A model generated the notes under the pieces. That model saw only the letters and a list, made by a program, of their open reading frames with translations, was not told the origin of the DNA and did no database searches. From positions 1 to 64,000 of the forward strand of contig JAKCEW010000001.1 of NCBI GenBank assembly GCA_023539445.1: 64,000 bases of DNA, in the 5' to 3' direction. The translations under genes were made by a program, and so were the position numbers. Shown in pieces: positions 1 through 64,000 of the stretch. The stretch is from Candidatus Terraquivivens yellowstonensis. GTDB lineage: Archaea > Thermoproteota > Nitrososphaeria_A > Caldarchaeales > Wolframiiraptoraceae. Numbering within the stretch: position 1 is the stretch's first letter; each line of letters starts with the position of its first letter.

Positions 1-61
1 CTAAAAATAGGTTGATGCTAAATTACAATTTCTGTACTTTCTCTTCTTGGAATTCATACTA

Positions 62-1654
62 TTATATGAGCGGCGTAATGCTTACACCATGGACGCATCT
101 ACTTGCATAGATTGCCAAGGCTAGGCTCCAGAAGCAATCGTCATGCGTGTTATCCGGATGGTAGAACTTTAAGCTTCCGTCTTTTGTCAACGTGTATTTC
201 TCAACGTTTAGCTCCGCGATTAACCTCCTAGTTAATTCGCTATCCTCTGGATACGGTATATGTAACCGAGAAGTGCCGGTCCACTTTCCTCTACTATCCT
301 GTTTGCAACCCTCTTGCATCTTCTGCTTGAGGTAGCAAGCTATCTCGGCCTTCTTAGGTCCCGTTAGGATTATACCCTCTAAGTTCGGTATTTGGACGTT
401 CAGCATATCCTCCGCAACGTACTCGCCAACTCCGGTCTGATCAACCAGAATCTTGTGAGGTGAGCGCCATCTTTCTGAAAGCACCTTTACGTAGCCTATG
501 ACGGCGGAGTAGGGCGTTTCGAGTGGCCATATTTTCACGTGCCTGACGTACAGCTCATCGCCAAGTTTCTCGACGACCGAGAGCACAGAGTAATCAACCT
601 TCTTGCCCAAATCCAGACCCATGTAAAATTCACCCGCGTGGTATTCCTCAAAATCCCAGAACTTCTCCTCCGCATCCAAACAACAATTTATCAAGTCCTG
701 CGTCAGCCAGCTACCTTCGTCCGAGACGAATTCGGCCTCGTACTCTCTCTTGAAAAAGTTCATGTCCTTGGACTGCATCTCACTATCAATGAAGCTCATG
801 GGTATGATTCCCTCTTCCACAGCCTCGCGCCAGGTCCAGACCTGATGGCTCCACTCTGGTGCTACATGCGGGTCTTTGAAGATTCTGTAAAAGTAGTTGT
901 TCATGCCCCAAGGCGTGGAACAGGCTATCAACTGAGCGCCCTTCTCCCAACGCGTTGCCATCATAGGTTTCAGTACACCCTCGAATAGCTCCTCGTCATC
1001 AGGGATGAATGCAGCTTCGTCAACTATTATGAAGTCGCATGTCTCGCCCCTCAGGCGGTCGAGGGCATACGGGAAAGCTTCTATCTCGCTTCCGTTCGTG
1101 AGTCTGACTTTTGTCTTAAGCTCCTCTAGAACCCAAGCCTTTCGCGCAACTGGGTCCATCATGGTTAGAAGTTCCTTGACCTTGCGGAAGGATACCTTCG
1201 ATTGTCTGAAGCTTGGGGCACAGTAAATAGCCTTTGAGTCCGGATGCGTTATGCAGAATAAGATTGTCTTAGCGGCGAGTGCGTACGATTTTCCAGACTG
1301 ACGACAGCCCATAACGGCTATTCTTTTTGACTGGTCCGCGATGAGCTTAAGCTGATACGATGTCGGCTTGAACTTCATGAACGTTTTGCAAAAAACATCT
1401 GGAGTTTTAAGCTCGTCAATTGGGTGGTCCTTGATTCGCTGGTAGAGCATGTTGACTGCCCTGAGTTCGGTCTGGTCTCTCGGAGTTATCCTTTGGAATA
1501 TGCGGATAGCCCTTTGGGGCACGCCTGCTATAGCTGCTAGCGTTTCAGCAACGTACTCGATGGTCGCTTTGCATCTCTCCATGACGTCACGCTGCTTCAG
1601 CTCGGCTAATACCTGCCACCACTTCCTCCAGCTTCTTGGCTGCGCCTGCCACAT
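62..1654 (-). CDS. Terminase large subunit (TerL)
   Basis: DNA-packaging motor: an ATPase that pumps viral DNA into the capsid, with a nuclease that cuts the concatemer. The 530-residue length is typical. The Walker A loop GCRQSGKS lies at about residues 116-123, Walker B CDFIIVDEA at about 206-214, and a coupling motif (ACSTPWG) follows. The C-terminal half has the RNase H-like nuclease signature, with an acidic strand MGLDLGKKVDYS near 345-357, the strand ILVDQTG, and a late HDD acidic patch. The ATG at 1654 is the first in-frame ATG. It begins 3 nt after the stop of a short upstream ORF. It is the last gene of the leftward packaging arm in the window; portal and capsid genes would be expected further left. 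Confident as TerL; the packaging mode (cos or pac) cannot be told. Confidence 0.95.
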   Translation of the reverse strand: MWQAQPRSWRKWWQVLAELKQRDVMERCKATIEYVAETLAAIAGVPQRAIRIFQRITPRDQTELRAVNMLYQRIKDHPIDELKTPDVFCKTFMKFKPTSYQLKLIADQSKRIAVMGCRQSGKSYALAAKTILFCITHPDSKAIYCAPSFRQSKVSFRKVKELLTMMDPVARKAWVLEELKTKVRLTNGSEIEAFPYALDRLRGETCDFIIVDEAAFIPDDEELFEGVLKPMMATRWEKGAQLIACSTPWGMNNYFYRIFKDPHVAPEWSHQVWTWREAVEEGIIPMSFIDSEMQSKDMNFFKREYEAEFVSDEGSWLTQDLINCCLDAEEKFWDFEEYHAGEFYMGLDLGKKVDYSVLSVVEKLGDELYVRHVKIWPLETPYSAVIGYVKVLSERWRSPHKILVDQTGVGEYVAEDMLNVQIPNLEGIILTGPKKAEIACYLKQKMQEGCKQDSRGKWTGTSRLHIPYPEDSELTRRLIAELNVEKYTLTKDGSLKFYHPDNTHDDCFWSLALAIYASRCVHGVSITPLI

Positions 1655-1657
1655 GAT

Positions 1658-1798
1658 TCACGCCACATGGCCTAGCATTTTCGGGAGGTAAACTGGACAG
1701 CGATTGTTGTAAAGATTTGTGAGGTGTTCCTCGTTGCTGGAATGGCCGTACTTCAAGCAGCAAGCCGTGTTGTGACCGCGGTCAGGGCTCTCGTACAT
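1658..1798 (-). CDS. Short Cys/His-containing ORF between terminase genes (uncertain)
   Basis: A 46-residue ORF from an ATG at 1798 that overlaps the end of the TerS candidate by 17 nt and stops 3 nt before TerL, so it fits neatly into the operon. An in-frame ATG at 1870 would extend it to 70 residues with a longer overlap. Two adjacent Cys, two His and one further Cys occur in the middle, which could bind a metal, but the spacing matches no family I recognise. Position is the main support. It may be a spurious ORF in a translated leader. Confidence 0.35.
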   Translation of the reverse strand: MYESPDRGHNTACCLKYGHSSNEEHLTNLYNNRCPVYLPKMLGHVA

Positions 1799-2432
1799 CC
1801 TCTTCGGTGGAGGGCTTACGGTCTTCATGCGCCTCATTCCCTTCGGGGAGCAGAAAGGATGTCGCACCATCCTTTGTAGCTATCTTTGCGAGTGCTTTCT
1901 GTGCCTCCTCTGCTACTCTCTCGAACTTTGCCTTCTGGCTTAGCTTGAAAAACTTTACCACAAGCTCGAGAAACTTCTGACCGTCCTTGACGTCACCATC
2001 CTCGAAGCAACGCCTTGCCATCTCGTAGCACTCCTCAGCAAGCTCTCTAGCCACAGCGTCATGGTCGAGCCAGCTTTCAACATGCGCAAACTTTCGCCGC
2101 CCGGTCTCTACCTCCTTCTGAGATTTCAGAGCACGCTTCAGCAAAATCTGCTTTATCTCCCGCTGCAACCGCTCGTCCCGCTCTGGGCCGAGCTTCCTTA
2201 GGCGCCTGTAGAGCTCCTTAAAGCGTTCGTACTCGCGCCGAATTAGTTCAGCATCTGTGGAAAAATTTTTCCCCGGATGCTTAACTAAATACTCTTCATA
2301 CTTCTTTGCTACCGTATATACTCTGCCAAGAGTTTTTCGTGTGGCTTCACCGTAGACCTCTTTGGCAACTTCGGCATAACCCAGACCCTTTGATAGCAAC
2401 TCGACAATCCTCTTCTCTATACCCCTACTCAT
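1782..2432 (-). CDS. Probable terminase small subunit (TerS)
   Basis: About 216 residues from the ATG at 2432, which has a GGGGG stretch 6 nt upstream. An upstream ATG (2438) and TTG (2453) are also in frame. The first 50 residues look like a helix-turn-helix (IEKRIVELLSKGLGYAEVAKEVYG), as in small terminases that bind the packaging site. The rest is highly charged and helical, suited to an oligomer. Its place directly before TerL in the same operon supports the call. Its start overlaps the end of the zinc-ribbon gene by 8 nt. Sequence similarity among TerS proteins is low, so the assignment rests on domain shape and position. Confidence 0.65.
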   Translation of the reverse strand: MSRGIEKRIVELLSKGLGYAEVAKEVYGEATRKTLGRVYTVAKKYEEYLVKHPGKNFSTDAELIRREYERFKELYRRLRKLGPERDERLQREIKQILLKRALKSQKEVETGRRKFAHVESWLDHDAVARELAEECYEMARRCFEDGDVKDGQKFLELVVKFFKLSQKAKFERVAEEAQKALAKIATKDGATSFLLPEGNEAHEDRKPSTEEDVREP

Positions 2433-2580
2433 GACCATCCCCCTCGGGCTCAAGCTCTACGATGGTCAAGACCCACAACCTGCCGCAAACGTTACACCTC
2501 ATCAGGTAACATCCGTTGTCTATGCCTTTGACGTCCAAAGCTTGGCCGCATGCATCGCATCTAAACTCGATGGCCCTCAT
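2425..2580 (-). CDS. Small zinc-ribbon protein (51 aa)
   Basis: ATG at 2580, TAG at 2425-2427. The protein has two CxxC pairs, CDAC at about residues 9-12 and CNVC at about 29-32, which form a treble-clef or zinc-ribbon type knuckle, followed by an acidic tail. The start overlaps the stop of the upstream membrane-protein gene as ATGA, which suggests coupled translation, and its end overlaps the TerS candidate. Function unknown; such small zinc proteins in viral operons often bind nucleic acid or partners. Confidence 0.65.
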   Translation of the reverse strand: MRAIEFRCDACGQALDVKGIDNGCYLMRCNVCGRLWVLTIVELEPEGDGHE

Positions 2581-2813
2581 GACCTTTTGCGCTCCAGCAA
2601 AGCCTCCATCAGGCTACCGAAGCCCCATCCGGACAAGAATATCCCGAGTTGCCACAAGCCCTCAGTCCTCCCAGCCAGCAGCAAGTATATTGCGGTTGCC
2701 GCAAAGGCAGAGGATATGAGGGCATAATAGTCCTGACGATCAACGTAAAGCCTCACCTTACCGACCTTCACAGTTATCCTAGCACTTTTTTTGGGTAGTT
2801 CCCTTCTTCTCAT
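2577..2813 (-). CDS. Small two-TM membrane protein of the packaging arm
   Basis: 78 residues. A basic N-terminus of about 28 residues is followed by two hydrophobic stretches (about residues 30-47 and 53-70) joined by a short loop, then a charged tail ending in KRS. The ATG start overlaps the upstream gene by 35 nt; a downstream GTG would shorten the overlap. The stop overlaps the next gene as ATGA. No family recognised. A holin-type role is possible but unsupported beyond size and two TM segments. Confidence 0.55.
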   Translation of the reverse strand: MRRRELPKKSARITVKVGKVRLYVDRQDYYALISSAFAATAIYLLLAGRTEGLWQLGIFLSGWGFGSLMEALLERKRS

Positions 2814-3192
2814 ACCAATATCCCTCGGGCCTTGCTTTTAGAAGAATCGTGCTAACACCCTCAAAGCCTCCGTTTTTTGTACAAACCTTAAGAGACTTGA
2901 GCGCCTCTTTTTCAACGAGCCTAACCACCTTCTTGAGCAGAACGAGCGGTATGGATGTCCACGTTTCCGTGTCACCACTCCTTTCCGTAACGACTATGAA
3001 GTGCGGAGCATGAAACTTCTCGTCCTTCAGTATTCCGATGAATTGACCTACAGTTTCTGTCACGGTTGCTATCGGGATCTCGTTTATGTTCACGTCTATG
3101 GGTACTTTCGATATCGTTGCCGCATCGAGCCAGATGACCTTAACCCAATCGCCCTTTTTGAGCTTCTTCAACTGCTTGTTGAAATCCATCAT
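2779..3192 (-). CDS. Hypothetical viral protein, beta-rich
   Basis: 137 residues. The N-terminus is lysine-rich (KKLKKGDWVKVIWLDA), resembling the first strand of an SH3/KOW-like barrel, and alternating hydrophobic strands follow. The C-terminal 30 residues are basic and contain two separate Cys. The start ATG-ATG overlaps the stop of the preceding gene, and the end overlaps the TM protein. No family recognised. Co-directional with the packaging genes. Confidence 0.55.
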   Translation of the reverse strand: MMDFNKQLKKLKKGDWVKVIWLDAATISKVPIDVNINEIPIATVTETVGQFIGILKDEKFHAPHFIVVTERSGDTETWTSIPLVLLKKVVRLVEKEALKSLKVCTKNGGFEGVSTILLKARPEGYWYEKKGTTQKKC

Positions 3193-3524
3193 TCTTTTGC
3201 ACCCGCCAAGCCGAAGTACCTGAACCTTGAGCGGTAAGTTTCCACCAGTTTCTCACACCTTATCATAAGCTCCCTTGCCTTCTCGACGTTGTTTCTATCA
3301 AAAAGGAATAGCGCCGCCGCACAGTCCGCTGCAGCTTCCATTAATATTCTCGGTGGGTCGTTCAACGGTATATCAACGTATCCTTGTAGCATCGCATCGA
3401 TGAACGCATCGGCTGCCTGCAGCTTGTTATCTATATCTGCGCCGTAAACCTTCTCAAAGTCTGACCTCTCGTTCGGGTTCGGTACTAGACGCTCTATAAC
3501 CATATTTCTTGAGGCGTATGTCAC
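3189..3524 (-). CDS. Hypothetical helical viral protein, first gene of the leftward arm
   Basis: 111 residues from GTG at 3524; an ATG at 3503 (residue 8) is an alternative start. Mostly helical, with an early acidic segment, a central Ala-rich helix (LMEAAADCAAALFLF) and a basic C-terminus. This shape and size resemble small head-tail connector proteins (HK97 gp6 type), but the match is only by pattern. It is the first gene of the leftward operon, back to back with the rightward tail operon across a 105-nt divergent region. Confidence 0.5.
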   Translation of the reverse strand: MTYASRNMVIERLVPNPNERSDFEKVYGADIDNKLQAADAFIDAMLQGYVDIPLNDPPRILMEAAADCAAALFLFDRNNVEKARELMIRCEKLVETYRSRFRYFGLAGAKE

Positions 3525-3600
3525 ATTCTTGAGCGCTAAACTGGTAAGAGATAAAGAGAGCCGACCGAGCGGCCTCCCCGAACGTCTGCCGGCTAATCTA

Positions 3601-3608
3601 ATTTATAA
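3601..3608 (+). promoter_or_regulatory. TATA box of the rightward tail operon
   Basis: ATTTATAA lies about 25 nt upstream of the ATG at 3630, the usual archaeal TATA-to-start spacing, so the first gene of the tail operon is probably leaderless. The 105-nt divergent spacer also contains a GC-rich stretch with partial dyad symmetry, at about 3560-3595, of unknown meaning. Confidence 0.5.
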
Positions 3609-3629
3609 CCCGTGAATGCAACATGACGG

Positions 3630-4058
3630 ATGTCAACGATAGAAAAGTTTAACATCGTCGAGAGCAGACTCGTCGAGATAGCCAAGAGCGTTCAAGGCGT
3701 CCAGAACGTATCCGTTGCCGAGCACCAAGGCGTCAACGTATTCCCACGCGTTTATGTATGGGTCAGAAGGGGAAGGAGTCAAGACCTAAGGGTCAGCGGC
3801 ACAAAGAGACAGCACAGGTGGACTTTTGAGTACGTGATAGAAACGCTGAGTGGAGATCCAAGAAGGAGCTATGAGGAGGCAAAGCGCATCCACTGGTCAA
3901 TTTACGACGCGATAATGGCGGACAGAACCCTCGGGATTAAAGAATTCACGGTCTTCGCATATCCGAGTGCTGAGTTCGAGAGAATTGAAGGAAGGACTGG
4001 GTCCGGTGATTACGGCCACGTATGGGTTCAGAGGGTTGAGGTGGAGCTCGAAGTATGA
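3630..4058 (+). CDS. Probable tail terminator/completion protein
   Basis: 142 residues, first gene of the rightward operon, ATG 25 nt after a TATA box. An N-terminal helix (EKFNIVESRLVEIAKSVQGV) is followed by beta strands with the pattern VYVWVRR... WTFEYVIETL... VWVQRVEVEL. This helix-plus-sheet layout and a position just before the tail-tube gene match tail-terminator or neck proteins of siphoviruses (lambda gpU type). The match is structural rather than by sequence. It overlaps the next gene as ATGA. Confidence 0.5.
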   Translation: MSTIEKFNIVESRLVEIAKSVQGVQNVSVAEHQGVNVFPRVYVWVRRGRSQDLRVSGTKRQHRWTFEYVIETLSGDPRRSYEEAKRIHWSIYDAIMADRTLGIKEFTVFAYPSAEFERIEGRTGSGDYGHVWVQRVEVELEV

Positions 4059-4585
4059 AGGCGAGGCCCGTTTTACTATTGTTAGCATCAACACTATCAT
4101 TTGCCGCCGGCTCACTTATCACGGTTTTCTACATTCAGCCAAAGATCTTCGCAGAGTCTATCGTGAGGCTGATCACATGGCCCACAAATGTCCTGCCTGA
4201 ATATCTCAAAGGCATGACGACATCATTCGTTGAATGGCACTACAGTATTGTTTCCAATCCCGCAGTCGCTTGGGCCTTTGGAATCCTCACGGCCTTCTCC
4301 GCCTGTGTCATGGCATACGCAGCTTGGAGGTTGGCCTTGATCTCGAGGGGGTTCAGGAAAGCTGCCCTTGCAGCCGGTGGTGGATATGTTGCAACCGCTT
4401 TGGCACTCACAGGCCTAAGCGGAGAGTTCAGGAGAGCCAAGATGATCTTCATTCCTCTCGCAGCCATGCTCTTCATCTTTGTTCTCATAGGCTTGATTCT
4501 GATGCGTCTGAATGAAAGGGTTGCGCAGCCCCGGAGGACGGGGGCGCAGAAGCCCGAAAGGGCGAGGAGGGTGAATAGAGAATGA
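4055..4585 (+). CDS. Four-TM membrane protein in the tail operon
   Basis: 176 residues. The N-terminus could act as a signal anchor (LLLLASTLSFAAGSLITVFY, residues 6-25). Further hydrophobic spans lie at about 70-92, 104-122 and 130-150, followed by a strongly basic tail rich in Arg, Pro and Lys. Start and stop both overlap neighbours as ATGA, so it is translated with the tail genes. No family recognised. Possible roles are lysis, superinfection exclusion or virion egress; nothing in the sequence decides between them. Confidence 0.6.
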   Translation: MKARPVLLLLASTLSFAAGSLITVFYIQPKIFAESIVRLITWPTNVLPEYLKGMTTSFVEWHYSIVSNPAVAWAFGILTAFSACVMAYAAWRLALISRGFRKAALAAGGGYVATALALTGLSGEFRRAKMIFIPLAAMLFIFVLIGLILMRLNERVAQPRRTGAQKPERARRVNRE

Positions 4586-4740
4586 ATTGGGAAGACTACG
4601 TGATTTTGTTAACTGGTCTGGCAAGTTTCTTCGCTGCCATATCACAATTGGAGCCTAGGCTTGCAATCGTACCGATAGTCCTAGGAGCCATCATCAAAGC
4701 GTTGAAGGATATCAAGACTGAGCTTGAAAGGAGGGGTTAA
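4582..4740 (+). CDS. Small membrane protein (52 aa), holin-like in size and shape
   Basis: ATG at 4582 overlaps the preceding stop (ATGA); TAA at 4738-4740. The acidic N-terminus (MNWEDY) precedes two short hydrophobic segments (residues 7-20 and 28-40) and a charged tail (KDIKTELERRG). Its end lies within the ribosome-binding region of the tail-tube gene. Its size and topology are those of small holins; the assignment is inference. Confidence 0.55.
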   Translation: MNWEDYVILLTGLASFFAAISQLEPRLAIVPIVLGAIIKALKDIKTELERRG

Positions 4741-4741
4741 T

Positions 4742-5629
4742 ATGCCTAGGTACCTTGGAGTTGGAAAGGAAAGCACGTATGGAACAGCAACAGCAGCGAC
4801 CGTCTGGTACGACATAATCCGCGAGAACATGGCCGCAAAAAGGACGACGATACTTGACAGGGACACAGTGGCCGACAGGCAACTCAGTAAGGTGGCGAGG
4901 GGCGAGGAATATGTCGAAGGAGAAATCGAAATGTACCTGAATTCTCAGCAAATAGGTCACCTACTGCTCTCATGTCTCGGTAATGTTGTAACAACTGGTA
5001 CGGGACCATACACGCATATATTTTCCGTTGCCGATTCCTTGCCATCGCTAACCCTTCGCTCTGGCCTAGACAATGTAAAAGAGAAGATTGTTATGGGTGC
5101 TGTCGTGGACACTTTGGAGATAGTGGCTGAGGTTGGTAAAGCGAGGGCCAGGGCAGGAATCATAGGAAGACAGCTTATGTTTGGTGACGTGGGTAGCCCA
5201 AGCTTCACGGAAAAAGAAGACTTTACGCATGGTGACGTGACTATAACGATTGGTGACACAACGAAGAGGCCAAGACGTATGATGCTCAGGATTGGTAACA
5301 ACCTCGAACGGGTTCACGTATTAGGTGACTACTACCTGTCGAAGTTGAAACCAAAGAAGTTCGAGGTTACGGGCTCGTTTGAGCTAGACTTGGAAAGCGA
5401 GGCGGAGTACCAAGACTTTCTTTCATTAACGCCAAGGAGTTTAAACATCAAATTCGAAAAGGATGACCATAAAATAGAGTTTGACATAGAGCGCTTCGTG
5501 TATACAGATGCTAAGGTTGAAGTTCGCGGCCGAGAGCTTCTCGTGGCCAGCTTTGAGTTCGTCGCGCTAAAATCAGACCTACAAGACGCTGTCAAGATCA
5601 TACTCGTGAATGACGATGAGGGGTACTGA
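4742..5629 (+). CDS. Major tail tube protein
   Basis: 295 residues, forming the tube through which DNA leaves the virion. The opening RYLGVGKESTYGTATA is typical of tail-tube proteins, which begin with a glycine-rich segment followed by a long beta-sandwich. The rest alternates strands (GEIEMYLNSQQIGHLLLS, KKFEVTGSFELDLES) as expected. I choose the ATG at 4742, not the TTG at 4724, because an excellent ribosome site (GGAGGGG) ends a few bases before it. It is followed by two small chaperone-like genes and the tape measure, the standard order in siphoviruses. Confidence 0.85.
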   Translation: MPRYLGVGKESTYGTATAATVWYDIIRENMAAKRTTILDRDTVADRQLSKVARGEEYVEGEIEMYLNSQQIGHLLLSCLGNVVTTGTGPYTHIFSVADSLPSLTLRSGLDNVKEKIVMGAVVDTLEIVAEVGKARARAGIIGRQLMFGDVGSPSFTEKEDFTHGDVTITIGDTTKRPRRMMLRIGNNLERVHVLGDYYLSKLKPKKFEVTGSFELDLESEAEYQDFLSLTPRSLNIKFEKDDHKIEFDIERFVYTDAKVEVRGRELLVASFEFVALKSDLQDAVKIILVNDDEGY

Positions 5630-5631
5630 GC

Positions 5632-5928
5632 TTGAAGGTCAAGTTAGATGATAAAGAATACGAAATAAGGCTGACAGTGAAAGCATGGCCACTTCTCGTG
5701 TTCATAGATGACAGAAGACTTAACGCACCGAAAAGTGCTGAAGAGGCTATCAAGAGGGGGGAAGAACTGGACCAAGCGTTGGAAAAGCTCATGGAGATGT
5801 GCGTCGCACCAAAACCACCAAAGGAGTTATGGGGTAAACTACTCGGCATAATCAACATCGAAGAAAATAGGCAACTCAAGGAAGCAATAGAACTCTACGA
5901 AAAATTTCGTGGAGAGCACCGAGGGTGA
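5632..5928 (+). CDS. Probable tail assembly chaperone (gpG-like)
   Basis: 98 residues from TTG at 5632, with a GAGGGGT ribosome site 8 nt upstream. The N-terminal MKVKLDDKEYEIRLTVKA is a short strand pair as in tail chaperones that mimic the tube subunit; the rest is helical and charged. Its position between tail tube and tape measure is the reserved place for the gpG/gpGT chaperone. A second small ORF starts one base after its stop, in another frame, as in G/T pairs. Low sequence conservation limits confidence. Confidence 0.65.
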   Translation: MKVKLDDKEYEIRLTVKAWPLLVFIDDRRLNAPKSAEEAIKRGEELDQALEKLMEMCVAPKPPKELWGKLLGIINIEENRQLKEAIELYEKFRGEHRG

Positions 5929-5929
5929 A

Positions 5930-6082
5930 ATGTTGATTCTGAATGTAGCGTCGCTTGCTTTTGAACTTGGAATAAGGCCAAGCGACTTGCTCTCTAGTAG
6001 CCTATCAGATTTTGTATTGGACATGAAGATTGCTGAATTGTACAAGCGGAAGGTTGAGAACATTATGAGGGAAAGGACATGA
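5930..6082 (+). CDS. Small second tail-chaperone ORF (gpT-like), 50 aa
   Basis: ATG at 5930, TGA at 6080-6082. It begins 1 nt after the upstream chaperone stop, in the +1 frame, and overlaps the next gene as ATGA. The segment LAFELGIRPSDLL resembles the short helical motif seen in the T domain of tail chaperones, where a helix is followed by a 'W/I-x-P-x-x-(I/L)' turn. The frame stays open upstream to 5891, so production by frameshifting is possible; reinitiation at the ATG is the simpler reading. Confidence 0.6.
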   Translation: MLILNVASLAFELGIRPSDLLSSSLSDFVLDMKIAELYKRKVENIMRERT

Positions 6083-6537
6083 TTCAGATTGAGGATCGCG
6101 GCTTCAAGAAAGTTTTTGAATTGTTAAGCGAGGATAAGATGTCTGAGGTACTGAGCGAGTTAATCAGAACCTCTACTCAGAATGTCAAGGATTTTGTGAA
6201 AGACGTCATACCAGTTAAGACAGGAAGGTTGAGGGACTCTGTAAGGAGCGAGGTATTATCGACACATGATTGTCAGGTGATTGTGGGGAATGCCAACGCA
6301 CATTATGCATTCTTCGTTTTTCATGGAACAAGACCGCATGTCATAGAGCCAAACAACGCGAAAGCGCTAAGGTTCGAGGTAAACGGCCATATAATCTTCG
6401 CAAGAAAAGTATTCCATCCAGGAACTGAGCCCATACCGCTATGGATGTATTTGGTAGAATCGATGCACGTTACCCTACCTAAGTTTGCACAAGAGGTACT
6501 TGACAGAACGTTGAGTGTATCACAAAAAGGTGAGTAA
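6079..6537 (+). CDS. HK97 gp10-like tail completion protein
   Basis: 152 residues. The sequence has the family's characteristic core: an early helical part, then IPVKTGRLRDSVR, a strand, the segment HYAFFVFHGTRPHVIEP, and AKALRFEVNGHIIFARKV. In characterised phages this protein joins head and tail or completes the tail. Translation is coupled to the upstream small ORF (ATGA). The position is slightly unusual, since this family often sits before the tail-tube gene, but order varies among archaeal tailed viruses. Confidence 0.85.
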   Translation: MIQIEDRGFKKVFELLSEDKMSEVLSELIRTSTQNVKDFVKDVIPVKTGRLRDSVRSEVLSTHDCQVIVGNANAHYAFFVFHGTRPHVIEPNNAKALRFEVNGHIIFARKVFHPGTEPIPLWMYLVESMHVTLPKFAQEVLDRTLSVSQKGE

Positions 6538-6616
6538 AACGTGCTTAACTTAAGTGTCAGAGCACATCCAGGTTTAGGAAAACTTAATTGGAACCTGTAT
6601 CAATCCAATAAAAAGC

Positions 6617-6781
6617 ATGAACGTACGCATAGCCTATGTTCTAGGACTATTAATCGTTGGGCTCATTTTCTTGCTTTGTGCCATAATTTACGAGCTTTTC
6701 TTGGTGGGCGTTATAGGCTTCATCTTCATATTTTCAGCCATCTTAATCTGGAGTTTAACGAAAAGGCACTATGCTGTGTGA
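6617..6781 (+). CDS. Small two-TM membrane protein (54 aa)
   Basis: ATG at 6617, TGA at 6779-6781. Almost entirely hydrophobic, with two spans (about residues 5-22 and 27-46) separated by a single acidic residue, and a basic end (LTKRHYAV). It fills the gap between the gp10-like gene and the tape measure. A competing ORF on the same strand (6541-6846) has Cys/His/Arg-rich composition typical of an out-of-frame shadow. Function unknown. Confidence 0.55.
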   Translation: MNVRIAYVLGLLIVGLIFLLCAIIYELFLVGVIGFIFIFSAILIWSLTKRHYAV

Positions 6782-6842
6782 ATATTGAGAGCCTAACTTT
6801 CGATTTCTACACTATGGCTTTCAGGGCGGGTGCTGTATTAGG

Positions 6843-8543
6843 TTGAGTATGGAGTATGAAATTTCCATCAGACTAAAGGGCATAGACGATGCCACACCTA
6901 CATTCAAAGATGTGACCTCCGCGATAATCGAGATGCGGAAGGGTAATGATGTTGCTAGACAGTCATTTAATGAGCTCTACAAAGAAGTCCGTGAGCAGCA
7001 AAAGATCATCCGTGTTCTGAAAGAGGAGGCAAGCGGTGCTGGTCTGACCTTTGAAGTTTTCAAAGATACGCTCAACAAATTCGGCAATGTCATGAGTGGG
7101 GTTAATAGCATCATGACGCGATGGAATCTCTTGCAAACACGACTGAACACTGCCCAAATAGCTCTCAATCAAGCACAAAGGGATTACAACGAAGCTGTTG
7201 AAAGGTTTGGACCAAATAGCGAGCAGGCAAGAAAAGCACTCGAAAGGTTGCATGAAGCACAAAAAAAGATGAACCAAACACAAATCGAGACCATCTTTCA
7301 AATGACCGCACTCGGCATAAATGCTATAACCCTAGTGCCAAAATTCATGGAACTGTATAAATCGCTTAGTGCCCTCATAGCCGTCAAGAAAATCGCAGCG
7401 GCAACATCGGCACAACTTGCTGCTGCTCAGACTGCATCAGCGGCAGCAGGTGCTGCTTCAGTACCCGGCCATCTTGCAGCTGCCGGAGGGATAACTGCAG
7501 TAGGTACAGCCGCAGCCGCGGCGTCGAAGCCTCTTGCAATTTTCAAAGCTCTTCTTGGTCCTCCGGGCTGGGCTTTGTTAGCAGGTGCGGCCGTGGCTGT
7601 GACGGCATTCTTCGCTACAGTAGGTTCTCAATCAGTTGCCGCGGAAAGAAGTTTAACATCATTCCAAAGCACAACAACTGGGACTTTCACAGCAGTTGCA
7701 TCAGAGGCTGAGATTATGGCCAGCTCGGTCTCCACATCTTTCGAGAAGATGGGACAGACACTAAAAATTTCGGGTCAGGAGTTTGCAAGCTATGCCGACT
7801 ACATTTCTGATATTACCTACAAAGCCCTGAAGAGAATCGAAGAAATCAATGCACAAATGCAATACGAGTACGAGAGGAGCATTCCTTGGTATGCGGGCAG
7901 ATACGGCGCGGAGGCGCAACTCATGCGTGAGGGACGTTGGAATGAGTTGGCGAGTATGCAAAGGGCGGGTAGCACTGGCGGATGGGGTTTCAACGTTGAG
8001 GAGCTCAGGCGTTACGGCACACCCATACCGATTGAGTGGTATTCGTCGCTCGCATCGCTCAGGCAATACTTCTACGGAAAGACGGAGATCACCTATGAGG
8101 AGATGCTCAAATCAAGCCCCGGCGCGCTCCAAGCGCAAATCGATTACATCAAATACTTTATCAGGACTCAAGAGAAGACTTTAGCCGCGAAGTATATTCC
8201 AGCATATCGCGAAGAGCTGGAAAAGCTAGAGCGGGCGTTGAGCGAGGTCACCAGAAGGCTTGAGGAGGAGCAGAGGAGGCGCGAGGCGGAGAGACAATAC
8301 AAGCGCCAGCTTGAGGAGTGGGTTGAGAGGAAAGAGTGGATGCGCGTGTTGGGCATACTGCCTGCCGTAGCATTACCAACAACACCAAAGGATTGGATTG
8401 AGCTTGCCAAAAAATACTCGGGCATCCAGCCTCCCAGCACGACTATAGTGATAAACAACCTCGAGGTGAAGGCCGATGACCCAAAGAAATTCCTCGATAA
8501 GCTGACGGAAATCGCGTCTTTGCGGGGTGAGGCTCCTGCATGA
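6843..8543 (+). CDS. Tail tape measure protein
   Basis: 566 residues from TTG at 6843, or 564 from ATG at 6849. The N-terminal third is a long charged coiled coil (ELYKEVREQQKIIRVLKEEA). An Ala/Gly-rich hydrophobic middle (about residues 175-270) contains putative membrane-inserting segments, and another helical charged region follows (LEKLERALSEVTRRLEEEQ). This is the standard make-up of tape measure proteins, which set tail length and act in DNA ejection. The length is short for the family and, by the usual rule of about 0.15 nm per residue, implies a tail of roughly 80-90 nm. Its stop overlaps the hub gene as ATGA. Confidence 0.85.
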   Translation: MSMEYEISIRLKGIDDATPTFKDVTSAIIEMRKGNDVARQSFNELYKEVREQQKIIRVLKEEASGAGLTFEVFKDTLNKFGNVMSGVNSIMTRWNLLQTRLNTAQIALNQAQRDYNEAVERFGPNSEQARKALERLHEAQKKMNQTQIETIFQMTALGINAITLVPKFMELYKSLSALIAVKKIAAATSAQLAAAQTASAAAGAASVPGHLAAAGGITAVGTAAAAASKPLAIFKALLGPPGWALLAGAAVAVTAFFATVGSQSVAAERSLTSFQSTTTGTFTAVASEAEIMASSVSTSFEKMGQTLKISGQEFASYADYISDITYKALKRIEEINAQMQYEYERSIPWYAGRYGAEAQLMREGRWNELASMQRAGSTGGWGFNVEELRRYGTPIPIEWYSSLASLRQYFYGKTEITYEEMLKSSPGALQAQIDYIKYFIRTQEKTLAAKYIPAYREELEKLERALSEVTRRLEEEQRRREAERQYKRQLEEWVERKEWMRVLGILPAVALPTTPKDWIELAKKYSGIQPPSTTIVINNLEVKADDPKKFLDKLTEIASLRGEAPA

Positions 8544-10840
8544 GCTTCCCCTCGCTCTTGCTGAGGATTAAAAAAGCGGATGGATCGTGGCAAGATGTTT
8601 CTTTTGGTATCGCAAATACCGAGCTTCAGTTGAAATGGGGGAGGGAGGCGGAAGAGCTGAGTTTCTCACTGAGTGCCGAGGGTAATGAAGCAATCATACC
8701 GCTTTTTCAGACGGGCAGGGATGTGGAGCTTTACATCAATAACGTTCTGAAATTCGCTGGTTTTATAATCGAATACAGGCCGAGCGTCGAGCTAAATGCT
8801 CGGAAGATAGCCTGCAAGGCCGTAAGCTATCTCATGCTGCTGGACAGGGTCGAGGTGAACGAACAGTATGCGCCGACCGAAGTATCCCAAATTATCAAGG
8901 GTATTGCCGAGAGCGCGGGGCTTTTAACCTCGGGCATCGAGCCGACGGGCCTTATCCTTTCGCCGAATTTCAGACACCAGAGTGGCCTAAAAGCGTGCTT
9001 GGAATTGGCGGAGAAGGCTGGATGCATCATCAGAACAACACCTGAAAAGGTTTTGTTGTTCAAGCCCCGGGGATTCGGCAATAATATTATAACAAATCCG
9101 TCATTCGAAGTCGATGCCGGCTGGACGTTAAAGCAGTATGTCGGCTCTCCCTCGGTCGCTTATGATACTTACGATGCTCGTTCAGGTAACAGTTGCATAA
9201 AGATTGATTGTATTAATGCGGGAGACGTTGGTGGAGTTGAGCAAGTAATAAACGTCGAAGCGGGAAAGCGCTACAGGTTCTCGGTATGGATGAAAGGGAC
9301 GAATACGGGCAGGCTTTCGGTCACATGGCTTGCCTCAGACGGCTCCGAGATTTCTACGGATTTGCAAGATTTGGCGCTAACGTCAGAATACAGAGAAATA
9401 GTTGTTAATGCCGTCGCACCACCGAGTGCGGCTCAGGCAAGGGTTTCCGCCATATGTTTAGGCCAAGGCGTCGGGCGGATCGATGACATGTATGCCGTGA
9501 AGGTTCATGAGTTGCTCGACACGAAAAACATAATCAAAGCATCAAAGAGCGAGAAGGATTACCTCAGACGTAATAAAATCATAGTTGTTGGCGGGTGGGA
9601 CGAGAACGGCCAAAGGATTGAGGCGGTGGCGCAGGAGGGCGCGGGCGACAGACCCCTGACAATCTACGATTTGACGATAACGAGCGCCCAGGATGCCGAG
9701 AGAATCGCGAGGCAGAAGCTTGAGCAGCTAAAGGTCACGCCCGTTATGCTTGATATCTTGGCCGATGGTGATGCGGGATTCGAGGCTGGCGATTACGCGT
9801 ATGTAGAAATCGGATGGCTCGGCATCGACGGTTATTACCTTATTGAAAGCGTTGAGCATGATTTTTCGGGTAGGATTTTTCTGAGCAGACTTTCGCTCGT
9901 GAACCCTGAGTATGTTCACAAGGATTATCTCGAGAGTCTGGCCGATACGCTGAGCAAAACCAAGCGAATCGAGCTGCCCACACCATCAGCCGAAAAGGAA
10001 AAAACGCCCGCATCAACGACGGTTTACAGACTCATAAATTACCCGCCCCTTGAGTTGGAGAATGCGCAAAACATTATGCTGGACTCGAACGGCTATGCAA
10101 CGCTATCCTCTGGTGCCACATTCGGCAGTTTCGAGATATTGTGCACGCCTGTCGCCATACTGTTCAGGCGATGGCTCAGGGTAGGAGCCGATTTTGATGA
10201 GCGAGAGGGCGATGTGATCGTGAAACTAAAACGCATTTCGGATGGTTATACCGAGACCATCATGATAGATCCTCCGGGCACTTATGAAATACCGTATCTG
10301 CCCGATGCTCGTGGATTGTGGACGGAGGACAGCTCGGAATGGGATGCTGAGGGTGCCAATTTGAGTGATTTTGATACTAGACTTTTCGGCAATAAGAGTG
10401 TCAAAGCCGTCGCGTCATCCTCGCCTTTCCGTGTGATATACCCAAAAACAAGGGATGCGAGCTGGGATCTAAGCGGTTTCAAGGAAATGGTGCTGTGGAT
10501 ATTAGCGAATGCTACATGTATAGCGAGCGTAAGATTGCATACCGATAGCGCCAATTATTTTATGAAAACATTTACGCTCGAGACCGCTAATGCTTGGATA
10601 CCATACACGTTCAAGCTGTCGGAGTTCACACAATCGGGCTCTCCCTCGCTCTCGAATATAAACTACTTCTCGCTCGAGTTCCAGAGTCCCGTGACATGGG
10701 TCGCTATAAATGCTGAATTCGTGTTTGTCAAGTATGGTTATGAGAAAATAGCGCTCGTTTTCGAACTTTCGCGTCCCTCGGCGGACAAACAGAGCCCTGT
10801 AGTAAAAGAGGCGAGGTTTGTATGGGTGGGTGGTGAATAA
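8540..10840 (+). CDS. Tail hub / tail-associated protein with inserted carbohydrate-binding-like domain
   Basis: 766 residues. Residues 1-175 and about 310-480 look like the two halves of a tail hub (gp27-like / phage late-control D fold), with phrases such as VELYINNVLKFAGFIIEY, ARKIACKAVSYLMLL and AGDYAYVEIGWLGIDGYYLI. Between them, residues about 180-310 have the signature of a CBM4/9-type jelly roll: NIITNPSFEVDAGW, then SCIKIDC, then GKRYRFSVWMKG. The C-terminal 250 residues form another beta-rich region with a similar aromatic pattern (SSEWDAEGANLSDFD). It follows the tape measure and precedes the fibre gene, as expected for a distal tail component. The carbohydrate-binding role is inferred from the domain look. 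Confidence 0.75.
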   Translation: MSFPSLLLRIKKADGSWQDVSFGIANTELQLKWGREAEELSFSLSAEGNEAIIPLFQTGRDVELYINNVLKFAGFIIEYRPSVELNARKIACKAVSYLMLLDRVEVNEQYAPTEVSQIIKGIAESAGLLTSGIEPTGLILSPNFRHQSGLKACLELAEKAGCIIRTTPEKVLLFKPRGFGNNIITNPSFEVDAGWTLKQYVGSPSVAYDTYDARSGNSCIKIDCINAGDVGGVEQVINVEAGKRYRFSVWMKGTNTGRLSVTWLASDGSEISTDLQDLALTSEYREIVVNAVAPPSAAQARVSAICLGQGVGRIDDMYAVKVHELLDTKNIIKASKSEKDYLRRNKIIVVGGWDENGQRIEAVAQEGAGDRPLTIYDLTITSAQDAERIARQKLEQLKVTPVMLDILADGDAGFEAGDYAYVEIGWLGIDGYYLIESVEHDFSGRIFLSRLSLVNPEYVHKDYLESLADTLSKTKRIELPTPSAEKEKTPASTTVYRLINYPPLELENAQNIMLDSNGYATLSSGATFGSFEILCTPVAILFRRWLRVGADFDEREGDVIVKLKRISDGYTETIMIDPPGTYEIPYLPDARGLWTEDSSEWDAEGANLSDFDTRLFGNKSVKAVASSSPFRVIYPKTRDASWDLSGFKEMVLWILANATCIASVRLHTDSANYFMKTFTLETANAWIPYTFKLSEFTQSGSPSLSNINYFSLEFQSPVTWVAINAEFVFVKYGYEKIALVFELSRPSADKQSPVVKEARFVWVGGE

Positions 10841-13306
10841 GTGCCTCAGGAAATAAAGTATTCGAAATTGGAAGGTGAAATGGCGACCTACGTCCTCGGC
10901 AATACTATTCCCGCCGAGGATGAGCAAAAAGTCAGCACATTAAGGCAATCATTTTCGCAATCAATAAGTGAGGGGACGGTTATCCAGCAGGCCTCGACGG
11001 GTTCGACCTTCGACGTTTACGGGAGCAGATGGGTCGCACAACCAATAATTAATGCCACCTCGAACGTTCTCAAGATAACCAAGGTTGCGTGGTATGGGGT
11101 AAAGGGTGGGACACCACCAGGAGATTTAAGAGCCGAGATCCGCAAAATAAACCCATCGTTAAACGAAATCGCAATCTATACGCTAGGCACGGACACGCGG
11201 CTGGCGCAGTATGAGCCTATTGGCGGAGATTATATGGTGGCGCAGGCGTTCTATGTCCCCGTAAGCACGCGCCTAACAAAGGTTACATTCACAATCTGGA
11301 AACCGACGCAGAATGCGAAGTTGGCGCTCAAAAAGAGGAAGTTGCTCTGGAGGTTTGATAACCTGTTTGATTTAACGTGGACTGTACCGTCGGCCAGCGA
11401 TAACATACCGGCCACCTCTGGAACTTATTGGCCGAGAGAGGTGCTGAATATTTCCGATGCCGTTTTTGAGGTAGAGTTGAGCGCAATATACAACTATTCG
11501 GGAACGTATATAATATTTGGTACGAGGGCGAGCGATACAAATAATGCATACGGTTTTTATGCAGGATATTCCTCTACGGCAAAGTTTTATAAAAAAATTG
11601 GTGGTGCGGAAACGGTATTAATAAGCTACCCCACTCTCTCAGGTAACGCGGTTTATCTTACACGAATCAGGCAGGTCGGTAGCCTTCATCAAGTATATTT
11701 TGCGCACACAAATGACGTTAGGGAGGTTACAGATTCAGCGCGCTCATCTGGCTCGGTATTTGTAACAATAGGTGTTAATGCCGCATACCCTAAGGCGGAT
11801 AACATTCGAATATATGAGTCCGATGCAAATTACATTATCATTTACGGGCTATCGCCCGACAACTATGTGGAGCTCCTCGATAATACCAACGCGGTCATAG
11901 CGACAGCTACGGCCGATAGTCAGGGCATCGCAAAGATATACGTATTCAACTTACCGAAAAACACACCATTCCGCGGCATGAAAGTATATACCGATTCCTC
12001 AAAGAGGACGACGCTATACTCAACAGGCTCATCCGAAGTAATATACGACAACATCTTTTCAGGGGACGAATTCGAATACCAAAGCTCGCCGAGCTACACT
12101 ATTCAGGACTTGGAGGTTTTGCTTGTCGAATGTAATGATGATAGAAGTCCGAATTTAAATAAAGTTATAACTACGCGAACAGTATCGGCATCGAGTATAG
12201 GAACATCGCCGGCAACCGTAACTATCAGTTTCTCTCCAGATTATCCGGCCTTAACAGGCGGCAAGTATTATGCAATCGTCCTGAGGCAGAAAGGTGGCGG
12301 CACGACCTTTACGCCCTATGCCGTTAGACTCAGGGAAACGCACCGTCAAAGAGAGCCGACGTATTACCCGTTTTTCCGCTCTGTTGATGGAGGGTCGACG
12401 TGGAAGCGACAGGGCGGCATATTTTGTATTGAAGGGAGCATATACATGATGGCATTAGCGCCGAGCCTTTACCCCGATGCTGTCCTTGCCTCGGCATCAT
12501 GGACGGCTTCAGAAATTGGCACATCAGCCGCTTGGTATGAAAAAGCCCTTGATACGCCCGTGTATCTCGCGCCGGGGGATGCTGTAGTACTATTAATTTA
12601 TCAGTCTGGAGGCCTAGGCAGTAGCAGCAACTATTACAGGGTTAATTATGCCACATGGACGGATAATAACACGAGCGCAAACGACCTATACGGTCCGCTT
12701 AACAAAGATTATTGGAAATGCTATCTTTTCGCATTCTTGTCGAGCACGGATGGAGGTGTTACATGGAGCGCAACAACCAACGGAGACCTGAGCTTCCAGA
12801 TAAAGGGCTATACGGCCGTGCCTCTATTCTCAACAAATCTCGTCCTTGACGAAAAAATCAAGCGCGTTAGAACGACGGTAACTGCTAGGGTTCTCAGCGG
12901 CAACACGATATATTTCCTCACGAAGGTTGGCGGTTCTCAGGTAAAGGAATCATCAACGACTGCCATGTTTTTAACGGACGTCATTGCATTCCCAGAAAGC
13001 GAGGCAATACCCGATACGGGTACTGTTACGCTAACGATTTATGTCATGGGGACGGGAGAGGTATGGGAAATCAGGACGCAACGTTTTGTCTGCAATGAGA
13101 AAAAGACAATAACGCCGAAAGACTTGGGCTTTGCGGAGCTATATCTTCTCAAGGCAGAGATCCCGACGGGCGGAAGCATCAGAATCAACGAAAAAACCGA
13201 ACTGGGAGGGGGGACGCATTCGTTCTCGGAGTTCAATTATCCCGTTAAGAAGGTGGAAATAATCAACACAAATACGGCAACCCTGCACTTTTTAGGGGTG
13301 AAGTGA
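10841..13306 (+). CDS. Tail fibre / receptor-binding protein candidate
   Basis: 821 residues from GTG at 10841, directly after the hub stop. Beta-rich, low in Cys, rich in Ser, Thr and Tyr, as in adhesins and fibres. A region near residues 165-310 (VLNISDAVFEVELSAIYNYSG, then YGFYAGYSSTAKFYKK, then NIRIYESD) looks like a LamG/concanavalin-type lectin sandwich. Two later repeats share the phrasing 'fyPxfrSVDGGSTWKRQGG' and 'LSSTDGGVTWSATTNGD', which resemble Asp-box (SxDxGxTW) turns of sialidase-like folds. Position and composition support host recognition; the target is unknown. Confidence 0.7.
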   Translation: MPQEIKYSKLEGEMATYVLGNTIPAEDEQKVSTLRQSFSQSISEGTVIQQASTGSTFDVYGSRWVAQPIINATSNVLKITKVAWYGVKGGTPPGDLRAEIRKINPSLNEIAIYTLGTDTRLAQYEPIGGDYMVAQAFYVPVSTRLTKVTFTIWKPTQNAKLALKKRKLLWRFDNLFDLTWTVPSASDNIPATSGTYWPREVLNISDAVFEVELSAIYNYSGTYIIFGTRASDTNNAYGFYAGYSSTAKFYKKIGGAETVLISYPTLSGNAVYLTRIRQVGSLHQVYFAHTNDVREVTDSARSSGSVFVTIGVNAAYPKADNIRIYESDANYIIIYGLSPDNYVELLDNTNAVIATATADSQGIAKIYVFNLPKNTPFRGMKVYTDSSKRTTLYSTGSSEVIYDNIFSGDEFEYQSSPSYTIQDLEVLLVECNDDRSPNLNKVITTRTVSASSIGTSPATVTISFSPDYPALTGGKYYAIVLRQKGGGTTFTPYAVRLRETHRQREPTYYPFFRSVDGGSTWKRQGGIFCIEGSIYMMALAPSLYPDAVLASASWTASEIGTSAAWYEKALDTPVYLAPGDAVVLLIYQSGGLGSSSNYYRVNYATWTDNNTSANDLYGPLNKDYWKCYLFAFLSSTDGGVTWSATTNGDLSFQIKGYTAVPLFSTNLVLDEKIKRVRTTVTARVLSGNTIYFLTKVGGSQVKESSTTAMFLTDVIAFPESEAIPDTGTVTLTIYVMGTGEVWEIRTQRFVCNEKKTITPKDLGFAELYLLKAEIPTGGSIRINEKTELGGGTHSFSEFNYPVKKVEIINTNTATLHFLGVK

Positions 13307-13678
13307 ATGAGGAAAAGGATCACGATTTTAGAGTTTAGTGAAGAACAATTAATCGATGCCGGCTTTGATATCGAGGCGTTATACCGCAACCTCGGCTTAT
13401 CACGCAGCAGCTCAATAACCCTGCATGCTGACGGCAGGTTAATCTTGAGCATAAGTGAAGATGACCTCTCAAAGGTTGATGCGGTAAAGGGCATGCTGGG
13501 CCAGCCAAAAAGCGAGAAGACCGTCGTGATCCGAAAACCAGAACCCCCGCCTCCGCAACCGTCGACCGAAATAACAGCAACATCCTCGGAAATTGAGTGT
13601 CCGTTTTGCCGTGCAAAGCTCAGGCTGAAAATGGAGAAGGCGGTACAAGATGGTATTGCTGAGAGTTCGCTCACCTGA
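13307..13678 (+). CDS. Small virion-module protein with Pro-rich linker and CxxC tail
   Basis: 123 residues; the ATG follows the fibre stop without a gap. The N-terminal 70 residues are a small charged alpha/beta segment. A linker of consecutive prolines (about residues 80-88) leads to a C-terminal CPFCRAKL pair. A lone CxxC could be half of a zinc site completed by a partner or dimer. It overlaps the ATPase gene by 29 nt. No family recognised. Confidence 0.6.
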   Translation: MRKRITILEFSEEQLIDAGFDIEALYRNLGLSRSSSITLHADGRLILSISEDDLSKVDAVKGMLGQPKSEKTVVIRKPEPPPPQPSTEITATSSEIECPFCRAKLRLKMEKAVQDGIAESSLT

Positions 13679-15125
13679 GATTAAGCCACTAATAAGTTTA
13701 AAAATCGATAAGAGCTTCAAGACCGTCTCTAAGGTAACGAAAAGGACGGTTCAGGTGGGCGAGGCATTCGGTATAGGTGTGGATGAGGAGAAGGTATTCC
13801 CTGTTTTCAAGGACTTCATGGTCGAGATTAACCCGGGCGATATCGTTTACGTAACAGGCGAGAGCGGCGGAGGGAAGAGCGTCCTCCTGAATGAGCTCGC
13901 CAAGCTGCTCTCGAAGTATAGCGAGTTCAGGCCAATAGTGACGGATAAAACCATGCAGATAGACCCGAACGAGATATTGATACATGGTGTGGGGAAGGAT
14001 ACGGCTGAAGCTATAGAGATTTTAAGCTTCGTAGGTCTCGGCGAGGCTTTTCTTTTCCTCAGGCGTTACAAAGAACTGAGCGACGGGCAAAAATATCGAT
14101 ACCGGTTGGCGAAGGCATTTTGGACGGGTGCGAGAACGCTCATTTTTGACGAATTTTGTGCGACATTGGACAGAACGACGGCGAAAGTTGTTGCATATCT
14201 CGCCCAGAAATTCTGCAGGAAGAGAGGAATTACGCTAATAGTCGCAACAACACATATAGACCTGCTCGAGGATTTGAACCCGAATGTTTACATCAATAAG
14301 AAATTCGGGACGGATGTCGATGTCAAATACTTCAAACCGGAGCCTAGGCCGTGTAGCGTCCTTAGGGATTTGAAGATATCAAGGGGGACATACGAAGATT
14401 ACAAGAAGCTCGCGCTGTTTCATTATAAGGGCTCTCATCCTGTAGGAATTACGGACATTTTCAAGGCGGAAATTGGGAATGAGGTCGTGGGCATCATAGT
14501 GTATGTTCTCACGTATCTCAATTTGAGGCCAAGGCACGTGGCGCTACCGCACCTCCTTGAAATATGTCGGAAAGAGGGGTACAAGGCATTGGCAGAATAC
14601 ATTAACAAAAACTTCAGGAGGATTGCGAGGGTGGTCGTCGCCCCGAAATACAGGGGCATAGGCTTGGGCGTCAGACTCGTGAAGGAGACCATGCCTCTGG
14701 TCGGCGTGCCTTATGTTGAGACGCTGGCCGTCATGGCCAAGTATAACCCGTTTTTCGAGCACGCAGGCATGAAAGAGGTGGAATACGAGCGGAAATATGA
14801 TGAACGGCAGCAAAAGGTCTTGGAAATCTTGGAAAGCATGGGACTTGATGTTGAACTTTCGAAGAGTAAAAAGAGAAATCTGGAATGGCTCAGGACATTG
14901 AATAAAAAGCAGGTCAAAAAGGTTGCAAATATTCTCAAGCAGCTCTTGGCTGGGAAATTCACGAGTCCGAGTATAGAGAAAAAACTGAAAGAGGAGAAAT
15001 ATACGCTAGAGGATTTGGCGGAGGCGATTACGTTGTTCAGGGCAAAGCCAAAATATTATATATGGAAAAATCCGAGCTTTGCCGAGTTTCCTGAACCCCT
15101 TGCACAAGAGGTGCTGAACGCATGA
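13650..15125 (+). CDS. ABC-type ATPase fused to GNAT acetyltransferase-like domain (COG2401-like)
   Basis: 491 residues. The N-terminal half is a soluble ABC ATPase: Walker A GESGGGKS (residues 70-77), signature LSDGQ (about 143-147), Walker B TLIFDEF (163-169) and a switch His in VATTH (202). No TM segments, so it is not a transporter. The second half has a GNAT core with the acetyl-CoA loop VVVAPKYRGIGLGVRLV and the following strand ETLAVMAKYNPFFEHAGM. A basic helical tail of 100 residues ends the protein. This architecture matches the archaeal family described as an ABC ATPase fused to a predicted acetyltransferase. Substrate unknown; in this setting a role in viral DNA or protein modification is possible. 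Stop overlaps the nuclease gene (ATGA). Confidence 0.85.
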   Translation: MVLLRVRSPEIKPLISLKIDKSFKTVSKVTKRTVQVGEAFGIGVDEEKVFPVFKDFMVEINPGDIVYVTGESGGGKSVLLNELAKLLSKYSEFRPIVTDKTMQIDPNEILIHGVGKDTAEAIEILSFVGLGEAFLFLRRYKELSDGQKYRYRLAKAFWTGARTLIFDEFCATLDRTTAKVVAYLAQKFCRKRGITLIVATTHIDLLEDLNPNVYINKKFGTDVDVKYFKPEPRPCSVLRDLKISRGTYEDYKKLALFHYKGSHPVGITDIFKAEIGNEVVGIIVYVLTYLNLRPRHVALPHLLEICRKEGYKALAEYINKNFRRIARVVVAPKYRGIGLGVRLVKETMPLVGVPYVETLAVMAKYNPFFEHAGMKEVEYERKYDERQQKVLEILESMGLDVELSKSKKRNLEWLRTLNKKQVKKVANILKQLLAGKFTSPSIEKKLKEEKYTLEDLAEAITLFRAKPKYYIWKNPSFAEFPEPLAQEVLNA

Positions 15126-15619
15126 AGCTTGCAAAGTTGATATCAATTCTTGTTATCTTAGTTTGTTCAATATACCTCCTGGTGCTCGCTATTTCCAGCA
15201 TACCGAAATGGGAATCCACGGAGCAAACGACACTCACGCCCCAGACCGGGGCATGTTCTGGGAAGGCCCTTTGTATTGTAGGAAAGGTTACGGCGGTAAT
15301 AGACGGTGATACGCTAGAGATCAACGGCATAAGGATAAGGCTCGCACTGGTGAATACACCTGAAAAGAATGAACCAGGTTATGAGGAGGCAAAAGAATTC
15401 ACAAAGAGAGTGTGCGCCGTCGGGATCTCCGCTGTAGCGGACCAAGACGATGGCCAACCGTATGATAAATACGGCAGAGTCGTCGCAAAAGTAATTTGTG
15501 ATGGAGTGAATCTGAATGCAGCATTATTGGAAAACGGACTTGCCAAGATTCTTACTACTTACTGCTCAAAAAGCGAGTTCAAGACGGAGTGGTGGGCGAG
15601 GGCGTACGGTTGTGATTAA
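15122..15619 (+). CDS. Membrane-anchored staphylococcal-nuclease-like protein
   Basis: 165 residues. A hydrophobic N-terminal segment (residues 5-25) is a signal anchor, so the nuclease faces outside or sits in the virion path. The SNase fold is clear: VIDGDTLEINGIRIRLALVNTPE followed by DKYGRVVAKV. By alignment, Asp21, Arg35, Glu43 and Arg87 of the staphylococcal enzyme correspond to D63, R73, E81 and R119, but the calcium ligand Asp40 is replaced by Asn (N78). Four of five Cys lie in the mature part and could form disulfides. Last gene of the viral block. Possible roles are DNA entry, competitor-DNA degradation or nucleotide salvage. Confidence 0.85.
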   Translation: MKLAKLISILVILVCSIYLLVLAISSIPKWESTEQTTLTPQTGACSGKALCIVGKVTAVIDGDTLEINGIRIRLALVNTPEKNEPGYEEAKEFTKRVCAVGISAVADQDDGQPYDKYGRVVAKVICDGVNLNAALLENGLAKILTTYCSKSEFKTEWWARAYGCD

Positions 15620-15630
15620 GCCATCTGGGA

Positions 15631-17160
15631 TTAACCTTTCATAGCTTCGTCTATGTCGTACTCCTTGTCCTTGTTCAACTCCTTCCTTATCCTCTCAGCC
15701 TCTCTTTCGCTTCCCGATGCTCTATTAAGTGTCTTGTCTATCTCCTTTTCGATTATATTCGTTGGGTTAGCAAACTTTTTCGGCCACCTCGCCTTCAACC
15801 ACTCTTCATAGCCAGCCCATTTGAACGGACCGTACAAACCTTGCGCTATATCCAGCCTATCCCTCTGGGCACCTCCAAGCCACATCTGCACAATCTTAAA
15901 GTCCCTGTAGTATTTCTCGAGGTCCATCTCAAATACGTAACCATATGAGCCCATGAGCTCCATGGCCTTGTTTGCGCAGAACATGGCAGCCTCGCCAGCA
16001 AAAGAGCGCGCAGTCGAAAACTTTGCGGTCATGTGGGGTTCCCAAAGTTCGCCATATATCTCGGGGTGCATGAGTTGCCAAGTAACTGACAGATAATATT
16101 GCCTAGCTAAGTCAACCATCCTGTACATGTCGGCTAGAATGGATGCGAAATAAGATCTCTCCCTTACAGGCTTTCCTGCAATCTGTCTGTTTTTTGTCCA
16201 CTCAAGAGCGATCTCCAAGCATGCTGTCGCAATTCCCGTAAGCCTTGCCGCGGCGGCTAATCTACCGGCTCCGATAACGTATCCATGAATTATCTTAGCA
16301 CCGTTACCTGGCTTAACATCAACTCTATACTTGGCTGGAACCTTAACATTTTCGTACCATATCTCGACGTTCTCGTCGGTCCAACAAAAACCACATTTTT
16401 TGTAAGGTAGACCAAACTTGACACCTTCGGCGTTGTACGGATGATATACCATACCTGCAGCATCCTCGCCTCTGCTCGGATCCTCTGTCACGACAACCCA
16501 GTATCCAAGATGGCCTGCAAATTTGTCTGGCCACTTTTCGTGCCACTTATCCCAATATGATGGATCGCCAGCCGGACCTGGCCAAATCTTGTGCCCATTT
16601 AACACCCAGAAGTCCCCTTCCTTTTTAACGATCACCGTGTTCAGGGTCCTCAATTCTAGGGCCGGGTCTTCTATGTTTGCACCACCTTCTGGCTCGCTGA
16701 TATTTACACACGATATGTATGGAACGTTGCCGGTCAATTTTGGTGCAAACTCCTCGAGTAAATCCTCCCTTACTTGTACCCTGTTGTACATGAACGATAC
16801 TATCCAGTGTGTTTTGCCCACCAAAGTCGCTAGCCCGACGTCGCCGCGAGATAGTTCTTCATTGATCATGTATCTGACTATTGGTGACAGTGCCAGACCA
16901 CCGTACTCGCTTGGTAAGTTTGAGATAGTTAACCCCAGTTGATGACACTTGTAATACAGCTCGAATAACGTCTTATGTGCCAACTCTTCATCGCGGTGCC
17001 ACCCACCCTCTAAATTCTGCCTATTGGGCAAGACTTCCTTGTCAACAAACTCGCGTATCCTTTTGGCCATTATGATTTCTTCTTCGGTGCAAAAACATCT
17101 GGGATACTTATGCTCCGGTGATAAAAGGAGATAATTTGCTTCGGCCGACATAACACTCAA
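15631..17160 (-). CDS. Acyl-CoA dehydrogenase family flavoprotein, lacking the usual catalytic Glu
   Basis: 509 residues, longer than the usual 380-400. The FAD-contacting segment (CVNISEPEGGANIED), the C-terminal helical domain (SYGYVFEMDLEKYYRDFKI) and the overall order match acyl-CoA dehydrogenases, which oxidise acyl-CoA thioesters with an electron-transfer partner. An insertion of about 45 residues (roughly 195-240, Trp- and Pro-rich) sits between the middle-domain strands. The C-terminal EGT motif that normally carries the catalytic Glu reads LGG here, and the alternative Glu position of isovaleryl-CoA dehydrogenases also appears occupied by Ala/Gly. Activity and substrate are therefore open. 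No beta-oxidation neighbours. The stop lies 11 nt from the provirus edge. Confidence 0.85.
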   Translation of the reverse strand: MSVMSAEANYLLLSPEHKYPRCFCTEEEIIMAKRIREFVDKEVLPNRQNLEGGWHRDEELAHKTLFELYYKCHQLGLTISNLPSEYGGLALSPIVRYMINEELSRGDVGLATLVGKTHWIVSFMYNRVQVREDLLEEFAPKLTGNVPYISCVNISEPEGGANIEDPALELRTLNTVIVKKEGDFWVLNGHKIWPGPAGDPSYWDKWHEKWPDKFAGHLGYWVVVTEDPSRGEDAAGMVYHPYNAEGVKFGLPYKKCGFCWTDENVEIWYENVKVPAKYRVDVKPGNGAKIIHGYVIGAGRLAAAARLTGIATACLEIALEWTKNRQIAGKPVRERSYFASILADMYRMVDLARQYYLSVTWQLMHPEIYGELWEPHMTAKFSTARSFAGEAAMFCANKAMELMGSYGYVFEMDLEKYYRDFKIVQMWLGGAQRDRLDIAQGLYGPFKWAGYEEWLKARWPKKFANPTNIIEKEIDKTLNRASGSEREAERIRKELNKDKEYDIDEAMKG

Positions 17161-17279
17161 ACCTGAGTTTTGTGTAAAAGGTCTATAAAGCTTACGTTAG
17201 TATGCATGTTAGAAGTTTTCTGAAATAATTCGTGCAAAGAGGCAGGTTCAAAAAACTGCTTTTCACATCACGGTCATTT

Positions 17280-18503
17280 TTATCGATGCGCTAAAGCTTT
17301 ACCATCCTTCTCCCTAAAGTAAAAGGCGGGCGATATCAAAGCTATGGCAAAGGAGCTGAAAATCAGCATGACGGCCGGTATATAGATGCTCCAAACAAAG
17401 TTGCCTGTAAGGTCCCTTAGGAGACCCGTGAGCCATGGAGATATCAGAGAGCCCGTGAAATGTATACCATTCATGAGACCAAATGCCGTTCCGTGTAGCC
17501 TACTGGGAATCATCTCTTGGAGTAGCGCGTAAAGTGGAGCGACGAAGCCCCAGTATAGTAGGCTAATTATGGTGTAAAAAGCTATCAGCGATACCAAGCT
17601 CAAGTTCGTTGAGAGGGCGTAGCCGAACAGGAACAAGAATACTGACATGAGGGCAATATCTAAGACCACTATTAACTTCCTGCTAATACCCTTCAATTTC
17701 AAGGTGTCACTCAGGTAGCCCATCGAGATTAAGCTTGGAACTGCTGCTATGCCTATGATGGATGCAAGCAGCGAAGATACCATAACGTCCCCTATGCCCA
17801 TCTCTATGAATATCGTTGGAGCCCACGTGGCCAGCACCCAAAACGCATATATGCATGGTATGCCAGCGAGGCACATCAGTAAGAAGTTCTTGTTCTTAAG
17901 AAGTTCCAAGAATGATTTCAGGTCGCTGTTTCCGTTCGAGGGCGTGTTCTTGAGTAATATGAACATTATTATCGAGACGATGAAGGAAGGTATCGCAAAG
18001 AGTATGAATACCCATCTCCATCCCATCAACGACGTTATCAGGCCGCCTAGGTAAATACCGAGGACCGTTCCAAGACCTATGCCTATGAAGGATATACCTT
18101 GGCTTATTCCCGCACTGCCCTTCGGCGCATACGCCGCAACGATTGGGCGATCATTACCGAAGTATAAGCCCTGAACAACACCTGTTGCCATTCTCGCTAC
18201 CAAGAGCTGATGGAAATTGTTTGCGAAAGCCGTGAAGATTGACAGCATGCCCCATAGCATGCTGGACAGGCTTAGCACGAGTTTTCGGCCGAGTTTATCG
18301 CCTATCCATCCGGAAGGGAATTGCGCGGGAAGGTAAGTGTAGAAGTACGCGGTAACAAGAAGACCGGCCTCTGCATATGAAAGATTAAACTCTTGCTTTA
18401 TACTTACCAAAGCAGACGAGAGCGCCATCCTTATCATGGATATTGAGATCCACCCGAATATCATCACCAACCATACGGTATGGTGACGCTTCCATCCTCG
18501 CAT
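17280..18503 (-). CDS. MFS transporter
   Basis: 407 residues with about 12 hydrophobic spans. The loop between spans 2 and 3 carries the MFS motif (GWIGDKLGRKLVL), and a basic half-way loop follows span 6. The best family impression is the anion:cation symporter group, which moves organic acids such as glucarate, hexuronates or phthalate, but the substrate cannot be read from sequence. It is monocistronic, 119 nt from the dehydrogenase start. A 24-bp perfect palindrome lies 77-100 nt upstream of its start codon and probably controls it. Confidence 0.88.
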   Translation of the reverse strand: MRGWKRHHTVWLVMIFGWISISMIRMALSSALVSIKQEFNLSYAEAGLLVTAYFYTYLPAQFPSGWIGDKLGRKLVLSLSSMLWGMLSIFTAFANNFHQLLVARMATGVVQGLYFGNDRPIVAAYAPKGSAGISQGISFIGIGLGTVLGIYLGGLITSLMGWRWVFILFAIPSFIVSIIMFILLKNTPSNGNSDLKSFLELLKNKNFLLMCLAGIPCIYAFWVLATWAPTIFIEMGIGDVMVSSLLASIIGIAAVPSLISMGYLSDTLKLKGISRKLIVVLDIALMSVFLFLFGYALSTNLSLVSLIAFYTIISLLYWGFVAPLYALLQEMIPSRLHGTAFGLMNGIHFTGSLISPWLTGLLRDLTGNFVWSIYIPAVMLIFSSFAIALISPAFYFREKDGKALAHR

Positions 18504-18579
18504 CTTAGAGTATCCCGACTAACGTCGAGTATATAGGTTTGACAACGCTGAACGTATGCAGGATTACAGCATGCCATAC

Positions 18580-18603
18580 TTTTTGGCTCATATGAGCCAA
18601 AAA
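18580..18603. promoter_or_regulatory. 24-bp perfect palindrome, candidate operator
   Basis: A perfect inverted repeat with left half TTTTTGGCTCAT and no spacer, in the divergent region between the MFS gene (start 18503) and a small ORF (start 18646). It ends 43 nt before that ORF. The symmetry suits a homodimeric repressor or activator; on RNA it could also form a 12-bp hairpin. Confidence 0.6.
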
Positions 18604-18645
18604 CTCTGTGAAATTATATTAAGGAGTTAGAATAGTAAACGCTTC

Positions 18646-18930
18646 ATGTGCGGTAACAAAAAAGGCGAATACATTTTAGAAATGAATCATGTTGAAGAGC
18701 TGGAATTAAAGATACTCAAGTTACCAAGACCTATAAAAAGTGTGGAGGAGTACATCAACGACGTTGATTTAAAAGAGCAGACAGAATGCGTAATGAGTGT
18801 TAAGATGCCACCATACTTAAGAAATTGGGAAGAGGTTGAAATGATGGTATACGAGATGGGTTTTGAGGTTGTCGAATGGCATACGGGGGATACGAAAGAT
18901 TTGGTGTTGGTGAATAAGATACCGTTCTAA
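18646..18930 (+). CDS. Hypothetical acidic protein, 94 aa
   Basis: 94 residues from ATG at 18646; an ATG at 18682 would give 82. Alternating helix and strand with many Glu, Val and Met and a compact C-terminal pattern (VEMMVYEMGFEVVEWHTGDTKDL). No signal peptide or TM. I do not recognise the family. It is transcribed away from the MFS gene, with the large palindrome between them, so the two may share regulation. Confidence 0.6.
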   Translation: MCGNKKGEYILEMNHVEELELKILKLPRPIKSVEEYINDVDLKEQTECVMSVKMPPYLRNWEEVEMMVYEMGFEVVEWHTGDTKDLVLVNKIPF

Positions 18931-19107
18931 TATGGAGGTTTTTCGGGAAGCTTCCAGATTTCGAGAAGAACCAACCATGTGGCAAAATAGTAAAAACTTA
19001 TTACAGTTCTGATTATGCCTAATTCTTGAATTATGAAGAAAATTTTATTCGAAAAATTTTTATTGTTTTAAATACATATAAACTTCCGAGAAGATGTGGA
19101 AAATATC

Positions 19108-20874
19108 ATGGAGGAGTTAAAATCCATTCTCCCTAAGGCTTTTGAATCTCTCTTAGGACCTAATGGTGCCAAGGTTCTCAGGTTTCATGTCGAGCGAAAG
19201 CTTGGTCAAGACATGTATGACGTCTTCTACAAAGATCCGGGCAGGTTCTATAGGGCCTTAAGCGACCTATTCGGCATTGGAGCTGAATCGCTAATGCGGC
19301 TAGTTGCCCGATGGTTGAATGAGAACGGCTATTTGAAGGGTCTAGACGCGAATGAGTTCGTGAAGCTCCTGAAAAAGGGTGGTGAGGAGGTGCAGGTATT
19401 AAGCAAGTCTTTCAAGCTTCCTTACCAAGTCGGTGTCACGGGTGAGAGCGAGTTCTTTGTTAGGACGTGCGTGCCCGGTCTTGATGATGTTATTTCGGGC
19501 TTTCCGAGGGGTGGCGTTATCTTAGTCTCCGGAAAGCCTGGATCCGGCAAGACTATAATGAGCATGACATTCCTATATCGTGGCGCCTTGGAGGCCGGTG
19601 AGCGGGGCGCATACGTCTCAGTATACGAGGGCAAGGATAGGTTCCTCCAGCTCGCCAAAGGTCTTGGAATGGATTTCGAGAAACTTGAGGAAGAGGGGTT
19701 ATTCAATCACATCTGGATGCCGATTACGATGGAAGCTGGAGCCGCGACAGCTGTAAACACGATCCTCGAGCAAGTCGAGTCTATTGGTGCGAGGAGGCTC
19801 GTAATAGACTCCTTCACAGCATTAAAGCAACAGTTCAAGGACCGGGCTGAGGCACGAACATTCCTACAAACCCTCTTCTCGAAGGTGGTTGAGGAGCTCA
19901 AATGCACCACGATCCTAATCAAGGAGGGTGACCCATTGACAGGACCGCTGGACTTCGAGGAATACGTCGCAGATGCAGTACTACACCTCGAGAAAGATTA
20001 TTTCGATAAGAGGCCGCTACGTCGCCTAGAGGTCCTGAAGCTCAGGGGGGCAGAGATAATATTCCCATGGCTACTCTGCACGATCCATGAAGGGTTCAGG
20101 GTAATATCTTGTCGGGAGGTTCCCAAACTTAGGGAGCCCGCCCAATATGTGACTCCTGAGGAGTGGCCGCCGTCAGACCCGCCCGGAGCCTACACAACCG
20201 GGATACCGGACCTAGATCACGAGATAGGCGGATATCCGCAAGGATCAACAATACTTTTCGAAATCGATCCAAAGCTTACTTTTCAGGAATACGTTATGAT
20301 AACTGCTCCAGCGGCAGCAAGCTTCCTCCTCAAGGGCAGGCATTGCTTAGTAATCCCAAGCGGAGGCGTTAGCCCAGATAACATGAAGGGAGTGAGTGGT
20401 TATTATGGGGTAAGTGAGCAAATATTCTTGGAACGCTTCCACATATTCTATGAGAAGGGTGCACCGATTAGGAAGGAGCAGAACATAATAGAAGTTGATG
20501 TTAGGAATGTTGAGGAGGCAGGTAAGCAACTTATAGAATTTGGTGTAAAGCTTGTCGAGGATACTGGCAACCCAGTACTCGTGATTGTAGGTGTTGACAG
20601 GGTTTTTCGGATAGTTGGTGAAGGGATGTTTGGGCCAATATCCTCAGCCCAAGATGTTGTGAAACAGAGACGGGGCTTAATGTTCTGGATTGCTAAACCC
20701 ATCATGCCTTGGATTGTCGAGAGGCTCGCGCCAATAGCTGACATGTACTTCAAGATAACACGAGAACATGGATGCTTGCTCTTCTACGGGATAAAACCCA
20801 GAACGCCGCTCTACGCAATCCAGCTAAAACCCGACAAAACACCGCCAATACCAAACCTAATACGAATGGTATGA
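19108..20874 (+). CDS. KaiC-like RecA-family ATPase with degenerate second domain
   Basis: 588 residues from ATG at 19108, about 30 nt after the AT-rich promoter element ACATATAAAC; GTG at 19096 is possible. Residues 1-95 are a helical domain. Residues about 105-350 are a KaiC-type ATPase: a start like VPGLDDVISGFPRGGV, Walker A SGKPGSGKT and Walker B RRLVIDSFTAL. Residues about 360-588 repeat the KaiC opening (TTGIPDLDHEIGGYPQGS) but the P-loop position is ILFEIDPKLTF, without GKT, so this copy cannot bind ATP in the usual way. Archaeal KaiC homologues act in signalling and motility or DNA processes; partners here are unknown. Confidence 0.85.
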   Translation: MEELKSILPKAFESLLGPNGAKVLRFHVERKLGQDMYDVFYKDPGRFYRALSDLFGIGAESLMRLVARWLNENGYLKGLDANEFVKLLKKGGEEVQVLSKSFKLPYQVGVTGESEFFVRTCVPGLDDVISGFPRGGVILVSGKPGSGKTIMSMTFLYRGALEAGERGAYVSVYEGKDRFLQLAKGLGMDFEKLEEEGLFNHIWMPITMEAGAATAVNTILEQVESIGARRLVIDSFTALKQQFKDRAEARTFLQTLFSKVVEELKCTTILIKEGDPLTGPLDFEEYVADAVLHLEKDYFDKRPLRRLEVLKLRGAEIIFPWLLCTIHEGFRVISCREVPKLREPAQYVTPEEWPPSDPPGAYTTGIPDLDHEIGGYPQGSTILFEIDPKLTFQEYVMITAPAAASFLLKGRHCLVIPSGGVSPDNMKGVSGYYGVSEQIFLERFHIFYEKGAPIRKEQNIIEVDVRNVEEAGKQLIEFGVKLVEDTGNPVLVIVGVDRVFRIVGEGMFGPISSAQDVVKQRRGLMFWIAKPIMPWIVERLAPIADMYFKITREHGCLLFYGIKPRTPLYAIQLKPDKTPPIPNLIRMV

Positions 20875-21012
20875 AATTCATCAGACTCAGGAACCCTATA
20901 CAATTTTAGTGATGAATCAACGGCTTCCAAATCTTTCGGAACTTTTCGTCGAACCGGGACATTTATAAATTAAAATATTCAACTTGATTACGTACCAGTT
21001 GGGTATCGGGAT

Positions 21013-21087
21013 GGGCCCGTGGCGTAGAATGGATAGCGCACCGGCCTTCTAAGTCGGGGGTCGCGGGTTCGAATCCCGCCGGGCCCG
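21013..21087 (+). tRNA. tRNA-Arg (anticodon UCU)
   Basis: 75 nt. Acceptor GGGCCCG pairs with CGGGCCC, discriminator G. The anticodon stem CCGGC/GTCGG closes the loop CTTCTAA, giving anticodon TCT. The T arm is GCGGG-TTCGAAT-CCCGC. CCA is not encoded and no intron is seen. TTTATAAAT about 50 nt upstream is a plausible TATA box, and a T-run follows the gene. Confidence 0.96.
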
Positions 21088-21132
21088 TTTTTATCAATAA
21101 CAAAAAACAAGATGTTGTGTATAAATGGGCCC

Positions 21133-21702
21133 TTAAGCTTTCCACCATTCAAACGCTAAATATGTGACTTGTTTATTCATTAGATTCGGGATCGCTATGA
21201 CGAAGCGCTTCCTGACGGTCGTCGCCAACCTGCCTGCCCTTATCAGCTCTGCGGCCGAAAGCTCATCATCCTCAAGCTTGACTTGTACTATAAAGGGCGC
21301 ATGGTCTATCCCCGGACCGTGCTTGTAGACTGCAAAATCGCTCCCGAATTTTATGCCCGGTGTGACAACAAAACCCCTATCCCTTAAGTCCTTATACACC
21401 AAATACTTTTCTTCGAACTTCTCATAATTCCTTTTTCCGTACTCTTTTAGTTCATCCAGCTTCATCAACACGTTGTTTTTCTTAACACTGATGATTCCTT
21501 TCTCCACCAAATAAACTGCCTCTATTACATCGAGAATGAGCGGCGCTTCGAAGTCAAAGGTCTTGGGCTTGGGTATGCCAAGCGGCTTTCCATAGTATCC
21601 TAACTTGTAAAGCTCCCTCCCTTTCCTTACATCCCAAACTATTATGTTATCTTGAACTAGGTCTGCGATTATTTTCTCTTGGTCGCTTAAAGCATGCGTC
21701 AA
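21133..21702 (-). CDS. endA: tRNA-splicing endonuclease
   Basis: 189 residues. Cleaves introns from precursor tRNAs and rRNAs at the bulge-helix-bulge. The catalytic triad is visible: Tyr126 in SDFAVYKHG, His134 in GIDHAPF and Lys165 in TTVRKRF. The hydrophobic C-terminus (YLAFEWWKA) is typical of the dimer interface. The length equals that of homotetrameric archaeal enzymes of about 180 residues. The TTG start at 21702 directly abuts the stop of the upstream PhoU-like gene, so both are co-transcribed. The neighbouring tRNA-Arg has no intron. Confidence 0.95.
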   Translation of the reverse strand: MTHALSDQEKIIADLVQDNIIVWDVRKGRELYKLGYYGKPLGIPKPKTFDFEAPLILDVIEAVYLVEKGIISVKKNNVLMKLDELKEYGKRNYEKFEEKYLVYKDLRDRGFVVTPGIKFGSDFAVYKHGPGIDHAPFIVQVKLEDDELSAAELIRAGRLATTVRKRFVIAIPNLMNKQVTYLAFEWWKA

Positions 21703-22368
21703 TTAGAACACCGTAAGTGAGAGCGTCCTTAATGTTTCAACGGATTCTTCAGCTTTGTCCGCTATGTCCTCAAGCATAGACACTATTTCCCTTATGAGAA
21801 ACATGTGACCCACCTTCATATCGCTCTGAAGGATTACTAGGCTTAGGTTTCTGTATATGTCGTCAATTTCCCTTTCTGCATTATCTATTTCTGTGACCTT
21901 TTTCATGAAAGTCTCTGAATCGAGTGCGACGCTTAACAACGCCTCCCTTAATTTACCGAGGATTGAATGAACCGCCTCGCCCAGCTGGAGTATCCCCTTG
22001 AAGATGTCTTTGTTTATCTTGAACTTTATTTTTACTAAGCTCACGAGTCTGTATGCGATTCCTTCTAAAGTGTCGGCGATTTTTTCAAGAGTGTTCATCA
22101 ACCTTATGAAGTCCTCCTTGCTCGTTAATAGCGCCCCCACATTTGCAATGTCCTTTTCTATCATTCTCCTAATGTTCCGTTCCTCCTCGTCAAGCTTCAG
22201 GATCGCATCATATTTGGCCTCTATGTCTTTAAGGGGGACCTCATTCATAACATCCTCTATCATTAAGAGGACCGACCTAGAGATTTCCATAACCTTTCGG
22301 ATTTGGTCTTGCAGTAGTGAGAGCAACCTAGCACAGTACTCTTCTTCCCTATCCCTTGGTAGAGTCAT
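21703..22368 (-). CDS. PhoU-like DUF47-family protein
   Basis: About 221 residues, entirely helical, with repeated heptad-like pattern and acidic motifs (DEEERNIRRMIEKDIAN, ITEIDNAEREIDDIYR-type segments) characteristic of PhoU/DUF47 proteins, which commonly accompany inorganic phosphate permeases. I choose ATG 22368 because AT-rich TATA-like sequence is centred about 26 nt upstream; a GTG at 22377 is also in frame. No phosphate transporter is next to it. It is followed without a gap by endA, so co-expression is by operon rather than obvious pathway. Confidence 0.8.
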   Translation of the reverse strand: MTLPRDREEEYCARLLSLLQDQIRKVMEISRSVLLMIEDVMNEVPLKDIEAKYDAILKLDEEERNIRRMIEKDIANVGALLTSKEDFIRLMNTLEKIADTLEGIAYRLVSLVKIKFKINKDIFKGILQLGEAVHSILGKLREALLSVALDSETFMKKVTEIDNAEREIDDIYRNLSLVILQSDMKVGHMFLIREIVSMLEDIADKAEESVETLRTLSLTVF

Positions 22369-22431
22369 GCTGTTCACTTTTAAGAACGAATAATATTATT
22401 TTAAACCTTTTCCTATTCCTACTCTATGGGT

Positions 22432-23901
22432 TCAATATCTTAACTTTTCCATGAGGTACCTTTTGAGGTCCTTGATAGCTATCCTTTCTTGGTTCATCGT
22501 ATCTCTATCCCTGATAGTAACGGTTTCGTCTTCCATCGTTTGATAGTCTATAGTTACGCAAAACGGCGTGCCTATTTCGTCTTGTCTCCTATAACGTCTA
22601 CCTATGGAGCCACTATCGTCATAAACCGTATCAAAGTCCAGCTTTAATGATTCGTAGACTTCTTTCGCCTTTTTGTCCAAACCATCCTTGGTAACGAGCG
22701 GGAAGACCGCTACTTGAACCGGTGCCAACATGGGCGGAAGTTTTAAGACCGTCCTTTCGCTTTCCTTCACGTAACTATGCTCCAATATGCAGAGGAGGCT
22801 TCTGTCAACACCCATGGAAAGCTCGAATACATGTGGTATGATTTTTTCCCCATCATCGTAAACACTCAAATCCTGACCACTAACTCTAGAGTGACCGGAG
22901 AGGTCGTAGTCTGTCCTGTTGTTGCAAGCAACCAGCTCTATCCATCCGATGCTCGTCAAGACCTCTACATCCCATGCTTCCTTCGCATAAAATGCTCTTT
23001 CCTCATCACTCAACTGTCTTAGCCTGAATCTTTCCATGTCAATGCCTACGATTTGGTAGAAACGCTGTATGAGGGCAAGGTAATAGGCTACAAGCATGCT
23101 AGATATAAGACCTGTTTCAACACTCTCCTTGCAAGATACTTTGAGGATTTTATCCTCGTTCAAAGGCTTCAATCTTAGAATGAAGTCCTCGTATTCGCGC
23201 GCCTTTGGGAAATCGTTCGCCTTCTTCGGGTTGAAAAAGACTTCGATTTCTGCTTGATAAAATTCTCTAAGCCTAATCAAAGATTGTCTGGGCGATATTT
23301 CATTCCTAAAGCTCTTACCGTATTGCGCAATCGCAAACGGGAGTTTCTTTCTCATTGTTTTGTAAATCCTAAGGAAGTCAACAAATATGCTTTGGCAAGT
23401 TTCCGGTCTAAGGTAACACTCATCCCCCGATACACCAACGTTTACTCTGAACATCATGTTAAACTTTGAAACTTTGTCAAGCTTACCTTTGCAATTTGGG
23501 CAGACCACATTATGTTCTAAGATAAGCTTATCCATATCTTCCGTGGCTAACCTCTCAGGTACTGGAAACCCTAGAACTTCCTCAAGCAACTTATCAGCCC
23601 TGAAGATGGCATTGCACGATTTGCACCTAGTTATCGGATCGGTGAAGCTCTCAAGGTGTCCGGACGCTACGAATACCCTTTTTGGCATTATTTGAGAGCC
23701 GTCTATCTCCACCATTTCATCCCTTCTAATCAGCTCTCTTCGCCAAACCTCTATGTACTTGTTCTTCATTGAGACTGCCAGCGGCCCGTATTCGTAGAAG
23801 CCTGCAGGCGCATCGCTATATATCTCAGAAGATGGGAAGAAGAAGTTTCGCTCAAGTGCCAGCCTGACTATCTCGTTGTATAACGAGGTTGTTGATTCCA
23901 T
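22432..23901 (-). CDS. glyS: Glycyl-tRNA synthetase, class II
   Basis: About 489 residues from ATG at 23901; a GTG at 23925 would add eight residues. Charges tRNA-Gly. The eukaryote/archaeal-type dimeric enzyme is recognised by the opening (LALERNFFFPSSEIY, then AGFYEYGPLAVSMKNKYIEVW), a CKSCN...CPNC zinc pair, motif 2 (FAIAQYGKSFRNEISPRQSLIRLREFYQAE), a late motif 3 (FELSMGVDRSLLCILEH) and the anticodon-binding domain (LAPVQVAVFPLV). It lies downstream of the four-TM RING gene on the same strand with a 37-nt gap, so partial co-transcription is possible. Confidence 0.97.
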   Translation of the reverse strand: MESTTSLYNEIVRLALERNFFFPSSEIYSDAPAGFYEYGPLAVSMKNKYIEVWRRELIRRDEMVEIDGSQIMPKRVFVASGHLESFTDPITRCKSCNAIFRADKLLEEVLGFPVPERLATEDMDKLILEHNVVCPNCKGKLDKVSKFNMMFRVNVGVSGDECYLRPETCQSIFVDFLRIYKTMRKKLPFAIAQYGKSFRNEISPRQSLIRLREFYQAEIEVFFNPKKANDFPKAREYEDFILRLKPLNEDKILKVSCKESVETGLISSMLVAYYLALIQRFYQIVGIDMERFRLRQLSDEERAFYAKEAWDVEVLTSIGWIELVACNNRTDYDLSGHSRVSGQDLSVYDDGEKIIPHVFELSMGVDRSLLCILEHSYVKESERTVLKLPPMLAPVQVAVFPLVTKDGLDKKAKEVYESLKLDFDTVYDDSGSIGRRYRRQDEIGTPFCVTIDYQTMEDETVTIRDRDTMNQERIAIKDLKRYLMEKLRY

Positions 23902-23938
23902 ACCGCTTAGGGATTGATATAACACTTAGTTAAAAGGT

Positions 23939-24634
23939 TTATCTGATTACGGGCTTCTTACAGCTTGGACATATACCGTTTAACTTTACCCAAATGTCGA
24001 TGCAACCTTTATGGAATAACGTTTGACAGTTGCTGCACATAACAGTAGTTTCTGGGTCCAGCTCTTGATAACATATACCGCAAATTGCACCGGGAGGCAC
24101 ATCTGTTGCATGCAGTAATTCAACAGCCTCTTCAACAGCCGGGACTGAAGTTTCAAGAGAAGGAGGTACTGTATGAGGTAGCACTTCAATCCTGATAGGG
24201 GTGGTTATTATAGTGACGGCAGGAACGAACATTGCTATTGCCGAAAGATAGGACATGAACATTCCTATTTCTAAATGTCCCTTTACCTGCAACGCAGGTA
24301 TTACTACAAAATGTGCATAAGCTGGCGATGCAATAGCGAGAAGGGCTCCGACAAGCGCAGTGGCTCCGACGAGCCACTTTGCTGTCATTATATTTGATGA
24401 GGTGGAGGACAGCAAAAGCGCGATTCCACAAACTATACCGCCAGCAATTGACATGAAAAGAGACTCAGTGATGATGTATCCTTGTATGGGAGTTGTGGAC
24501 ATGGTGTCTGATATTACGGTGTACCATGACATGAGTAGCGTGAGGATATGAACTGCACCAATTCCGGCCACGATTAGTGCTAGTTTAAAAAACCGCCCCA
24601 ACACCGCTTGGGATGAAACCTCCAAACCCACCAC
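23939..24634 (-). CDS. Four-TM membrane protein with C-terminal C4HC3 RING-type finger; candidate membrane E3
   Basis: 231 residues. Four hydrophobic spans lie at about 15-41, 53-77, 83-110 and 122-148, then a Pro/Val/Glu linker, then a RING-like finger at about 185-228. The ligand order is C-x2-C-x11-C-x2-C-x4-H-x2-C-x10-C-x2-C, C4HC3 as in RING-CH/PHD types. The small RING protein of the ubiquitin operon has the same spacing except for one residue and shares HKxCxxxW and CPxCK(K/R)PV. Eukaryotic membrane E3s of the MARCH/Doa10 type also join TM segments to a C4HC3 RING. It is separated from the ubiquitin operon only by a coiled-coil gene. A ligase role for the archaeal ubiquitin-like system is inference. 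Confidence 0.82.
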   Translation of the reverse strand: MVGLEVSSQAVLGRFFKLALIVAGIGAVHILTLLMSWYTVISDTMSTTPIQGYIITESLFMSIAGGIVCGIALLLSSTSSNIMTAKWLVGATALVGALLAIASPAYAHFVVIPALQVKGHLEIGMFMSYLSAIAMFVPAVTIITTPIRIEVLPHTVPPSLETSVPAVEEAVELLHATDVPPGAICGICYQELDPETTVMCSNCQTLFHKGCIDIWVKLNGICPSCKKPVIR

Positions 24635-24772
24635 TCACTTTATTGTTAGAAATTTTTTATTTATTAAATATTTTTAGTTAGTGATTAATTGAGACTTGTT
24701 TTAAAATTTGATACTTCGCTTGCGCCCTGTATACTTTTTATACGAGCTTTATGTAAGACTTTGTGAGCTAAA

Positions 24773-25612
24773 ATGGGTTTTCTTGGAGGAAAGTCCAAAG
24801 AAGAGATCCTTAACGAGTTTAGAAGAGAGTTAGATGAGCTCAGGCTTCAGCTTGAGGAGAGGATAGATAATAGGATTAGTTCGCTTGAAAGAGCACTCAT
24901 TGAAGTTTCAGAAAACGTTAGAACACTTGCAAAAGAAAAAACATTTCCAGAAGAGTTCCTAGCGAGAGTAAGCGAGGCAGCAATGAGTGCAGAGAGTGTC
25001 GTTAAGGAGTTGAAAGTCATAAGAGAATACAAGGAATGGTTCGATTCCATCAAAGAAGGGCTTAACGATGTTTTAGAGTTGCTTTCACGAGAGAGGTCGA
25101 TGCTCAGGGAAGATGTGGAAAGGTTGATTAAAGAAAAAAGCGAACTTGAGGTTCTCAAAAACGAACTAAGAAAGTGGAAGGCAGATCTTGACGAGAAAGA
25201 GCACAAGCTATCAAACTTTAACGCATATGTTAAGGAGCTTGAGGATAAGAAAAACAGAATAGAGGCGGAGCTTAAGGATCTATCCCAACGTTACTTGACG
25301 TCCTTAGAAGAAATGCTACATAAGATTGATGAGGAAGTAAATAAGATAGATCGCATGTTTAAGCTAAAGGAGATAAGGCTTGAGAGGATTGCGAGAAAGG
25401 AGAGAGAATTATCGGACGCTCTTATGAGGATAAAGGAACGTGAAGAGATGATGCGCGAGCTAGAAAATAAAGTGCGAGAGATGAATGAAGAGATCTCCAA
25501 GCTAGAGGCAAAGAAAACAGAATTGTTAAATGATATAAACGAGCTTACAGAGCGCAAAGCAAATTTGGAAAAGTTGGTGGGAGAATTTAGAAAAGCTATA
25601 CTTACTCCTTAA
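24773..25612 (+). CDS. Long coiled-coil protein
   Basis: 279 residues starting MGFLGGKSKEEI, ATG about 35 nt after a TTTTTATA box. From residue 10 to the end it is an almost unbroken charged heptad pattern (ELDELRLQLEERIDNR, ELEDKKNRIEAELKDL, ELENKVREMNEEISKLE), with one likely break near residues 60-75. No globular domain, TM or signal. It sits between the membrane RING gene and the ubiquitin operon. Its end overlaps the end of the small coiled-coil gene of that operon by 4 nt, tail to tail. Function unknown; a scaffold or tether is plausible. Confidence 0.75.
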   Translation: MGFLGGKSKEEILNEFRRELDELRLQLEERIDNRISSLERALIEVSENVRTLAKEKTFPEEFLARVSEAAMSAESVVKELKVIREYKEWFDSIKEGLNDVLELLSRERSMLREDVERLIKEKSELEVLKNELRKWKADLDEKEHKLSNFNAYVKELEDKKNRIEAELKDLSQRYLTSLEEMLHKIDEEVNKIDRMFKLKEIRLERIARKERELSDALMRIKEREEMMRELENKVREMNEEISKLEAKKTELLNDINELTERKANLEKLVGEFRKAILTP

Positions 25613-25920
25613 TCTTTTCTAAGAGTTTTCTCCAAAGTTTCAATCAAACTATTGAAGGCCTCTATAAGCGAATCTATATGTGCAAGTATCTGATCTTGGC
25701 CTTTCTCTAGAGCCGCTAATCTGCTTTCCAATCTGTTTAATAAATCGGTGCTAGGCATTTTATTTTCAAGCGATTGAACCTTACTTGAGATTTCTTCAGC
25801 TTCCTCATGGACCATGGAAATTGCTTCAGCTAATTTCTTGACAGTATTGAGCGATGCCACTTTTCCAGCAGGCGTATCTACGTACTCAAGATCTATTACA
25901 AACTCTTCTTCCTCGCTCAT
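25609..25920 (-). CDS. Small acidic coiled-coil protein, last gene of the ubiquitin-like operon
   Basis: 103 residues. The N-terminal 25 residues are acidic and beta-like (MSEEEEFVIDLEYVDTPAG). The rest is a heptad coiled coil with two stretches (VKKLAEAISMVHEEAEEI and LNRLESRLAALEKGQDQIL). Its ATG overlaps the stop of the small RING gene (ATGA), so it is translated with that operon. No known ubiquitin-system family recognised. Operon position suggests it helps or anchors the conjugation machinery. Confidence 0.75.
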   Translation of the reverse strand: MSEEEEFVIDLEYVDTPAGKVASLNTVKKLAEAISMVHEEAEEISSKVQSLENKMPSTDLLNRLESRLAALEKGQDQILAHIDSLIEAFNSLIETLEKTLRKD

Positions 25921-26075
25921 ACTACCATCTCCAGCACTGGCCTCTTACATATCGGACAGGCATTCCTTATACTTAACCAGCTATCAAAACACGCCTTATG
26001 ACCTACCGTTCCGCAATGAGGACATGTTGTTGTAGCAACACCCTCACTAATTTCGGAGGCACAAATCGGGCACAT
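25917..26075 (-). CDS. Small RING-finger protein, candidate E3 of the ubiquitin-like system
   Basis: 52 residues from ATG at 26075, which has a GGTGA ribosome site 5 nt upstream. A TTG start at 26147 would add 24 residues and overlap the E1 gene by 23 nt. Practically the whole protein is a zinc finger: C-x2-C-x12-C-x2-C-x4-H-x2-C-x10-C-x2-C, a C4HC3 RING-type order. Small RING proteins are known partners in the 'Ca. Caldiarchaeum' ubiquitin operon, where they activate transfer from E2. It lies downstream of E1 and overlaps the coiled-coil gene. Confidence 0.88.
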   Translation of the reverse strand: MCPICASEISEGVATTTCPHCGTVGHKACFDSWLSIRNACPICKRPVLEMVV

Positions 26076-26124
26076 CCTGCTCACCGTCTTAGTTTTTGTC
26101 CAAATCCACTTGCCTACACAAGTC

Positions 26125-27315
26125 TCATTTCTTACCACTATTCTCAATAAAGCTCACCTTTATGGGTATTGGCATGTACCGCCTACTCGTGTGGATATAC
26201 AATATGTCGTCGCTTTTAATGTTTATCTCTGACAGCTTTTGATCGTCTTTTAATATCCATTTTTTATACTGGATTTCGGGGTCCGGGATGCTAAATAAAG
26301 CACTTACCTTCTCCTTCAGATTCCATACACAGTCATCGGAATTGGCTGTTATCTCGATTGGTTCTCCTCCTTGCATAACATCACCGCAGACAAAGCAATC
26401 CTCCCTTCTTTTTAAAGGAACTTTGGTTAACCTTTGCGATGCACCATCGTATACTATAAGATGCTTTGTTACCTTTCCGATGCTCCCACCATGTATTATT
26501 TTTAGCACTTCTAAAGATGCCACACCCGATATAACTGATGCCCCTCCTTGAATCGCCGGCAACTTAGGCTTTAACAGATCCCTTAGTCTGATTATCTCTT
26601 CAGAAATTTTGCTATGCTCTTTTTGGAGCCTTTCTATCGGCGTGTATTTAAGGTCGTAAATTGTTTTTATACCCATAGAAAATAGTTCTTTAACAAGCTC
26701 GAAAGGTACCTCAATTTTGTTTTTCCTTAGGTCCTCGGCGAGGTCCTCTGGTTTACGTCTTCTGAGCGTACATTCGGCCAACTGCGTGTCCTTAGGGATT
26801 AGGGCGTCACCATGACATTCAAGACATGCCGTTTCTCCTGGTATTACAACCTGCACATTTCCGTATAGACCTTCGATTGCTGTGTCAACAAGCGGTTTCT
26901 TAAGTTCGACGGCAAGCGAGTTAAGCCACCTTCTCGTTGCCCAGTTGTCTAAGCAGGAGCAAAAAACATCCACATCTTTCAGCAAAGATTCATCAAACTT
27001 TCTTAAGTCCTCATAATAAGCATCAACCTTAACGTAGGGGTTTATCTTCTGAAGCTTCTCTTTGGCAACAATGGCTTTTGGCAAGCCTATATCAGAATCC
27101 TCAAAAAGCATTTGACGGTTAAGGTTCGAGAGTTCTACCACGTCGTTATCAACCAAGATTAGCTTGCCGATTCCTGCGAGGCAGAGGTTCTTTGCCAACT
27201 CGCAACCCGTCGCGCCCACGCCCGCTATTAAGACCGTTGAGTTCGAGACCTTCCACTGATTCCAGCCGCTGATTCTTATCTGCCTGTCATATCTTTCTAG
27301 CAGGTATGGCTCCAT
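26125..27315 (-). CDS. E1-like ubiquitin-activating enzyme
   Basis: 396 residues. Adenylates the modifier C-terminus and holds it as a thioester. The nucleotide-binding loop is GVGATGCEL (32-40), followed by DNDVVELSNLNRQ (56-68), diagnostic of ThiF/MoeB/E1 enzymes. Zinc is held by C164/C167 and C307/C310. The likely catalytic Cys is C182 in AECTLRRRKP, resembling the Cys-Thr motif of eukaryotic E1. After the zinc pair, residues about 318-380 look like a ubiquitin-fold domain (NLKEKVSALFSI, then DDILYIHT), the part that recruits E2. This eukaryote-like order goes beyond bacterial MoeB. It lies 92 nt downstream of E2 in the operon. Confidence 0.93.
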   Translation of the reverse strand: MEPYLLERYDRQIRISGWNQWKVSNSTVLIAGVGATGCELAKNLCLAGIGKLILVDNDVVELSNLNRQMLFEDSDIGLPKAIVAKEKLQKINPYVKVDAYYEDLRKFDESLLKDVDVFCSCLDNWATRRWLNSLAVELKKPLVDTAIEGLYGNVQVVIPGETACLECHGDALIPKDTQLAECTLRRRKPEDLAEDLRKNKIEVPFELVKELFSMGIKTIYDLKYTPIERLQKEHSKISEEIIRLRDLLKPKLPAIQGGASVISGVASLEVLKIIHGGSIGKVTKHLIVYDGASQRLTKVPLKRREDCFVCGDVMQGGEPIEITANSDDCVWNLKEKVSALFSIPDPEIQYKKWILKDDQKLSEINIKSDDILYIHTSRRYMPIPIKVSFIENSGKK

Positions 27316-27407
27316 TTACAGCCTGAAAGTTTATTCGAATGATATAATAACATTTAGGCTGAAACTTAAAAGGGACATGGTAAAACCATGAAAGCATGAA
27401 ATTTTGA

Positions 27408-27923
27408 CTACATTCGCCACTTTAGCTTTTTCTCAAATACCTTTTCTGGGGTTGCATAAAGCTGTATGTAGTACCTAACCCTATTGAAAAAAACGTCGGG
27501 CCTATATTTCATTTCATAAGCCGCTATCGAGTTAAGCGGGTCGTCTGGGTTTGGATTGGCTAATAGATTCTGGAGTGCCTCAACAATGTTCACGAGGTAC
27601 AACCCAGGTCTCCAGTCATCTTTAAAAATGGATTCGCATATCCTAGCAGGAACCTCGTCTGTAAAATTAGGATGCCATACCCTTGTATGCCAGATAACAT
27701 TTGGCGGCACGTATGGGTATGCCCTTGGTATTTTTATCTCTACCTTAAAGTACCCACCCTCATAATACCCAGAGCCCACTATCACACCTGTATAGTGTGT
27801 CAGGTCACCATCAACTATGTCGAATAATGGAGGGTCGCGCTCCTGCATCAATCTATACTCTACGGCCAACCTCTTATTCCATAGAGGTTCGGGTAATTCT
27901 GAGTAAGTCTCCAGAGGTGCCAC
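27408..27923 (-). CDS. E2-like ubiquitin-conjugating enzyme
   Basis: 171 residues from GTG at 27923. UBC fold: N-terminal helix (WNKRLAVEYRLMQ), strands YTGVIVGSGYYEGGYFKVEIKIP, then YPYVPPNVIW, the HPN motif (84-86) and the active-site Cys96 in ARICESIFKDDW, followed by the conserved W-x-P and LQNLLANPNPDDPLN. Accepts the modifier from E1 and passes it to substrates, probably with the RING proteins. The first 50 nt overlap the end of the modifier gene in another frame. No ATG exists before helix 1, which supports the GTG start. Confidence 0.95.
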   Translation of the reverse strand: MAPLETYSELPEPLWNKRLAVEYRLMQERDPPLFDIVDGDLTHYTGVIVGSGYYEGGYFKVEIKIPRAYPYVPPNVIWHTRVWHPNFTDEVPARICESIFKDDWRPGLYLVNIVEALQNLLANPNPDDPLNSIAAYEMKYRPDVFFNRVRYYIQLYATPEKVFEKKLKWRM

Positions 27924-28155
27924 CCCCCACCGTTCTTGTTATGATGACCAGTTTGTCGCCTTCTGATATACCTAAGTCAGTAAGTGTTTCCGTTTCTTTT
28001 AAAGCTCTACCCTTGTAAGTTAAGTATGTAGTGTCTGGCGGAAGTTTCTTAATCGCACAGACCTTAGCCTTAATTGCCCCTATTGTTGCATTTGGAGAAA
28101 CTTCTAACTCTAGAGGGCTACCACCACCGACTGCAGGTATAACCTTGATTTTCAT
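27874..28155 (-). CDS. Ubiquitin-like modifier with C-terminal extension
   Basis: 93 residues, beta-grasp fold: MKIKVIPAVGG strand, helix TIGAIKAKVCAI, strand TYLTYKGRAL, the ubiquitin-like turn ETLTDLGISEGDKLVII, then GGG at 77-79. Unlike mature ubiquitin it continues for 14 residues beyond the Gly run, so it must be trimmed to expose Gly-Gly before activation, plausibly by the divergent Rpn11-like protease. First gene of the leftward operon; ATG at 28155 with a GGGGG ribosome site. Its 3' end is shared with the E2 start. Confidence 0.93.
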   Translation of the reverse strand: MKIKVIPAVGGGSPLELEVSPNATIGAIKAKVCAIKKLPPDTTYLTYKGRALKETETLTDLGISEGDKLVIITRTVGGGTSGDLLRITRTSME

Positions 28156-28349
28156 AAGTCTTTAACCCCCATTGGCATTCTATTTGTAACATATTTAAGT
28201 ATTAACTTTTTAAAGCAGTTAGGGGTTACGTATAGACAACGCCGGGAATTCCTATATATTTTGGGCGCATTACGTTATAGGGCATCTAACGACTCCATTA
28301 ACCATTTCAAACGTTAATTAATATGGTTAAACACTAATACGCAGGTTCC

Positions 28350-28985
28350 ATGAGGGCACGCATTTATCCTCTAGCTCTTGGTAAGATACTTCATCATGCT
28401 ATTAGTAACATTAATCAAGAAGTTGCAGGGTTAATGGTGGGAAAAGTAGTATCGGACGTTGTTGAGGTCTGGGATACCGTTACTGGTCCTCAACAGAGCA
28501 CGCCTGCATACGTTAAGCTCGAAGAGAATGTTATGGCCTTGGTTGCTGAAGTTTTGATAGAAAACCTTCCAGACCTATACATAGTTGGCTGGTATCATTC
28601 ACATCCGGGTTTAGATGTCTTTATGTCACCTATAGATGTCGAGACGCAAAAAGCCTACCAAACCATGTTTCCTAAGGCCATAGCGTTAGTTGTTGATCCC
28701 CTACAATTTAGCGCCAGCTGGAAAGTCTCGGACCTAAAGATCGGCGTGTTTAGAATAGATAAAAATGGAAAGGTCGTGCCAGTAAGGTTCACGCTTGGTT
28801 TACAACGGCGTAAAGTCCTTGAAAGCACGCTGGTAGGTCTCCAAATGCTTGATTTGATTCCTAGGAAAGCCGACGTGGCTGATGAGGAGAGTGTAAAGAC
28901 TAGTACCGCCAAAATGCTTGACCTTGATCATATAGTAAAGTTTTTTAGCAAAACCAAGAAACTTTTACCAAGTAGGAAGGGATGA
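28350..28985 (+). CDS. Rpn11-like JAMM metalloprotease (deubiquitinase type)
   Basis: 211 residues. The zinc site is complete: Glu24 in NQEVAGLMVG, then H83-x-H85 in GWYHSHPG, Ser93 and Asp96 in MSPID. The HSHPGLDVFMSPID loop is the Rpn11/CSN5 style, unlike the bacterial RadC or Mec+ type. Such enzymes cleave isopeptide bonds and, in this system, should also process the modifier precursor. Transcribed divergently from the modifier gene across a 194-nt promoter region. The C-terminal 50 residues are helical and basic. Confidence 0.94.
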   Translation: MRARIYPLALGKILHHAISNINQEVAGLMVGKVVSDVVEVWDTVTGPQQSTPAYVKLEENVMALVAEVLIENLPDLYIVGWYHSHPGLDVFMSPIDVETQKAYQTMFPKAIALVVDPLQFSASWKVSDLKIGVFRIDKNGKVVPVRFTLGLQRRKVLESTLVGLQMLDLIPRKADVADEESVKTSTAKMLDLDHIVKFFSKTKKLLPSRKG

Positions 28986-29035
28986 AATTAGATGCGGACT
29001 CCTCAAAGACTAAGGATTAGCTGGGAGGGGCCATA

Positions 29036-29833
29036 ATGCCAAAAAAGATAGTTATAAAGTTTAAGGAAGAAAAAATGGCGAAGGACGTAGTGGAAGAGAC
29101 CTCTCAGGTAGAACCTGAGGTGAGTACTGCAGAAATTGAGACGAAAATTCAAGCAAAACCGCCTGAAAGTATCGCTGCACCTAAAGATCTTGAGGCATCT
29201 ATTGTGAAAGAAGCTTTCGAAGGATACGACGCACTTATGGCAAAGTTACAAGAAATAAAGATACGGGAACAAATATTCCAAAAGATGCTTCTGGAGCAGG
29301 ACATCAGTATAGCAACTATCAAAGAGATATTGTCAAGATGGAATGCGATGAGGGAGCAAGTAATTGGTGAGTCGGCATCCTTGATTGAAAAAATTAATGC
29401 TGCTAAGAGTAAACTGGAAACAGAGTTTTCCAATATTGAGACAGATTTATACATCTCGGTCGTCGAATTGGATACGCTGAAATATAAGGAAAGTTCGAAC
29501 ATCCCTGTACCTCAGGAGCTTAAAGCAGGCTTAGAAACAAAAATCACAATCCTCAGACAAGAACTTTCCGAAAAGAAAAAGAAAATTAAAGAGTTGGAAG
29601 AAATGGTTAAGACGGTTACCGAGTTACCGAAAAAAATTCACTCCTTGACGACGTACACTGAGCTTGCTGACAAACTTTACGAAGAGCTGAAGGAAAAGCA
29701 TGGGGCGAAGTTTGGCCCAAGGGTTGACGAGTCTTTACAAAAAAATATAGAAAACATCATGCAGTCTTTGGGCATACCTAGGGAATATGCAATAATACTT
29801 ATCTGGAAGGAGGCGCAAGCCCCCGCCAGCTAA
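29036..29833 (+). CDS. Coiled-coil protein downstream of the Rpn11-like gene
   Basis: 265 residues; ATG preceded by a strong GGGAGGGG site 6-7 nt upstream, 50 nt after the protease stop, so both are probably one operon. A basic N-terminus (MPKKIVIKFKEEK) and a Pro/Glu-rich stretch precede a long helical coiled coil (about residues 60-215, e.g. LRQELSEKKKKIKELEEMV). A small C-terminal helical part follows (IMQSLGIPREYAIILIW). No family recognised. Neighbourhood suggests a link to the ubiquitin-like system, not proven. Confidence 0.72.
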   Translation: MPKKIVIKFKEEKMAKDVVEETSQVEPEVSTAEIETKIQAKPPESIAAPKDLEASIVKEAFEGYDALMAKLQEIKIREQIFQKMLLEQDISIATIKEILSRWNAMREQVIGESASLIEKINAAKSKLETEFSNIETDLYISVVELDTLKYKESSNIPVPQELKAGLETKITILRQELSEKKKKIKELEEMVKTVTELPKKIHSLTTYTELADKLYEELKEKHGAKFGPRVDESLQKNIENIMQSLGIPREYAIILIWKEAQAPAS

Positions 29834-29919
29834 CTCCCTTCATTTTAATTCAACTTTTAACGAATAAACACCATAAGAGTAAGAACCAAAAGCAACCATT
29901 AACATTATTTTATAGTGAG

Positions 29920-30363
29920 ATGATGGACGAAAAAGATTGGAAAATATTAAATGAACTTATTGAAGATGCTAGCCAAAGCGTCTCGGAACTTGCGATAAAA
30001 CTTAACATGCCGAGGACGACTGTTCAAGAAAGGATAAAGAAACTAAGGAGCAGGGGAATAATTAAAAAGTTTACTGTAATACCAGATTACTCAAAGCTCG
30101 GCAAGCCAGCTACGGCGTTTGTATTAATATCCTTTCTTCCAGGGGCAAACATTTCCCAGAAAAAACTTGGCGAGTACATAGCAACATTGCCCGATGTTCA
30201 TGAGGTTCACCTAATATCTGGCGAATGGGACATACTTTTGAAAGTAAGAGGGGAGTCGATACAATCAATAGGCGAACTCGTTATAGATAAGCTTAGGGCT
30301 ATTGAGGGGGTTGGTAAGAGCATGACGTGCGCATCGTTTCTTACGATTAAAGAGGAGTTCTGA
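29920..30363 (+). CDS. Lrp/AsnC-family transcriptional regulator
   Basis: 147 residues. The N-terminal winged helix has the expected helices (DWKILNELIEDASQSVSELAIKL and RTTVQERIKKLRSRGII), followed by a RAM ligand-binding domain (AFVLISFLPGANI to CASFLTIKEEF) that usually senses amino acids and makes octamers. Standard length. The zinc-ribbon gene and RecA-like ATPase follow on the same strand, with short gaps. Confidence 0.92.
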   Translation: MMDEKDWKILNELIEDASQSVSELAIKLNMPRTTVQERIKKLRSRGIIKKFTVIPDYSKLGKPATAFVLISFLPGANISQKKLGEYIATLPDVHEVHLISGEWDILLKVRGESIQSIGELVIDKLRAIEGVGKSMTCASFLTIKEEF

Positions 30364-30369
30364 TGGTGT

Positions 30370-30624
30370 GTGAAAACTCTAATATGTCCCGTCTGTAAAA
30401 GCGATAAAGTTAACTTATACTTGGGTGGATATGCAGGAATACTGTATCGATGTGCCTCATGTGGCTACGTCGGACCGGTAGTGATTGAGGTTGATGATCT
30501 AGACGCATTAAGGGAGCTTGAGGAATTATCCAAAAAGACGGGGACGTATCCAGCTGAAAAGGAGCATGTGGAGGACGACAGTAAAGCCCCAACAAAGAAA
30601 AGTAGGCGAGGGGGTGTTAAATAG
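30370..30624 (+). CDS. Zinc-ribbon protein with charged tail
   Basis: 84 residues from GTG at 30370, 6 nt after the regulator stop. Two CxxC pairs (CPVC near residues 6-9, CASC near 28-31) form a zinc ribbon. An acidic helix and a basic tail (TKKSRRGGVK) follow. Known small archaeal zinc ribbons of this shape have unknown roles. Co-transcribed with the Lrp regulator. Confidence 0.75.
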   Translation: MKTLICPVCKSDKVNLYLGGYAGILYRCASCGYVGPVVIEVDDLDALRELEELSKKTGTYPAEKEHVEDDSKAPTKKSRRGGVK

Positions 30625-30663
30625 CTTAAAAGTTAAAAAACAACTTAGTGCGTACTGTATGGA

Positions 30664-31413
30664 GTGATAAGTTTGCGAACATATACCCGTACCGGTATAG
30701 AAGGTATTGATACTATGTTAGAGGGGCGCGGTATACCGAAGGGGCACGTGGTACTAGTTCTCGGTCCGCCGGGTTGTGGTAAAACAACGCTTGGCATCCA
30801 GTTTCTTTACAACGGCGCCGTTAAATTTGGTGAAAACGGTATCCTAGTGCTCCTTGAGGAAGAGCCTGAGATGGTTAAGCTCAACATGTTAAGGTTTGGA
30901 TGGGATTTAGAAAGATTGGAGAATGAGAATAAAATTGCCATAATCGATGCTTCACCAATACGCTTCATAACAAAGAGCGTTAGCTTAGGTGAAGTAACCA
31001 TCGGGAGTAAGGAATTTCAGCTCATATCTTTGATAGAAAGGATAAAAAAGGAGTGCGAAAGGATAAATGCTAAAAGGCTCGTTATAGATACACTCTCGAC
31101 GTTCATATTACAGTACCCGGATGAAGTAGAAAGGAGGGAGGCCATTATTGACTTAGTTCGGGGCATAGCTCCATTAAATTGTACAACGTTATTGATTTCA
31201 GAGCTTACGCACTCATCAGCTGAGAGAAAGTATCAAATTGAAGAGTACGTCGCCCATGGTGTGATACTTTTGCAAAGATTTTTTAGGGCTGGCAGCCTCA
31301 TCCATGCTTTCATAATTGAGAAGATGAGGGGCGTGAATCATGACACCCAGCCGAGACCGTATAAGATAACACAAGATGGGATCGTTGTATTTCCTACGGA
31401 AGTCGTTTTCTGA
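30664..31413 (+). CDS. Single-domain KaiC-like / RecA-superfamily ATPase
   Basis: 249 residues from GTG at 30664. The opening TGIEGIDTMLEGRGIPKGHVV is the usual KaiC entry; Walker A is GPPGCGKTT, the acidic strand LVLLEEEPE follows, and Walker B is KRLVIDTLSTF. It lacks a second repeat, in contrast to the larger KaiC-like protein at 19108. The end (YKITQDGIVVFPTEVVF) is typical. Such proteins often act in signalling or in gas-vesicle/archaellum-type regulation; partner unknown. Confidence 0.87.
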   Translation: MISLRTYTRTGIEGIDTMLEGRGIPKGHVVLVLGPPGCGKTTLGIQFLYNGAVKFGENGILVLLEEEPEMVKLNMLRFGWDLERLENENKIAIIDASPIRFITKSVSLGEVTIGSKEFQLISLIERIKKECERINAKRLVIDTLSTFILQYPDEVERREAIIDLVRGIAPLNCTTLLISELTHSSAERKYQIEEYVAHGVILLQRFFRAGSLIHAFIIEKMRGVNHDTQPRPYKITQDGIVVFPTEVVF

Positions 31414-31475
31414 GGCGCTAAGGGAAAATTAATTTGTTGTTTATATAATACCAGAAATTTTGAAAACATAGCGGG

Positions 31476-32072
31476 ATGTATCCTGAGAACTTGGAGCCAA
31501 AACACGGGACCCTTACGGTAACCATACCGAAAGACCGCATAGGCGTATTGATAGGGGTCAACGGTTCCGTGAAGAAAGCAATAGAGGAAAAGCTAGGCGT
31601 GAGACTCACGATCGATAGTAAAGATGGCGTAGTGTCAATAGAGCTTGCAAAATCTCCAAACGAAGGAGGAGACCCGGCGGCTATGTTTAAAGCCCGTGAC
31701 GTTGTAGTTGCGATAGGAAGAGGTTTCTCGCCGGAAAAAGCATTCAAACTTTTTGAGGAGGACATTGTGTTGGACATTGTACATTTAGAGGATTTTGTCG
31801 GCAAGAACGTGAATGACTTAGTTAGGGTCAGGGCCAGACTTATAGGAACTGGAGGAAAAACGAGGAAAATAATTGAGGAAAATGCTCATGTGCTAGTGTC
31901 AATATATGGGGATACCGTGGCAATAATAGGCGATCCTCAGGATGTTGAGGCTGCTAAAGAGGCTGTGATAAGGCTGATAACCGGCTCGCCACACAGCGCA
32001 GTGTATAAAATGCTTGATGAATATGCTAGGAAGCGAAAAGCGGGAAAGCTTATGCCCGGATTTAAACTATAG
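31476..32072 (+). CDS. Archaeal Dim2/Pno1-like KH-domain protein
   Basis: 198 residues with two KH domains. The first has the variant GxxG loop LIGVNGSVKKAIEE, the second LIGTGGKTRKIIEE. Eukaryotic Pno1/Dim2 acts in small-subunit rRNA maturation, and the archaeal homologue is normally found near aIF1A, the RIO kinase and Topo VI, as here. Ends with a basic tail (YARKRKAGKLMPGFKL) typical of the family. Confidence 0.92.
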   Translation: MYPENLEPKHGTLTVTIPKDRIGVLIGVNGSVKKAIEEKLGVRLTIDSKDGVVSIELAKSPNEGGDPAAMFKARDVVVAIGRGFSPEKAFKLFEEDIVLDIVHLEDFVGKNVNDLVRVRARLIGTGGKTRKIIEENAHVLVSIYGDTVAIIGDPQDVEAAKEAVIRLITGSPHSAVYKMLDEYARKRKAGKLMPGFKL

Positions 32073-32172
32073 GATTTTTTCTGAGGGAAAGATAAAATAG
32101 GCGCTGTGCCCAAATTGCGTAGTAAGCCTATAACTGGACTCGTGGCGCAAAATTAAAGAACGGTGATAAAAA

Positions 32173-33735
32173 TTGGCAGAGGTAAAGTTCGAGAAGATAT
32201 CACCTGCCGACTTCTTCTACCGCAATAGAGATATTGCTGGATTTACAAACCCCAGCCGTTCCCTTTACACATCCATCAGAGAACTCGTGGAGAACTCTCT
32301 TGATGCGTGTGAAATGGGCAGGATTTTACCTGAAATAATTGTCGAGTTACAAGAGGTGGGTGAAGGTAGCTCCGAAGACGTTAAAATCTTCAGGTTAAGA
32401 GTCAAAGATAATGGAATAGGTGTTGATGCGGAACACATACCACATGCCTTTGCGACCGTGTTTTATGGAAGTAAATACGGATACCGTCAATCGCGCGGAA
32501 CTTTTGGGCTTGGCGGTACAATGGCACTACTATATGGCCAGATTACAACAAACAGACCAGTGACTGTTATATCCTGTACAAATGGTGACATACATGAGTT
32601 CGTTTTAAGGATCGATATCGTTAAGAATGAGCCCATAGTGCTCGATCACAAAGTTCATACAAATAACGATAATTGGAGGGGTACATTAATAGATTATTAT
32701 CTTGAGGCTGATTACACTAATAGCAAGGCAAAGATAGTCGAGTACTTCAGAAACACTGCCATTGCAAACCCGAATGCTTCGTTGACATTTATCGACCCCA
32801 AAGGCAGGCTATACTACTTCCCAAGGGTTGCCGAAAAAATACCAGAACCTCCAAAAGAGGCATTACCGCATCCAGTAGGAGTTGATGTGGAAACTATGAA
32901 GAGGCTGATATCCGTAACAAAGTCTGAAACCCTTTTATCCTTCCTGACAACCAGCTTCCAACGCGTCGGTCCTAAAACCGCGAGAGAAGTTCTAGAGTTG
33001 GCTGGGCTTCCGCATACATTAAACCCAAAAGAACTAAATCATGATCAGCTTACTGCGCTTGTAGAGGCTATTAAAAGGTATAAAAAATTTAGAGCACCAG
33101 ACCCGACACCTCTGAGTCCAATAGGCAAGGATTTGCTTGAAGCAGGCATTAAGGCAATACTGATGCCAGAGTTTCTTTACGTGGTCCAAAGACCACCACA
33201 ATCTTACTCCGGCTTTCCGTTTATAGTTGAGGCTGCGATAGCCTATGGTGGTAAGATACCGCCAAGCGAGAACATACAAATATACAGGTTTGCAAATAAG
33301 ATACCGCTCCTTTACGATGAGAGGGCCGATGTTGTTTGGAAGGTGGTATCTGAAAAAATTGATTGGAATAACTATAACGTTCCGAAAGTTGCGCCGCTTG
33401 CTGTTGTCACGCATATATGCTCTCTGAAAGTACCTTACAAGACAGTAGGCAAGGAAGCAGTAGCTGACAGACCGGAAATCGAACGCGAACTTACCATCGC
33501 AATAAGGGAATGTGCTAGAGAGCTCAAACATTATCTGATAAAAGTTGAAAAACGCACCATTGCGATAAAAAGATTGAGCATATACGCCAAATACCTTCCG
33601 AAGATAGCAAAATTTTCAGCAGAAATTATAGACAGAAAAGAGCCCCCTGATGTCACGAAACTTCTGAAAAAGATGGGCGTAACTCCTGATATTATGGAGA
33701 AAGTAAGATTAGAGGAACAGGAGAGCGTTACGTAG
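32173..33735 (+). CDS. top6B: DNA topoisomerase VI subunit B
   Basis: 520 residues from TTG at 32173, which has a GGTGA site 5 nt upstream. The GHKL ATPase motifs are complete: ELVENSLDACE (N box), RVKDNGIGV (G1), RGTFGLGGTMALLYGQ (G2). A helix-two-turn-helix middle and a transducer domain (lysine in the switch region around KIPLLYD) follow. ATP-driven gate of the A2B2 type IIB topoisomerase, which relaxes and decatenates DNA. The catalytic A subunit is usually adjacent, but here the next gene is the RIO kinase on the other strand. Confidence 0.96.
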   Translation: MAEVKFEKISPADFFYRNRDIAGFTNPSRSLYTSIRELVENSLDACEMGRILPEIIVELQEVGEGSSEDVKIFRLRVKDNGIGVDAEHIPHAFATVFYGSKYGYRQSRGTFGLGGTMALLYGQITTNRPVTVISCTNGDIHEFVLRIDIVKNEPIVLDHKVHTNNDNWRGTLIDYYLEADYTNSKAKIVEYFRNTAIANPNASLTFIDPKGRLYYFPRVAEKIPEPPKEALPHPVGVDVETMKRLISVTKSETLLSFLTTSFQRVGPKTAREVLELAGLPHTLNPKELNHDQLTALVEAIKRYKKFRAPDPTPLSPIGKDLLEAGIKAILMPEFLYVVQRPPQSYSGFPFIVEAAIAYGGKIPPSENIQIYRFANKIPLLYDERADVVWKVVSEKIDWNNYNVPKVAPLAVVTHICSLKVPYKTVGKEAVADRPEIERELTIAIRECARELKHYLIKVEKRTIAIKRLSIYAKYLPKIAKFSAEIIDRKEPPDVTKLLKKMGVTPDIMEKVRLEEQESVT

Positions 33736-33740
33736 AGGTT

Positions 33741-34430
33741 TTAAGATTTTATCCATTCGATGACCTCTTCTGGAGGTCTAACTTTAATGCCCTTTTTCTC
33801 GAAAAATTTTGTGATGTTCCTTACGTCTCTTTCTAAAAACACTTCGGCCAGAGGATGCGAGGTGTAGACCGCCTGAGATAAGTCTATGAAATAGATCGAT
33901 AAAGTATCCGTAACGAATACATTGTATTGGCTCATATCTGCATGTATCAAGTCCGCTTTCTGATAAAGCCGCTTTATATTCTCAAGGATCAATGGATAGA
34001 TCTTCTCATAATCGCTAGGCTCTAATTCAGCTTCTTCCAACGTTGGATATCTCGTCCCATCCTTTCCTAGGAATTGCATACCCAGAACGTTATTTTCCAC
34101 AAAGTATGGTTTCGGTACTGGGACCCCAGCCTCGTATGCTTTTTTCAAGTTTCCAAATTCGCGCTTTGCCCAGAGGTAGATGAAGTCCCTGAAGTCACTC
34201 GGAATTCTTTTAAACCTTGGATCATGCACTACATAAGTCATCCTAGTTTTCTTAAACTCCGCACTGGTTATCAAGTATATCTTTACAGCCATGAAACCTT
34301 CCGGACCTTTTGCGAGATAGATTCTCGATTCCTTTCCAGCACTAATTACACCATAAAACTCTAATAACGCGCCGGCATTCATCAAATCATAAATCGTCAT
34401 GAGTGTAAGCCTATCAAAAACCTCCTCCAA
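33741..34430 (-). CDS. RIO1-type serine kinase
   Basis: 229 residues from TTG at 34430, but the true protein is probably longer (see finding). Kinase features: GVISAGKESRIYLA (nucleotide loop and the Lys-containing AVKIY), the HADMSQYNVFV catalytic loop and the IYFIDLSQAV metal-binding loop, with the RIO-specific absence of an activation segment. Rio1 acts in late maturation of the small ribosomal subunit. It shares the leftward unit with aIF1A, 123 nt downstream of it and in the same reading frame. Confidence 0.94.
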   Translation of the reverse strand: MEEVFDRLTLMTIYDLMNAGALLEFYGVISAGKESRIYLAKGPEGFMAVKIYLITSAEFKKTRMTYVVHDPRFKRIPSDFRDFIYLWAKREFGNLKKAYEAGVPVPKPYFVENNVLGMQFLGKDGTRYPTLEEAELEPSDYEKIYPLILENIKRLYQKADLIHADMSQYNVFVTDTLSIYFIDLSQAVYTSHPLAEVFLERDVRNITKFFEKKGIKVRPPEEVIEWIKS

Positions 34431-34553
34431 AACCTCGTCAAGCTCTGACCTTTTGTGTAAGTATCTTTGTTCCTTGTCTACCTTGAATTCCTTTCTCCTA
34501 AGCTTTTTCTCAATTTTATCAGAGCTCAGAAAAACTTCACCACATGTAAATCC

Positions 34554-34886
34554 TTAACCGGCCTCTAACTTGGCTTTGAGAAAATCCGGCAAGGTGCCTT
34601 GCTTGGCCAATTCTATCGCTTGATTCTTCGTAAACCTCCAAAAAATATCCCCCCTATCCTGTTGAAATTCCCAAGGACTGACCAGTACTAAATCTCCTTC
34701 CTTAATCCAGATTCTTCTTTTTAACTGTCCCTTTATCCTACATAATCTTTGCTTTCCATCAGAGCATTCTACTAGAGCCCTATCGTACCCATACATCTTC
34801 ACAACAACACCATAAACATCTCCAGGCCCCGGTGTAACCGTTTCTCCTAAGACGTCAGACTCGGACACTATCTTCCTTTTTCCCAT
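34554..34886 (-). CDS. Translation initiation factor aIF1A
   Basis: 110 residues, one OB fold: GDVYGVVVKMYGYDRALVECSDGKQRLCRIKG followed by RRIWIKEGDLVLVSPWEFQ. It binds the A site of the small subunit during initiation. The order aIF1A then RIO kinase is a conserved archaeal pair. The ATG start is canonical. The protein has the usual basic N-terminus, slightly short, and the family's RGDIFWRFTKNQ helix. Confidence 0.96.
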   Translation of the reverse strand: MGKRKIVSESDVLGETVTPGPGDVYGVVVKMYGYDRALVECSDGKQRLCRIKGQLKRRIWIKEGDLVLVSPWEFQQDRGDIFWRFTKNQAIELAKQGTLPDFLKAKLEAG

Positions 34887-34991
34887 ATTATCATTTTTCT
34901 AGGTTAAGGGTCTAATAAACGTTAGCTGACACTTCTTAGGCAAACTCTATTAGGAGCGCGTATCCTTCCTAATGAAGGGCGTACGACAGGC

Positions 34992-35729
34992 TTGGAAGTA
35001 AATATATTGAAGAGGGGCGTTACTGTAAAATCGCTAGTCGCGGCACTTCCTGGAATGGGCAACGTAGGAGGCATCGCTGCAGCGTACCTCATAGAGGAGT
35101 TGAAGATGGAGCCAATAGCGGAGATACTAGACTATATGCCACCATATGTCATTCATAAAAACTCTCTCATACAATTTGAAAGGTTTTCTTTCAAATTGTA
35201 TTGGGGCGGAAAGGATTTTGCTGTCTTTACCGGATTTTATCAACCTCAAGATCCACATATGTTGTATGAATTGTGCGATGATTTGTTAGATTTGGCGGTC
35301 AACTTAGGTGTTAGAAGAATATACACGTTGGGAGCGGCGCATACTGGCGTATCAGTGTCAGAGCCAAGGGTTTTTTACGCAGTAACAGATGCTAGACTTA
35401 ACAAGGAGATAGAATCCTATGGAGCCCAGCAAATGAGGGGTGAGGGGTACATAACAGGCTTTAACGGTCTATTGCTGGGCTTGGCAGCACAACGCAACAT
35501 TGAAGGCGTATGCTTTCTCGGAGAGATAGAAAGACCAGACGTGGCGCAACCTAAGGCTTCGATAGAAGTGCTGAAAAGGCTCTCCGCCGCTTTAGGCATC
35601 GAGTATCTAGACTATACAAAGCTCGAGGAACAAGCAAGGAAGGTTGAGTTCTACATTAGCTCGCTTAAGCGAGCTGAAGAGTTCAAGCAGCAAAAAACCA
35701 GAACGGACATACCACCAGGTGTTATGTGA
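34992..35729 (+). CDS. PAC2-family protein (proteasome assembly chaperone-like)
   Basis: 245 residues from TTG at 34992. The pattern SLVAALPGMGNVGGIAAAYLIEEL, then IYTLGAAHTGV and GYITGFNGLLLGLA is typical of the archaeal PAC2 family (COG1938/COG2047 type), related to chaperones that assemble the proteasome alpha ring. It ends with a helical charged tail. Whether it acts on the proteasome or as an unrelated nucleoside-hydrolase-like fold cannot be decided here. Its presence in a genome with a ubiquitin-like system is of interest. Confidence 0.85.
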   Translation: MEVNILKRGVTVKSLVAALPGMGNVGGIAAAYLIEELKMEPIAEILDYMPPYVIHKNSLIQFERFSFKLYWGGKDFAVFTGFYQPQDPHMLYELCDDLLDLAVNLGVRRIYTLGAAHTGVSVSEPRVFYAVTDARLNKEIESYGAQQMRGEGYITGFNGLLLGLAAQRNIEGVCFLGEIERPDVAQPKASIEVLKRLSAALGIEYLDYTKLEEQARKVEFYISSLKRAEEFKQQKTRTDIPPGVM

Positions 35730-35851
35730 AGTGTTTTTGTGAATGTTAAAGAAAGCTGTGAGACCATCGCTATCTTATTGATCTTGACCGAGTATTAAAG
35801 ATGTGCAACAGTTTATATAATATGAGGAGAAAACAATATACGTGAACGGAT

Positions 35852-36742
35852 GTGAGTGAGCCATTAGTTTATATCGATGGAAAGTTTTACCCGAAGTCTG
35901 AGGCAAAAATTTCCGTTTTTGATCACGGTTTACTTTATGGTGATGGAGTCTTCGAGGGTATAAGAGTTTACGACGGAGTAATATTTCTGCTGAAGGAGCA
36001 TATAGATAGGCTATACAACTCAGCAAAGTTCATCAAACTTAACATACCCATTTCTAAGGAAGAAATGATAGCCGCTGTCGTCGAGACTGTCAAAAGAAAT
36101 CGTGCCAAAAATTCCTACATTAGACTCGTTGTAACAAGGGGTATGGGCGACTTGGGTCTAGACCCCAGAAAGTGCTCTAAACCAAGCATAATAATCATAG
36201 TTGAGCAGATACAGTTGGTGGGCGGGGCGGCTAAAGAGAAAGGTGTATCCGCAATCATAGCATCAACGAGAAGAGATTCCGTCTCAGCGACTACGCATGA
36301 AGTCAAGTCGCTAAACTACCTCAACAGCATACTCGCAAAGCTAGAAGCCATTGAGGCTGGTGCCGACATGGCCATAATGCTCGATAGTAGAGGATTCGTT
36401 TCAGAGGCGGAGGCGGCAAACCTCTTCATTGTTAGAGACGGCATTATAGCCACACCACCGACAACTGCAGGCATCTTGGACGGTGTGACAAGAAGGAGGA
36501 TTATAAGACTAATACGTGAGCTTGGAATGGAGATTGTAGAAAGAGACATAACGCCGTTTGAGCTAATTACCGCAACAGAAGTTTTCCTGACGGGGACGGG
36601 GGCCGAGATACTTCCGGTTGTTAAAATAAACGGCATACAAATTGGAGACGGTGTACCTGGACCGATAACTAAAAAGATAATGCAAGAGTTTGAGAAAATC
36701 GTAAGGAGCGGGAAAGAAGGCGTAAAGGTTCAGTTTGAGTAA
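35852..36742 (+). CDS. ilvE: Branched-chain amino acid aminotransferase
   Basis: 296 residues from GTG at 35852. Fold-type IV PLP enzyme: YIDGKFYPKSEAKISVFDHGLLYGDGVFEGIRVY opening, the PLP lysine in HEVKSLNYLNSI, EAEAANLFIV, and LDGVTRRRI. Transfers amino groups between Val/Leu/Ile and 2-oxoglutarate; D-amino-acid or lyase relatives share the fold, but these motifs favour IlvE. Standard length. Single gene between the PAC2 gene and the bicupin gene. Confidence 0.93.
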   Translation: MSEPLVYIDGKFYPKSEAKISVFDHGLLYGDGVFEGIRVYDGVIFLLKEHIDRLYNSAKFIKLNIPISKEEMIAAVVETVKRNRAKNSYIRLVVTRGMGDLGLDPRKCSKPSIIIIVEQIQLVGGAAKEKGVSAIIASTRRDSVSATTHEVKSLNYLNSILAKLEAIEAGADMAIMLDSRGFVSEAEAANLFIVRDGIIATPPTTAGILDGVTRRRIIRLIRELGMEIVERDITPFELITATEVFLTGTGAEILPVVKINGIQIGDGVPGPITKKIMQEFEKIVRSGKEGVKVQFE

Positions 36743-36795
36743 TACTCTTATTTTTTGTGAAACACTTTTAATCAACGACTAACATAGCAATATTG

Positions 36796-37926
36796 ATGAA
36801 ATACTCTGCAGAATTTGAGGATGTTGTAAGAGCCGCGGAAGAGTTTGTAAATACTAGAACATTAGAGCCTGTAAAAAGCCAAATTCAGCATGCTAGGCTT
36901 TACGTGAGCGCTTTTAGGAGCTTAGATGTGTATAGACCCGTAATGGGTTTAATCCAGAATATTATGGGAACTGGTGAGCTGAAGGGTTGCGAGCAAGATA
37001 TTAAAGTAATTCTTAGGGGACTTACCTTGCTGTATTCTGCAAGATACCATCAAGTGTATCAAGACCATAGAATTTTTCCGTTACTTCATCAATATGTTCA
37101 AGCCCTAAAACTCGTTGAGGATGGGCTAGCCTCTGCAAAGGATTATTGTACGGTCTTAAAAAACATCCATGAAAATTTTGTAAGCGCAGTCGAGCAAATC
37201 ACGCTAGGGAATGGCGTATATGTAGTTAATTGGAAGAACGTCCCAGAATCTCATTTCACACTTTACCAAAAAGTCGGATTGAAGATTGCCAGGTTGATTG
37301 CTAGCGAGCTCATAGGCCTTTACGTCGTTAAGGTTAGGGGTGAGGCGCCGCTACATTATCATCATTTCCTCGATGAACATCATTTTTTGCCAGAATATAT
37401 TGAAGGGTTACATTATCTTGACGGTAAAGTATGCAAGACCACACAAACCGATATTCTCTACATAAAGAGAGGCCAAGTACACGGTTTTAAGAATAAAGGG
37501 GCAAACGAAGCGTCATTCGTGTTCATATGTGGTTCTAAGGAAACCGGCCCATGGGATTTTGTCCAAGATATAGAACTAGTTGATAAAGAATTTCCCGATG
37601 TTGGTTCTGATAATATTAATGATATCGGGGGGAGAGACCTATATAATGTCTTAGAAAAAGTTAGGAACTTTGAGCAAACTTTCCACGAAAGGCTCTCACC
37701 GAGCTACATGCGTCTATTCCAAGACGTGGTTAAGGTTTGCGTGGAATACGTGCCGCCCACTCAAGACAAAGAGTTGATATGCTTTGTTGTGGAGGGTCAC
37801 GGCATGGTTGAGATTGGTGGCAAGAACCATGACATAGGACCAGGAGATGCCTTCTTGCTTCTTTCCCACACTAAAGCAAAAATCTCAAGCCCATCCATGA
37901 TACTCTATCAGTTTGGATATGAATGA
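36796..37926 (+). CDS. Uncharacterised bicupin protein with helical N-terminus
   Basis: 376 residues from ATG at 36796 (TTG at 36793 also in frame). The first 125 residues are helical with no recognisable domain. A first cupin (about 165-265) holds an unusual His/Glu-rich motif (LHYHHFLDEHHFLPE) and later ILYIKRGQVHGFKNKG. A second, degenerate cupin fills the C-terminus (VVEGHGMVEIGGKNHDIGPGDAFLLLS), with no clear metal ligands. Bicupins include isomerases, decarboxylases and dioxygenases. No pathway context: neighbours are ilvE and a 2TM gene. Confidence 0.65.
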   Translation: MKYSAEFEDVVRAAEEFVNTRTLEPVKSQIQHARLYVSAFRSLDVYRPVMGLIQNIMGTGELKGCEQDIKVILRGLTLLYSARYHQVYQDHRIFPLLHQYVQALKLVEDGLASAKDYCTVLKNIHENFVSAVEQITLGNGVYVVNWKNVPESHFTLYQKVGLKIARLIASELIGLYVVKVRGEAPLHYHHFLDEHHFLPEYIEGLHYLDGKVCKTTQTDILYIKRGQVHGFKNKGANEASFVFICGSKETGPWDFVQDIELVDKEFPDVGSDNINDIGGRDLYNVLEKVRNFEQTFHERLSPSYMRLFQDVVKVCVEYVPPTQDKELICFVVEGHGMVEIGGKNHDIGPGDAFLLLSHTKAKISSPSMILYQFGYE

Positions 37927-37987
37927 AAGTGCTTTTTATTCACCCAAAGGATAACTTTTAAATATGGTCAATTTTTATTGTTAACAT

Positions 37988-38296
37988 ATGGGTACATCTG
38001 AAGATGCATTGGAAGAGTTCAAGCGGGCTTGGATAGATTTCGAGTTGGAAGAGGCCAACCGGGGTTTCTTGTCACACTTGGTTGCATATGTAATAATCAA
38101 CGTTTTTCTAGCATTCATAAACCTTTACATATCTCCTCAAATAGTGTGGTTCATATGGCCCTTGTTCGGCTGGGGCATAGGGCTTGCATTTCATTTTGTC
38201 TTCTCACGAAAAAAGTTTGTTGTAGCCGGGTGTGAAAAGAAGATCGCTAGCATAGAGATGAAAATGCGGGCTAAAAAAGCCTCCGAGAAGCGATGA
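37988..38296 (+). CDS. 2TM-domain membrane protein
   Basis: 102 residues. Matches the common '2TM domain' pattern: a charged N-terminus with FLSHLVAYVIINVFLAFINL, a Trp-rich loop (IVWFIWPLFGWGIGLAFHFVF) and a basic C-terminal helix. In other proteins this unit anchors sensors or histidine kinases; alone its function is unknown. Between the bicupin and cysteine synthase genes. Confidence 0.8.
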   Translation: MGTSEDALEEFKRAWIDFELEEANRGFLSHLVAYVIINVFLAFINLYISPQIVWFIWPLFGWGIGLAFHFVFSRKKFVVAGCEKKIASIEMKMRAKKASEKR

Positions 38297-38337
38297 AACG
38301 GCCAAATGTACGTTTATTAAGTAGCTAATGGAAAAAT

Positions 38338-39330
38338 TTGATAACAGGGGGCAGATGGTCTTTTGTGTCAATTAACCGATCCGGTTCATGGTTCCAAACT
38401 AATTCTGACGTAAAAAATCTCAGAGTTTATGATAAAATTCTAAAACTCATCGGTAATACGCCCCTTTGTAAGCTTGAAAAAGTGCCCGCGAAACATTGCA
38501 TAAAGGACAGCGTTAAGATTTACGCTAAACTTGAGTTTTTTAATCCAGGGGGCTCCATCAAGGATAGGGCTGCCCTTAGCATCATCTTGAGCGCCATAAA
38601 GAGTGGAGCGCTAACACCTGACAAAACAATACTTGATGCCACTTCCGGTAATATGGGAGTATCTTATTCGATGATTGCTGCGGTCCTCGGTTACAGATGC
38701 AAGATGCTGGTTCCGGCGAATACCAATGCTAAGAAGGTTGCTCTCATGAAAGCCTATGGAGCTGAAGTTTTGTATACGAATCCCGTGGATGGATTAGATG
38801 GAGCAATTAAAAAAGCCCGCGAGCTATATGAGCAAGATCCTAATGCATACTTTTATGCGAACCAATACGACAACGAAGCAAACTGGATAGCACACTACAT
38901 GACGACGGGGCCTGAGGTGATCAAACAAACTAAGGGAAGATTGACGCATTTTATCGCCGGCGTCGGTACGTCTGGAACACTCATGGGAGCCGGTACGAAG
39001 TTAAAGGAGTTCAACCCAAATATAAAACTCGTAGAGGTCCAACCAGATTCACGTTTTCACAAGATCGAGGGGTTAAAACACATGGATACAAGCATTAGGC
39101 CGAAGATATACAATGAGAGCCTTAGCGATATGCGTATAAACGTATCCACAAACGAGGCTTATGAGATGGTTAAAGAGCTTGCAAGGACTGAAGGGTTACT
39201 CGTCGGTATATCGTCCGGTGCCGTGCTTGCCGCTACCTTAAAAGTAGCTAGAGAGTTAAAGGAGGGGTTGTTGGTAGTTATCTTTCCGGATGGGGGAGAG
39301 AGGTACGTTGAAGAATGTTTCTGGGGATAG
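38338..39330 (+). CDS. Cysteine synthase family PLP enzyme
   Basis: 330 residues from TTG at 38338; a GTG at 38365 is another start. Fold-type II PLP enzyme: IGNTPLCKLEKV, PLP lysine in FNPGGSIKDRAA, substrate loop DATSGNMGVSYS, phosphate-binding GVGTSGTLMGAG and the final SSGAVLAA / FPDGGERYVEE. Makes cysteine from O-acetylserine or O-phosphoserine plus sulfide or a protein thiocarboxylate. A JAMM protease gene follows 90 nt downstream, reminiscent of bacterial mec-cysM pairs that use a sulfur-carrier protein. Confidence 0.9.
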   Translation: MITGGRWSFVSINRSGSWFQTNSDVKNLRVYDKILKLIGNTPLCKLEKVPAKHCIKDSVKIYAKLEFFNPGGSIKDRAALSIILSAIKSGALTPDKTILDATSGNMGVSYSMIAAVLGYRCKMLVPANTNAKKVALMKAYGAEVLYTNPVDGLDGAIKKARELYEQDPNAYFYANQYDNEANWIAHYMTTGPEVIKQTKGRLTHFIAGVGTSGTLMGAGTKLKEFNPNIKLVEVQPDSRFHKIEGLKHMDTSIRPKIYNESLSDMRINVSTNEAYEMVKELARTEGLLVGISSGAVLAATLKVARELKEGLLVVIFPDGGERYVEECFWG

Positions 39331-39420
39331 AAGTTCCAAACCTGACACATATCTTAGCGCATGTTCACACGACTTAGGCTTAAGATGGTTATATACTACT
39401 TTGGTCTCTTCGTTAAAGAA

Positions 39421-39843
39421 TTGACGCTCATAATAAGCAAAACCAGTCTGGATGAAGTTATCAAACATGCTTTAGAGACCTATCCCGAAGAATGTTGTGG
39501 GCTTCTAGTAGGGAAAAAGGAAGGTGAGAAGAAGGTTGTTATTAAGGTTGTAAGGAGTAAAAACGTTTACGTGGGGGATAGAAGTAAGAGATACATGATT
39601 GATGCATTAGATATATATAATGCGGAAAAGGATGCAGAAAAACATGGGTTAATGCTTATCGGTGTGTACCACTCACATCCCAATTACCTTGCAAAACCGT
39701 CGGCCTACGATGCAGAAGCCGCTTGGTCCTCCATAAGCTATCTAATAGTTTCCATACGTGATAAGAGGTTTGATGAAGTAACCGCATGGGTTTTTGATAA
39801 GAAAAATGAAGAATTTCTTAAGGAAGACATAATAGTTGTTTGA
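39421..39843 (+). CDS. Second JAMM metalloprotease (Mec+/desampylase-like)
   Basis: 140 residues from TTG at 39421, chosen because a TTATATAC box lies 27-28 nt upstream; an ATG at 39361 would add 20 residues but precedes the TATA box. The JAMM site is complete: Glu in YPEECCGLLVG, H-x-H in GVYHSHPNYLAKPSAYD with Ser and Asp. Spacing and length fit the small bacterial/archaeal JAB type (Mec+, HvJAMM1) and not Rpn11. In bacteria Mec+ removes cysteine from the carrier CysO; in archaea it removes small modifiers. Next to cysteine synthase. Confidence 0.9.
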   Translation: MTLIISKTSLDEVIKHALETYPEECCGLLVGKKEGEKKVVIKVVRSKNVYVGDRSKRYMIDALDIYNAEKDAEKHGLMLIGVYHSHPNYLAKPSAYDAEAAWSSISYLIVSIRDKRFDEVTAWVFDKKNEEFLKEDIIVV

Positions 39844-39931
39844 GTCTTTTCCATAACCCTTCTCTATTAGATTTTTCACCGTTGAAAACTATGGAAAACT
39901 TATTTTTATCTCCAAATCTTATAATAGCCTG

Positions 39932-41422
39932 ATGAGTGGCATACCGATTTCGCTTGGCTTCAACGCCATGCGCATTATTCTTTCGGGTTCGCAGCCAAGG
40001 GCATTACTGAAGAAAAGTTTGGAGAAATGCAGTAAATGCGGTAAGAGACCAATAGACATGTTTTTTGATGAATGCCTTGGGATTAAGCAAAAGAAGTGCG
40101 TCACGTGTACATCAATCGTTTCTGCGCTTAAGTTCTTTACATTTATCACCTTGAAGGCACTGAATACTAACCAAGAGGCATTGGTCAAAGCTTTGAGCGT
40201 ATCATACTGGAGGAAGGGACTGACTTCAACAATAAAGGGTCTGGCCTGGTTTGGTGTAACGAAACCTTTTGTCACGGGTGCGCCGCTCTTTGTTGTCTGG
40301 AACTTTACGAATAGATGCAACCTCAGATGCAAGCATTGTTATCAAAACGCCAGTTCAAGCTTACCGGCAGAACTTACAACAAACGAGGCACTTCGTGTTG
40401 TTAAGGAACTCTCGGATGCAGACGTTACTTCTATTGCATTTTCAGGAGGGGAGCCGCTCGTCAGGCAGGATTTCTTCGAAGTCGCAGGGAGTGCGAGAGA
40501 TAATGGCATGTATGTAACCGTTGCCTCAAACGGCACACTCATAACAAGGGATGTTGCCAAAAAGCTTGCAAAAACCGTTCATTATGCGGAAATAAGCCTA
40601 GACGGCATAAACCCAAGGACGCATGACGAGTTTAGGGGAATTCCTGGTAGCTGGGATAGGGCGGTTTCTGCAATTAAATATTTAGTGGAAGAGGGCGTTG
40701 CTGTGGGTGTTGCCACAACTGTAACCAAACATAACATATCAGAGATACAAAAAATGGTTGACTTTGTCGAGGGGCTCGGAGCAGATTATTTCATATGCTT
40801 CAATTTTATACCGACAGGCAGGGCTACAAAAATCCTAGAAGACGACCCTACACCACAGGAAAGAGAAGAGATCTTGAAGTACTTGTATAAGAGGCTGGTT
40901 TTCAATATGCTTCAGAATAAAAAGTTGAAAATCTTCACGACGGCGCCCCAGTTTGCTAGGGTCGGACTCGAGATGAAGGAAAAAATCATGGAGGAAATTT
41001 GTACAATCAACTTAACAGCTCCATGTGTTGAGCCCGTAGTTCCTACGACTCATTATGCAAACATTCCAGGCATAACACCGGAAGTCGCCGAATTCATTGG
41101 TGGTTGCGGCGCGGGCAGAGTTTATGCGGCGATAAGCCCTGAAGGCGACGTTCAACCATGTGTCTTTATGCCCATAAAACTTGGCAATCTAAGACATGAA
41201 AAATTCGAGGAAATATGGCTCAATTCGAGCGTTCTTAACGAGCTTAGAGATAGGAAAAAGCTGAAAGGCGGATGTGGAACCTGTGCATATAAGTTCATTT
41301 GCGGAGGCTGTAGGGCCAGGGCCTACGGATATTTCGGAGACTACTTGATGCCGGATCCGGGTTGTATTAGGAGAGTTTATGAAAAACCGATCCATACACT
41401 ACAGCTCCAAATGAGGCTTTAA
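39932..41422 (+). CDS. Radical SAM / SPASM protein
   Basis: 496 residues. The N-terminal 110 residues contain a zinc-like arrangement (CSKCGKR ... CVTC). The radical SAM motif is CNLRCKHC near residues 129-136, followed by SGGEPL, and the SPASM region has Cys clusters around GGCGAGR, QPCVF and CGTCAYKFICGGCRARAYG, which should bind two extra Fe-S clusters. The family includes heme-decarboxylation (AhbC/AhbD) enzymes and peptide maturases; the call to a specific substrate is not supported. No obvious substrate peptide gene adjacent; the 5S rRNA follows. Confidence 0.88.
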   Translation: MSGIPISLGFNAMRIILSGSQPRALLKKSLEKCSKCGKRPIDMFFDECLGIKQKKCVTCTSIVSALKFFTFITLKALNTNQEALVKALSVSYWRKGLTSTIKGLAWFGVTKPFVTGAPLFVVWNFTNRCNLRCKHCYQNASSSLPAELTTNEALRVVKELSDADVTSIAFSGGEPLVRQDFFEVAGSARDNGMYVTVASNGTLITRDVAKKLAKTVHYAEISLDGINPRTHDEFRGIPGSWDRAVSAIKYLVEEGVAVGVATTVTKHNISEIQKMVDFVEGLGADYFICFNFIPTGRATKILEDDPTPQEREEILKYLYKRLVFNMLQNKKLKIFTTAPQFARVGLEMKEKIMEEICTINLTAPCVEPVVPTTHYANIPGITPEVAEFIGGCGAGRVYAAISPEGDVQPCVFMPIKLGNLRHEKFEEIWLNSSVLNELRDRKKLKGGCGTCAYKFICGGCRARAYGYFGDYLMPDPGCIRRVYEKPIHTLQLQMRL

Positions 41423-41436
41423 AAGATAATGAAGAA

Positions 41437-41559
41437 TGGCTTGCCAGCACGTGGCCCTCGCCTGGGCTCTCGCACCAGACTACCTCCACGCGATGGGGGC
41501 TTAGCTTCCGGGTTCGGAATGGGTCCGGGCGTCTCCCCCCATCTATGGCCGGCAAGCCG
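41437..41559 (-). rRNA. rrf: 5S ribosomal RNA
   Basis: Read on the minus strand, the transcript starts GGCTTGCCGGCC and ends GGCAAGCC, closing the terminal helix I. The internal block CCGAACCCGGAAGCTAAGCC is the conserved 5S loop B/C region, with a typical GC-rich helix III. Length about 123 nt. It stands alone: no 16S, 23S or tRNA is adjacent, as in many archaea with scattered rRNA genes. ORFs crossing it on either strand are spurious. Ends accurate to a few bases. Confidence 0.93.
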
Positions 41560-41591
41560 AGTTTATCTTGCTAAACCCTTTCTAAAAAATC

Positions 41592-42035
41592 TTATGCGGC
41601 ATTCTCCAGAAAAGAAAGACCTTTGTCCGTTATTCTATATTTAAAGGGCTTGCCCGTCCTTGTGACGAGCCCTTTTATATAAAGGTTCTTTAAAATTCTG
41701 GAGACATGTTCACGACTTCTGTTGAGCTTAATGCTAAGCTCTGAAGATGAGGAAGGGCCTTCGGTTTTTAAAAGCTCTAATACCCTATAACATGTTTGGT
41801 TAAAATCCTCTTCAGCTACTTTTTCAAGGGTATTATGGGTGCCGTTTGACACATTCAGCCTGTCCTCTATCCGGCTGAGTGTCTCTTTTATCTTTGCCAG
41901 CTCGTTCGTGATTGCGTCATAAGAACTAGGATTTGACGTCACTCCTTTATGCATATTAGCTTTGCGTAGCAGAACGTAAAATATCATCGTCTGTGTAACA
42001 AACAACGTAACAAAGATAAGGACCAGCGTATCCAT
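41592..42035 (-). CDS. Membrane-anchored winged-helix protein
   Basis: 147 residues. A single TM segment at residues 4-24, a short coiled coil (AKIKETLSRIEDRLN), then a winged helix (YRVLELLKTEGPSSSSELSIKLNRSREHVSRILKNLYIKGLV) with the beta wing (RTGKPFKYRIT). Likely DNA-binding at the membrane. Directly follows the other wHTH-like gene (1-nt gap), so they are a two-gene operon. Confidence 0.78.
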   Translation of the reverse strand: MDTLVLIFVTLFVTQTMIFYVLLRKANMHKGVTSNPSSYDAITNELAKIKETLSRIEDRLNVSNGTHNTLEKVAEEDFNQTCYRVLELLKTEGPSSSSELSIKLNRSREHVSRILKNLYIKGLVTRTGKPFKYRITDKGLSFLENAA

Positions 42036-42036
42036 C

Positions 42037-42429
42037 TTACTTCTTAACCTCCGTAAGCTTGATTAGCAATCTAGATATCGCTTCAGGATCTCTGCCGTTT
42101 AGAGTCTCAGAAGCCTGCAAGAACCAAGAGTACGTCGGCAACTCAAACAATCCAAGGTAGCCTAGTAGCAACACTGTATAAAGTGACTTGGTTATGTTGT
42201 CCATTGCCTGTTTCTTTGTCCTTAAAAACGAGCCCTTCGAGACCCCGCGGAGCTTTGCTTTTTCGTCCACCGTAAGCTTTGCTCCCTTGCTTTCTAGCAA
42301 GAGGTCTATGAGTAGCGTCTCAAGCTGTTTCTTGGTAAGGGAACACCTTTCACTGAGTAGCTTGAATATGACGTCATTCTCCCAATACTGTTTTATCTCA
42401 TCAAGGAGCGTAACATCCAATTGCATCAC
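42037..42429 (-). CDS. Helical protein, probable DNA-binding (HTH-like)
   Basis: 130 residues, all helical. Residues 25-75 (SERCSLTKKQLETLLIDLL, then LRGVSKGSFLRTKKQAMDNI) look like a helix-turn-helix, and the C-terminal half is a hydrophobic helical domain. It overlaps nothing but leaves just 1 nt to the membrane wHTH gene. A perfect inverted repeat GTTTAC-N6-GTAAAC sits 4-21 nt before its start, as for an autoregulated gene. Confidence 0.68.
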   Translation of the reverse strand: MMQLDVTLLDEIKQYWENDVIFKLLSERCSLTKKQLETLLIDLLLESKGAKLTVDEKAKLRGVSKGSFLRTKKQAMDNITKSLYTVLLLGYLGLFELPTYSWFLQASETLNGRDPEAISRLLIKLTEVKK

Positions 42430-42932
42430 CTAGTTTACGCTTTTGTAAACTGGAACTGCATACATGCGATTAATAATTTTTCCTGTAAAGGTTGGTCCGA
42501 CAATCTTTTTGTATTACCTAGTCTTGATGCTACATGATGTCATCTTGTTTCTTGTACACCTCTAGTTTTCAATTAGATAGCAGGGTGTAAAACTTCCAAG
42601 TCCATGATATATGGGAGATGCGATGTGACGTCACAACTATGTCCTAGAGCATTTAACTAAAATTTCTCAACATTGGTGTTTTTACCTATTTTTGAAAAAT
42701 TGGGACTGTATTGGCTCGGCTCTCATTTTATGGTCGAGTTTTGTCACGCACGTAGTTTCGAAGTTGCAGCGTTGTTCATGCCTACCTGATCAAGTAGGGT
42801 TAAAAATACCAGGAGAACATGTGGAACATACCCATATATTATTGAGCCGACCAGAAAGCCTCTTAGAAGGAATGGTGCCGTGATTGACAATTTTGTAAAC
42901 CAAGGCTTTCATCTTAAATTTGGGGACGTTAG
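42430..42932. other. 503-nt divergent intergenic region
   Basis: Contains the GTTTAC repeat (42433-42450) and a perfect 12-bp palindrome TGTGACGTCACA at 42624-42635. A 63-codon ORF (42692-42883) has Cys/His-rich unlikely composition and is rejected. AT-rich runs at about 42650-42700 may hold a promoter. Otherwise I see nothing; no tRNA or recognised small RNA. Confidence 0.5.
42433..42450. promoter_or_regulatory. Inverted repeat GTTTAC-N6-GTAAAC, candidate operator
   Basis: Two perfect 6-bp arms with a 6-bp spacer, 4 nt upstream of the ATG at 42429 on the minus strand. If the gene has a short leader, a repressor here would block initiation, likely the product of this operon itself. Inferred from symmetry and position. 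Confidence 0.45.
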
Positions 42933-44099
42933 ATGTTTAAACGTACCCGTTTGGGGCGTAGGGACGTGACCGATAGAAAGATTCGAATAAATCAACCCGT
43001 AATCGACGAGACTGAGATAGAGGAAGTTTCTGAGGTCCTAAGAACGGGCATGCTTACCACATGGCACGGTAGCGGTAATAAGGTCAGCGAATTTGAAAAA
43101 ATGTTCGCATCATATATAGGTGTTGAGTACGCAATTGCTGTGAATTCTGGAACAGCAGCCCTCCACACTGCTCTCGCGGCATGCGGTATAGGACATGGTG
43201 ATGAGGTCATAGTACCTGCAATGACTTTTGTGGCCACGGCAAACGTTGTGCTCATCCAAGGTGCTAAGCCTGTATTCGTGGACGTAGACCCTGTAACGCT
43301 CTGTATGGATCCTGAAAAGTTCCAAAATGCTATAACAGATAACACGAAGGCGGTAATACCCGTGCACGTTTACGGATGCCCTGCCGAGATGGATGCCATA
43401 ATGGATATCGCTGAAGATAAGGGGATAGTCGTTATCGAGGATGCCGCTCAGGCGCATGGAGCACTCTATAAAGGTAGAAAAGCTGGTAGCATTGGCCATA
43501 TGGGCTGCTTTAGCTTCTTCGCCAGCAAGAACATAACGACTGGTGAGGGGGGAATCATAACCACCAATGATGCTGAATACGCTAGGAAGTGCAGGCTCTT
43601 TAGAACGCATGGCCAAGAAGAAGCACATATGGCTGTGATGCCGGGACTAAATTATAGGATGACAGAGTTCGCGGCTGCTATCGGTCTTGTACAACTTTCG
43701 AAACTTGATAGGTTAAATGCCATTAGAGCAAGGAATGCGGAAATCTTAGGAAGTTATCTCAAAGGCATACCCAACGTCGTCACTCCGACCTTTCCTTCTT
43801 ACGTTAAACCCTCATACTACGTTTACACAATAAGGGTTAAGGGCGGATCTAAAAAGTCAAGAGATGCACTACAGAAGTATCTCATGGAAAACGGTATTGA
43901 GGCGACAGTTTATTGGCCAAATCCGGTCCACTTACATCCGCTCTACATGGGACTTTATGGTTACCAGAGGGGCTTACTGCCCGTATCCGAGGAAGCTTCG
44001 GATGAAGTGCTTTCCTTACCGGTACATCCTAAAGTTAGCACCGATGAGTTACATTACATCGCTGAAAAAATCGGAGAATTCTTCGTAAGCGACTTTTAG
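42933..44099 (+). CDS. DegT/DnrJ/EryC1/StrS-family aminotransferase
   Basis: 388 residues, PLP fold type I. Characteristic stretches: NSGTAALHTALAACGIGHGDEVIVPAMTFVATANV, VIPVHVYGCPAEMD, VIEDAAQAHGA, the PLP lysine in FSFFASKNITTGEGG, and YRMTEFAAAIGLVQL. Forms amino-sugars on nucleotide-linked or free ketosugars for surface glycans or lipids. Monocistronic; its end overlaps by 4 nt the tail of AcnX-S on the other strand. Substrate not determinable. Confidence 0.92.
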   Translation: MFKRTRLGRRDVTDRKIRINQPVIDETEIEEVSEVLRTGMLTTWHGSGNKVSEFEKMFASYIGVEYAIAVNSGTAALHTALAACGIGHGDEVIVPAMTFVATANVVLIQGAKPVFVDVDPVTLCMDPEKFQNAITDNTKAVIPVHVYGCPAEMDAIMDIAEDKGIVVIEDAAQAHGALYKGRKAGSIGHMGCFSFFASKNITTGEGGIITTNDAEYARKCRLFRTHGQEEAHMAVMPGLNYRMTEFAAAIGLVQLSKLDRLNAIRARNAEILGSYLKGIPNVVTPTFPSYVKPSYYVYTIRVKGGSKKSRDALQKYLMENGIEATVYWPNPVHLHPLYMGLYGYQRGLLPVSEEASDEVLSLPVHPKVSTDELHYIAEKIGEFFVSDF

Positions 44100-44497
44100 C
44101 GTCGCTCCACGATTATTTTATCACCCTCTATCTTTATCCAATCGCCACTCTTAAATTTGCTAGTATCAACGCAATCGACGGTAGGTATGTCACTTATTAT
44201 TGCACCGACAGCAACTATAGGTTCGCATCTCTGATTTATTATCGCATTTGGCGCCACGCCCTTTTTCTTCAACCTGTAGATTATGTAGGAGCCGACGGTC
44301 GAGCCCTTTCCATGCGGAAAGACCAGTACCTTTCCAGCTATGCTCTTTCCTTCCAGCTCATGTCCCTTTTCCTTGATTATTCCCGTATCAGGGTCAACGC
44401 CCCCATAGAAGGATATCGGTTGCGATGAAACTAACGCTTCACCTTCGGCCCTTCCCCCTTTTATGACCCTACCCCTCAGTTCTAAAATAACACTCAT
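44096..44497 (-). CDS. Phosphomevalonate dehydratase small subunit (AcnX-S)
   Basis: About 133 residues from the ATG at 44497 (the longer ORF upstream lies inside the large-subunit gene). Start overlaps the large-subunit stop as ATGA. The swivelling-domain loop VFPHGKGSTVGSYIIYRL with the active-site Ser is characteristic of the DUF126/AcnX-S family. With AcnX-L it should dehydrate mevalonate 5-phosphate to trans-anhydromevalonate 5-phosphate in the archaeal mevalonate pathway. Last gene of the unit UbiX, UbiD, AcnX-L, AcnX-S. Confidence 0.92.
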   Translation of the reverse strand: MSVILELRGRVIKGGRAEGEALVSSQPISFYGGVDPDTGIIKEKGHELEGKSIAGKVLVFPHGKGSTVGSYIIYRLKKKGVAPNAIINQRCEPIVAVGAIISDIPTVDCVDTSKFKSGDWIKIEGDKIIVERR

Positions 44498-45675
44498 TTG
44501 GTCGCTTCCCTGAGGCACTCTTCTGTCGAAAGTAATCTCACGCACAAATTGTTTAAGTTTCTTGAATACCATGCCCCTTTGGCCGAGTTCGTAGCGACGG
44601 CCGTTACCCCTAAATCCTTTACAGGCGCGACTATCGGGCAGGTATCGCATACAACCGTACCTCCAGCAGCTTCTATAACCTGCGTTATGCCCAGCTTATC
44701 CGCCTCCAGCTTGACACTCTTCGAGCAGCATAACCAAAGCTTTTTTCTAACATTTTTCCCGGCTAAGAATGATGCGATCCTTTTAAGTTCCATGAGTGAA
44801 AGATGGGGACAGCCAAGGAATATTAAGTCCGGATCCACTTCACTGGCATACTCTTCCTTGACACTCTTTATATCAGATTCCGTAACAGTGAGTCTCTCCA
44901 TGGATCTATCTACATACTCTCCAGCTTCCGGTGTTATACCGTCCACGTGAAACATGGGCACACCACCGACGCTGGCCAACGCCGCGCCCAATGCCTTTAA
45001 TTCGTCTGGCTCAGCATGAAGTATACCCCTGAAAAGAGGTATACCGTCGCCGACTAATCTTCCTACGATCATGCCAAGGCAAGCAAACTCAAACTCCCCA
45101 TTTGGTTGTGGTACCCTAACCTCCACGGTTGGTTGACGGTTCTCTTTGAGATGTAGACCATAGAAGGGCGTCCTACCAGTTATCGCGGCCGCTAAAGCGC
45201 TTATTCCGCTCTCTCTATTTGTCTTAGCACCTATGACTGAATTTGCATAAACCACCGCCGAGCTCTCACTCCACGCGATGTGGTCGCCCATTCTAGGCTC
45301 GTTGCCAACAAGATATGGTGTACATGTACAAGTTATCTTGACGCCCATCCTTCTATACACATCTATCACCCTTAGCTGATTCTCCGCGAACTCCCTATCA
45401 ATGCCCATTAAGCTCCATTTGTCCAAATCCATGCCCGCAGGATTAAGTGTCGTCTGCACGAGAACTCTGCCATCGGATGCAAGTTCTTCCAAAAACTCTA
45501 GTCCATCCTCACCCACGTTAGCATAGGATACACCGGATATGTGAGCGCTCGTAATAGGGACTAACTTCTCAGCGTCGTAAATTTTTCCAAGCGCCACAAG
45601 TATTTCCATAGCTTTTTGCGCGGCATATCCGAGCTCGCCGACAAGCATGCGCTCCTCCTCTTTTGAAAGGTACAT
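44494..45675 (-). CDS. Phosphomevalonate dehydratase large subunit (AcnX-L)
   Basis: 393 residues. DUF521/aconitase-X family: PITSAHISGVSYANVGEDGL, the motif TTLNPAGMDL, and Fe-S ligand Cys in ITCTCTPY, LGCPHLS and VCDTCPIVAP. The paired small subunit overlaps its end. In archaea this [4Fe-4S] lyase acts on mevalonate 5-phosphate. It lies 33 nt downstream of the UbiD-family gene, which takes the next step. Some AcnX relatives dehydrate hydroxyproline; the UbiD/UbiX context rules for isoprenoids here. Confidence 0.94.
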   Translation of the reverse strand: MYLSKEEERMLVGELGYAAQKAMEILVALGKIYDAEKLVPITSAHISGVSYANVGEDGLEFLEELASDGRVLVQTTLNPAGMDLDKWSLMGIDREFAENQLRVIDVYRRMGVKITCTCTPYLVGNEPRMGDHIAWSESSAVVYANSVIGAKTNRESGISALAAAITGRTPFYGLHLKENRQPTVEVRVPQPNGEFEFACLGMIVGRLVGDGIPLFRGILHAEPDELKALGAALASVGGVPMFHVDGITPEAGEYVDRSMERLTVTESDIKSVKEEYASEVDPDLIFLGCPHLSLMELKRIASFLAGKNVRKKLWLCCSKSVKLEADKLGITQVIEAAGGTVVCDTCPIVAPVKDLGVTAVATNSAKGAWYSRNLNNLCVRLLSTEECLREATK

Positions 45676-45708
45676 TTTGATCGCACCAACGGATTATGCG
45701 ACTTTTAG

Positions 45709-47007
45709 TTACTTTATGTAGTCCTCAATCTTTATACTTTCTTCTCCTGGTATCTTGGCTTTTTTAAAGAGCTTCGGGTCGGCGTCTAAAGGCAATGTTG
45801 CATCTATTCCGGCTTTGCATGTCTTTCGGGTGTACTGGTCGGCAGATGGGTCCAGAGAGGAGCCATACTCGTTAGGTTTGAGCACTAGGCATTTGTCCAT
45901 CTGCACCCTTGTCGCCAAGACCCATTCCAGCTCAGCTGGGTCATCGATGTTTATATCCTCGTCAACTACGAGGACGTGTTTTAGACTACCGTGTCCCTTA
46001 AATGCCGCCTCTATGGCCTTTTTTCCGTCATCCGCATGCCTTTTCCTTATTTTTACGACGGCGTTAAACCACTTACAACCACCAGGCGTCAATCTAACAT
46101 CCAAACATTCGCAAACTTTTCCAACCTCCTTGTATATCGCTACCTCTCTCGGTGTGCCCATTAGGATTTTATGCTCGCTACCTGCCAGCAATACTGCTTG
46201 GAATATTGGGTCACGTCTCATAGTTACACACTCTATCTCGATTACCCTCTGCTTTCTCACAACATCGTATGTGCCCGTTATGTCAATTATTGGACCCTCG
46301 TCTGCCCATTCATCCGTTACGACACCTTCCATCACAACCTCACAGTCTGCGGGCACGAGTAGGTCATTCGTCACACATTTCGTATATCTCATCTTCCTTA
46401 ACGAATTTGCTATATCTAACTCGCTAACGCCTATCTTCCAAGTAACGGCCGCAGCTATCATGAAGGCAGGATGGTTCCCGAAAGTTATCGCAACGTTTCT
46501 ATTGCCCCTACGTATAAATTCATCGAGATGTCTCGGGAGTATTCTTGCAACGACCCTGTTCTTATCTATGAGCATTAATCTGTGGAAGCTAGCATTAAAA
46601 CCATACTCCTTGTCATGAGCGATAATTATGCTGGCGGTAGTATAAGGCCCACCATCATACTGGCCGAAAAGAAGGAATGGAAACTTTCTCAGGTCAGGGT
46701 TTCGATCGATTACTTGCTGACATGGTGCATCTTCAACGATTTCACCCTTGCTTGGGTTTTCTATGGCATCATTCAGCTTTCTGAGTATATCGTCCTCGCT
46801 CACACCTAATGCCTTTGCTAAAATCCTCCTACTACCGCAAATGTTCGCCGCTAGCTTGAACCCCTCACATTCTTTGATCTTGTGAAAAAGCACGGGCCTT
46901 CCGTCGAGCTTCTTCATTATTGCAGCTGCCTCAAATTTCGTCGAGACCGGTTTTACGATGTTGATGAGCTCTCCTTCCTTCTCAAGCTCGCTCAAGAAAT
47001 CCCTCAT
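45709..47007 (-). CDS. UbiD-family decarboxylase, probable anhydromevalonate phosphate decarboxylase
   Basis: 432 residues from ATG at 47007, which overlaps the UbiX stop (ATGA) and has a GGTGGGG site; the GTG at 47016 is less likely. UbiD features: ASIIIAHDKEYGFNASFHRL, ARILPRHLDEF, TFGNHPAFMIAAA, DEWADEGPIIDITGTYD and late acidic VVDEDINIDDP. Uses prenylated FMN made by UbiX. With AcnX it should decarboxylate anhydromevalonate phosphate to isopentenyl phosphate. Isopentenyl phosphate kinase is not in the window. Confidence 0.92.
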   Translation of the reverse strand: MRDFLSELEKEGELINIVKPVSTKFEAAAIMKKLDGRPVLFHKIKECEGFKLAANICGSRRILAKALGVSEDDILRKLNDAIENPSKGEIVEDAPCQQVIDRNPDLRKFPFLLFGQYDGGPYTTASIIIAHDKEYGFNASFHRLMLIDKNRVVARILPRHLDEFIRRGNRNVAITFGNHPAFMIAAAVTWKIGVSELDIANSLRKMRYTKCVTNDLLVPADCEVVMEGVVTDEWADEGPIIDITGTYDVVRKQRVIEIECVTMRRDPIFQAVLLAGSEHKILMGTPREVAIYKEVGKVCECLDVRLTPGGCKWFNAVVKIRKRHADDGKKAIEAAFKGHGSLKHVLVVDEDINIDDPAELEWVLATRVQMDKCLVLKPNEYGSSLDPSADQYTRKTCKAGIDATLPLDADPKLFKKAKIPGEESIKIEDYIK

Positions 47008-47552
47008 TCTCCCCACCTTTTGTATAAATTGTGCTCAATTCCGAGGATTTCCAAAATCCTTCCGACTATAAAGTCTATAAGGTCTTGAATGGTCTTTGGT
47101 GAGTGGTAGAAAGTTAAAACCGGCGGTAACACGACAGCTCCTGCCCTAGTTGCCTTGAGCATATTGATGATGTATGGTTCGGCCAAAGGTGTTTCGCGGG
47201 GTACTAGAATAAGTTTCCTTCTCTGCTTAAGAGAGACGAGTGCCGCTCTTACTATCAAGTTTTCTTCCATACCGTTGGCAATTGCGGCAAGTGTCTTCAT
47301 GGAGCACGGCACGACTACCATGCCATCAACGGGAAAAGAGCCGCTTGAAAGCGGAGCCTCGAATTCGTCCTCCCGGAAAATTCTGTCTGCATATAACTTT
47401 ATCTTTTCTAGGTTTGCTTCGGCCCGGACGAGGGCCTCGCCGTTCTTGGAAAGAATCAAGTAAACTTGATGTTTACCTGCTTTCAAGACTTCCAACAATC
47501 TCTCAGCTATTGGTGCACCTGAGGCTCCCGTTATCGCTACAACAACCCTCAT
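47004..47552 (-). CDS. ubiX: Flavin prenyltransferase (UbiX)
   Basis: 182 residues. Opening VAITGASGAPIAERLLEVL binds FMN, followed by VVPCSMKTLAAIANG and LVPRETPLAEPYIINML, all diagnostic of UbiX/Pad1. It attaches dimethylallyl to FMN, giving the UbiD cofactor. It heads the isoprenoid unit: UbiX, UbiD and AcnX-L/S run on without separate promoters. In archaea this cofactor loop is self-consistent, as the pathway makes the prenyl donor. Confidence 0.95.
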   Translation of the reverse strand: MRVVVAITGASGAPIAERLLEVLKAGKHQVYLILSKNGEALVRAEANLEKIKLYADRIFREDEFEAPLSSGSFPVDGMVVVPCSMKTLAAIANGMEENLIVRAALVSLKQRRKLILVPRETPLAEPYIINMLKATRAGAVVLPPVLTFYHSPKTIQDLIDFIVGRILEILGIEHNLYKRWGE

Positions 47553-47595
47553 GCGATTATTCCCGACGGACGCCAGTTAATAAATTTGAAAAAGC

Positions 47596-49065
47596 TCATG
47601 TCGTGAAATCTGACGACAGAATTGTCTCTCCTTTTTTCGTCAAAACGTAAACTTTCTTTTTTCTTTCTGATGGGCTTCCTTCGTTTACAACTGTTATCAA
47701 GCCAGCGGCCAAAAGTTCCTGCAGATGCTGATACATTGACGGTAACGTGATTGCCAGACCGAATTTTTGTGTAAGAGTTTTCCATAAAAGATACCCATGA
47801 CTTGGATGTTTTTGTAAAATTTTTAGTATTAAGCGCTTTGTCCTTCCTAGTCGACTATCTAACGAGGAGGCGAGCATGAATGCTATAGGAGTCTCCGCGG
47901 CCGAGTGCTTTATTAAACTCTTGACTGCTGCTGGATCCTTTAAACCTGCACCCGTTATTATGCACACAACTTTGTCGGACCTTTCTATTATTCCGTCTTC
48001 TAAGGCAACTCTAAGAGCCGCTATTGTTGAGGCTGCGGCTGGCTCAGCAAATATGCCCTCACATTTGGCTAAAAGTCTTGTGGCTTCGAGTATTTTATTC
48101 TCGGATATTGCTAGAGCATAACCATTCGATTCCCTTAAAGCTTTCAAGCAAAGTTCCCCTAACATAGGTTGCCTGACTGCTATGTCATGGAACGTCATCC
48201 CAAAATCTTTAGGTTTGGCAGGTTTATCAAGATTCTTTCTGAATGCTTCAACTATAGGCGAGCAACTTTTGGCCTGAACACCTAGAAGTCTTGAATGTAC
48301 ACCGTCAATAAGCCCAACATAGCTTAATTCCCTCAGAGCTTTCCATATCATCGATAAATGTCCACCCTCGCCGACGGGCACGACAAAGAACTCGGGAGGG
48401 GACCAATGAAGTTGCTCGCAGACCTCATATCCAGTAGTTTTTATTCCTTCAAGAAAAAACGGGTTTGTCACAGATACTGTGTACTCTCCTTCGCATGGAT
48501 TCTCCAAAAACTTAAGGGCGTCGTCATATGTCTTAACAAAGTTTATTTCAGCACCACAAACGACGGCCTGATAAAGCTTACCTAATTCGACGCCTAGTGT
48601 TGTATAAATCCTGCAGCTTAAACCGGCCTTTGCTGCATATGCAGCAACCGAGGCACCCAAGTTTCCCCTGCTCACGCACTTAAGTGCGCGATAACCCATA
48701 CTCTTTGCCTCTGTTGCCTCGATAGCAACTCCTCTGTCCAAGAAAGATCCAGTAGGATTTACCGTTTCGTTTTTCAAATACAAGTTCTTGATCCCAAGCT
48801 CCTCTCCCAGCCTTTCAGCTTTCTGGAGGAAAGTACCACCCTCACCCAAAGATATAATAAAGTCGTCTTTCATGAGGGGCATGAGAAACGAGTACTTCCA
48901 CATACTCGAAGGGGTTTTAGCAAGTTCCTCCCTGCTTATGATAGATGAAAGTTGATCATAATCGTACTCGATAAGTGCTTGGCCGCCACAACTTGGACAC
49001 CGAATTGGGTTTTTTCTGTTATCAAAGTGTTTGCCGCATCTTATGCATGAAAGCCTGAAGCCCAT
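47596..49065 (-). CDS. thrC: Threonine synthase fused to a C-terminal winged-helix domain
   Basis: 489 residues. N-terminal zinc ribbon (CIRCGK ... CPSCGG), then PLP fold type II: SLGEGGTFL, PLP lysine not in the usual KDRG order but in NPTGSFLDRGVA, VSRGNLGASVAAYAAKAG, GVGEGGH and EPAAASTIAAL. Residues about 405-489 form a PadR/ArsR-like winged helix (KRLILKILQKHPSHGYLLWKTL, then PSMYQHLQELLAAGLI, then KKKVYVLTKKGETIL). The expected lysine before DRG in 'SFKDRG' reads SFLDRG, so catalysis as a threonine synthase is doubtful. It may be a PLP-sensing regulator. Shares a bidirectional promoter with the ECF gene. Confidence 0.85.
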   Translation of the reverse strand: MGFRLSCIRCGKHFDNRKNPIRCPSCGGQALIEYDYDQLSSIISREELAKTPSSMWKYSFLMPLMKDDFIISLGEGGTFLQKAERLGEELGIKNLYLKNETVNPTGSFLDRGVAIEATEAKSMGYRALKCVSRGNLGASVAAYAAKAGLSCRIYTTLGVELGKLYQAVVCGAEINFVKTYDDALKFLENPCEGEYTVSVTNPFFLEGIKTTGYEVCEQLHWSPPEFFVVPVGEGGHLSMIWKALRELSYVGLIDGVHSRLLGVQAKSCSPIVEAFRKNLDKPAKPKDFGMTFHDIAVRQPMLGELCLKALRESNGYALAISENKILEATRLLAKCEGIFAEPAAASTIAALRVALEDGIIERSDKVVCIITGAGLKDPAAVKSLIKHSAAETPIAFMLASSLDSRLGRTKRLILKILQKHPSHGYLLWKTLTQKFGLAITLPSMYQHLQELLAAGLITVVNEGSPSERKKKVYVLTKKGETILSSDFTT

Positions 49066-49089
49066 ACGGCCTATATGTAGGTTGAAGGT

Positions 49090-49096
49090 TATATAT
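49090..49096. promoter_or_regulatory. Symmetric TATA element serving two divergent genes
   Basis: TATATAT centred at 49093 lies 27 nt before the ATG at 49120 (plus) and 28 nt before the ATG at 49065 (minus). Both distances equal the normal archaeal TATA-to-start spacing, so one TBP site could fire both ways, giving two leaderless transcripts. Inferred from spacing. Confidence 0.55.
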
Positions 49097-49119
49097 TTTG
49101 TTTTTGAAGGAACTTTGGC

Positions 49120-49839
49120 ATGCAGCGCCGTAGCGTACTCATAGCAAAGTTAGCGGTCTTTACGTCGTTAGTCGCCGTTGCCACGATGGTCCTATCTATT
49201 TACGTACCAGCCACTAGAGGTTACTTCAATTTGGGTGAAACTATGATATACTTCACGGCGCTCACGATGGGGCCCGGAATAGCAGCATTTGCAGGCGGCG
49301 TAGGTTCCATGATAGCCGACTTAGCACTAGGTTACTACTATTATGCCCCTGCAACATTACTCATAAAGGCAGCCGAAGGAGCACTTGTCGGATACCTTAT
49401 CAAGAAAGCTCCGAAGAAGGGTGGATGGCAGCTTGCAGTGGCGTCTTACGCGCTCGTTGCTGGATATTTTGTGCTCATACTTCTAATAGGCATTATGCTG
49501 TTTGTTGGTGAGGTTGAAGTTTCTATATTCCCGATTGGTGAAGGCGCGCAATCGTTCATCTTCACGATCGCACCCTATTCGTGGATCGGTTTGGCGGCCG
49601 CAGCTATAGCCACGCCAGTCTACTTTGTTGTTAAAGAAAAAGGCTACGAAGGTTGGTTAATACTTTCTCTGCTCCTTGGCGGACTTATCATGGTCTCAGG
49701 ATACTTTGTATATGAGCAGTTCTTTTTGAACGTCGCTGCTTTGGCCGAGATACCGGTGAACCTTGGACAGTCGATAATAGGAACAGCAGTCGCGATACCA
49801 CTCTACAAGGCGTTCAAAAAGCTGTATCGAGTTGGCTAA
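49120..49839 (+). CDS. ECF transporter S component, substrate unassigned
   Basis: 239 residues with six hydrophobic spans. The pattern [34 protein letters not shown], followed by [30 protein letters not shown] is characteristic of vitamin-uptake S components (ECF/ThiW-like group). It works with ECF A/A'/T subunits, which are not in the window. Divergent from the threonine-synthase-like PLP protein; a B6 or thiamine-type vitamin would be a reasonable but unproven substrate. Its end overlaps carB by 4 nt. Confidence 0.85.
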
Positions 49840-52800
49840 GCGTTACGAGTTGCGTTTCTACTTTCTTTTATGAGCAGTTTAGCATGATATTCTTGTAATG
49901 ATTTAACGGTAAAGACGCCTTCCTTCTTTATCTTCTCGATCGCCTTAACGGCAGCTTGAGCCGCCGCTACTGTTGTTATGTATGGTACTTTGCGTTCCAC
50001 CGCTGCTCTTCTTATTTGGAACTCATCGTCTTTGGAACCCTTACCTTTTGGGACGTTTATTATCAGGTCTATTTTGTCAGACTTTATGTAATCAAGTATA
50101 TCTGGGCGGTCTTCACCGATTTTTGGTACGATTTTAACATCTATACCGGCAGCTGCCAGAACCTCTGCAGTACCTTTCGTTGCCAAGATGTTTAGACCCA
50201 ATTCCTTCAACTTCTTAGCCACTGGGATTATGCGCATCTTTTCATCATCCCTCACACTTATGAAGACGTTTCCTTCGGTTGGCAGGCGCATATCCGCTGC
50301 CAGTTCAGCCTTATAGTACGCTATTCCAAAGTCTTTGTCAATCCCCATTACTTCGCCCGTAGATTTCATCTCAGGGCCTAGCACAACGTCCACCCCAGGC
50401 AACTTTGCGAAGGGAAAAACTGCCTCTTTTACCGCCACATGATCTAACTCTGCTACTTCTCCTAGACCAAACTCGTTGAGGCGATGGCCTACCATAAGCT
50501 TCGCTGCGATCTTTACCAGCGGTACACCGGTAGCCTTGCTGACAAAAGGTACAGTCCTAGAGGCACGGGGGTTGGCCTCGAACACATAAACTTTGCCGTC
50601 CTTTATCGCGAACTGAACATTTATCAAACCTACAACATGAAGCTCCCTTGCTATTTTGCGTGTATAATCTATCATGGTCTCGATCGTTTCTTTGCTAAGG
50701 CTGTAGGGCGGTATAACGCATGCAGCATCTCCTGAATGCACTCCTGCCTCCTCTATGTGCTCCATGACACCGCCTATGTACACATTTTCTCCGTCAGAGA
50801 TCGCATCGATTTCGGCTTCTATGGCATCCTCTAAGAATTTATCTATTAAGACTGGATGTTCTGGTGAGACTTTTATCGCCTCTTTCACATACTTGACTAG
50901 GGATTCTTCGTCATATACTATCTCCATAGCCCTTCCCCCGAGAACGTAGGAGGGCCTCACCAGCACGGGATATCCAAGCTTTCTGGCGACCTCCTTTGCC
51001 TCTTCTATACTCATGGCCGTTCCGTAGGGTGGTTGAGGTATCTTGAGTTTTTCCAAAACCTCAGTAAACCTCTTCCTATCCTCCGCTCTGTCTATGTCAT
51101 CTGGGGTTGTTCCGAGAATCTTTACGCCTTGCTTCTCCAGAGGTATAGCCAAGTTTAGGGGAGTTTGACCTCCAAGCTGAACAATGACACCTTCGGGTTT
51201 TTCTCTCTCAATTATGTTCATCACGTCTTCAAACGTCAGGGGCTCGAAGTATAGCTTGTCTGAAATATCGAAGTCCGTGCTTACAGTTTCAGGGTTACAA
51301 TTCACCATTATAACTTCGTAGCCCTCCTCCTTCAATGCCTTGACGGCATGTACACAACAATAGTCAAATTCAATCCCCTGCCCGATTCTGTTAGGTCCTG
51401 AGCCGAGTATGATTACCTTCTTCTTTTCGCTCTGCCGTACTTCATCTTCATCGTCGTAACAGGAATAGTAGTATGGTGTTTCTGCTTCGAATTCGGCCGC
51501 GCACGTATCTACCATTTTATACACAGGCACTATACCCATTCTCTTTCTGAGCTTCCTGACCATGAGTTCGTCGGTCCCTAACAGAAATGCTATTTGCCTG
51601 TCTGAGAAGCCAAGCTTCTTGGCTTTACGAAGCACCTCCTTCGGAATAGTTTCAATCGTGTACTTTGATAATTCATTCTCCATATCAACTATGTTCTTGA
51701 TCTTCTGAATAAACCACCTATCAATTTTTGTAAGCTCGTAAATCTCATCAACACTCATACCAATCTTTATTGCATGTCTAATGTAAAACACCCGTTTATG
51801 TGTAGGAATTCTGAGATAATCTCGAATAGTCTTTACATCAGGCATCTCCTCGTCCTTTCCATCAGCTCCTAGACCATATCTTCCAATCTCCAATGATCTT
51901 ATTGCCTTCTGTAGAGCCTCTTCAAAAGTACGACCTATTGCCATAACCTCACCAACGGATTTCATCTGCGTTGTTAGCGTTTTATCAGCCTCAGGGAACT
52001 TGTCGAAGGGCCATCTAGGAACTTTGACTACCACGTAGTCTATCGTCGGCTCAAAAGACGCTGGCGTCTTTTTAGTTATGTCGTTTGGAATCTCATCGAG
52101 CAACAGGCCGACGGCAAGTTTCGCCGCTACCTTTGCTATAGGATATCCTGTTGCCTTTGATGCTAAAGCCGAACTCCTGGAGACTCTAGGATTTATTTCT
52201 ATGACCATGAAACGACCGTTTTCTGGATGTACTGCGAATTGTATGTTTGAACCGCCTGTCTCGACACCTACCTCACGTATGACTTTTATTGCTGCGTCCC
52301 TTAAAACTTGATATTCCTTGTCCGTTAACGTTTGGGCCGGCGCAACAGTTATGCTATCACCCGTATGTATGCCCATCGGGTCCATATTTTCTATCGAACA
52401 GATAATCACGACATTATCCGCTAAATCCCTCATGACCTCGAGCTCATACTCCTTCCATCCGATGAGGGATTCATCAATCATAACTTGCCCTATACGACTA
52501 TAAGTCAAGCCCCTAGCAACTATCCGCTCCAGTTCCTCCCTGTTGTACGCCACCCCACCCCCAGTTCCACCCAAGGTATATGCAGGTCTGATAACGACTG
52601 GGTACCCTAAATTATCGGCTATCTCTACTGCTTCCTCGACGGAATATGCCGGAAAGCTTCTCGGGACAGGCAGACCTATTCTTTCCATAGCTTCTTTGAA
52701 AAGAATTCTGTCCTCTCCCTTTTTTATGGCCTCCAGCTTTGCTCCAATAAGTTCCACACCATATTCATCCAAAATGCCTCTTTCTGCAAGCTCAGCCGCT

Positions 52801-53099
52801 ATATTCAGAGCCGTCTGGCCTCCAAGTGTTGGGAGTAGGGCGTCGGGTAGTTCTTTTTTAATTATTTCTGCGACCACCTCAGGAGTCAACGGTTCTATGT
52901 ATATCTTGTCAGCCATCTCGGGGTCTGTCATAATAGTTGCTGGGTTCGAGTTCACTAACACGACTTCGTAGCCTTCTTCTTTAAGCGCCTTGCAAGCTTG
53001 GCTTCCTGAGTAGTCAAATTCGCATGCCTGCCCAATCACAATAGGGCCGGAGCCGATTATCATGATTTTACGTATATCTTCACGTTTTGGCATACTCAT
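49836..53099 (-). CDS. carB: Carbamoyl-phosphate synthase large subunit
   Basis: 1087 residues, full-length. Two ATP-grasp halves: [20 protein letters not shown] in the first and [19 protein letters not shown] in the second, each with LGGQT(A/P)LN and [10 protein letters not shown] / [12 protein letters not shown]. The C-terminal MGS-like allosteric domain starts around [15 protein letters not shown]. Makes carbamoyl phosphate from glutamine-derived ammonia, bicarbonate and 2 ATP for arginine and pyrimidine. Its start overlaps carA's stop (ATGA), so the pair is one unit. Confidence 0.98.
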
Positions 53100-54202
53100 C
53101 CATACTCCTTCATCGTTTTTACAAAATCATCAAAGAAGAAATACGTGTCATGCGGACCGGGACCTCCTTCGGGATGATACTGAACCGACTTTATTGGTAA
53201 TTCTTTATGTTTCACACCTTCGACTGTATAATCATTTAGGTTAATCTGTGTAAGAATCAGTCCAGCATCTTTGAGAGATTCTTTACTAACCGCGAAACCA
53301 TGGTTTTGGGTTGATATAAAGACCCTTCCACTCTCGAAATCTTTTACCGGTTGGTTTGCGCCTCTATGACCGAACTTTAGCTTGAATGTCTTCGCACCAA
53401 GGGCCAATGATATTATCTGATGCCCGAGGCAGATGCCGAAAAGAACTACCTTACCTGCCAGTTCTTTCGCAGTGTTTATTGTCTCTTTTACCCTGATTGG
53501 GTCCCCAGGACCGTTCGATATCAAAACCCCATCAGGGTCGTATTCAAGTATCTTTTTGGCTGGAGTGTTATAAGGCACGAGAATTATGTTTGCATTTTTC
53601 TTAAGGAGTCTTATTATACTCCACTTAACTCCGCAATCGATTAAAACAACGTTCAAATCATTGTCGCCCTCTATGAATGTCGGTTTAGAAACTGAAACTT
53701 TGTTTACGAGGTCCAACTCGGTTATTGCTGGTTGTGCCTTCGTCTTCTCGATCACTTCATCAATGTTAGGCTCGTCGTTCCCTTCATAGACTATAAGCGT
53801 GCTTTTCATCGTTCCATAAATCCTAATTTTTCTCGTAAGCATCCGCGTATCAACACCCTGAATTCCCGGAACACCATATTCCTCTAAAAATTCCGATAGG
53901 GATTTTTTTGAGCGCCAATTACTAGGTGTCTCGCATAACTCCCTAACTACAAACCCCTCCACTTTTATCCCGTCTGATTCGTAGTCCTCATCACAAACAC
54001 CATAATTCCCGATAAGCGGGTAAGTCATCATTAAGATCTGTCCAGCGTAGGATGGGTCTGTTAATGCCTCCACGTAACCTGTCATACTAGTATTGAAAAC
54101 CAGTTCGCCCATAGCTTCGCCTAAAGCTCCAAACCCCTCGCCGCGCAGGACAGTTCCATCCTCAAGCACAAGCAGAGCCTTTTTCCTATTGGGTGACGTC
54201 AC
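53096..54202 (-). CDS. carA: Carbamoyl-phosphate synthase small subunit
   Basis: 368 residues from GTG at 54202 with a GGTGAGGA site. The N-terminal domain ([39 protein letters not shown]) and the class I glutaminase ([29 protein letters not shown] with catalytic Cys; [14 protein letters not shown] with His and Glu) are complete. The start codon lies inside a perfect palindrome GTGACGTCAC (54193-54202). Confidence 0.97.
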
Positions 54203-54325
54203 TCCTCACCTCAGGCAACAAGTCTGAAGGGGCATTTTGCCAGCTTGTTATGATCGCACCCTTCTATCCTGAAAATAAGGCAAGTAATATATATTACGAC
54301 CGAATTTGGTAAAATTGGGACAAAA

Positions 54326-55009
54326 ATGTACCAAAATAGGTCAATAGCTCAAGTCATTAGACACCTAATCGATATTGACGTACCGCTCCAAGATAGCCTC
54401 CAAAGGGGCTACGCAAACTTATCGGCCATGGCTAGAATTCTGAGACCCACCGTTGAGAGGCTGGTCGGAGATAAAGTTAGCTTAGATACCATAGTTACGA
54501 CGTTAAAAAGGTTAAGGGGAACTTATAACACGATAACGTTCAATGTTGCATACGTTATAGCAAAAAGCACGGTCAATGTTAGGACGGATGTTGCAAGACT
54601 CTCGTTAAAGAAGAATGCAAAACTCCTTAAAGCCTCAAGAAATATCGTGTCTAGATATCAAAAAGGTTTCGTTCAGGTTCTCGAAGGGTTATCCACGATT
54701 ACGCTGGTGTACGATAGTAGTCTTCACGAAAAGATAGTTTCAAAATTCCCTTCTAAAGACATAATCTACGAGAATGCGAACATGGCGGCAATAATAGTAA
54801 AGAGCCCAAGGGAGATATCCAGCACACCTGGATGCATAGCAACAATCTTGCAACAGATATCAAGGAGAGGCATAAATATAGATGAGGTAATCAGTTGCTA
54901 TACAGATACTATAATCGTGATAAAGCCCGGTGATGTAGGAAGGGCATTTGAGTCATTGACAGGGTTAATAACATTCTGCAGGGAGATTCTCTCTAAAGTC
55001 TCGCAATAA
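54326..55009 (+). CDS. ACT-domain regulatory protein with helical N-terminus
   Basis: 227 residues. A helical N-terminal part (residues 5-70, HTH-like: LSAMARILRPTVERLVGDKVSLDTIVTTLKRL) is followed by a charged linker and an ACT domain at about 145-225 (AAIIVKSPREISSTPGCIATILQQISRRGINIDEVISCYTDTIIVI). ACT domains bind amino acids. The arrangement suggests an amino-acid-sensing regulator. A symmetric TAATATATATTA is centred 35 nt upstream. Its neighbour carAB is in arginine and pyrimidine synthesis, so a link is possible. Confidence 0.82.
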   Translation: MYQNRSIAQVIRHLIDIDVPLQDSLQRGYANLSAMARILRPTVERLVGDKVSLDTIVTTLKRLRGTYNTITFNVAYVIAKSTVNVRTDVARLSLKKNAKLLKASRNIVSRYQKGFVQVLEGLSTITLVYDSSLHEKIVSKFPSKDIIYENANMAAIIVKSPREISSTPGCIATILQQISRRGINIDEVISCYTDTIIVIKPGDVGRAFESLTGLITFCREILSKVSQ

Positions 55010-55011
55010 CA

Positions 55012-55434
55012 TTATGGTGATTCTTCGGTCTCAATATCACCTATCTCTGAACGCAAGGGTCTGAGTAACCTGTATTTGACTTGACTTCCCCCTCCGACCC
55101 TTTCAAGTAAACCTCTGTTAGCTAGGCGCGAAAGATAAGTCGAAGCCGTGCTTAGGCTTATAGGTTCTCTGTATTCGGCTTCGTAGAGTTTCTGGATTTC
55201 CTTTGAAGAGAAGTAGCTGAATGGGAAGTACCGCTCAATGAGTTTGATGACCTTAACAAGCTTGCTCCCTTCAACAACTTGCGGTTGAACAGTCTCAGCA
55301 CCACCATAAAGCTCAATGAAGTCGGCGAGTTGAATTATCTTGTCCCTTGTCAGCCTACCCTCAAATATCAAAGTAACCTTATCCCCGTTCTCGTCGAACA
55401 GCTCTAGCCTAACCCTACGCCTGTTGAAGCTCAT
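55012..55434 (-). CDS. Winged-helix protein with N-terminal beta region
   Basis: 140 residues. A beta-rich start (RVRLELFDENGDKVTLIFEG) precedes a helix (RDKIIQLADFIELYGG), then a winged helix (LIERYFPFSYFSSKEIQKLYEAEY, then LSTASTYLSRLANRGLLERVGGGSQVKYRLL), with an acidic tail. This two-part layout is common among small archaeal regulators of unknown target. It converges with the ACT gene with only a 2-nt gap. Confidence 0.8.
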   Translation of the reverse strand: MSFNRRRVRLELFDENGDKVTLIFEGRLTRDKIIQLADFIELYGGAETVQPQVVEGSKLVKVIKLIERYFPFSYFSSKEIQKLYEAEYREPISLSTASTYLSRLANRGLLERVGGGSQVKYRLLRPLRSEIGDIETEESP

Positions 55435-55591
55435 AAGGCGACTTATTCAATTGTGCGGATAGTAATAACCATTCATCATAAACACCTTAACATTAAAGTT
55501 ATGCATTATACCGCTGAATTATCGGGCTATTCATTCTAAAAATATCTAAAAATTACCGAGGCGTGCCTTATAACGTTTGGCCATTCTTCAG

Positions 55592-56656
55592 CTATTTCTC
55601 AAACCTTATATCCTTAAGCACGTCATCTTCCCAAATAAACCTACATCTTGGCTTCGCATCCAACTGCTTACCGATCTTCTGAATGGTAGCACCCACTATA
55701 AGCGGAAGAGCTATTGTTGCATCGCAGTAAACTTCTGCCTTACGTGCCTCGATTGAATATTTACCCCAAGATATTGCTTCTGAGAAAGTGCTACCGCTGA
55801 GTCCACCCCATTTTGGATCATCAGTAGTTATGAGTATACCGTACTCGTGCCCAAGTTTCATGTTGAGCTTAGCCGGCTTTTTTAGCAAAACCTCTGCTAT
55901 GACCGGTATCTGCTGTCCATAATTTCGCGGGACTCCACCGCCAACTATTATTATACCCGTCTTCTTTGCCTTTACGAATATTTGAAATATTTCATAGTTG
56001 TCCCTGATTGGGTCTATCCTAAATCTATCTTTGCCGCGTCTTTGTTCGTAGTATTTTGTGAGTGCTATACCTATATCGCTGTCGTTTAATGCTGGGCAGA
56101 ATATAGGTATGCCAAGTTCTGCCGCTAAACCTACGAATGATTCACAATTTCTGAGCTCCTTTCCGAGTTCATAAATGAATTCCCGACTGGAACAAACCCT
56201 GTCTCCAAGCTTATCCGCAACCTTAAGGACGACTTCTTCTTCCTTCCAGAAACCATCCTCTTGAAGGAACGTGTCATAAATCCTACATATCCCAGCCTTT
56301 CTTAGTTCTTCATCGTCAACGTACGGCGATCCTTTATAGTGTGGAAAGCCAAGACTCTCAACCACATCGTGTGTTACGTTTGCACCGGTAGATATTATCA
56401 CATCCACCATCTTCCTCTTCATCATTTCGTTCAATACGCCCTTCATACCGGCTGGAATCATCGCGCCTGCAAGTGTCAAAAAGACTATCGGCCTCTCCGG
56501 ATCCGTCTGCATAAGCTCCATCACATGGAAAGCATTGTATAGGTTCCTACTTTGATAGGACGTATATCTAAATTGCTCGATCAAGCCTACAAGGTTGGTA
56601 CTTTCGTCAAGCTTAATAGCTCTAATGGGTTCGCGAAGGTAATGCTGCTCACTCAT
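55592..56656 (-). CDS. Deoxyhypusine synthase family protein
   Basis: About 354 residues from ATG at 56656 (GTG at 56665 also in frame). Key features: the NAD-binding GAMIPAGMKGVLNEMMKRKMVDVIISTGANVTHD, PIFCPALNDSDIG, and the catalytic lysine in the segment SEAISWGKYSIEARKAEVYCDATIALPLIVG. Modifies a lysine of aIF5A with the aminobutyl group of spermidine. Homospermidine synthase-like relatives share this fold. aIF5A is not in the window. Confidence 0.93.
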   Translation of the reverse strand: MSEQHYLREPIRAIKLDESTNLVGLIEQFRYTSYQSRNLYNAFHVMELMQTDPERPIVFLTLAGAMIPAGMKGVLNEMMKRKMVDVIISTGANVTHDVVESLGFPHYKGSPYVDDEELRKAGICRIYDTFLQEDGFWKEEEVVLKVADKLGDRVCSSREFIYELGKELRNCESFVGLAAELGIPIFCPALNDSDIGIALTKYYEQRRGKDRFRIDPIRDNYEIFQIFVKAKKTGIIIVGGGVPRNYGQQIPVIAEVLLKKPAKLNMKLGHEYGILITTDDPKWGGLSGSTFSEAISWGKYSIEARKAEVYCDATIALPLIVGATIQKIGKQLDAKPRCRFIWEDDVLKDIRFEK

Positions 56657-56834
56657 CTGCTTCACAGGTTTTACGAGAAAGTTTTTGATTTAAATCTTTT
56701 GTAACAACCACTTTTTGGGCTAACTTTTTTTGTACAAAGCCGTACCCCTCACCTTCTCGTTGGTATTATGCTTATGATGCCTAGCTTCGAGTTACAGGAA
56801 ATCCTTATACATCACGATACATCAAATTTATTTG

Positions 56835-57599
56835 ATGTCGTTTAGAATGCGTTTACCCAATGCTGAGTACTTCGCAGACCTGGTTAAGGCAATATCCGCG
56901 GTTGTAGAAGAAGGTACATTTGTGGTAGACGAGAAATCCATAAAGATGGTCTCAATGGACCCTGCACATATATCGCTGGTCGACTTCGAGTTGGATAAGA
57001 GTGCGGCCGAAGAGTACGTGTGTTCAGAGCCCATGAATATAACCGTTAGCATAACTGAACTTTTGAAATTCTTGAAGAGGGCTAAGAAGAGCGAGAGCAT
57101 AACACTATTGTACGAAAGCGATAAGAAAAAACTGACGGTTGTATTGAGCGACGTTGCTAGCTCAAAAGAGAGGAGTTTTACCATGAATACCTTGGAACCG
57201 GTAGCCTCTAGAACGGCCATTCCAAACCTGACCTTTGAGGCGGCTGCAAGGGTTAACACCGATGCATTGGCCGATGCGGTGGAGGACACCAGTTTAGTAA
57301 GTGATTACGTTAAATTCACCATAAGCCCTGATGCCGTCATACTTTCGGCCAAAGGTGAAGTAGGAGCTGTCCAAATAAAGCTGAGTAAAGCTGGTGCCGC
57401 CGTATACGAGATAAAGGCTGACAAGGAGGTGTGGGCTAACTTTAGCATAAATTACGTCGAGAAAATAATCAAAGCTGCTAAAACCCTATCTGAAGAGCTT
57501 ACCATCGAGCTCTCGACGAATAAGCCCATTAGGTTCGGGTTTCCTATACAATCAGGGAAGCTAGGATACCTAGTGGCTCCTAGGATAGAGACCGCCTAG
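56835..57599 (+). CDS. pcn: DNA polymerase sliding clamp (PCNA)
   Basis: 254 residues from ATG at 56835, with CTTATAC centred 28 nt upstream, so leaderless. Two clamp repeats: FADLVKAISAVVEEGTFVVDEKSIKMVSMDPAHISLVDFEL, then LTFEAAARVNTDALADAVEDTSLVSDYVKFTI, with interdomain loop and C-terminal GYLVAPRIETA. Holds polymerase, FEN1 and ligase on DNA. Whether it forms a homotrimer or pairs with other PCNAs, as in some Crenarchaeota, cannot be read here. Confidence 0.97.
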   Translation: MSFRMRLPNAEYFADLVKAISAVVEEGTFVVDEKSIKMVSMDPAHISLVDFELDKSAAEEYVCSEPMNITVSITELLKFLKRAKKSESITLLYESDKKKLTVVLSDVASSKERSFTMNTLEPVASRTAIPNLTFEAAARVNTDALADAVEDTSLVSDYVKFTISPDAVILSAKGEVGAVQIKLSKAGAAVYEIKADKEVWANFSINYVEKIIKAAKTLSEELTIELSTNKPIRFGFPIQSGKLGYLVAPRIETA

Positions 57600-57748
57600 C
57601 TTCATTTAATACTCATAGCTCAATACCCTGCCGGATCTTCATCCTTAAGATACTTTTCTGCGTAGTCTTTACACATAAAGTTTCATGTTTGATTATTATT
57701 GTAGATAAGCAGCGAAGATTAAATAATACTTCAGAACTACAAGTTATC

Positions 57749-58255
57749 ATGAAAGCATTCATTCTAGGGTCTGTAAGCACAAGAAGCGCGCTCGTAGACA
57801 GCTTAAAGACGGTAAGGGATTCGGGTCTCGTGAGGGAGGCTTATTTAATATGGGGACCGTACGATATGCTTTGTAAGGTAGAGGTCTCCTCATTGGGGCA
57901 ACTGAACACCGTGCTGGATTTACTTCATGATAGCGAGGTTGTTGACACTAACACATTAATAGTTAATGAAGAGGGTGGGCTAACTTTTGAGGTGAAAGAC
58001 GTAGATAAGATAAGGAAATGTGCTTATATATTTTTGAAGCTGAGAAGGCCTGCGGCACCAAGACTCTGGGATACCTTTTTGAAAAGCATAGAAGATGTGA
58101 CGGAGGCACATCAACTCTTTGGTATGTATGATGTTGTGATTTCGGTTAGGGAGGAGGCAAGGGAGGATTACTTTGAAAGGGTCTTCAAAAGACTTTGGTT
58201 ACTTACCGAGGTCAACCTTACGTCAACGTACACGTGTTTTACACTTAAGGTCTAA
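57749..58255 (+). CDS. Tandem RAM (Lrp/AsnC ligand-binding) domain protein without HTH
   Basis: 168 residues from ATG at 57749 (the TTG at 57689 is less likely). Two RAM-like ferredoxin folds: AFILGSVSTRSALVDSLKTVRDSGLVREAYLIWGPYDMLCKVEV and the later AYIFLKLRRPAAPRL to MYDVVISVREEAREDYFERVF. No DNA-binding helices. Stand-alone RAM proteins can modulate Lrp regulators or sense amino acids. Upstream of tRNA-Pro; no operon partner. Confidence 0.78.
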   Translation: MKAFILGSVSTRSALVDSLKTVRDSGLVREAYLIWGPYDMLCKVEVSSLGQLNTVLDLLHDSEVVDTNTLIVNEEGGLTFEVKDVDKIRKCAYIFLKLRRPAAPRLWDTFLKSIEDVTEAHQLFGMYDVVISVREEAREDYFERVFKRLWLLTEVNLTSTYTCFTLKV

Positions 58256-58301
58256 ATTTGGCAGAAAACTTAACTTTTGGTTAGCTAATCGGATTAGCGA
58301 G

Positions 58302-58375
58302 GGGGCCGTAGTCTAGCATGGTATGATTCGCGGCTCGGGCCCGCGAGGTCCTGGGTTCGAATCCCAGCGGCCCCA
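58302..58375 (+). tRNA. tRNA-Pro (anticodon CGG)
   Basis: 74 nt. Acceptor GGGGCCG pairs with CGGCCCC, discriminator A. The anticodon stem CGCGG/CCGCG holds loop CTCGGGC, giving anticodon CGG. T arm CTGGG-TTCGAAT-CCCAG. No CCA encoded and no intron. Confidence 0.95.
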
Positions 58376-58429
58376 CTAACTCTGTAGTAAGCTTATAACG
58401 AACGGTATAGACGAAATTTGTGAAAGCAC

Positions 58430-58837
58430 ATGTTCCCGGATGGTCTGGATGAATGGCTTAAGCATGAGCTTAAAATTGTTAACACAGCGTTACCCGCCCA
58501 TACCGTCCCTCTCAGCGTCCTTTTGGACTTAGAGGAGCCTTGTGTGAGGACCGTAGGCGGGACGATGCATTACTTTGACAAACGAGAATTAGAGGAGTTT
58601 AAGAAGGTCCTTCCTAAAGGATTTGATGTTTCCCTTCCGCTAATTTTCATCAAACGAAGGGAATTAGGGGAGGGCGTTTACATAATTAAGGGCGATAAGA
58701 ATGAGGCGGAGGCGTTCAGATTGGCGCTGGGCCTGTCCAGTATAAATAAATCGACCGAAGGTTATTACACGTATAGACCATTTGTTATTGAGTTTCTTAG
58801 GAGATACCAAACGCTCGGTGTCGTGGGTATTTATTAA
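58430..58837 (+). CDS. UPF0216/DUF61 family protein
   Basis: 135 residues. Conserved archaeal family of unknown function, recognised by the N-terminal LKHELKIVNTALPAHTVPLSVLLDLEEP, RTVGGTMHYFDKREL and the Ile/Lys-rich middle. The family is found across Archaea. It lies 54 nt downstream of tRNA-Pro. No catalytic motif stands out. Confidence 0.9.
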   Translation: MFPDGLDEWLKHELKIVNTALPAHTVPLSVLLDLEEPCVRTVGGTMHYFDKRELEEFKKVLPKGFDVSLPLIFIKRRELGEGVYIIKGDKNEAEAFRLALGLSSINKSTEGYYTYRPFVIEFLRRYQTLGVVGIY

Positions 58838-58910
58838 ATTATAAACAACGAACGGTTCATATCATTAAAAACTTGGAGGGAGGGGTCTGCTCAATCCTTT
58901 TGTAGGTTTC

Positions 58911-60257
58911 GTGGTTAAAAAGGATGCCGACGCTGTAGACATAACCTTAAGGATGTTAAAGGCGACTAGTTATCGATGGTCAGAACTTAACCTATGGGTT
59001 GACGGGGATCTTTTCCATGTAAAAGGAATTGAAGAGCTAGACCATCTAGCATTAAAGGGAAAGACGTGCCTATGTTCAACCACTCTATCAATTTTTCAAG
59101 ATTCTGCCATTGTGCTTGATGGAGAAATCTATAATCTTGAAGACTGGCGTAAAAACGAAGAGCTGCTCTCCTTGATAAAGGCCCGAGAACCGAGCAAGAT
59201 AAAGAACTTGGATGGGAACTATGCGTTTGCCATAATGCATGATAATAGCGCCATACTTGTGAGAGACCCTGTAGGGATCAGGCCACTTTATATAGCATCA
59301 GATGACAGAGGCCATGCTTTTGCAACAGAACAGAAGGCACTCTTAGCAGCCAGTTTTCGGGAGATTAAATCACTCAAACCAGGCTACCTTGCTATTATAG
59401 ATCACAGTGGTTTGCTAGAATGCGAGGTCTACAATCTCTCGGAGGAACTTCGAACACTCCAGCCCTTCACTGAACCATCTCAAGAAGTAGCATCGATTCT
59501 GTTAAAAACTCTGAGGTGCGCCGTCGTGAAAATGACAAAAGGAAAGGACGTGGCCGTGCTGTTTTCAGGCGGACTCGACAGCTCCATACTAGCAAAGATA
59601 CTAGATGATTTAGGTACAAAGCCAGAACTTTTGTGTGCCGGTCTTCCAATGTCCAAGGATGTTTTAAGGGCAAAAAGGGTTGCTGAGTTGCTTGGGCTGT
59701 ACGTCAACGTACGCGAGTTAAGTGAGAGAGAAATTGAAGAGACATTGCCGCGCGTCATCCAAATCATAGAAAGACGTTCCCCGCTTGATGTTTCTATTAG
59801 CACACCGTTGTATTTTGCTCTAGAAGCGGCTAGAGAAAGAAAGCTGAGTCGCATTTTAGTAGGCCAAGGTGCCGATGAAATATTCGCAGGTTACAAACGG
59901 TATGAAAGGATCTTGGAGAAAGATGGTTATAAACTCCTCAGGGACGAATTATTAAAAGATTTTTCACAATTACATGAGAAGAACCTAGAAAGGGATTATA
60001 ACGTGTGTCTTGCAAACTCCGTAGAGCCTGCCTATCCATATCTTGATACCGCAGTTATTAAATGTGCCTTTAGAATACCTGTTGAAGAAAAACTCAAGAA
60101 AGAAATTACGGGTTATTCGCGGAAGCATATTTTAAGACTCGTGGCCAAGCTACTCGGTATGCCAGACGAGGTTGTCAACGTACCAAAGTTAGCGATTCAG
60201 TATGGTTCCGGTGTTTGGAAGATTGTGAGACGGATACTAAATAGGATGCGCCACTGA
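58911..60257 (+). CDS. Asparagine synthetase-like protein, N-terminal glutaminase Cys out of frame
   Basis: 448 residues from GTG at 58911. The synthetase half is intact: VLFSGGLDSSILAKIL (PP-loop), STPLYFALEAARE and GQGADEIFAGYKRY. The N-terminal Ntn-hydrolase domain is recognisable (LSIFQDSAIVLDGEIYN, NLDGNYAFAIMHD, VRDPVGIRPLY, ATEQKALL), but the ORF starts after the place where Met-Cys should be. A Cys-Ser-Ile-Leu sequence exists upstream at 58888-58899 in another frame, disconnected by one base in a T-run. So either the gene is frameshifted, or the protein uses ammonia. Confidence 0.75.
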   Translation: MVKKDADAVDITLRMLKATSYRWSELNLWVDGDLFHVKGIEELDHLALKGKTCLCSTTLSIFQDSAIVLDGEIYNLEDWRKNEELLSLIKAREPSKIKNLDGNYAFAIMHDNSAILVRDPVGIRPLYIASDDRGHAFATEQKALLAASFREIKSLKPGYLAIIDHSGLLECEVYNLSEELRTLQPFTEPSQEVASILLKTLRCAVVKMTKGKDVAVLFSGGLDSSILAKILDDLGTKPELLCAGLPMSKDVLRAKRVAELLGLYVNVRELSEREIEETLPRVIQIIERRSPLDVSISTPLYFALEAARERKLSRILVGQGADEIFAGYKRYERILEKDGYKLLRDELLKDFSQLHEKNLERDYNVCLANSVEPAYPYLDTAVIKCAFRIPVEEKLKKEITGYSRKHILRLVAKLLGMPDEVVNVPKLAIQYGSGVWKIVRRILNRMRH

Positions 60258-60344
60258 AGTATCTATGAATTCTTCGCGTATATTCATGCATAAGATGTGT
60301 GGTGATGTTATACACAAACCGTTAAATCTAGCGTTAAGATGTGA

Positions 60345-60947
60345 GTGCTTGTGAACTTGATGAATTTGTTCAGACGTAAAAAGCCACAACCCCCACCAAA
60401 ACCCCTGAGGGATAGGCTAAATGAAGTTGCCACGAAGCTTACGCTAATAAGTGAAAGAATTAAGCAGAGACAAAATCAATACTCGGCCAGGAGTAAAGAA
60501 CTGTTTGATGCTTGCGTTAAGGCTTTGATGAGTAGCGAAAAAGACAAGGCGATAGTCTATGCAAACGAACTATCGAACATGAGAAAGACTATGAGCACTG
60601 TTATGAAGAGCCAATTCTCCATTGAGGGGTTGATTAACAGACTTCAGACGATTAATGATGTAGCTGAGCTTCGTGAAGCTATATCGCCAATTAAAGGCGT
60701 GCTTGAGGATCTTAAGGGTCAGCTCTCAGGAATACTACCAAATGCTTCGAGGAGCATACGTGAGGTAGAGGAGGCGGTAGAAGATGCCATATACGGCATA
60801 GGAACGGTTAGCGATACGATAGTTGAACCGAGCATAAACGACGAAGAGGTGAGAAAGATATTGATGGAAGCCAGCGAAGTTGCAGCCCAAAGGTTAAAGA
60901 ATGAAAAATTCATTGAGGATTTGAACGAAGCAGTATCCTACCGTTGA
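60345..60947 (+). CDS. ESCRT-III/CdvB-family (SNF7-like) protein
   Basis: 200 residues, all helical. Basic N-terminus (LFRRKKPQPPPKPLRDRL), long helices with the family's repeat (LNEVATKLTLISERIKQRQNQY, ALMSSEKDKAIVYANELSNMRK), the central LINRLQTINDVAELREAISPIKGVLEDLKGQLSGILPNA, and an acidic C-terminal portion that may bind MIT-type partners. Polymers of this family cut membranes in cell division or vesicles. No CdvA or CdvC (Vps4) gene in the window. It lies between the asparagine-synthetase-like gene and TatD. Confidence 0.85.
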   Translation: MLVNLMNLFRRKKPQPPPKPLRDRLNEVATKLTLISERIKQRQNQYSARSKELFDACVKALMSSEKDKAIVYANELSNMRKTMSTVMKSQFSIEGLINRLQTINDVAELREAISPIKGVLEDLKGQLSGILPNASRSIREVEEAVEDAIYGIGTVSDTIVEPSINDEEVRKILMEASEVAAQRLKNEKFIEDLNEAVSYR

Positions 60948-61017
60948 TTCTTTTATAACAAAACAATTACCACAATAGTATAAATATGGGTTTGTCGCGG
61001 AGAACATACCGAGAAAA

Positions 61018-61728
61018 TTGCTGGTAGACGCTCACTCCCATCTTTATGGTTTTGAAAACCCAGAAAAATTTAGAACGATATCTATAATCGTGGTAGCGGA
61101 GGATTATCGTACGAGTTTAGAGGCATTGAGGCTAGGTGAGAAATTTGATAACGTATTCCCCTCTGTAGGGGTTCATCCTTGGAAGATTTCAGAAGTTAGT
61201 GATGAAGAAATTAAAAATGTTTGTGAATTGATTAGTAGACAGGATGTCAAATGTATCGGCGAAGTTGGTCTTGATAGACGTCATGCCAGAGCGTCATTTG
61301 AAAGGCAATTGGAAGTTTTCGATACTTTTGCTAAATTAGCTTCTGAGTATTCGCTACCAGTGAATCTGCATTGTCTTGACGCTTGGCAAAAAGCTTTGGA
61401 TATACTTCTCAAAAATGACGTACCTAGAGCGCTCTTCCATTGGTATACTGGCCCGTTAAATTTGCTAGAAAAGATTTCGTCGGTCGGTTACTTTGTGTCA
61501 ATAAACCCAATGGGAGTCGTTCAAAAGAAACATAGAGAGGTTGCCCGATTGATGAATATACGCTCGATATTAACGGAAAGCGATGGGCCGTATGTATATA
61601 GAGGTGTGCTACTCGAGCCCCCGATGGTAGAGAATTCATTGAACATAATAGCTGAAGTAAAGGGCATGGATAGGAATGTTGTTGGGAGCATAGTAGCTGA
61701 AAACTTCAGAAAGTTTTTAGGAATATAA
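61018..61728 (+). CDS. TatD-family metal-dependent hydrolase
   Basis: 236 residues from TTG at 61018. TIM-barrel metal site: VDAHSHLYG at the start, PSVGVHPW, IGEVGLDRRH (metal-bridging Glu), LPVNLHCLDAW and ALFHWYTG, then TESDGPYV. The family includes 3'-5' DNA/RNA exonucleases. A TATAAATA box is 30-39 nt upstream. Single gene. Confidence 0.9.
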   Translation: MLVDAHSHLYGFENPEKFRTISIIVVAEDYRTSLEALRLGEKFDNVFPSVGVHPWKISEVSDEEIKNVCELISRQDVKCIGEVGLDRRHARASFERQLEVFDTFAKLASEYSLPVNLHCLDAWQKALDILLKNDVPRALFHWYTGPLNLLEKISSVGYFVSINPMGVVQKKHREVARLMNIRSILTESDGPYVYRGVLLEPPMVENSLNIIAEVKGMDRNVVGSIVAENFRKFLGI

Positions 61729-61874
61729 ACTGCTCCAATTTGTTGAACGCCTTGATTGCTTTTATGGACAACATCCTTATTTCATCATTTGCCGTATAAT
61801 ATAAGTTGTCATTCAATCAATGGAAACGTTTAAGATTAGACAGCCATTTGATTTTAGGATGTGGTGTTAGCTTC

Positions 61875-62735
61875 ATGAAAATCGCAAGCTATAAAATAGG
61901 TGACGAGGCGGATTATGGTATAGTCTTAGATGGTAAGCTCGTTAGAAGAAATGCGCTAGGTATTAAACTCCCGGACAACATCATAGACTTCATAGCTGAA
62001 AGAGCATTTATAGAGACGCTTAGGAAAGATTTGCAAAAATTTCAAAAATATGCCGAGCCTCTGGATAAGTTTCATCTCCTACCACCGATTCAAAACCCAG
62101 GCAAGATTATCTGTCTAGGTTTAAACTACATTGACCATGCCGAAGAGCAAGGCGTGAAACCGCCTGCTGAGCCAATAATATTCTTTAAACCAAGAACGAG
62201 CCTTACGGGACCATATGACGACATCGTTTACCCGAAGATAGTCAAGCAACTCGACTATGAGGGCGAGTTGGTCGTCATAATAGGCAAACGTGGTAAGAAT
62301 ATCCGTGAGGAGGATGTGATGGAATACGTCTTCGGCTATACAGTCATGAATGATGTTTCGGCAAGAGACATACAGTTTGGTGATAAACAATGGACCCGTG
62401 GAAAAAGTTTCGACACTTTTGCTCCATGTGGTCCTTGGATTGTAACTAAGGATGAAATTCCTGAGCCGCATCGACTTAAAATACTCACAAAGGTGAACAA
62501 CGAGTTAAGACAAAACTCATCAACAGCCAACATGGTGTTCAAGATACCGCGAATAATATCCTCCATGAGCATGGTTATGACACTTGAACCAGGAGATATG
62601 ATATCAACGGGAACACCGGCTGGTGTTGGATACTTCATGAAGCCTGAGCCCAAGTTGTTGAAGGTCGGAGATGTCGTAGAGATATCGATAGAGAATATAG
62701 GAACCATTAAGAACAGGGTCGTTGCAGAACTTTAG
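61875..62735 (+). CDS. Fumarylacetoacetate hydrolase (FAH) family protein
   Basis: 286 residues from ATG at 61875; the upstream TTG at 61806 is in frame, but the region between is unlike the family start. FAH core: IICLGLNYIDHAEEQ, PIIFFKPRTSLTGP, the metal site LDYEGELVVIIGKRG and VMNDVSARDIQ, with later STANMVFKIPRIISSMS and ISTGTPAGVGYF. The family acts as oxaloacetate decarboxylase, acylpyruvase or hydroxyheptadienedioate hydratase; no pathway genes nearby decide this. Confidence 0.92.
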   Translation: MKIASYKIGDEADYGIVLDGKLVRRNALGIKLPDNIIDFIAERAFIETLRKDLQKFQKYAEPLDKFHLLPPIQNPGKIICLGLNYIDHAEEQGVKPPAEPIIFFKPRTSLTGPYDDIVYPKIVKQLDYEGELVVIIGKRGKNIREEDVMEYVFGYTVMNDVSARDIQFGDKQWTRGKSFDTFAPCGPWIVTKDEIPEPHRLKILTKVNNELRQNSSTANMVFKIPRIISSMSMVMTLEPGDMISTGTPAGVGYFMKPEPKLLKVGDVVEISIENIGTIKNRVVAEL

Positions 62736-63769
62736 GGTGAAATGGGACCGATCGTTATCATAGGTTTTGCGACAGATAGGTTAACAGTTACTTCAGAAAT
62801 GTCTGCACTATACTCCGATATTCTTTTTATGTTGCCGAGTGCTGACCTCACTAAGATTGCGAACGACATATTATGCTTTGGGTATAATAAATGTACTTCG
62901 GCGTCCTCTATTTTCCTTACTAAATCATAAGCCCTAAATATAACATCGTTCGCAAGTTTGATGTCACCTTTCAATAAGGCTGAGAGAGCATCCTCGAATA
63001 ATGCATTGGAAAGTTTACCGACTTTCTCGATAACCTCCATAATGTTAGAATTGTTAGGTTTTGAGGTATTCACCGATTCGGCTATAGCTAATGCATGATC
63101 CGCTGCCCTCTCTATACTCTTAGCGACGAGCATGTAACCAAGACAGTCCTGCCTGCTGGAAAGTCCCAAAGAAAGAAGTATAAGCGGATTAGAAATTGCT
63201 AGATTTAATTGCCTTACTATAAAGTGGTATAATCTGTCAACTTCATCGTCCCTTGCAACTATCTCTTGGGCCAGAGATTTGTCACCTTCCACGAATGCCA
63301 TGAGTGACTCTTTTTGCATGGCAGAGGCTATTTTGCCCATCCTTTCGATCGCATTCTTTAACGGAAGGTTTGCATGAATCGGAAGGCATATCGTGAGCAT
63401 ATCGATCGAAGATTCTTCAACTATCTCTACACCCACAAGCCACCGTCTGATGCTGTCCTTAACCTTTTGAGCAAGCTCAGGCAAGGGTCTCTCGAACTTT
63501 ATCCTAATGGTGTCATAACCTGCTAGATAGTAAGAGATGTAGGCCCTGACGATCTCATCGGCCGTGGTTTGGGAAGAGAACTCTATACATGCCTCGTTAG
63601 TGACGCCTTTTTTGTACGGCATAATAAGAAGTGTACCCTCGGGTTGCGGGACCATGAGTAATTCGTCAAGCTTTTTTAAACCGACCGACTTTACCCATTT
63701 CTTTGGTAGCGAAACTATCAGCGTTGAACCGCCAGACATCTGGATTTTTCTGAGGTATGCTTGCTCCAT
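62732..63769 (-). CDS. AbrB-PhoU regulatory protein
   Basis: 345 residues. N-terminal SpoVT/AbrB DNA-binding swapped-hairpin (RKIQMSGGSTLIVSLPKKWVKSVGL), then two PhoU-like helical bundles (ELAQKVKDSIRRWLVG and LSNALFEDALSALLKGDIKLAN). This archaeal fusion is the phosphate-response repressor type that binds DNA and senses transporter or phosphate state. Its gene is divergent to the membrane protein at 63878. It converges with and overlaps the FAH gene by 4 nt. Confidence 0.92.
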   Translation of the reverse strand: MEQAYLRKIQMSGGSTLIVSLPKKWVKSVGLKKLDELLMVPQPEGTLLIMPYKKGVTNEACIEFSSQTTADEIVRAYISYYLAGYDTIRIKFERPLPELAQKVKDSIRRWLVGVEIVEESSIDMLTICLPIHANLPLKNAIERMGKIASAMQKESLMAFVEGDKSLAQEIVARDDEVDRLYHFIVRQLNLAISNPLILLSLGLSSRQDCLGYMLVAKSIERAADHALAIAESVNTSKPNNSNIMEVIEKVGKLSNALFEDALSALLKGDIKLANDVIFRAYDLVRKIEDAEVHLLYPKHNMSFAILVRSALGNIKRISEYSADISEVTVNLSVAKPMITIGPISP

Positions 63770-63786
63770 ACAATAAGAGATTTTTA

Positions 63787-63820
63787 TATTTCACTATATA
63801 TATCTTTATTTCAATATATT
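63787..63820. repeat. Tandem 14-bp direct repeat in divergent promoter, candidate phosphate box
   Basis: TATTTCACTATATA (63787-63800) and TATTTCAATATATT (63807-63820) begin 20 bp apart, two helix turns, and share TATTTCA-N-TATAT. They lie between the AbrB-PhoU regulator (start 63769) and the gene at 63878, so both promoters could be controlled. The AT-rich cores may also be TATA boxes. Confidence 0.5.
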
Positions 63821-63877
63821 TTTGGTTCATAATCTATATATACAGCAAAGTACCTGCGAGCTGGCGAGGGAGAACGT

Positions 63878-64000
63878 ATGCGCAAACATGGTATCTCGAA
63901 AACTGTGGCCTTGGGTTCCGTAATCGCGATCATTATAATCGTCGTTGCGGTGGCGCTAATAACGCTAAACATGTCAAGACAAGAGCAGCCAACGCCCACC
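63878..64000 (+). CDS. N-terminal fragment of a secreted or membrane-anchored protein (runs off the window)
   Basis: 41 codons from ATG at 63878 to the window end. Basic start (MRKHGISKT), one strong hydrophobic span (about residues 9-30), then a Gln/Pro/Thr linker (SRQEQPTPT). This is the layout of a signal anchor followed by a spacer, as in solute-binding proteins. With the divergent phosphate regulator, a PstS phosphate-binding protein is the first guess. The domain itself is not visible. Confidence 0.6.
   Translation, partial: MRKHGISKTVALGSVIAIIIIVVAVALITLNMSRQEQPTPT

Follow-up and report, generated by a model that had tools for sequence, protein, structure and literature searches.

The ubiquitylation operon of 'Ca. 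Caldiarchaeum subterraneum' was reportedly described by Nunoura in 2011. Archaeal ubiquitin systems are the best model for the origin of eukaryotic ubiquitin signalling. With the C. subterraneum orthologues, the cascade from adenylation to ligation was reconstituted in vitro, and the E2-docking residues of its small RING protein (srfp) are essential (PMC5654768). In addition, PMC6043591 mentions 'a second E3' adjoining this operon and does not describe it as a membrane protein.

The window described here is a stretch of 64,000 nucleotides from Terraquivivens (Caldarchaeales, Wolframiiraptoraceae). Open reading frames were called on the fetched loci, and an alignment of the ubiquitin-like protein (Ubl) was used to scan named genomes. 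The gene set, the gene order and the divergently placed Rpn11 are the same as in the C. subterraneum operon (PMC5654768, PMC6043591). The genes of the locus and its flanks are:

22432..23925, minus strand: glyS-like gene (glycyl-tRNA synthetase by eye; synteny)
23939..24634, minus strand: tmRING, 231 aa, four predicted membrane helices and a C-terminal RING (zf-RING_2 2e-9; topology prediction)
24773..25612, plus strand: ccB, 279-aa coiled-coil protein (same position conserved)
25609..25920, minus strand: ccA, 103-aa coiled-coil protein (alignment; order-wide position after the RING)
25917..26147, minus strand: small soluble RING (srfp), 76 aa, C4HC3 (zf-RING_2 6e-10)
26125..27315, minus strand: E1, 396 aa, one ThiF domain (ThiF 1e-62)
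27408..27923, minus strand: E2, 171 aa (UQ_con 6e-28)
27874..28155, minus strand: Ubl (pro-ubiquitin), 93 aa (Pfam ubiquitin 9e-13)
28350..28985, plus strand: JAMM/Rpn11-like protease, 211 aa, divergent from Ubl (JAB 2e-21)
29036..29833, plus strand: ccC, 265-aa coiled-coil-like protein downstream of JAMM (synteny)

The core conjugation cassette

The original prediction had been that of a full eukaryote-like ubiquitin conjugation and processing cassette. ORF calls and Pfam matches placed every part of it at 25609-28985, with Ubl, E2, E1, the small RING and a coiled coil on the minus strand and the JAMM protease divergent from them. The profile search that had been proposed was carried out, and the ubiquitin, UQ_con, ThiF, zf-RING_2 and JAB profiles all found their match. 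The assignment to the C. subterraneum type was likewise borne out: the best solved relative of the JAMM is CsRpn11 (6fju, 2e-60), and the Ubl matches the CsUb structures 2mqj and 6fj7 at 7e-39 to 2e-38. The compactness of the set, all within 3.4 kb, is real; the core cassette is universal in the order, and its mere presence is therefore not news. The E2 was found in 43 of 43 genomes of the order, for which the core cassette is thus ordinary.

In the case of the Ubl, the mature protein comprises residues 1-78 and ends in TRTVGG, a motif invariant at this point in the orthologue alignment, followed by a 15-aa pro-peptide of non-conserved sequence. A tail behind three glycines had been anticipated. 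The tail exists, and from the conserved TRTVGG the mature end is the GG at residue 78, so that the third glycine belongs to the pro-peptide. The C. subterraneum pro-ubiquitin has the same TVGG end and a pro-peptide of 9 residues rather than 15. The GTG start of the E2 lies inside the Ubl gene, and most of the pro-ubiquitin tail corresponds to the beginning of the E2 gene in another reading frame; the pro-peptide in Terraquivivens may thus be a side effect of the overlap between the end of the Ubl gene and the start of the E2.

The catalytic residues expected of the enzymes were conserved. The HPN (84-86) and Cys96 of the E2 are kept in nearly all orthologues, as are the Cys182 of the E1 (the cysteine of 'ECTLRRR'), its Zn cysteines (164/167/307/310) and GxGxxG loop, and the E/HxH/S/D residues of the JAMM. 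The E2, the only one found in a genome-wide search, has UBE2K as its closest solved relative, and the E1 has yeast Uba1 and UBA3 as best PDB matches. The suggested C-terminal ubiquitin-fold domain of the E1 (residues 315-378) was matched at 1.5e-5, scoring 25.1 bits in one run, just under the cut-off of 25.4, and 28.6 bits, above it, in another.

The zinc ligands of srfp are C26, C29, C42, C45, H50, C53, C64 and C67. Because C45 is invariant and H44 variable in the alignment, the predicted C4HC3 order is correct. Its PDB matches are RING E3s, and the C. subterraneum srfp, with I30, W58 and R69, resembles it. In Calditenuaceae, srfp has lost the E2-docking I and W and retained the basic linchpin.

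The extra coiled-coil component of the original prediction is a real gene, ccA. It is conserved alongside the RING across most of the order and carries a conserved [DE]TPxG motif at its N-terminus. The neighbouring ccB is convergent to ccA and divergent from tmRING, and ccC adjoins the JAMM in many genomes, not in all. For all genes tested dN/dS was far under 1, including ccA (0.02-0.05), ccB (0.05-0.11) and ccC (0.06-0.09).

A membrane RING beside the operon

A second, membrane RING gene lies outside the stretch originally considered, 1 kb further on. This membrane RING, not the core cassette, is the less-known part of the locus. Its novelty is limited, because PMC6043591 already mentions a second E3 beside the operon. 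In the searched portions of PMC5654768 and PMC6043591 there is no mention of the membrane nature of that second E3, of its claudin-like fold or of the coiled coils; Nunoura 2011 and Burroughs 2011 might mention membrane segments.

Full-length tmRING was found in 40 of 43 genomes of the order and was absent from all 257 other Thermoproteota searched. Its C4HC3 RING spans C185-C225 and includes I187 and W215; the ligands C185, C188, C200, C203, H208, C211, C222 and C225, in cross-brace spacing, are invariant in 25 sequences. The E2-docking I is present in 32 of 32 sequences and the W in 30 of 32. The position after the last cysteine is K in Wolframiiraptoraceae, G in all Calditenuaceae and G, Q, N or K elsewhere. 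A basic linchpin is lacking in Calditenuaceae and some Caldarchaeaceae, and given this loss tmRING may not be an autonomous ligase. The charges of the protein place the RING inside according to the topology prediction. Profile matches of the RING include the proven E3s Arkadia, RNF165 and RLIM and the membrane E3 ZNRF3. In a RING-only tree under midpoint rooting the two RINGs form two clades, with about 45 residues being too short for finer branching.

AlphaFold models of two divergent tmRING orthologues showed four helices and extracellular strands in a claudin arrangement. In structural comparisons of these predicted models, the membrane part matched the claudin superfamily (claudins, TARPs, Cav gamma, GARLH, MP20) with Z of 13-14 and rmsd of about 3-4 over some 140 residues, and this superfamily accounted for all of the best 50 matches. 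In contrast to its members, tmRING has a fused RING, matches neither claudin profile (PF00822, PF13903) and lacks a pair of cysteines in its first outer loop; of the W...GLW...C...C signature, W37 and G52 are invariant and the cysteines are absent. The identity is 5-18%, and because of the failed profile and signature tests membership of the claudin family was rejected.

In ZNRF3 and Hrd1/synoviolin, too, a cytosolic RING comes after membrane helices, and the PDB profile matches, which include ZNRF3 and synoviolin, cover the last helix and the RING. The membrane domain differs from theirs, so that the likeness is that of the RING and its position. The MARCH ligases are membrane-anchored and have the same C4HC3 ligand order; in these, two helices follow the RING, whereas tmRING has four before it. 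Assignment to MARCH (RING-CH) was discarded, as RINGv reached at best 0.13 against 4e-11 for zf-RING_2. A RING-like match in one further genome (G051, locus L071) has a different membrane part, unrelated to that of tmRING.

The ccA-ccB-tmRING block is also present in C. subterraneum-type genomes. Calditenuaceae (family f2) at first appeared to be without RINGs, none adjoining Ubl-E2-E1, but a genome-wide search found both elsewhere, together in most genomes. Thus, the RING-ccA-ccB-tmRING block is intact in most Calditenuaceae sampled, though split from Ubl-E2-E1. This break may be a single event and is consequently weak evidence for function. The glyS-like gene starts 13 bases past tmRING and has retained this linkage, even in genome G028, where tmRING-glyS is separate from RING-ccA-ccB. 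The linkage of tmRING could therefore be carried by the glyS-like gene, which shares it.

Possible roles of the two RING proteins

By analogy with C. subterraneum, where the corresponding steps were demonstrated, JAMM would almost certainly trim the Ubl to TRTVGG, and with equal assurance the Ubl would then be adenylated by the E1 and handed to the single E2. In all likelihood, srfp would dock this E2 and drive ligation, again as demonstrated for its orthologue. We consider it probable that tmRING is an E3 anchored in the membrane and served by the same single E2 as srfp, so that the locus would encode a complete ubiquitin cycle in which a soluble and a membrane-bound RING each act as ligase. 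The RING of tmRING would face the cytosol and probably dock this E2, leading to the tagging of membrane or membrane-near proteins. The genome encodes three proteasome subunits and two Cdc48-N ATPases; Cdc48-type ATPases might perhaps extract the tagged proteins for degradation by the proteasome, or the JAMM might release them. As a guess, somewhat more tentative still, ccA and ccB could serve the RINGs as scaffolds or adaptors. More speculative, and rather doubtful as a whole, is a scheme in which tmRING, as a claudin-fold E3, binds the only E2 of the cell to ubiquitylate membrane proteins, has replaced srfp as the only E2-docking ligase in Calditenuaceae, and forms an archaeal counterpart of membrane-associated degradation.

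Other readings were weighed against two ligases sharing one E2. The E3 role of tmRING is a prediction from sequence, and its tight linkage to the glyS-like gene would fit a membrane protein that binds zinc and has some other function, held nearby by this operon, so that only the known five-gene cassette would matter. The RING of tmRING is, however, closest to ubiquitin E3s, its E2-contact residues are strongly conserved, and it is restricted to an order in which the E2 is universal, which makes this reading improbable. Slightly less improbable, and still unlikely, is that tmRING, instead of being an independent ligase, serves as membrane anchor and partner RING, the true E3 being a heteromer of it with srfp, perhaps formed via the coiled coils. 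The complementary losses in Calditenuaceae, where tmRING has kept the I and W missing from srfp and srfp the linchpin missing from tmRING, favour such a heteromer, as does the occurrence of the four genes together in most genomes. However, in Wolframiiraptoraceae both RINGs have I/V, W and a K linchpin (in srfp mostly K/R), so that each could act alone there. Moreover, known RING E3s hold linchpin and E2 contacts in one RING, and a split between two RINGs is therefore not expected.

The combination of Ubl, E2, E1 and JAB also occurs in bacterial Bil-kind systems, which would suggest anti-phage conjugation instead of housekeeping ubiquitylation. Unlike patchy defence islands, the set is found in every genome of the order sampled, in single copy and with conserved neighbours, and its closest relatives are Rpn11 and ubiquitin. 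On these grounds a defence system was rejected, its likelihood being very slight.

If tmRING acts as the predicted second ubiquitin ligase, archaea would be able to tag proteins at their membrane. The conservation of a membrane-anchored RING next to the minimal system suggests that eukaryotes may not be alone in tagging membrane proteins. Ubiquitylated membrane proteins would be directly searchable in Wolframiiraptor gerlachensis, as digestion with trypsin leaves a TVGG remnant of its Ubl. This organism, of a genus in Wolframiiraptoraceae, is cultivated (PMC9246946), and its locus (L098) contains the same genes as the window.

Composition and spread of the cassette

Comparison with named relatives assigned the window to Terraquivivens, a genus of Wolframiiraptoraceae within the order Caldarchaeales. 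The genes considered here are arranged as follows.

28350-28985, opposite strand, pointing away from the Ubl set: JAMM protease (Pfam)
From 28155 downwards, minus strand: ubiquitin-like protein (Ubl), E2, E1, small soluble RING protein (srfp) and coiled-coil protein ccA, each assignment backed by Pfam
24773-25612, plus strand: coiled-coil protein ccB
23939-24634, minus strand: membrane RING (tmRING), 231 aa, in which four hydrophobic stretches precede a RING at the C-terminus

The original prediction had given the E2 an HPN motif and Cys96, which orthologue conservation and Pfam bear out exactly; equally exact were Cys182 of E1, located within ‘ECTLRRR’, the C-terminal ubiquitin-fold domain of E1 and, by alignment, the C4HC3 RING. 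The best solved relative of the JAMM protein is Rpn11 of C. subterraneum (CsRpn11), and the Ubl closely matches the ubiquitin of that organism (CsUb). The window’s genome (1.16 Mb, 95.8% complete) holds a single E2 and two RING_2 proteins; the Pfam ubiquitin profile finds a single free ubiquitin-like protein in it. Within the genus, dN/dS was 0.02-0.28 for every gene of the block, with ccA ranking among the most constrained.

A UQ_con gene was found in all 43 sampled genomes of the order, with the window’s own either among them or set beside 42 relatives (G000-G043, all matching), and outside the order only in G067, in a sample of 81 genomes. Thus, the order carries the cassette as a fixed trait, and its presence, already known, is not by itself a discovery. 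In C. subterraneum, reconstitution of the orthologues showed that pro-ubiquitin is trimmed by Rpn11, that ubiquitin is carried by E1 and E2, and that substrate ligation needs srfp, whose I30Q, W58A and R69A exchanges abolish or impair it (PMC5654768). By analogy with these orthologues of proven activity, the steps through srfp-driven ligation would be expected here as well.

Origin of the Ubl pro-peptide

In the Ubl alignment the mature protein ends in TRTVGG throughout. Of some 40 distinct Ubl sequences, about 20 have a stop codon directly after GG; in the others the tail lies mostly inside the overlap of the Ubl gene with the start of the E2 gene, and a few short tails (1-4 residues) occur without E2 overlap. 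Within Terraquivivens, the same tail DNA is read in two frames in different species (GTSGDLLRITRTSME versus GRLWRPTQSYLNLYGIRG), which argues that the tail is under no selection as a peptide. Going by these sequences, gene overlap seems to have produced the tail as a by-product, and the overlap itself may perhaps serve coupled translation. The JAMM gene is kept in lineages needing no Ubl trimming (Wolframiiraptor and several Calditenuaceae), and this retention where trimming is superfluous suggests that its lasting role is deconjugation.

A membrane RING and its predicted fold

For tmRING, the mean number of basic residues is 2.3 at the N-terminus, 2.5 in the loop joining helices 2 and 3 and 2.0 in the stretch that follows helix 4; the remaining two loops have 0.4 and 1.4. 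From this distribution, the RING should be on the cytosolic side. Full-length homologues were present in 40 of 43 relatives of the order (41/44 with the window’s own genome), the three genomes lacking one being incomplete or cut assemblies. Among other Thermoproteota (300-genome sample) no full-length homologue was found, RING-only matches alone being detected, and a search for the membrane domain alone never returned it without the RING. Both parts contain invariant residues, those of the membrane part including R14, H29, W37, G52 and S103. In a weak RING-only tree, tmRING and soluble RING form two separate clades with Calditenuaceae grouped inside each; given these clades and an identity of 31-35%, the two are probably old paralogues.

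The AlphaFold2 model of tmRING, built with 15 sequences, had a pLDDT of 84 (86-97 in the membrane-helix blocks). Foldseek against the PDB returned no match at E 0.001; the best E was 2e-3, with probability mostly 1.0, and the top 50 contained only claudins, TARPs, the calcium-channel gamma subunit and MP20. With VIA-align 2, all 50 rows belonged to the claudin superfamily (Z 13.4, rmsd 3.8, 143 residues), helical bundles being able to reach Z about 13 through common arrangement. A second model, made for the orthologue from C. subterraneum with all Terraquivivens sequences left out, gave the same outcome (pLDDT 82, Z 14.3, rmsd 3.6, 143 residues). The uniform match list and the replicate model speak for a real similarity, and the fold is thus predicted to be claudin-like. 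We do not regard tmRING as a claudin: it has no claudin profile match by sequence and lacks the claudin cysteine pair.

Docking residues, gene linkage and variant loci

We compared both RINGs at the C. subterraneum srfp positions I30, W58 and R69. Outside Calditenuaceae, soluble RINGs carry I/V at the first, W at the second and mostly K/R at the third. Those of Calditenuaceae have L at W58 (10/10), A (8/10), S (1/10) or V (1/10) at I30, and retain K/R at R69 (10/10). All 32 tmRINGs have I at the first position and 30 of them W at the second, the exceptions being Y in two Caldarchaeum; the linchpin position after the last RING Cys, typically basic, is K in 15/15 distinct Wolframiiraptoraceae sequences and G in 12/12 Calditenuaceae. 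After the loop-7 Pro/Ala, E2 has N in Calditenuaceae (DWYPN, DWHPN, DWYAN) and S/T/A/G/P in other lineages. These substitutions suggest that E2 docking in Calditenuaceae has shifted to the membrane RING; they are confined to one clade and may reflect one event.

The order and strands RING> ccA> <ccB tmRING> are kept beside E1 in Wolframiiraptoraceae, Caldarchaeaceae and a third family, with ccB and tmRING divergent and usually separated by about 110-120 bp. In most sampled Calditenuaceae, Ubl-E2-E1 is located elsewhere and the block is still intact. This linkage supports a functional unit. It may also stem from few rearrangements, and the glyS-like gene, which adjoins the block in Calditenuaceae wherever read, shares the link. 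In G028 the block is divided into RING-ccA-ccB and tmRING-glyS. Judging from topology, docking residues, the single E2 and linkage, we consider it rather probable that the membrane RING performs ligation. A downstream route through Cdc48 and then the proteasome would be compatible with the genome content (two Cdc48-N ATPases, three proteasome subunits), and the coiled-coil proteins might, as a guess, act as scaffolds.

PMC6043591 mentions a second E3 adjoining the C. subterraneum operon; the word ‘transmembrane’ is absent from both that paper and PMC5654768. Relative to these two papers, the following are new: the predicted membrane topology and claudin-like fold of tmRING, its order-wide conservation, the movable RING-ccA-ccB-tmRING module, the finding that Calditenuaceae soluble RINGs have lost E2-docking residues, and the E2-overlap origin of most pro-peptides.

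Several variant loci were also observed. One Calditenuaceae genus has a divergent second cluster (L052:9551-10372 (+), L051:9231-10049, L059:9220-10050) with a single ORF of 272-276 aa. Its N-terminal part is Ubl-like and ends in PVGG (ubiquitin 2e-4, below cut-off), and an E2 forms the C-terminal part (UQ_con 1e-7). A JAMM gene adjoins it, with a ThiF gene nearby in two, and the ORF resembles a Ubl-E2 polyprotein, which the JAMM might cleave. G067, of another family, has JAMM (525 aa), a Ubl with an IVGG end, E2 and E1 in a row (L053:8545-12256 (-)), the ubiquitin-fold domain of E1 being N-terminal, not C-terminal. In the Calditenuaceae genome G036 (L049:9994-14287), ubiquitin and ESCRT genes are neighbours, in the unbroken order E2, E1, AsnC-like, Vps4-like ATPase (MIT, AAA, Vps4_C) and CdvB/ESCRT-III-like (weak Snf7). 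Three Terraquivivens carry extra opposite-strand genes between E2 and E1; two have a 223-aa ORF there, and the other has a transporter-like pair (L032:10617-11288, L033:8989-9660, L034:7286-8730).

By eye, the window further contains:

6843-13306, plus strand: large ORFs like tail tape-measure/structural proteins, phage or integrated element
34992-35729, plus strand: PAC2-like proteasome-assembly-chaperone gene
39361-39843, plus strand: second JAMM-like gene (HSHP...D) adjoining a cysteine-synthase-like gene
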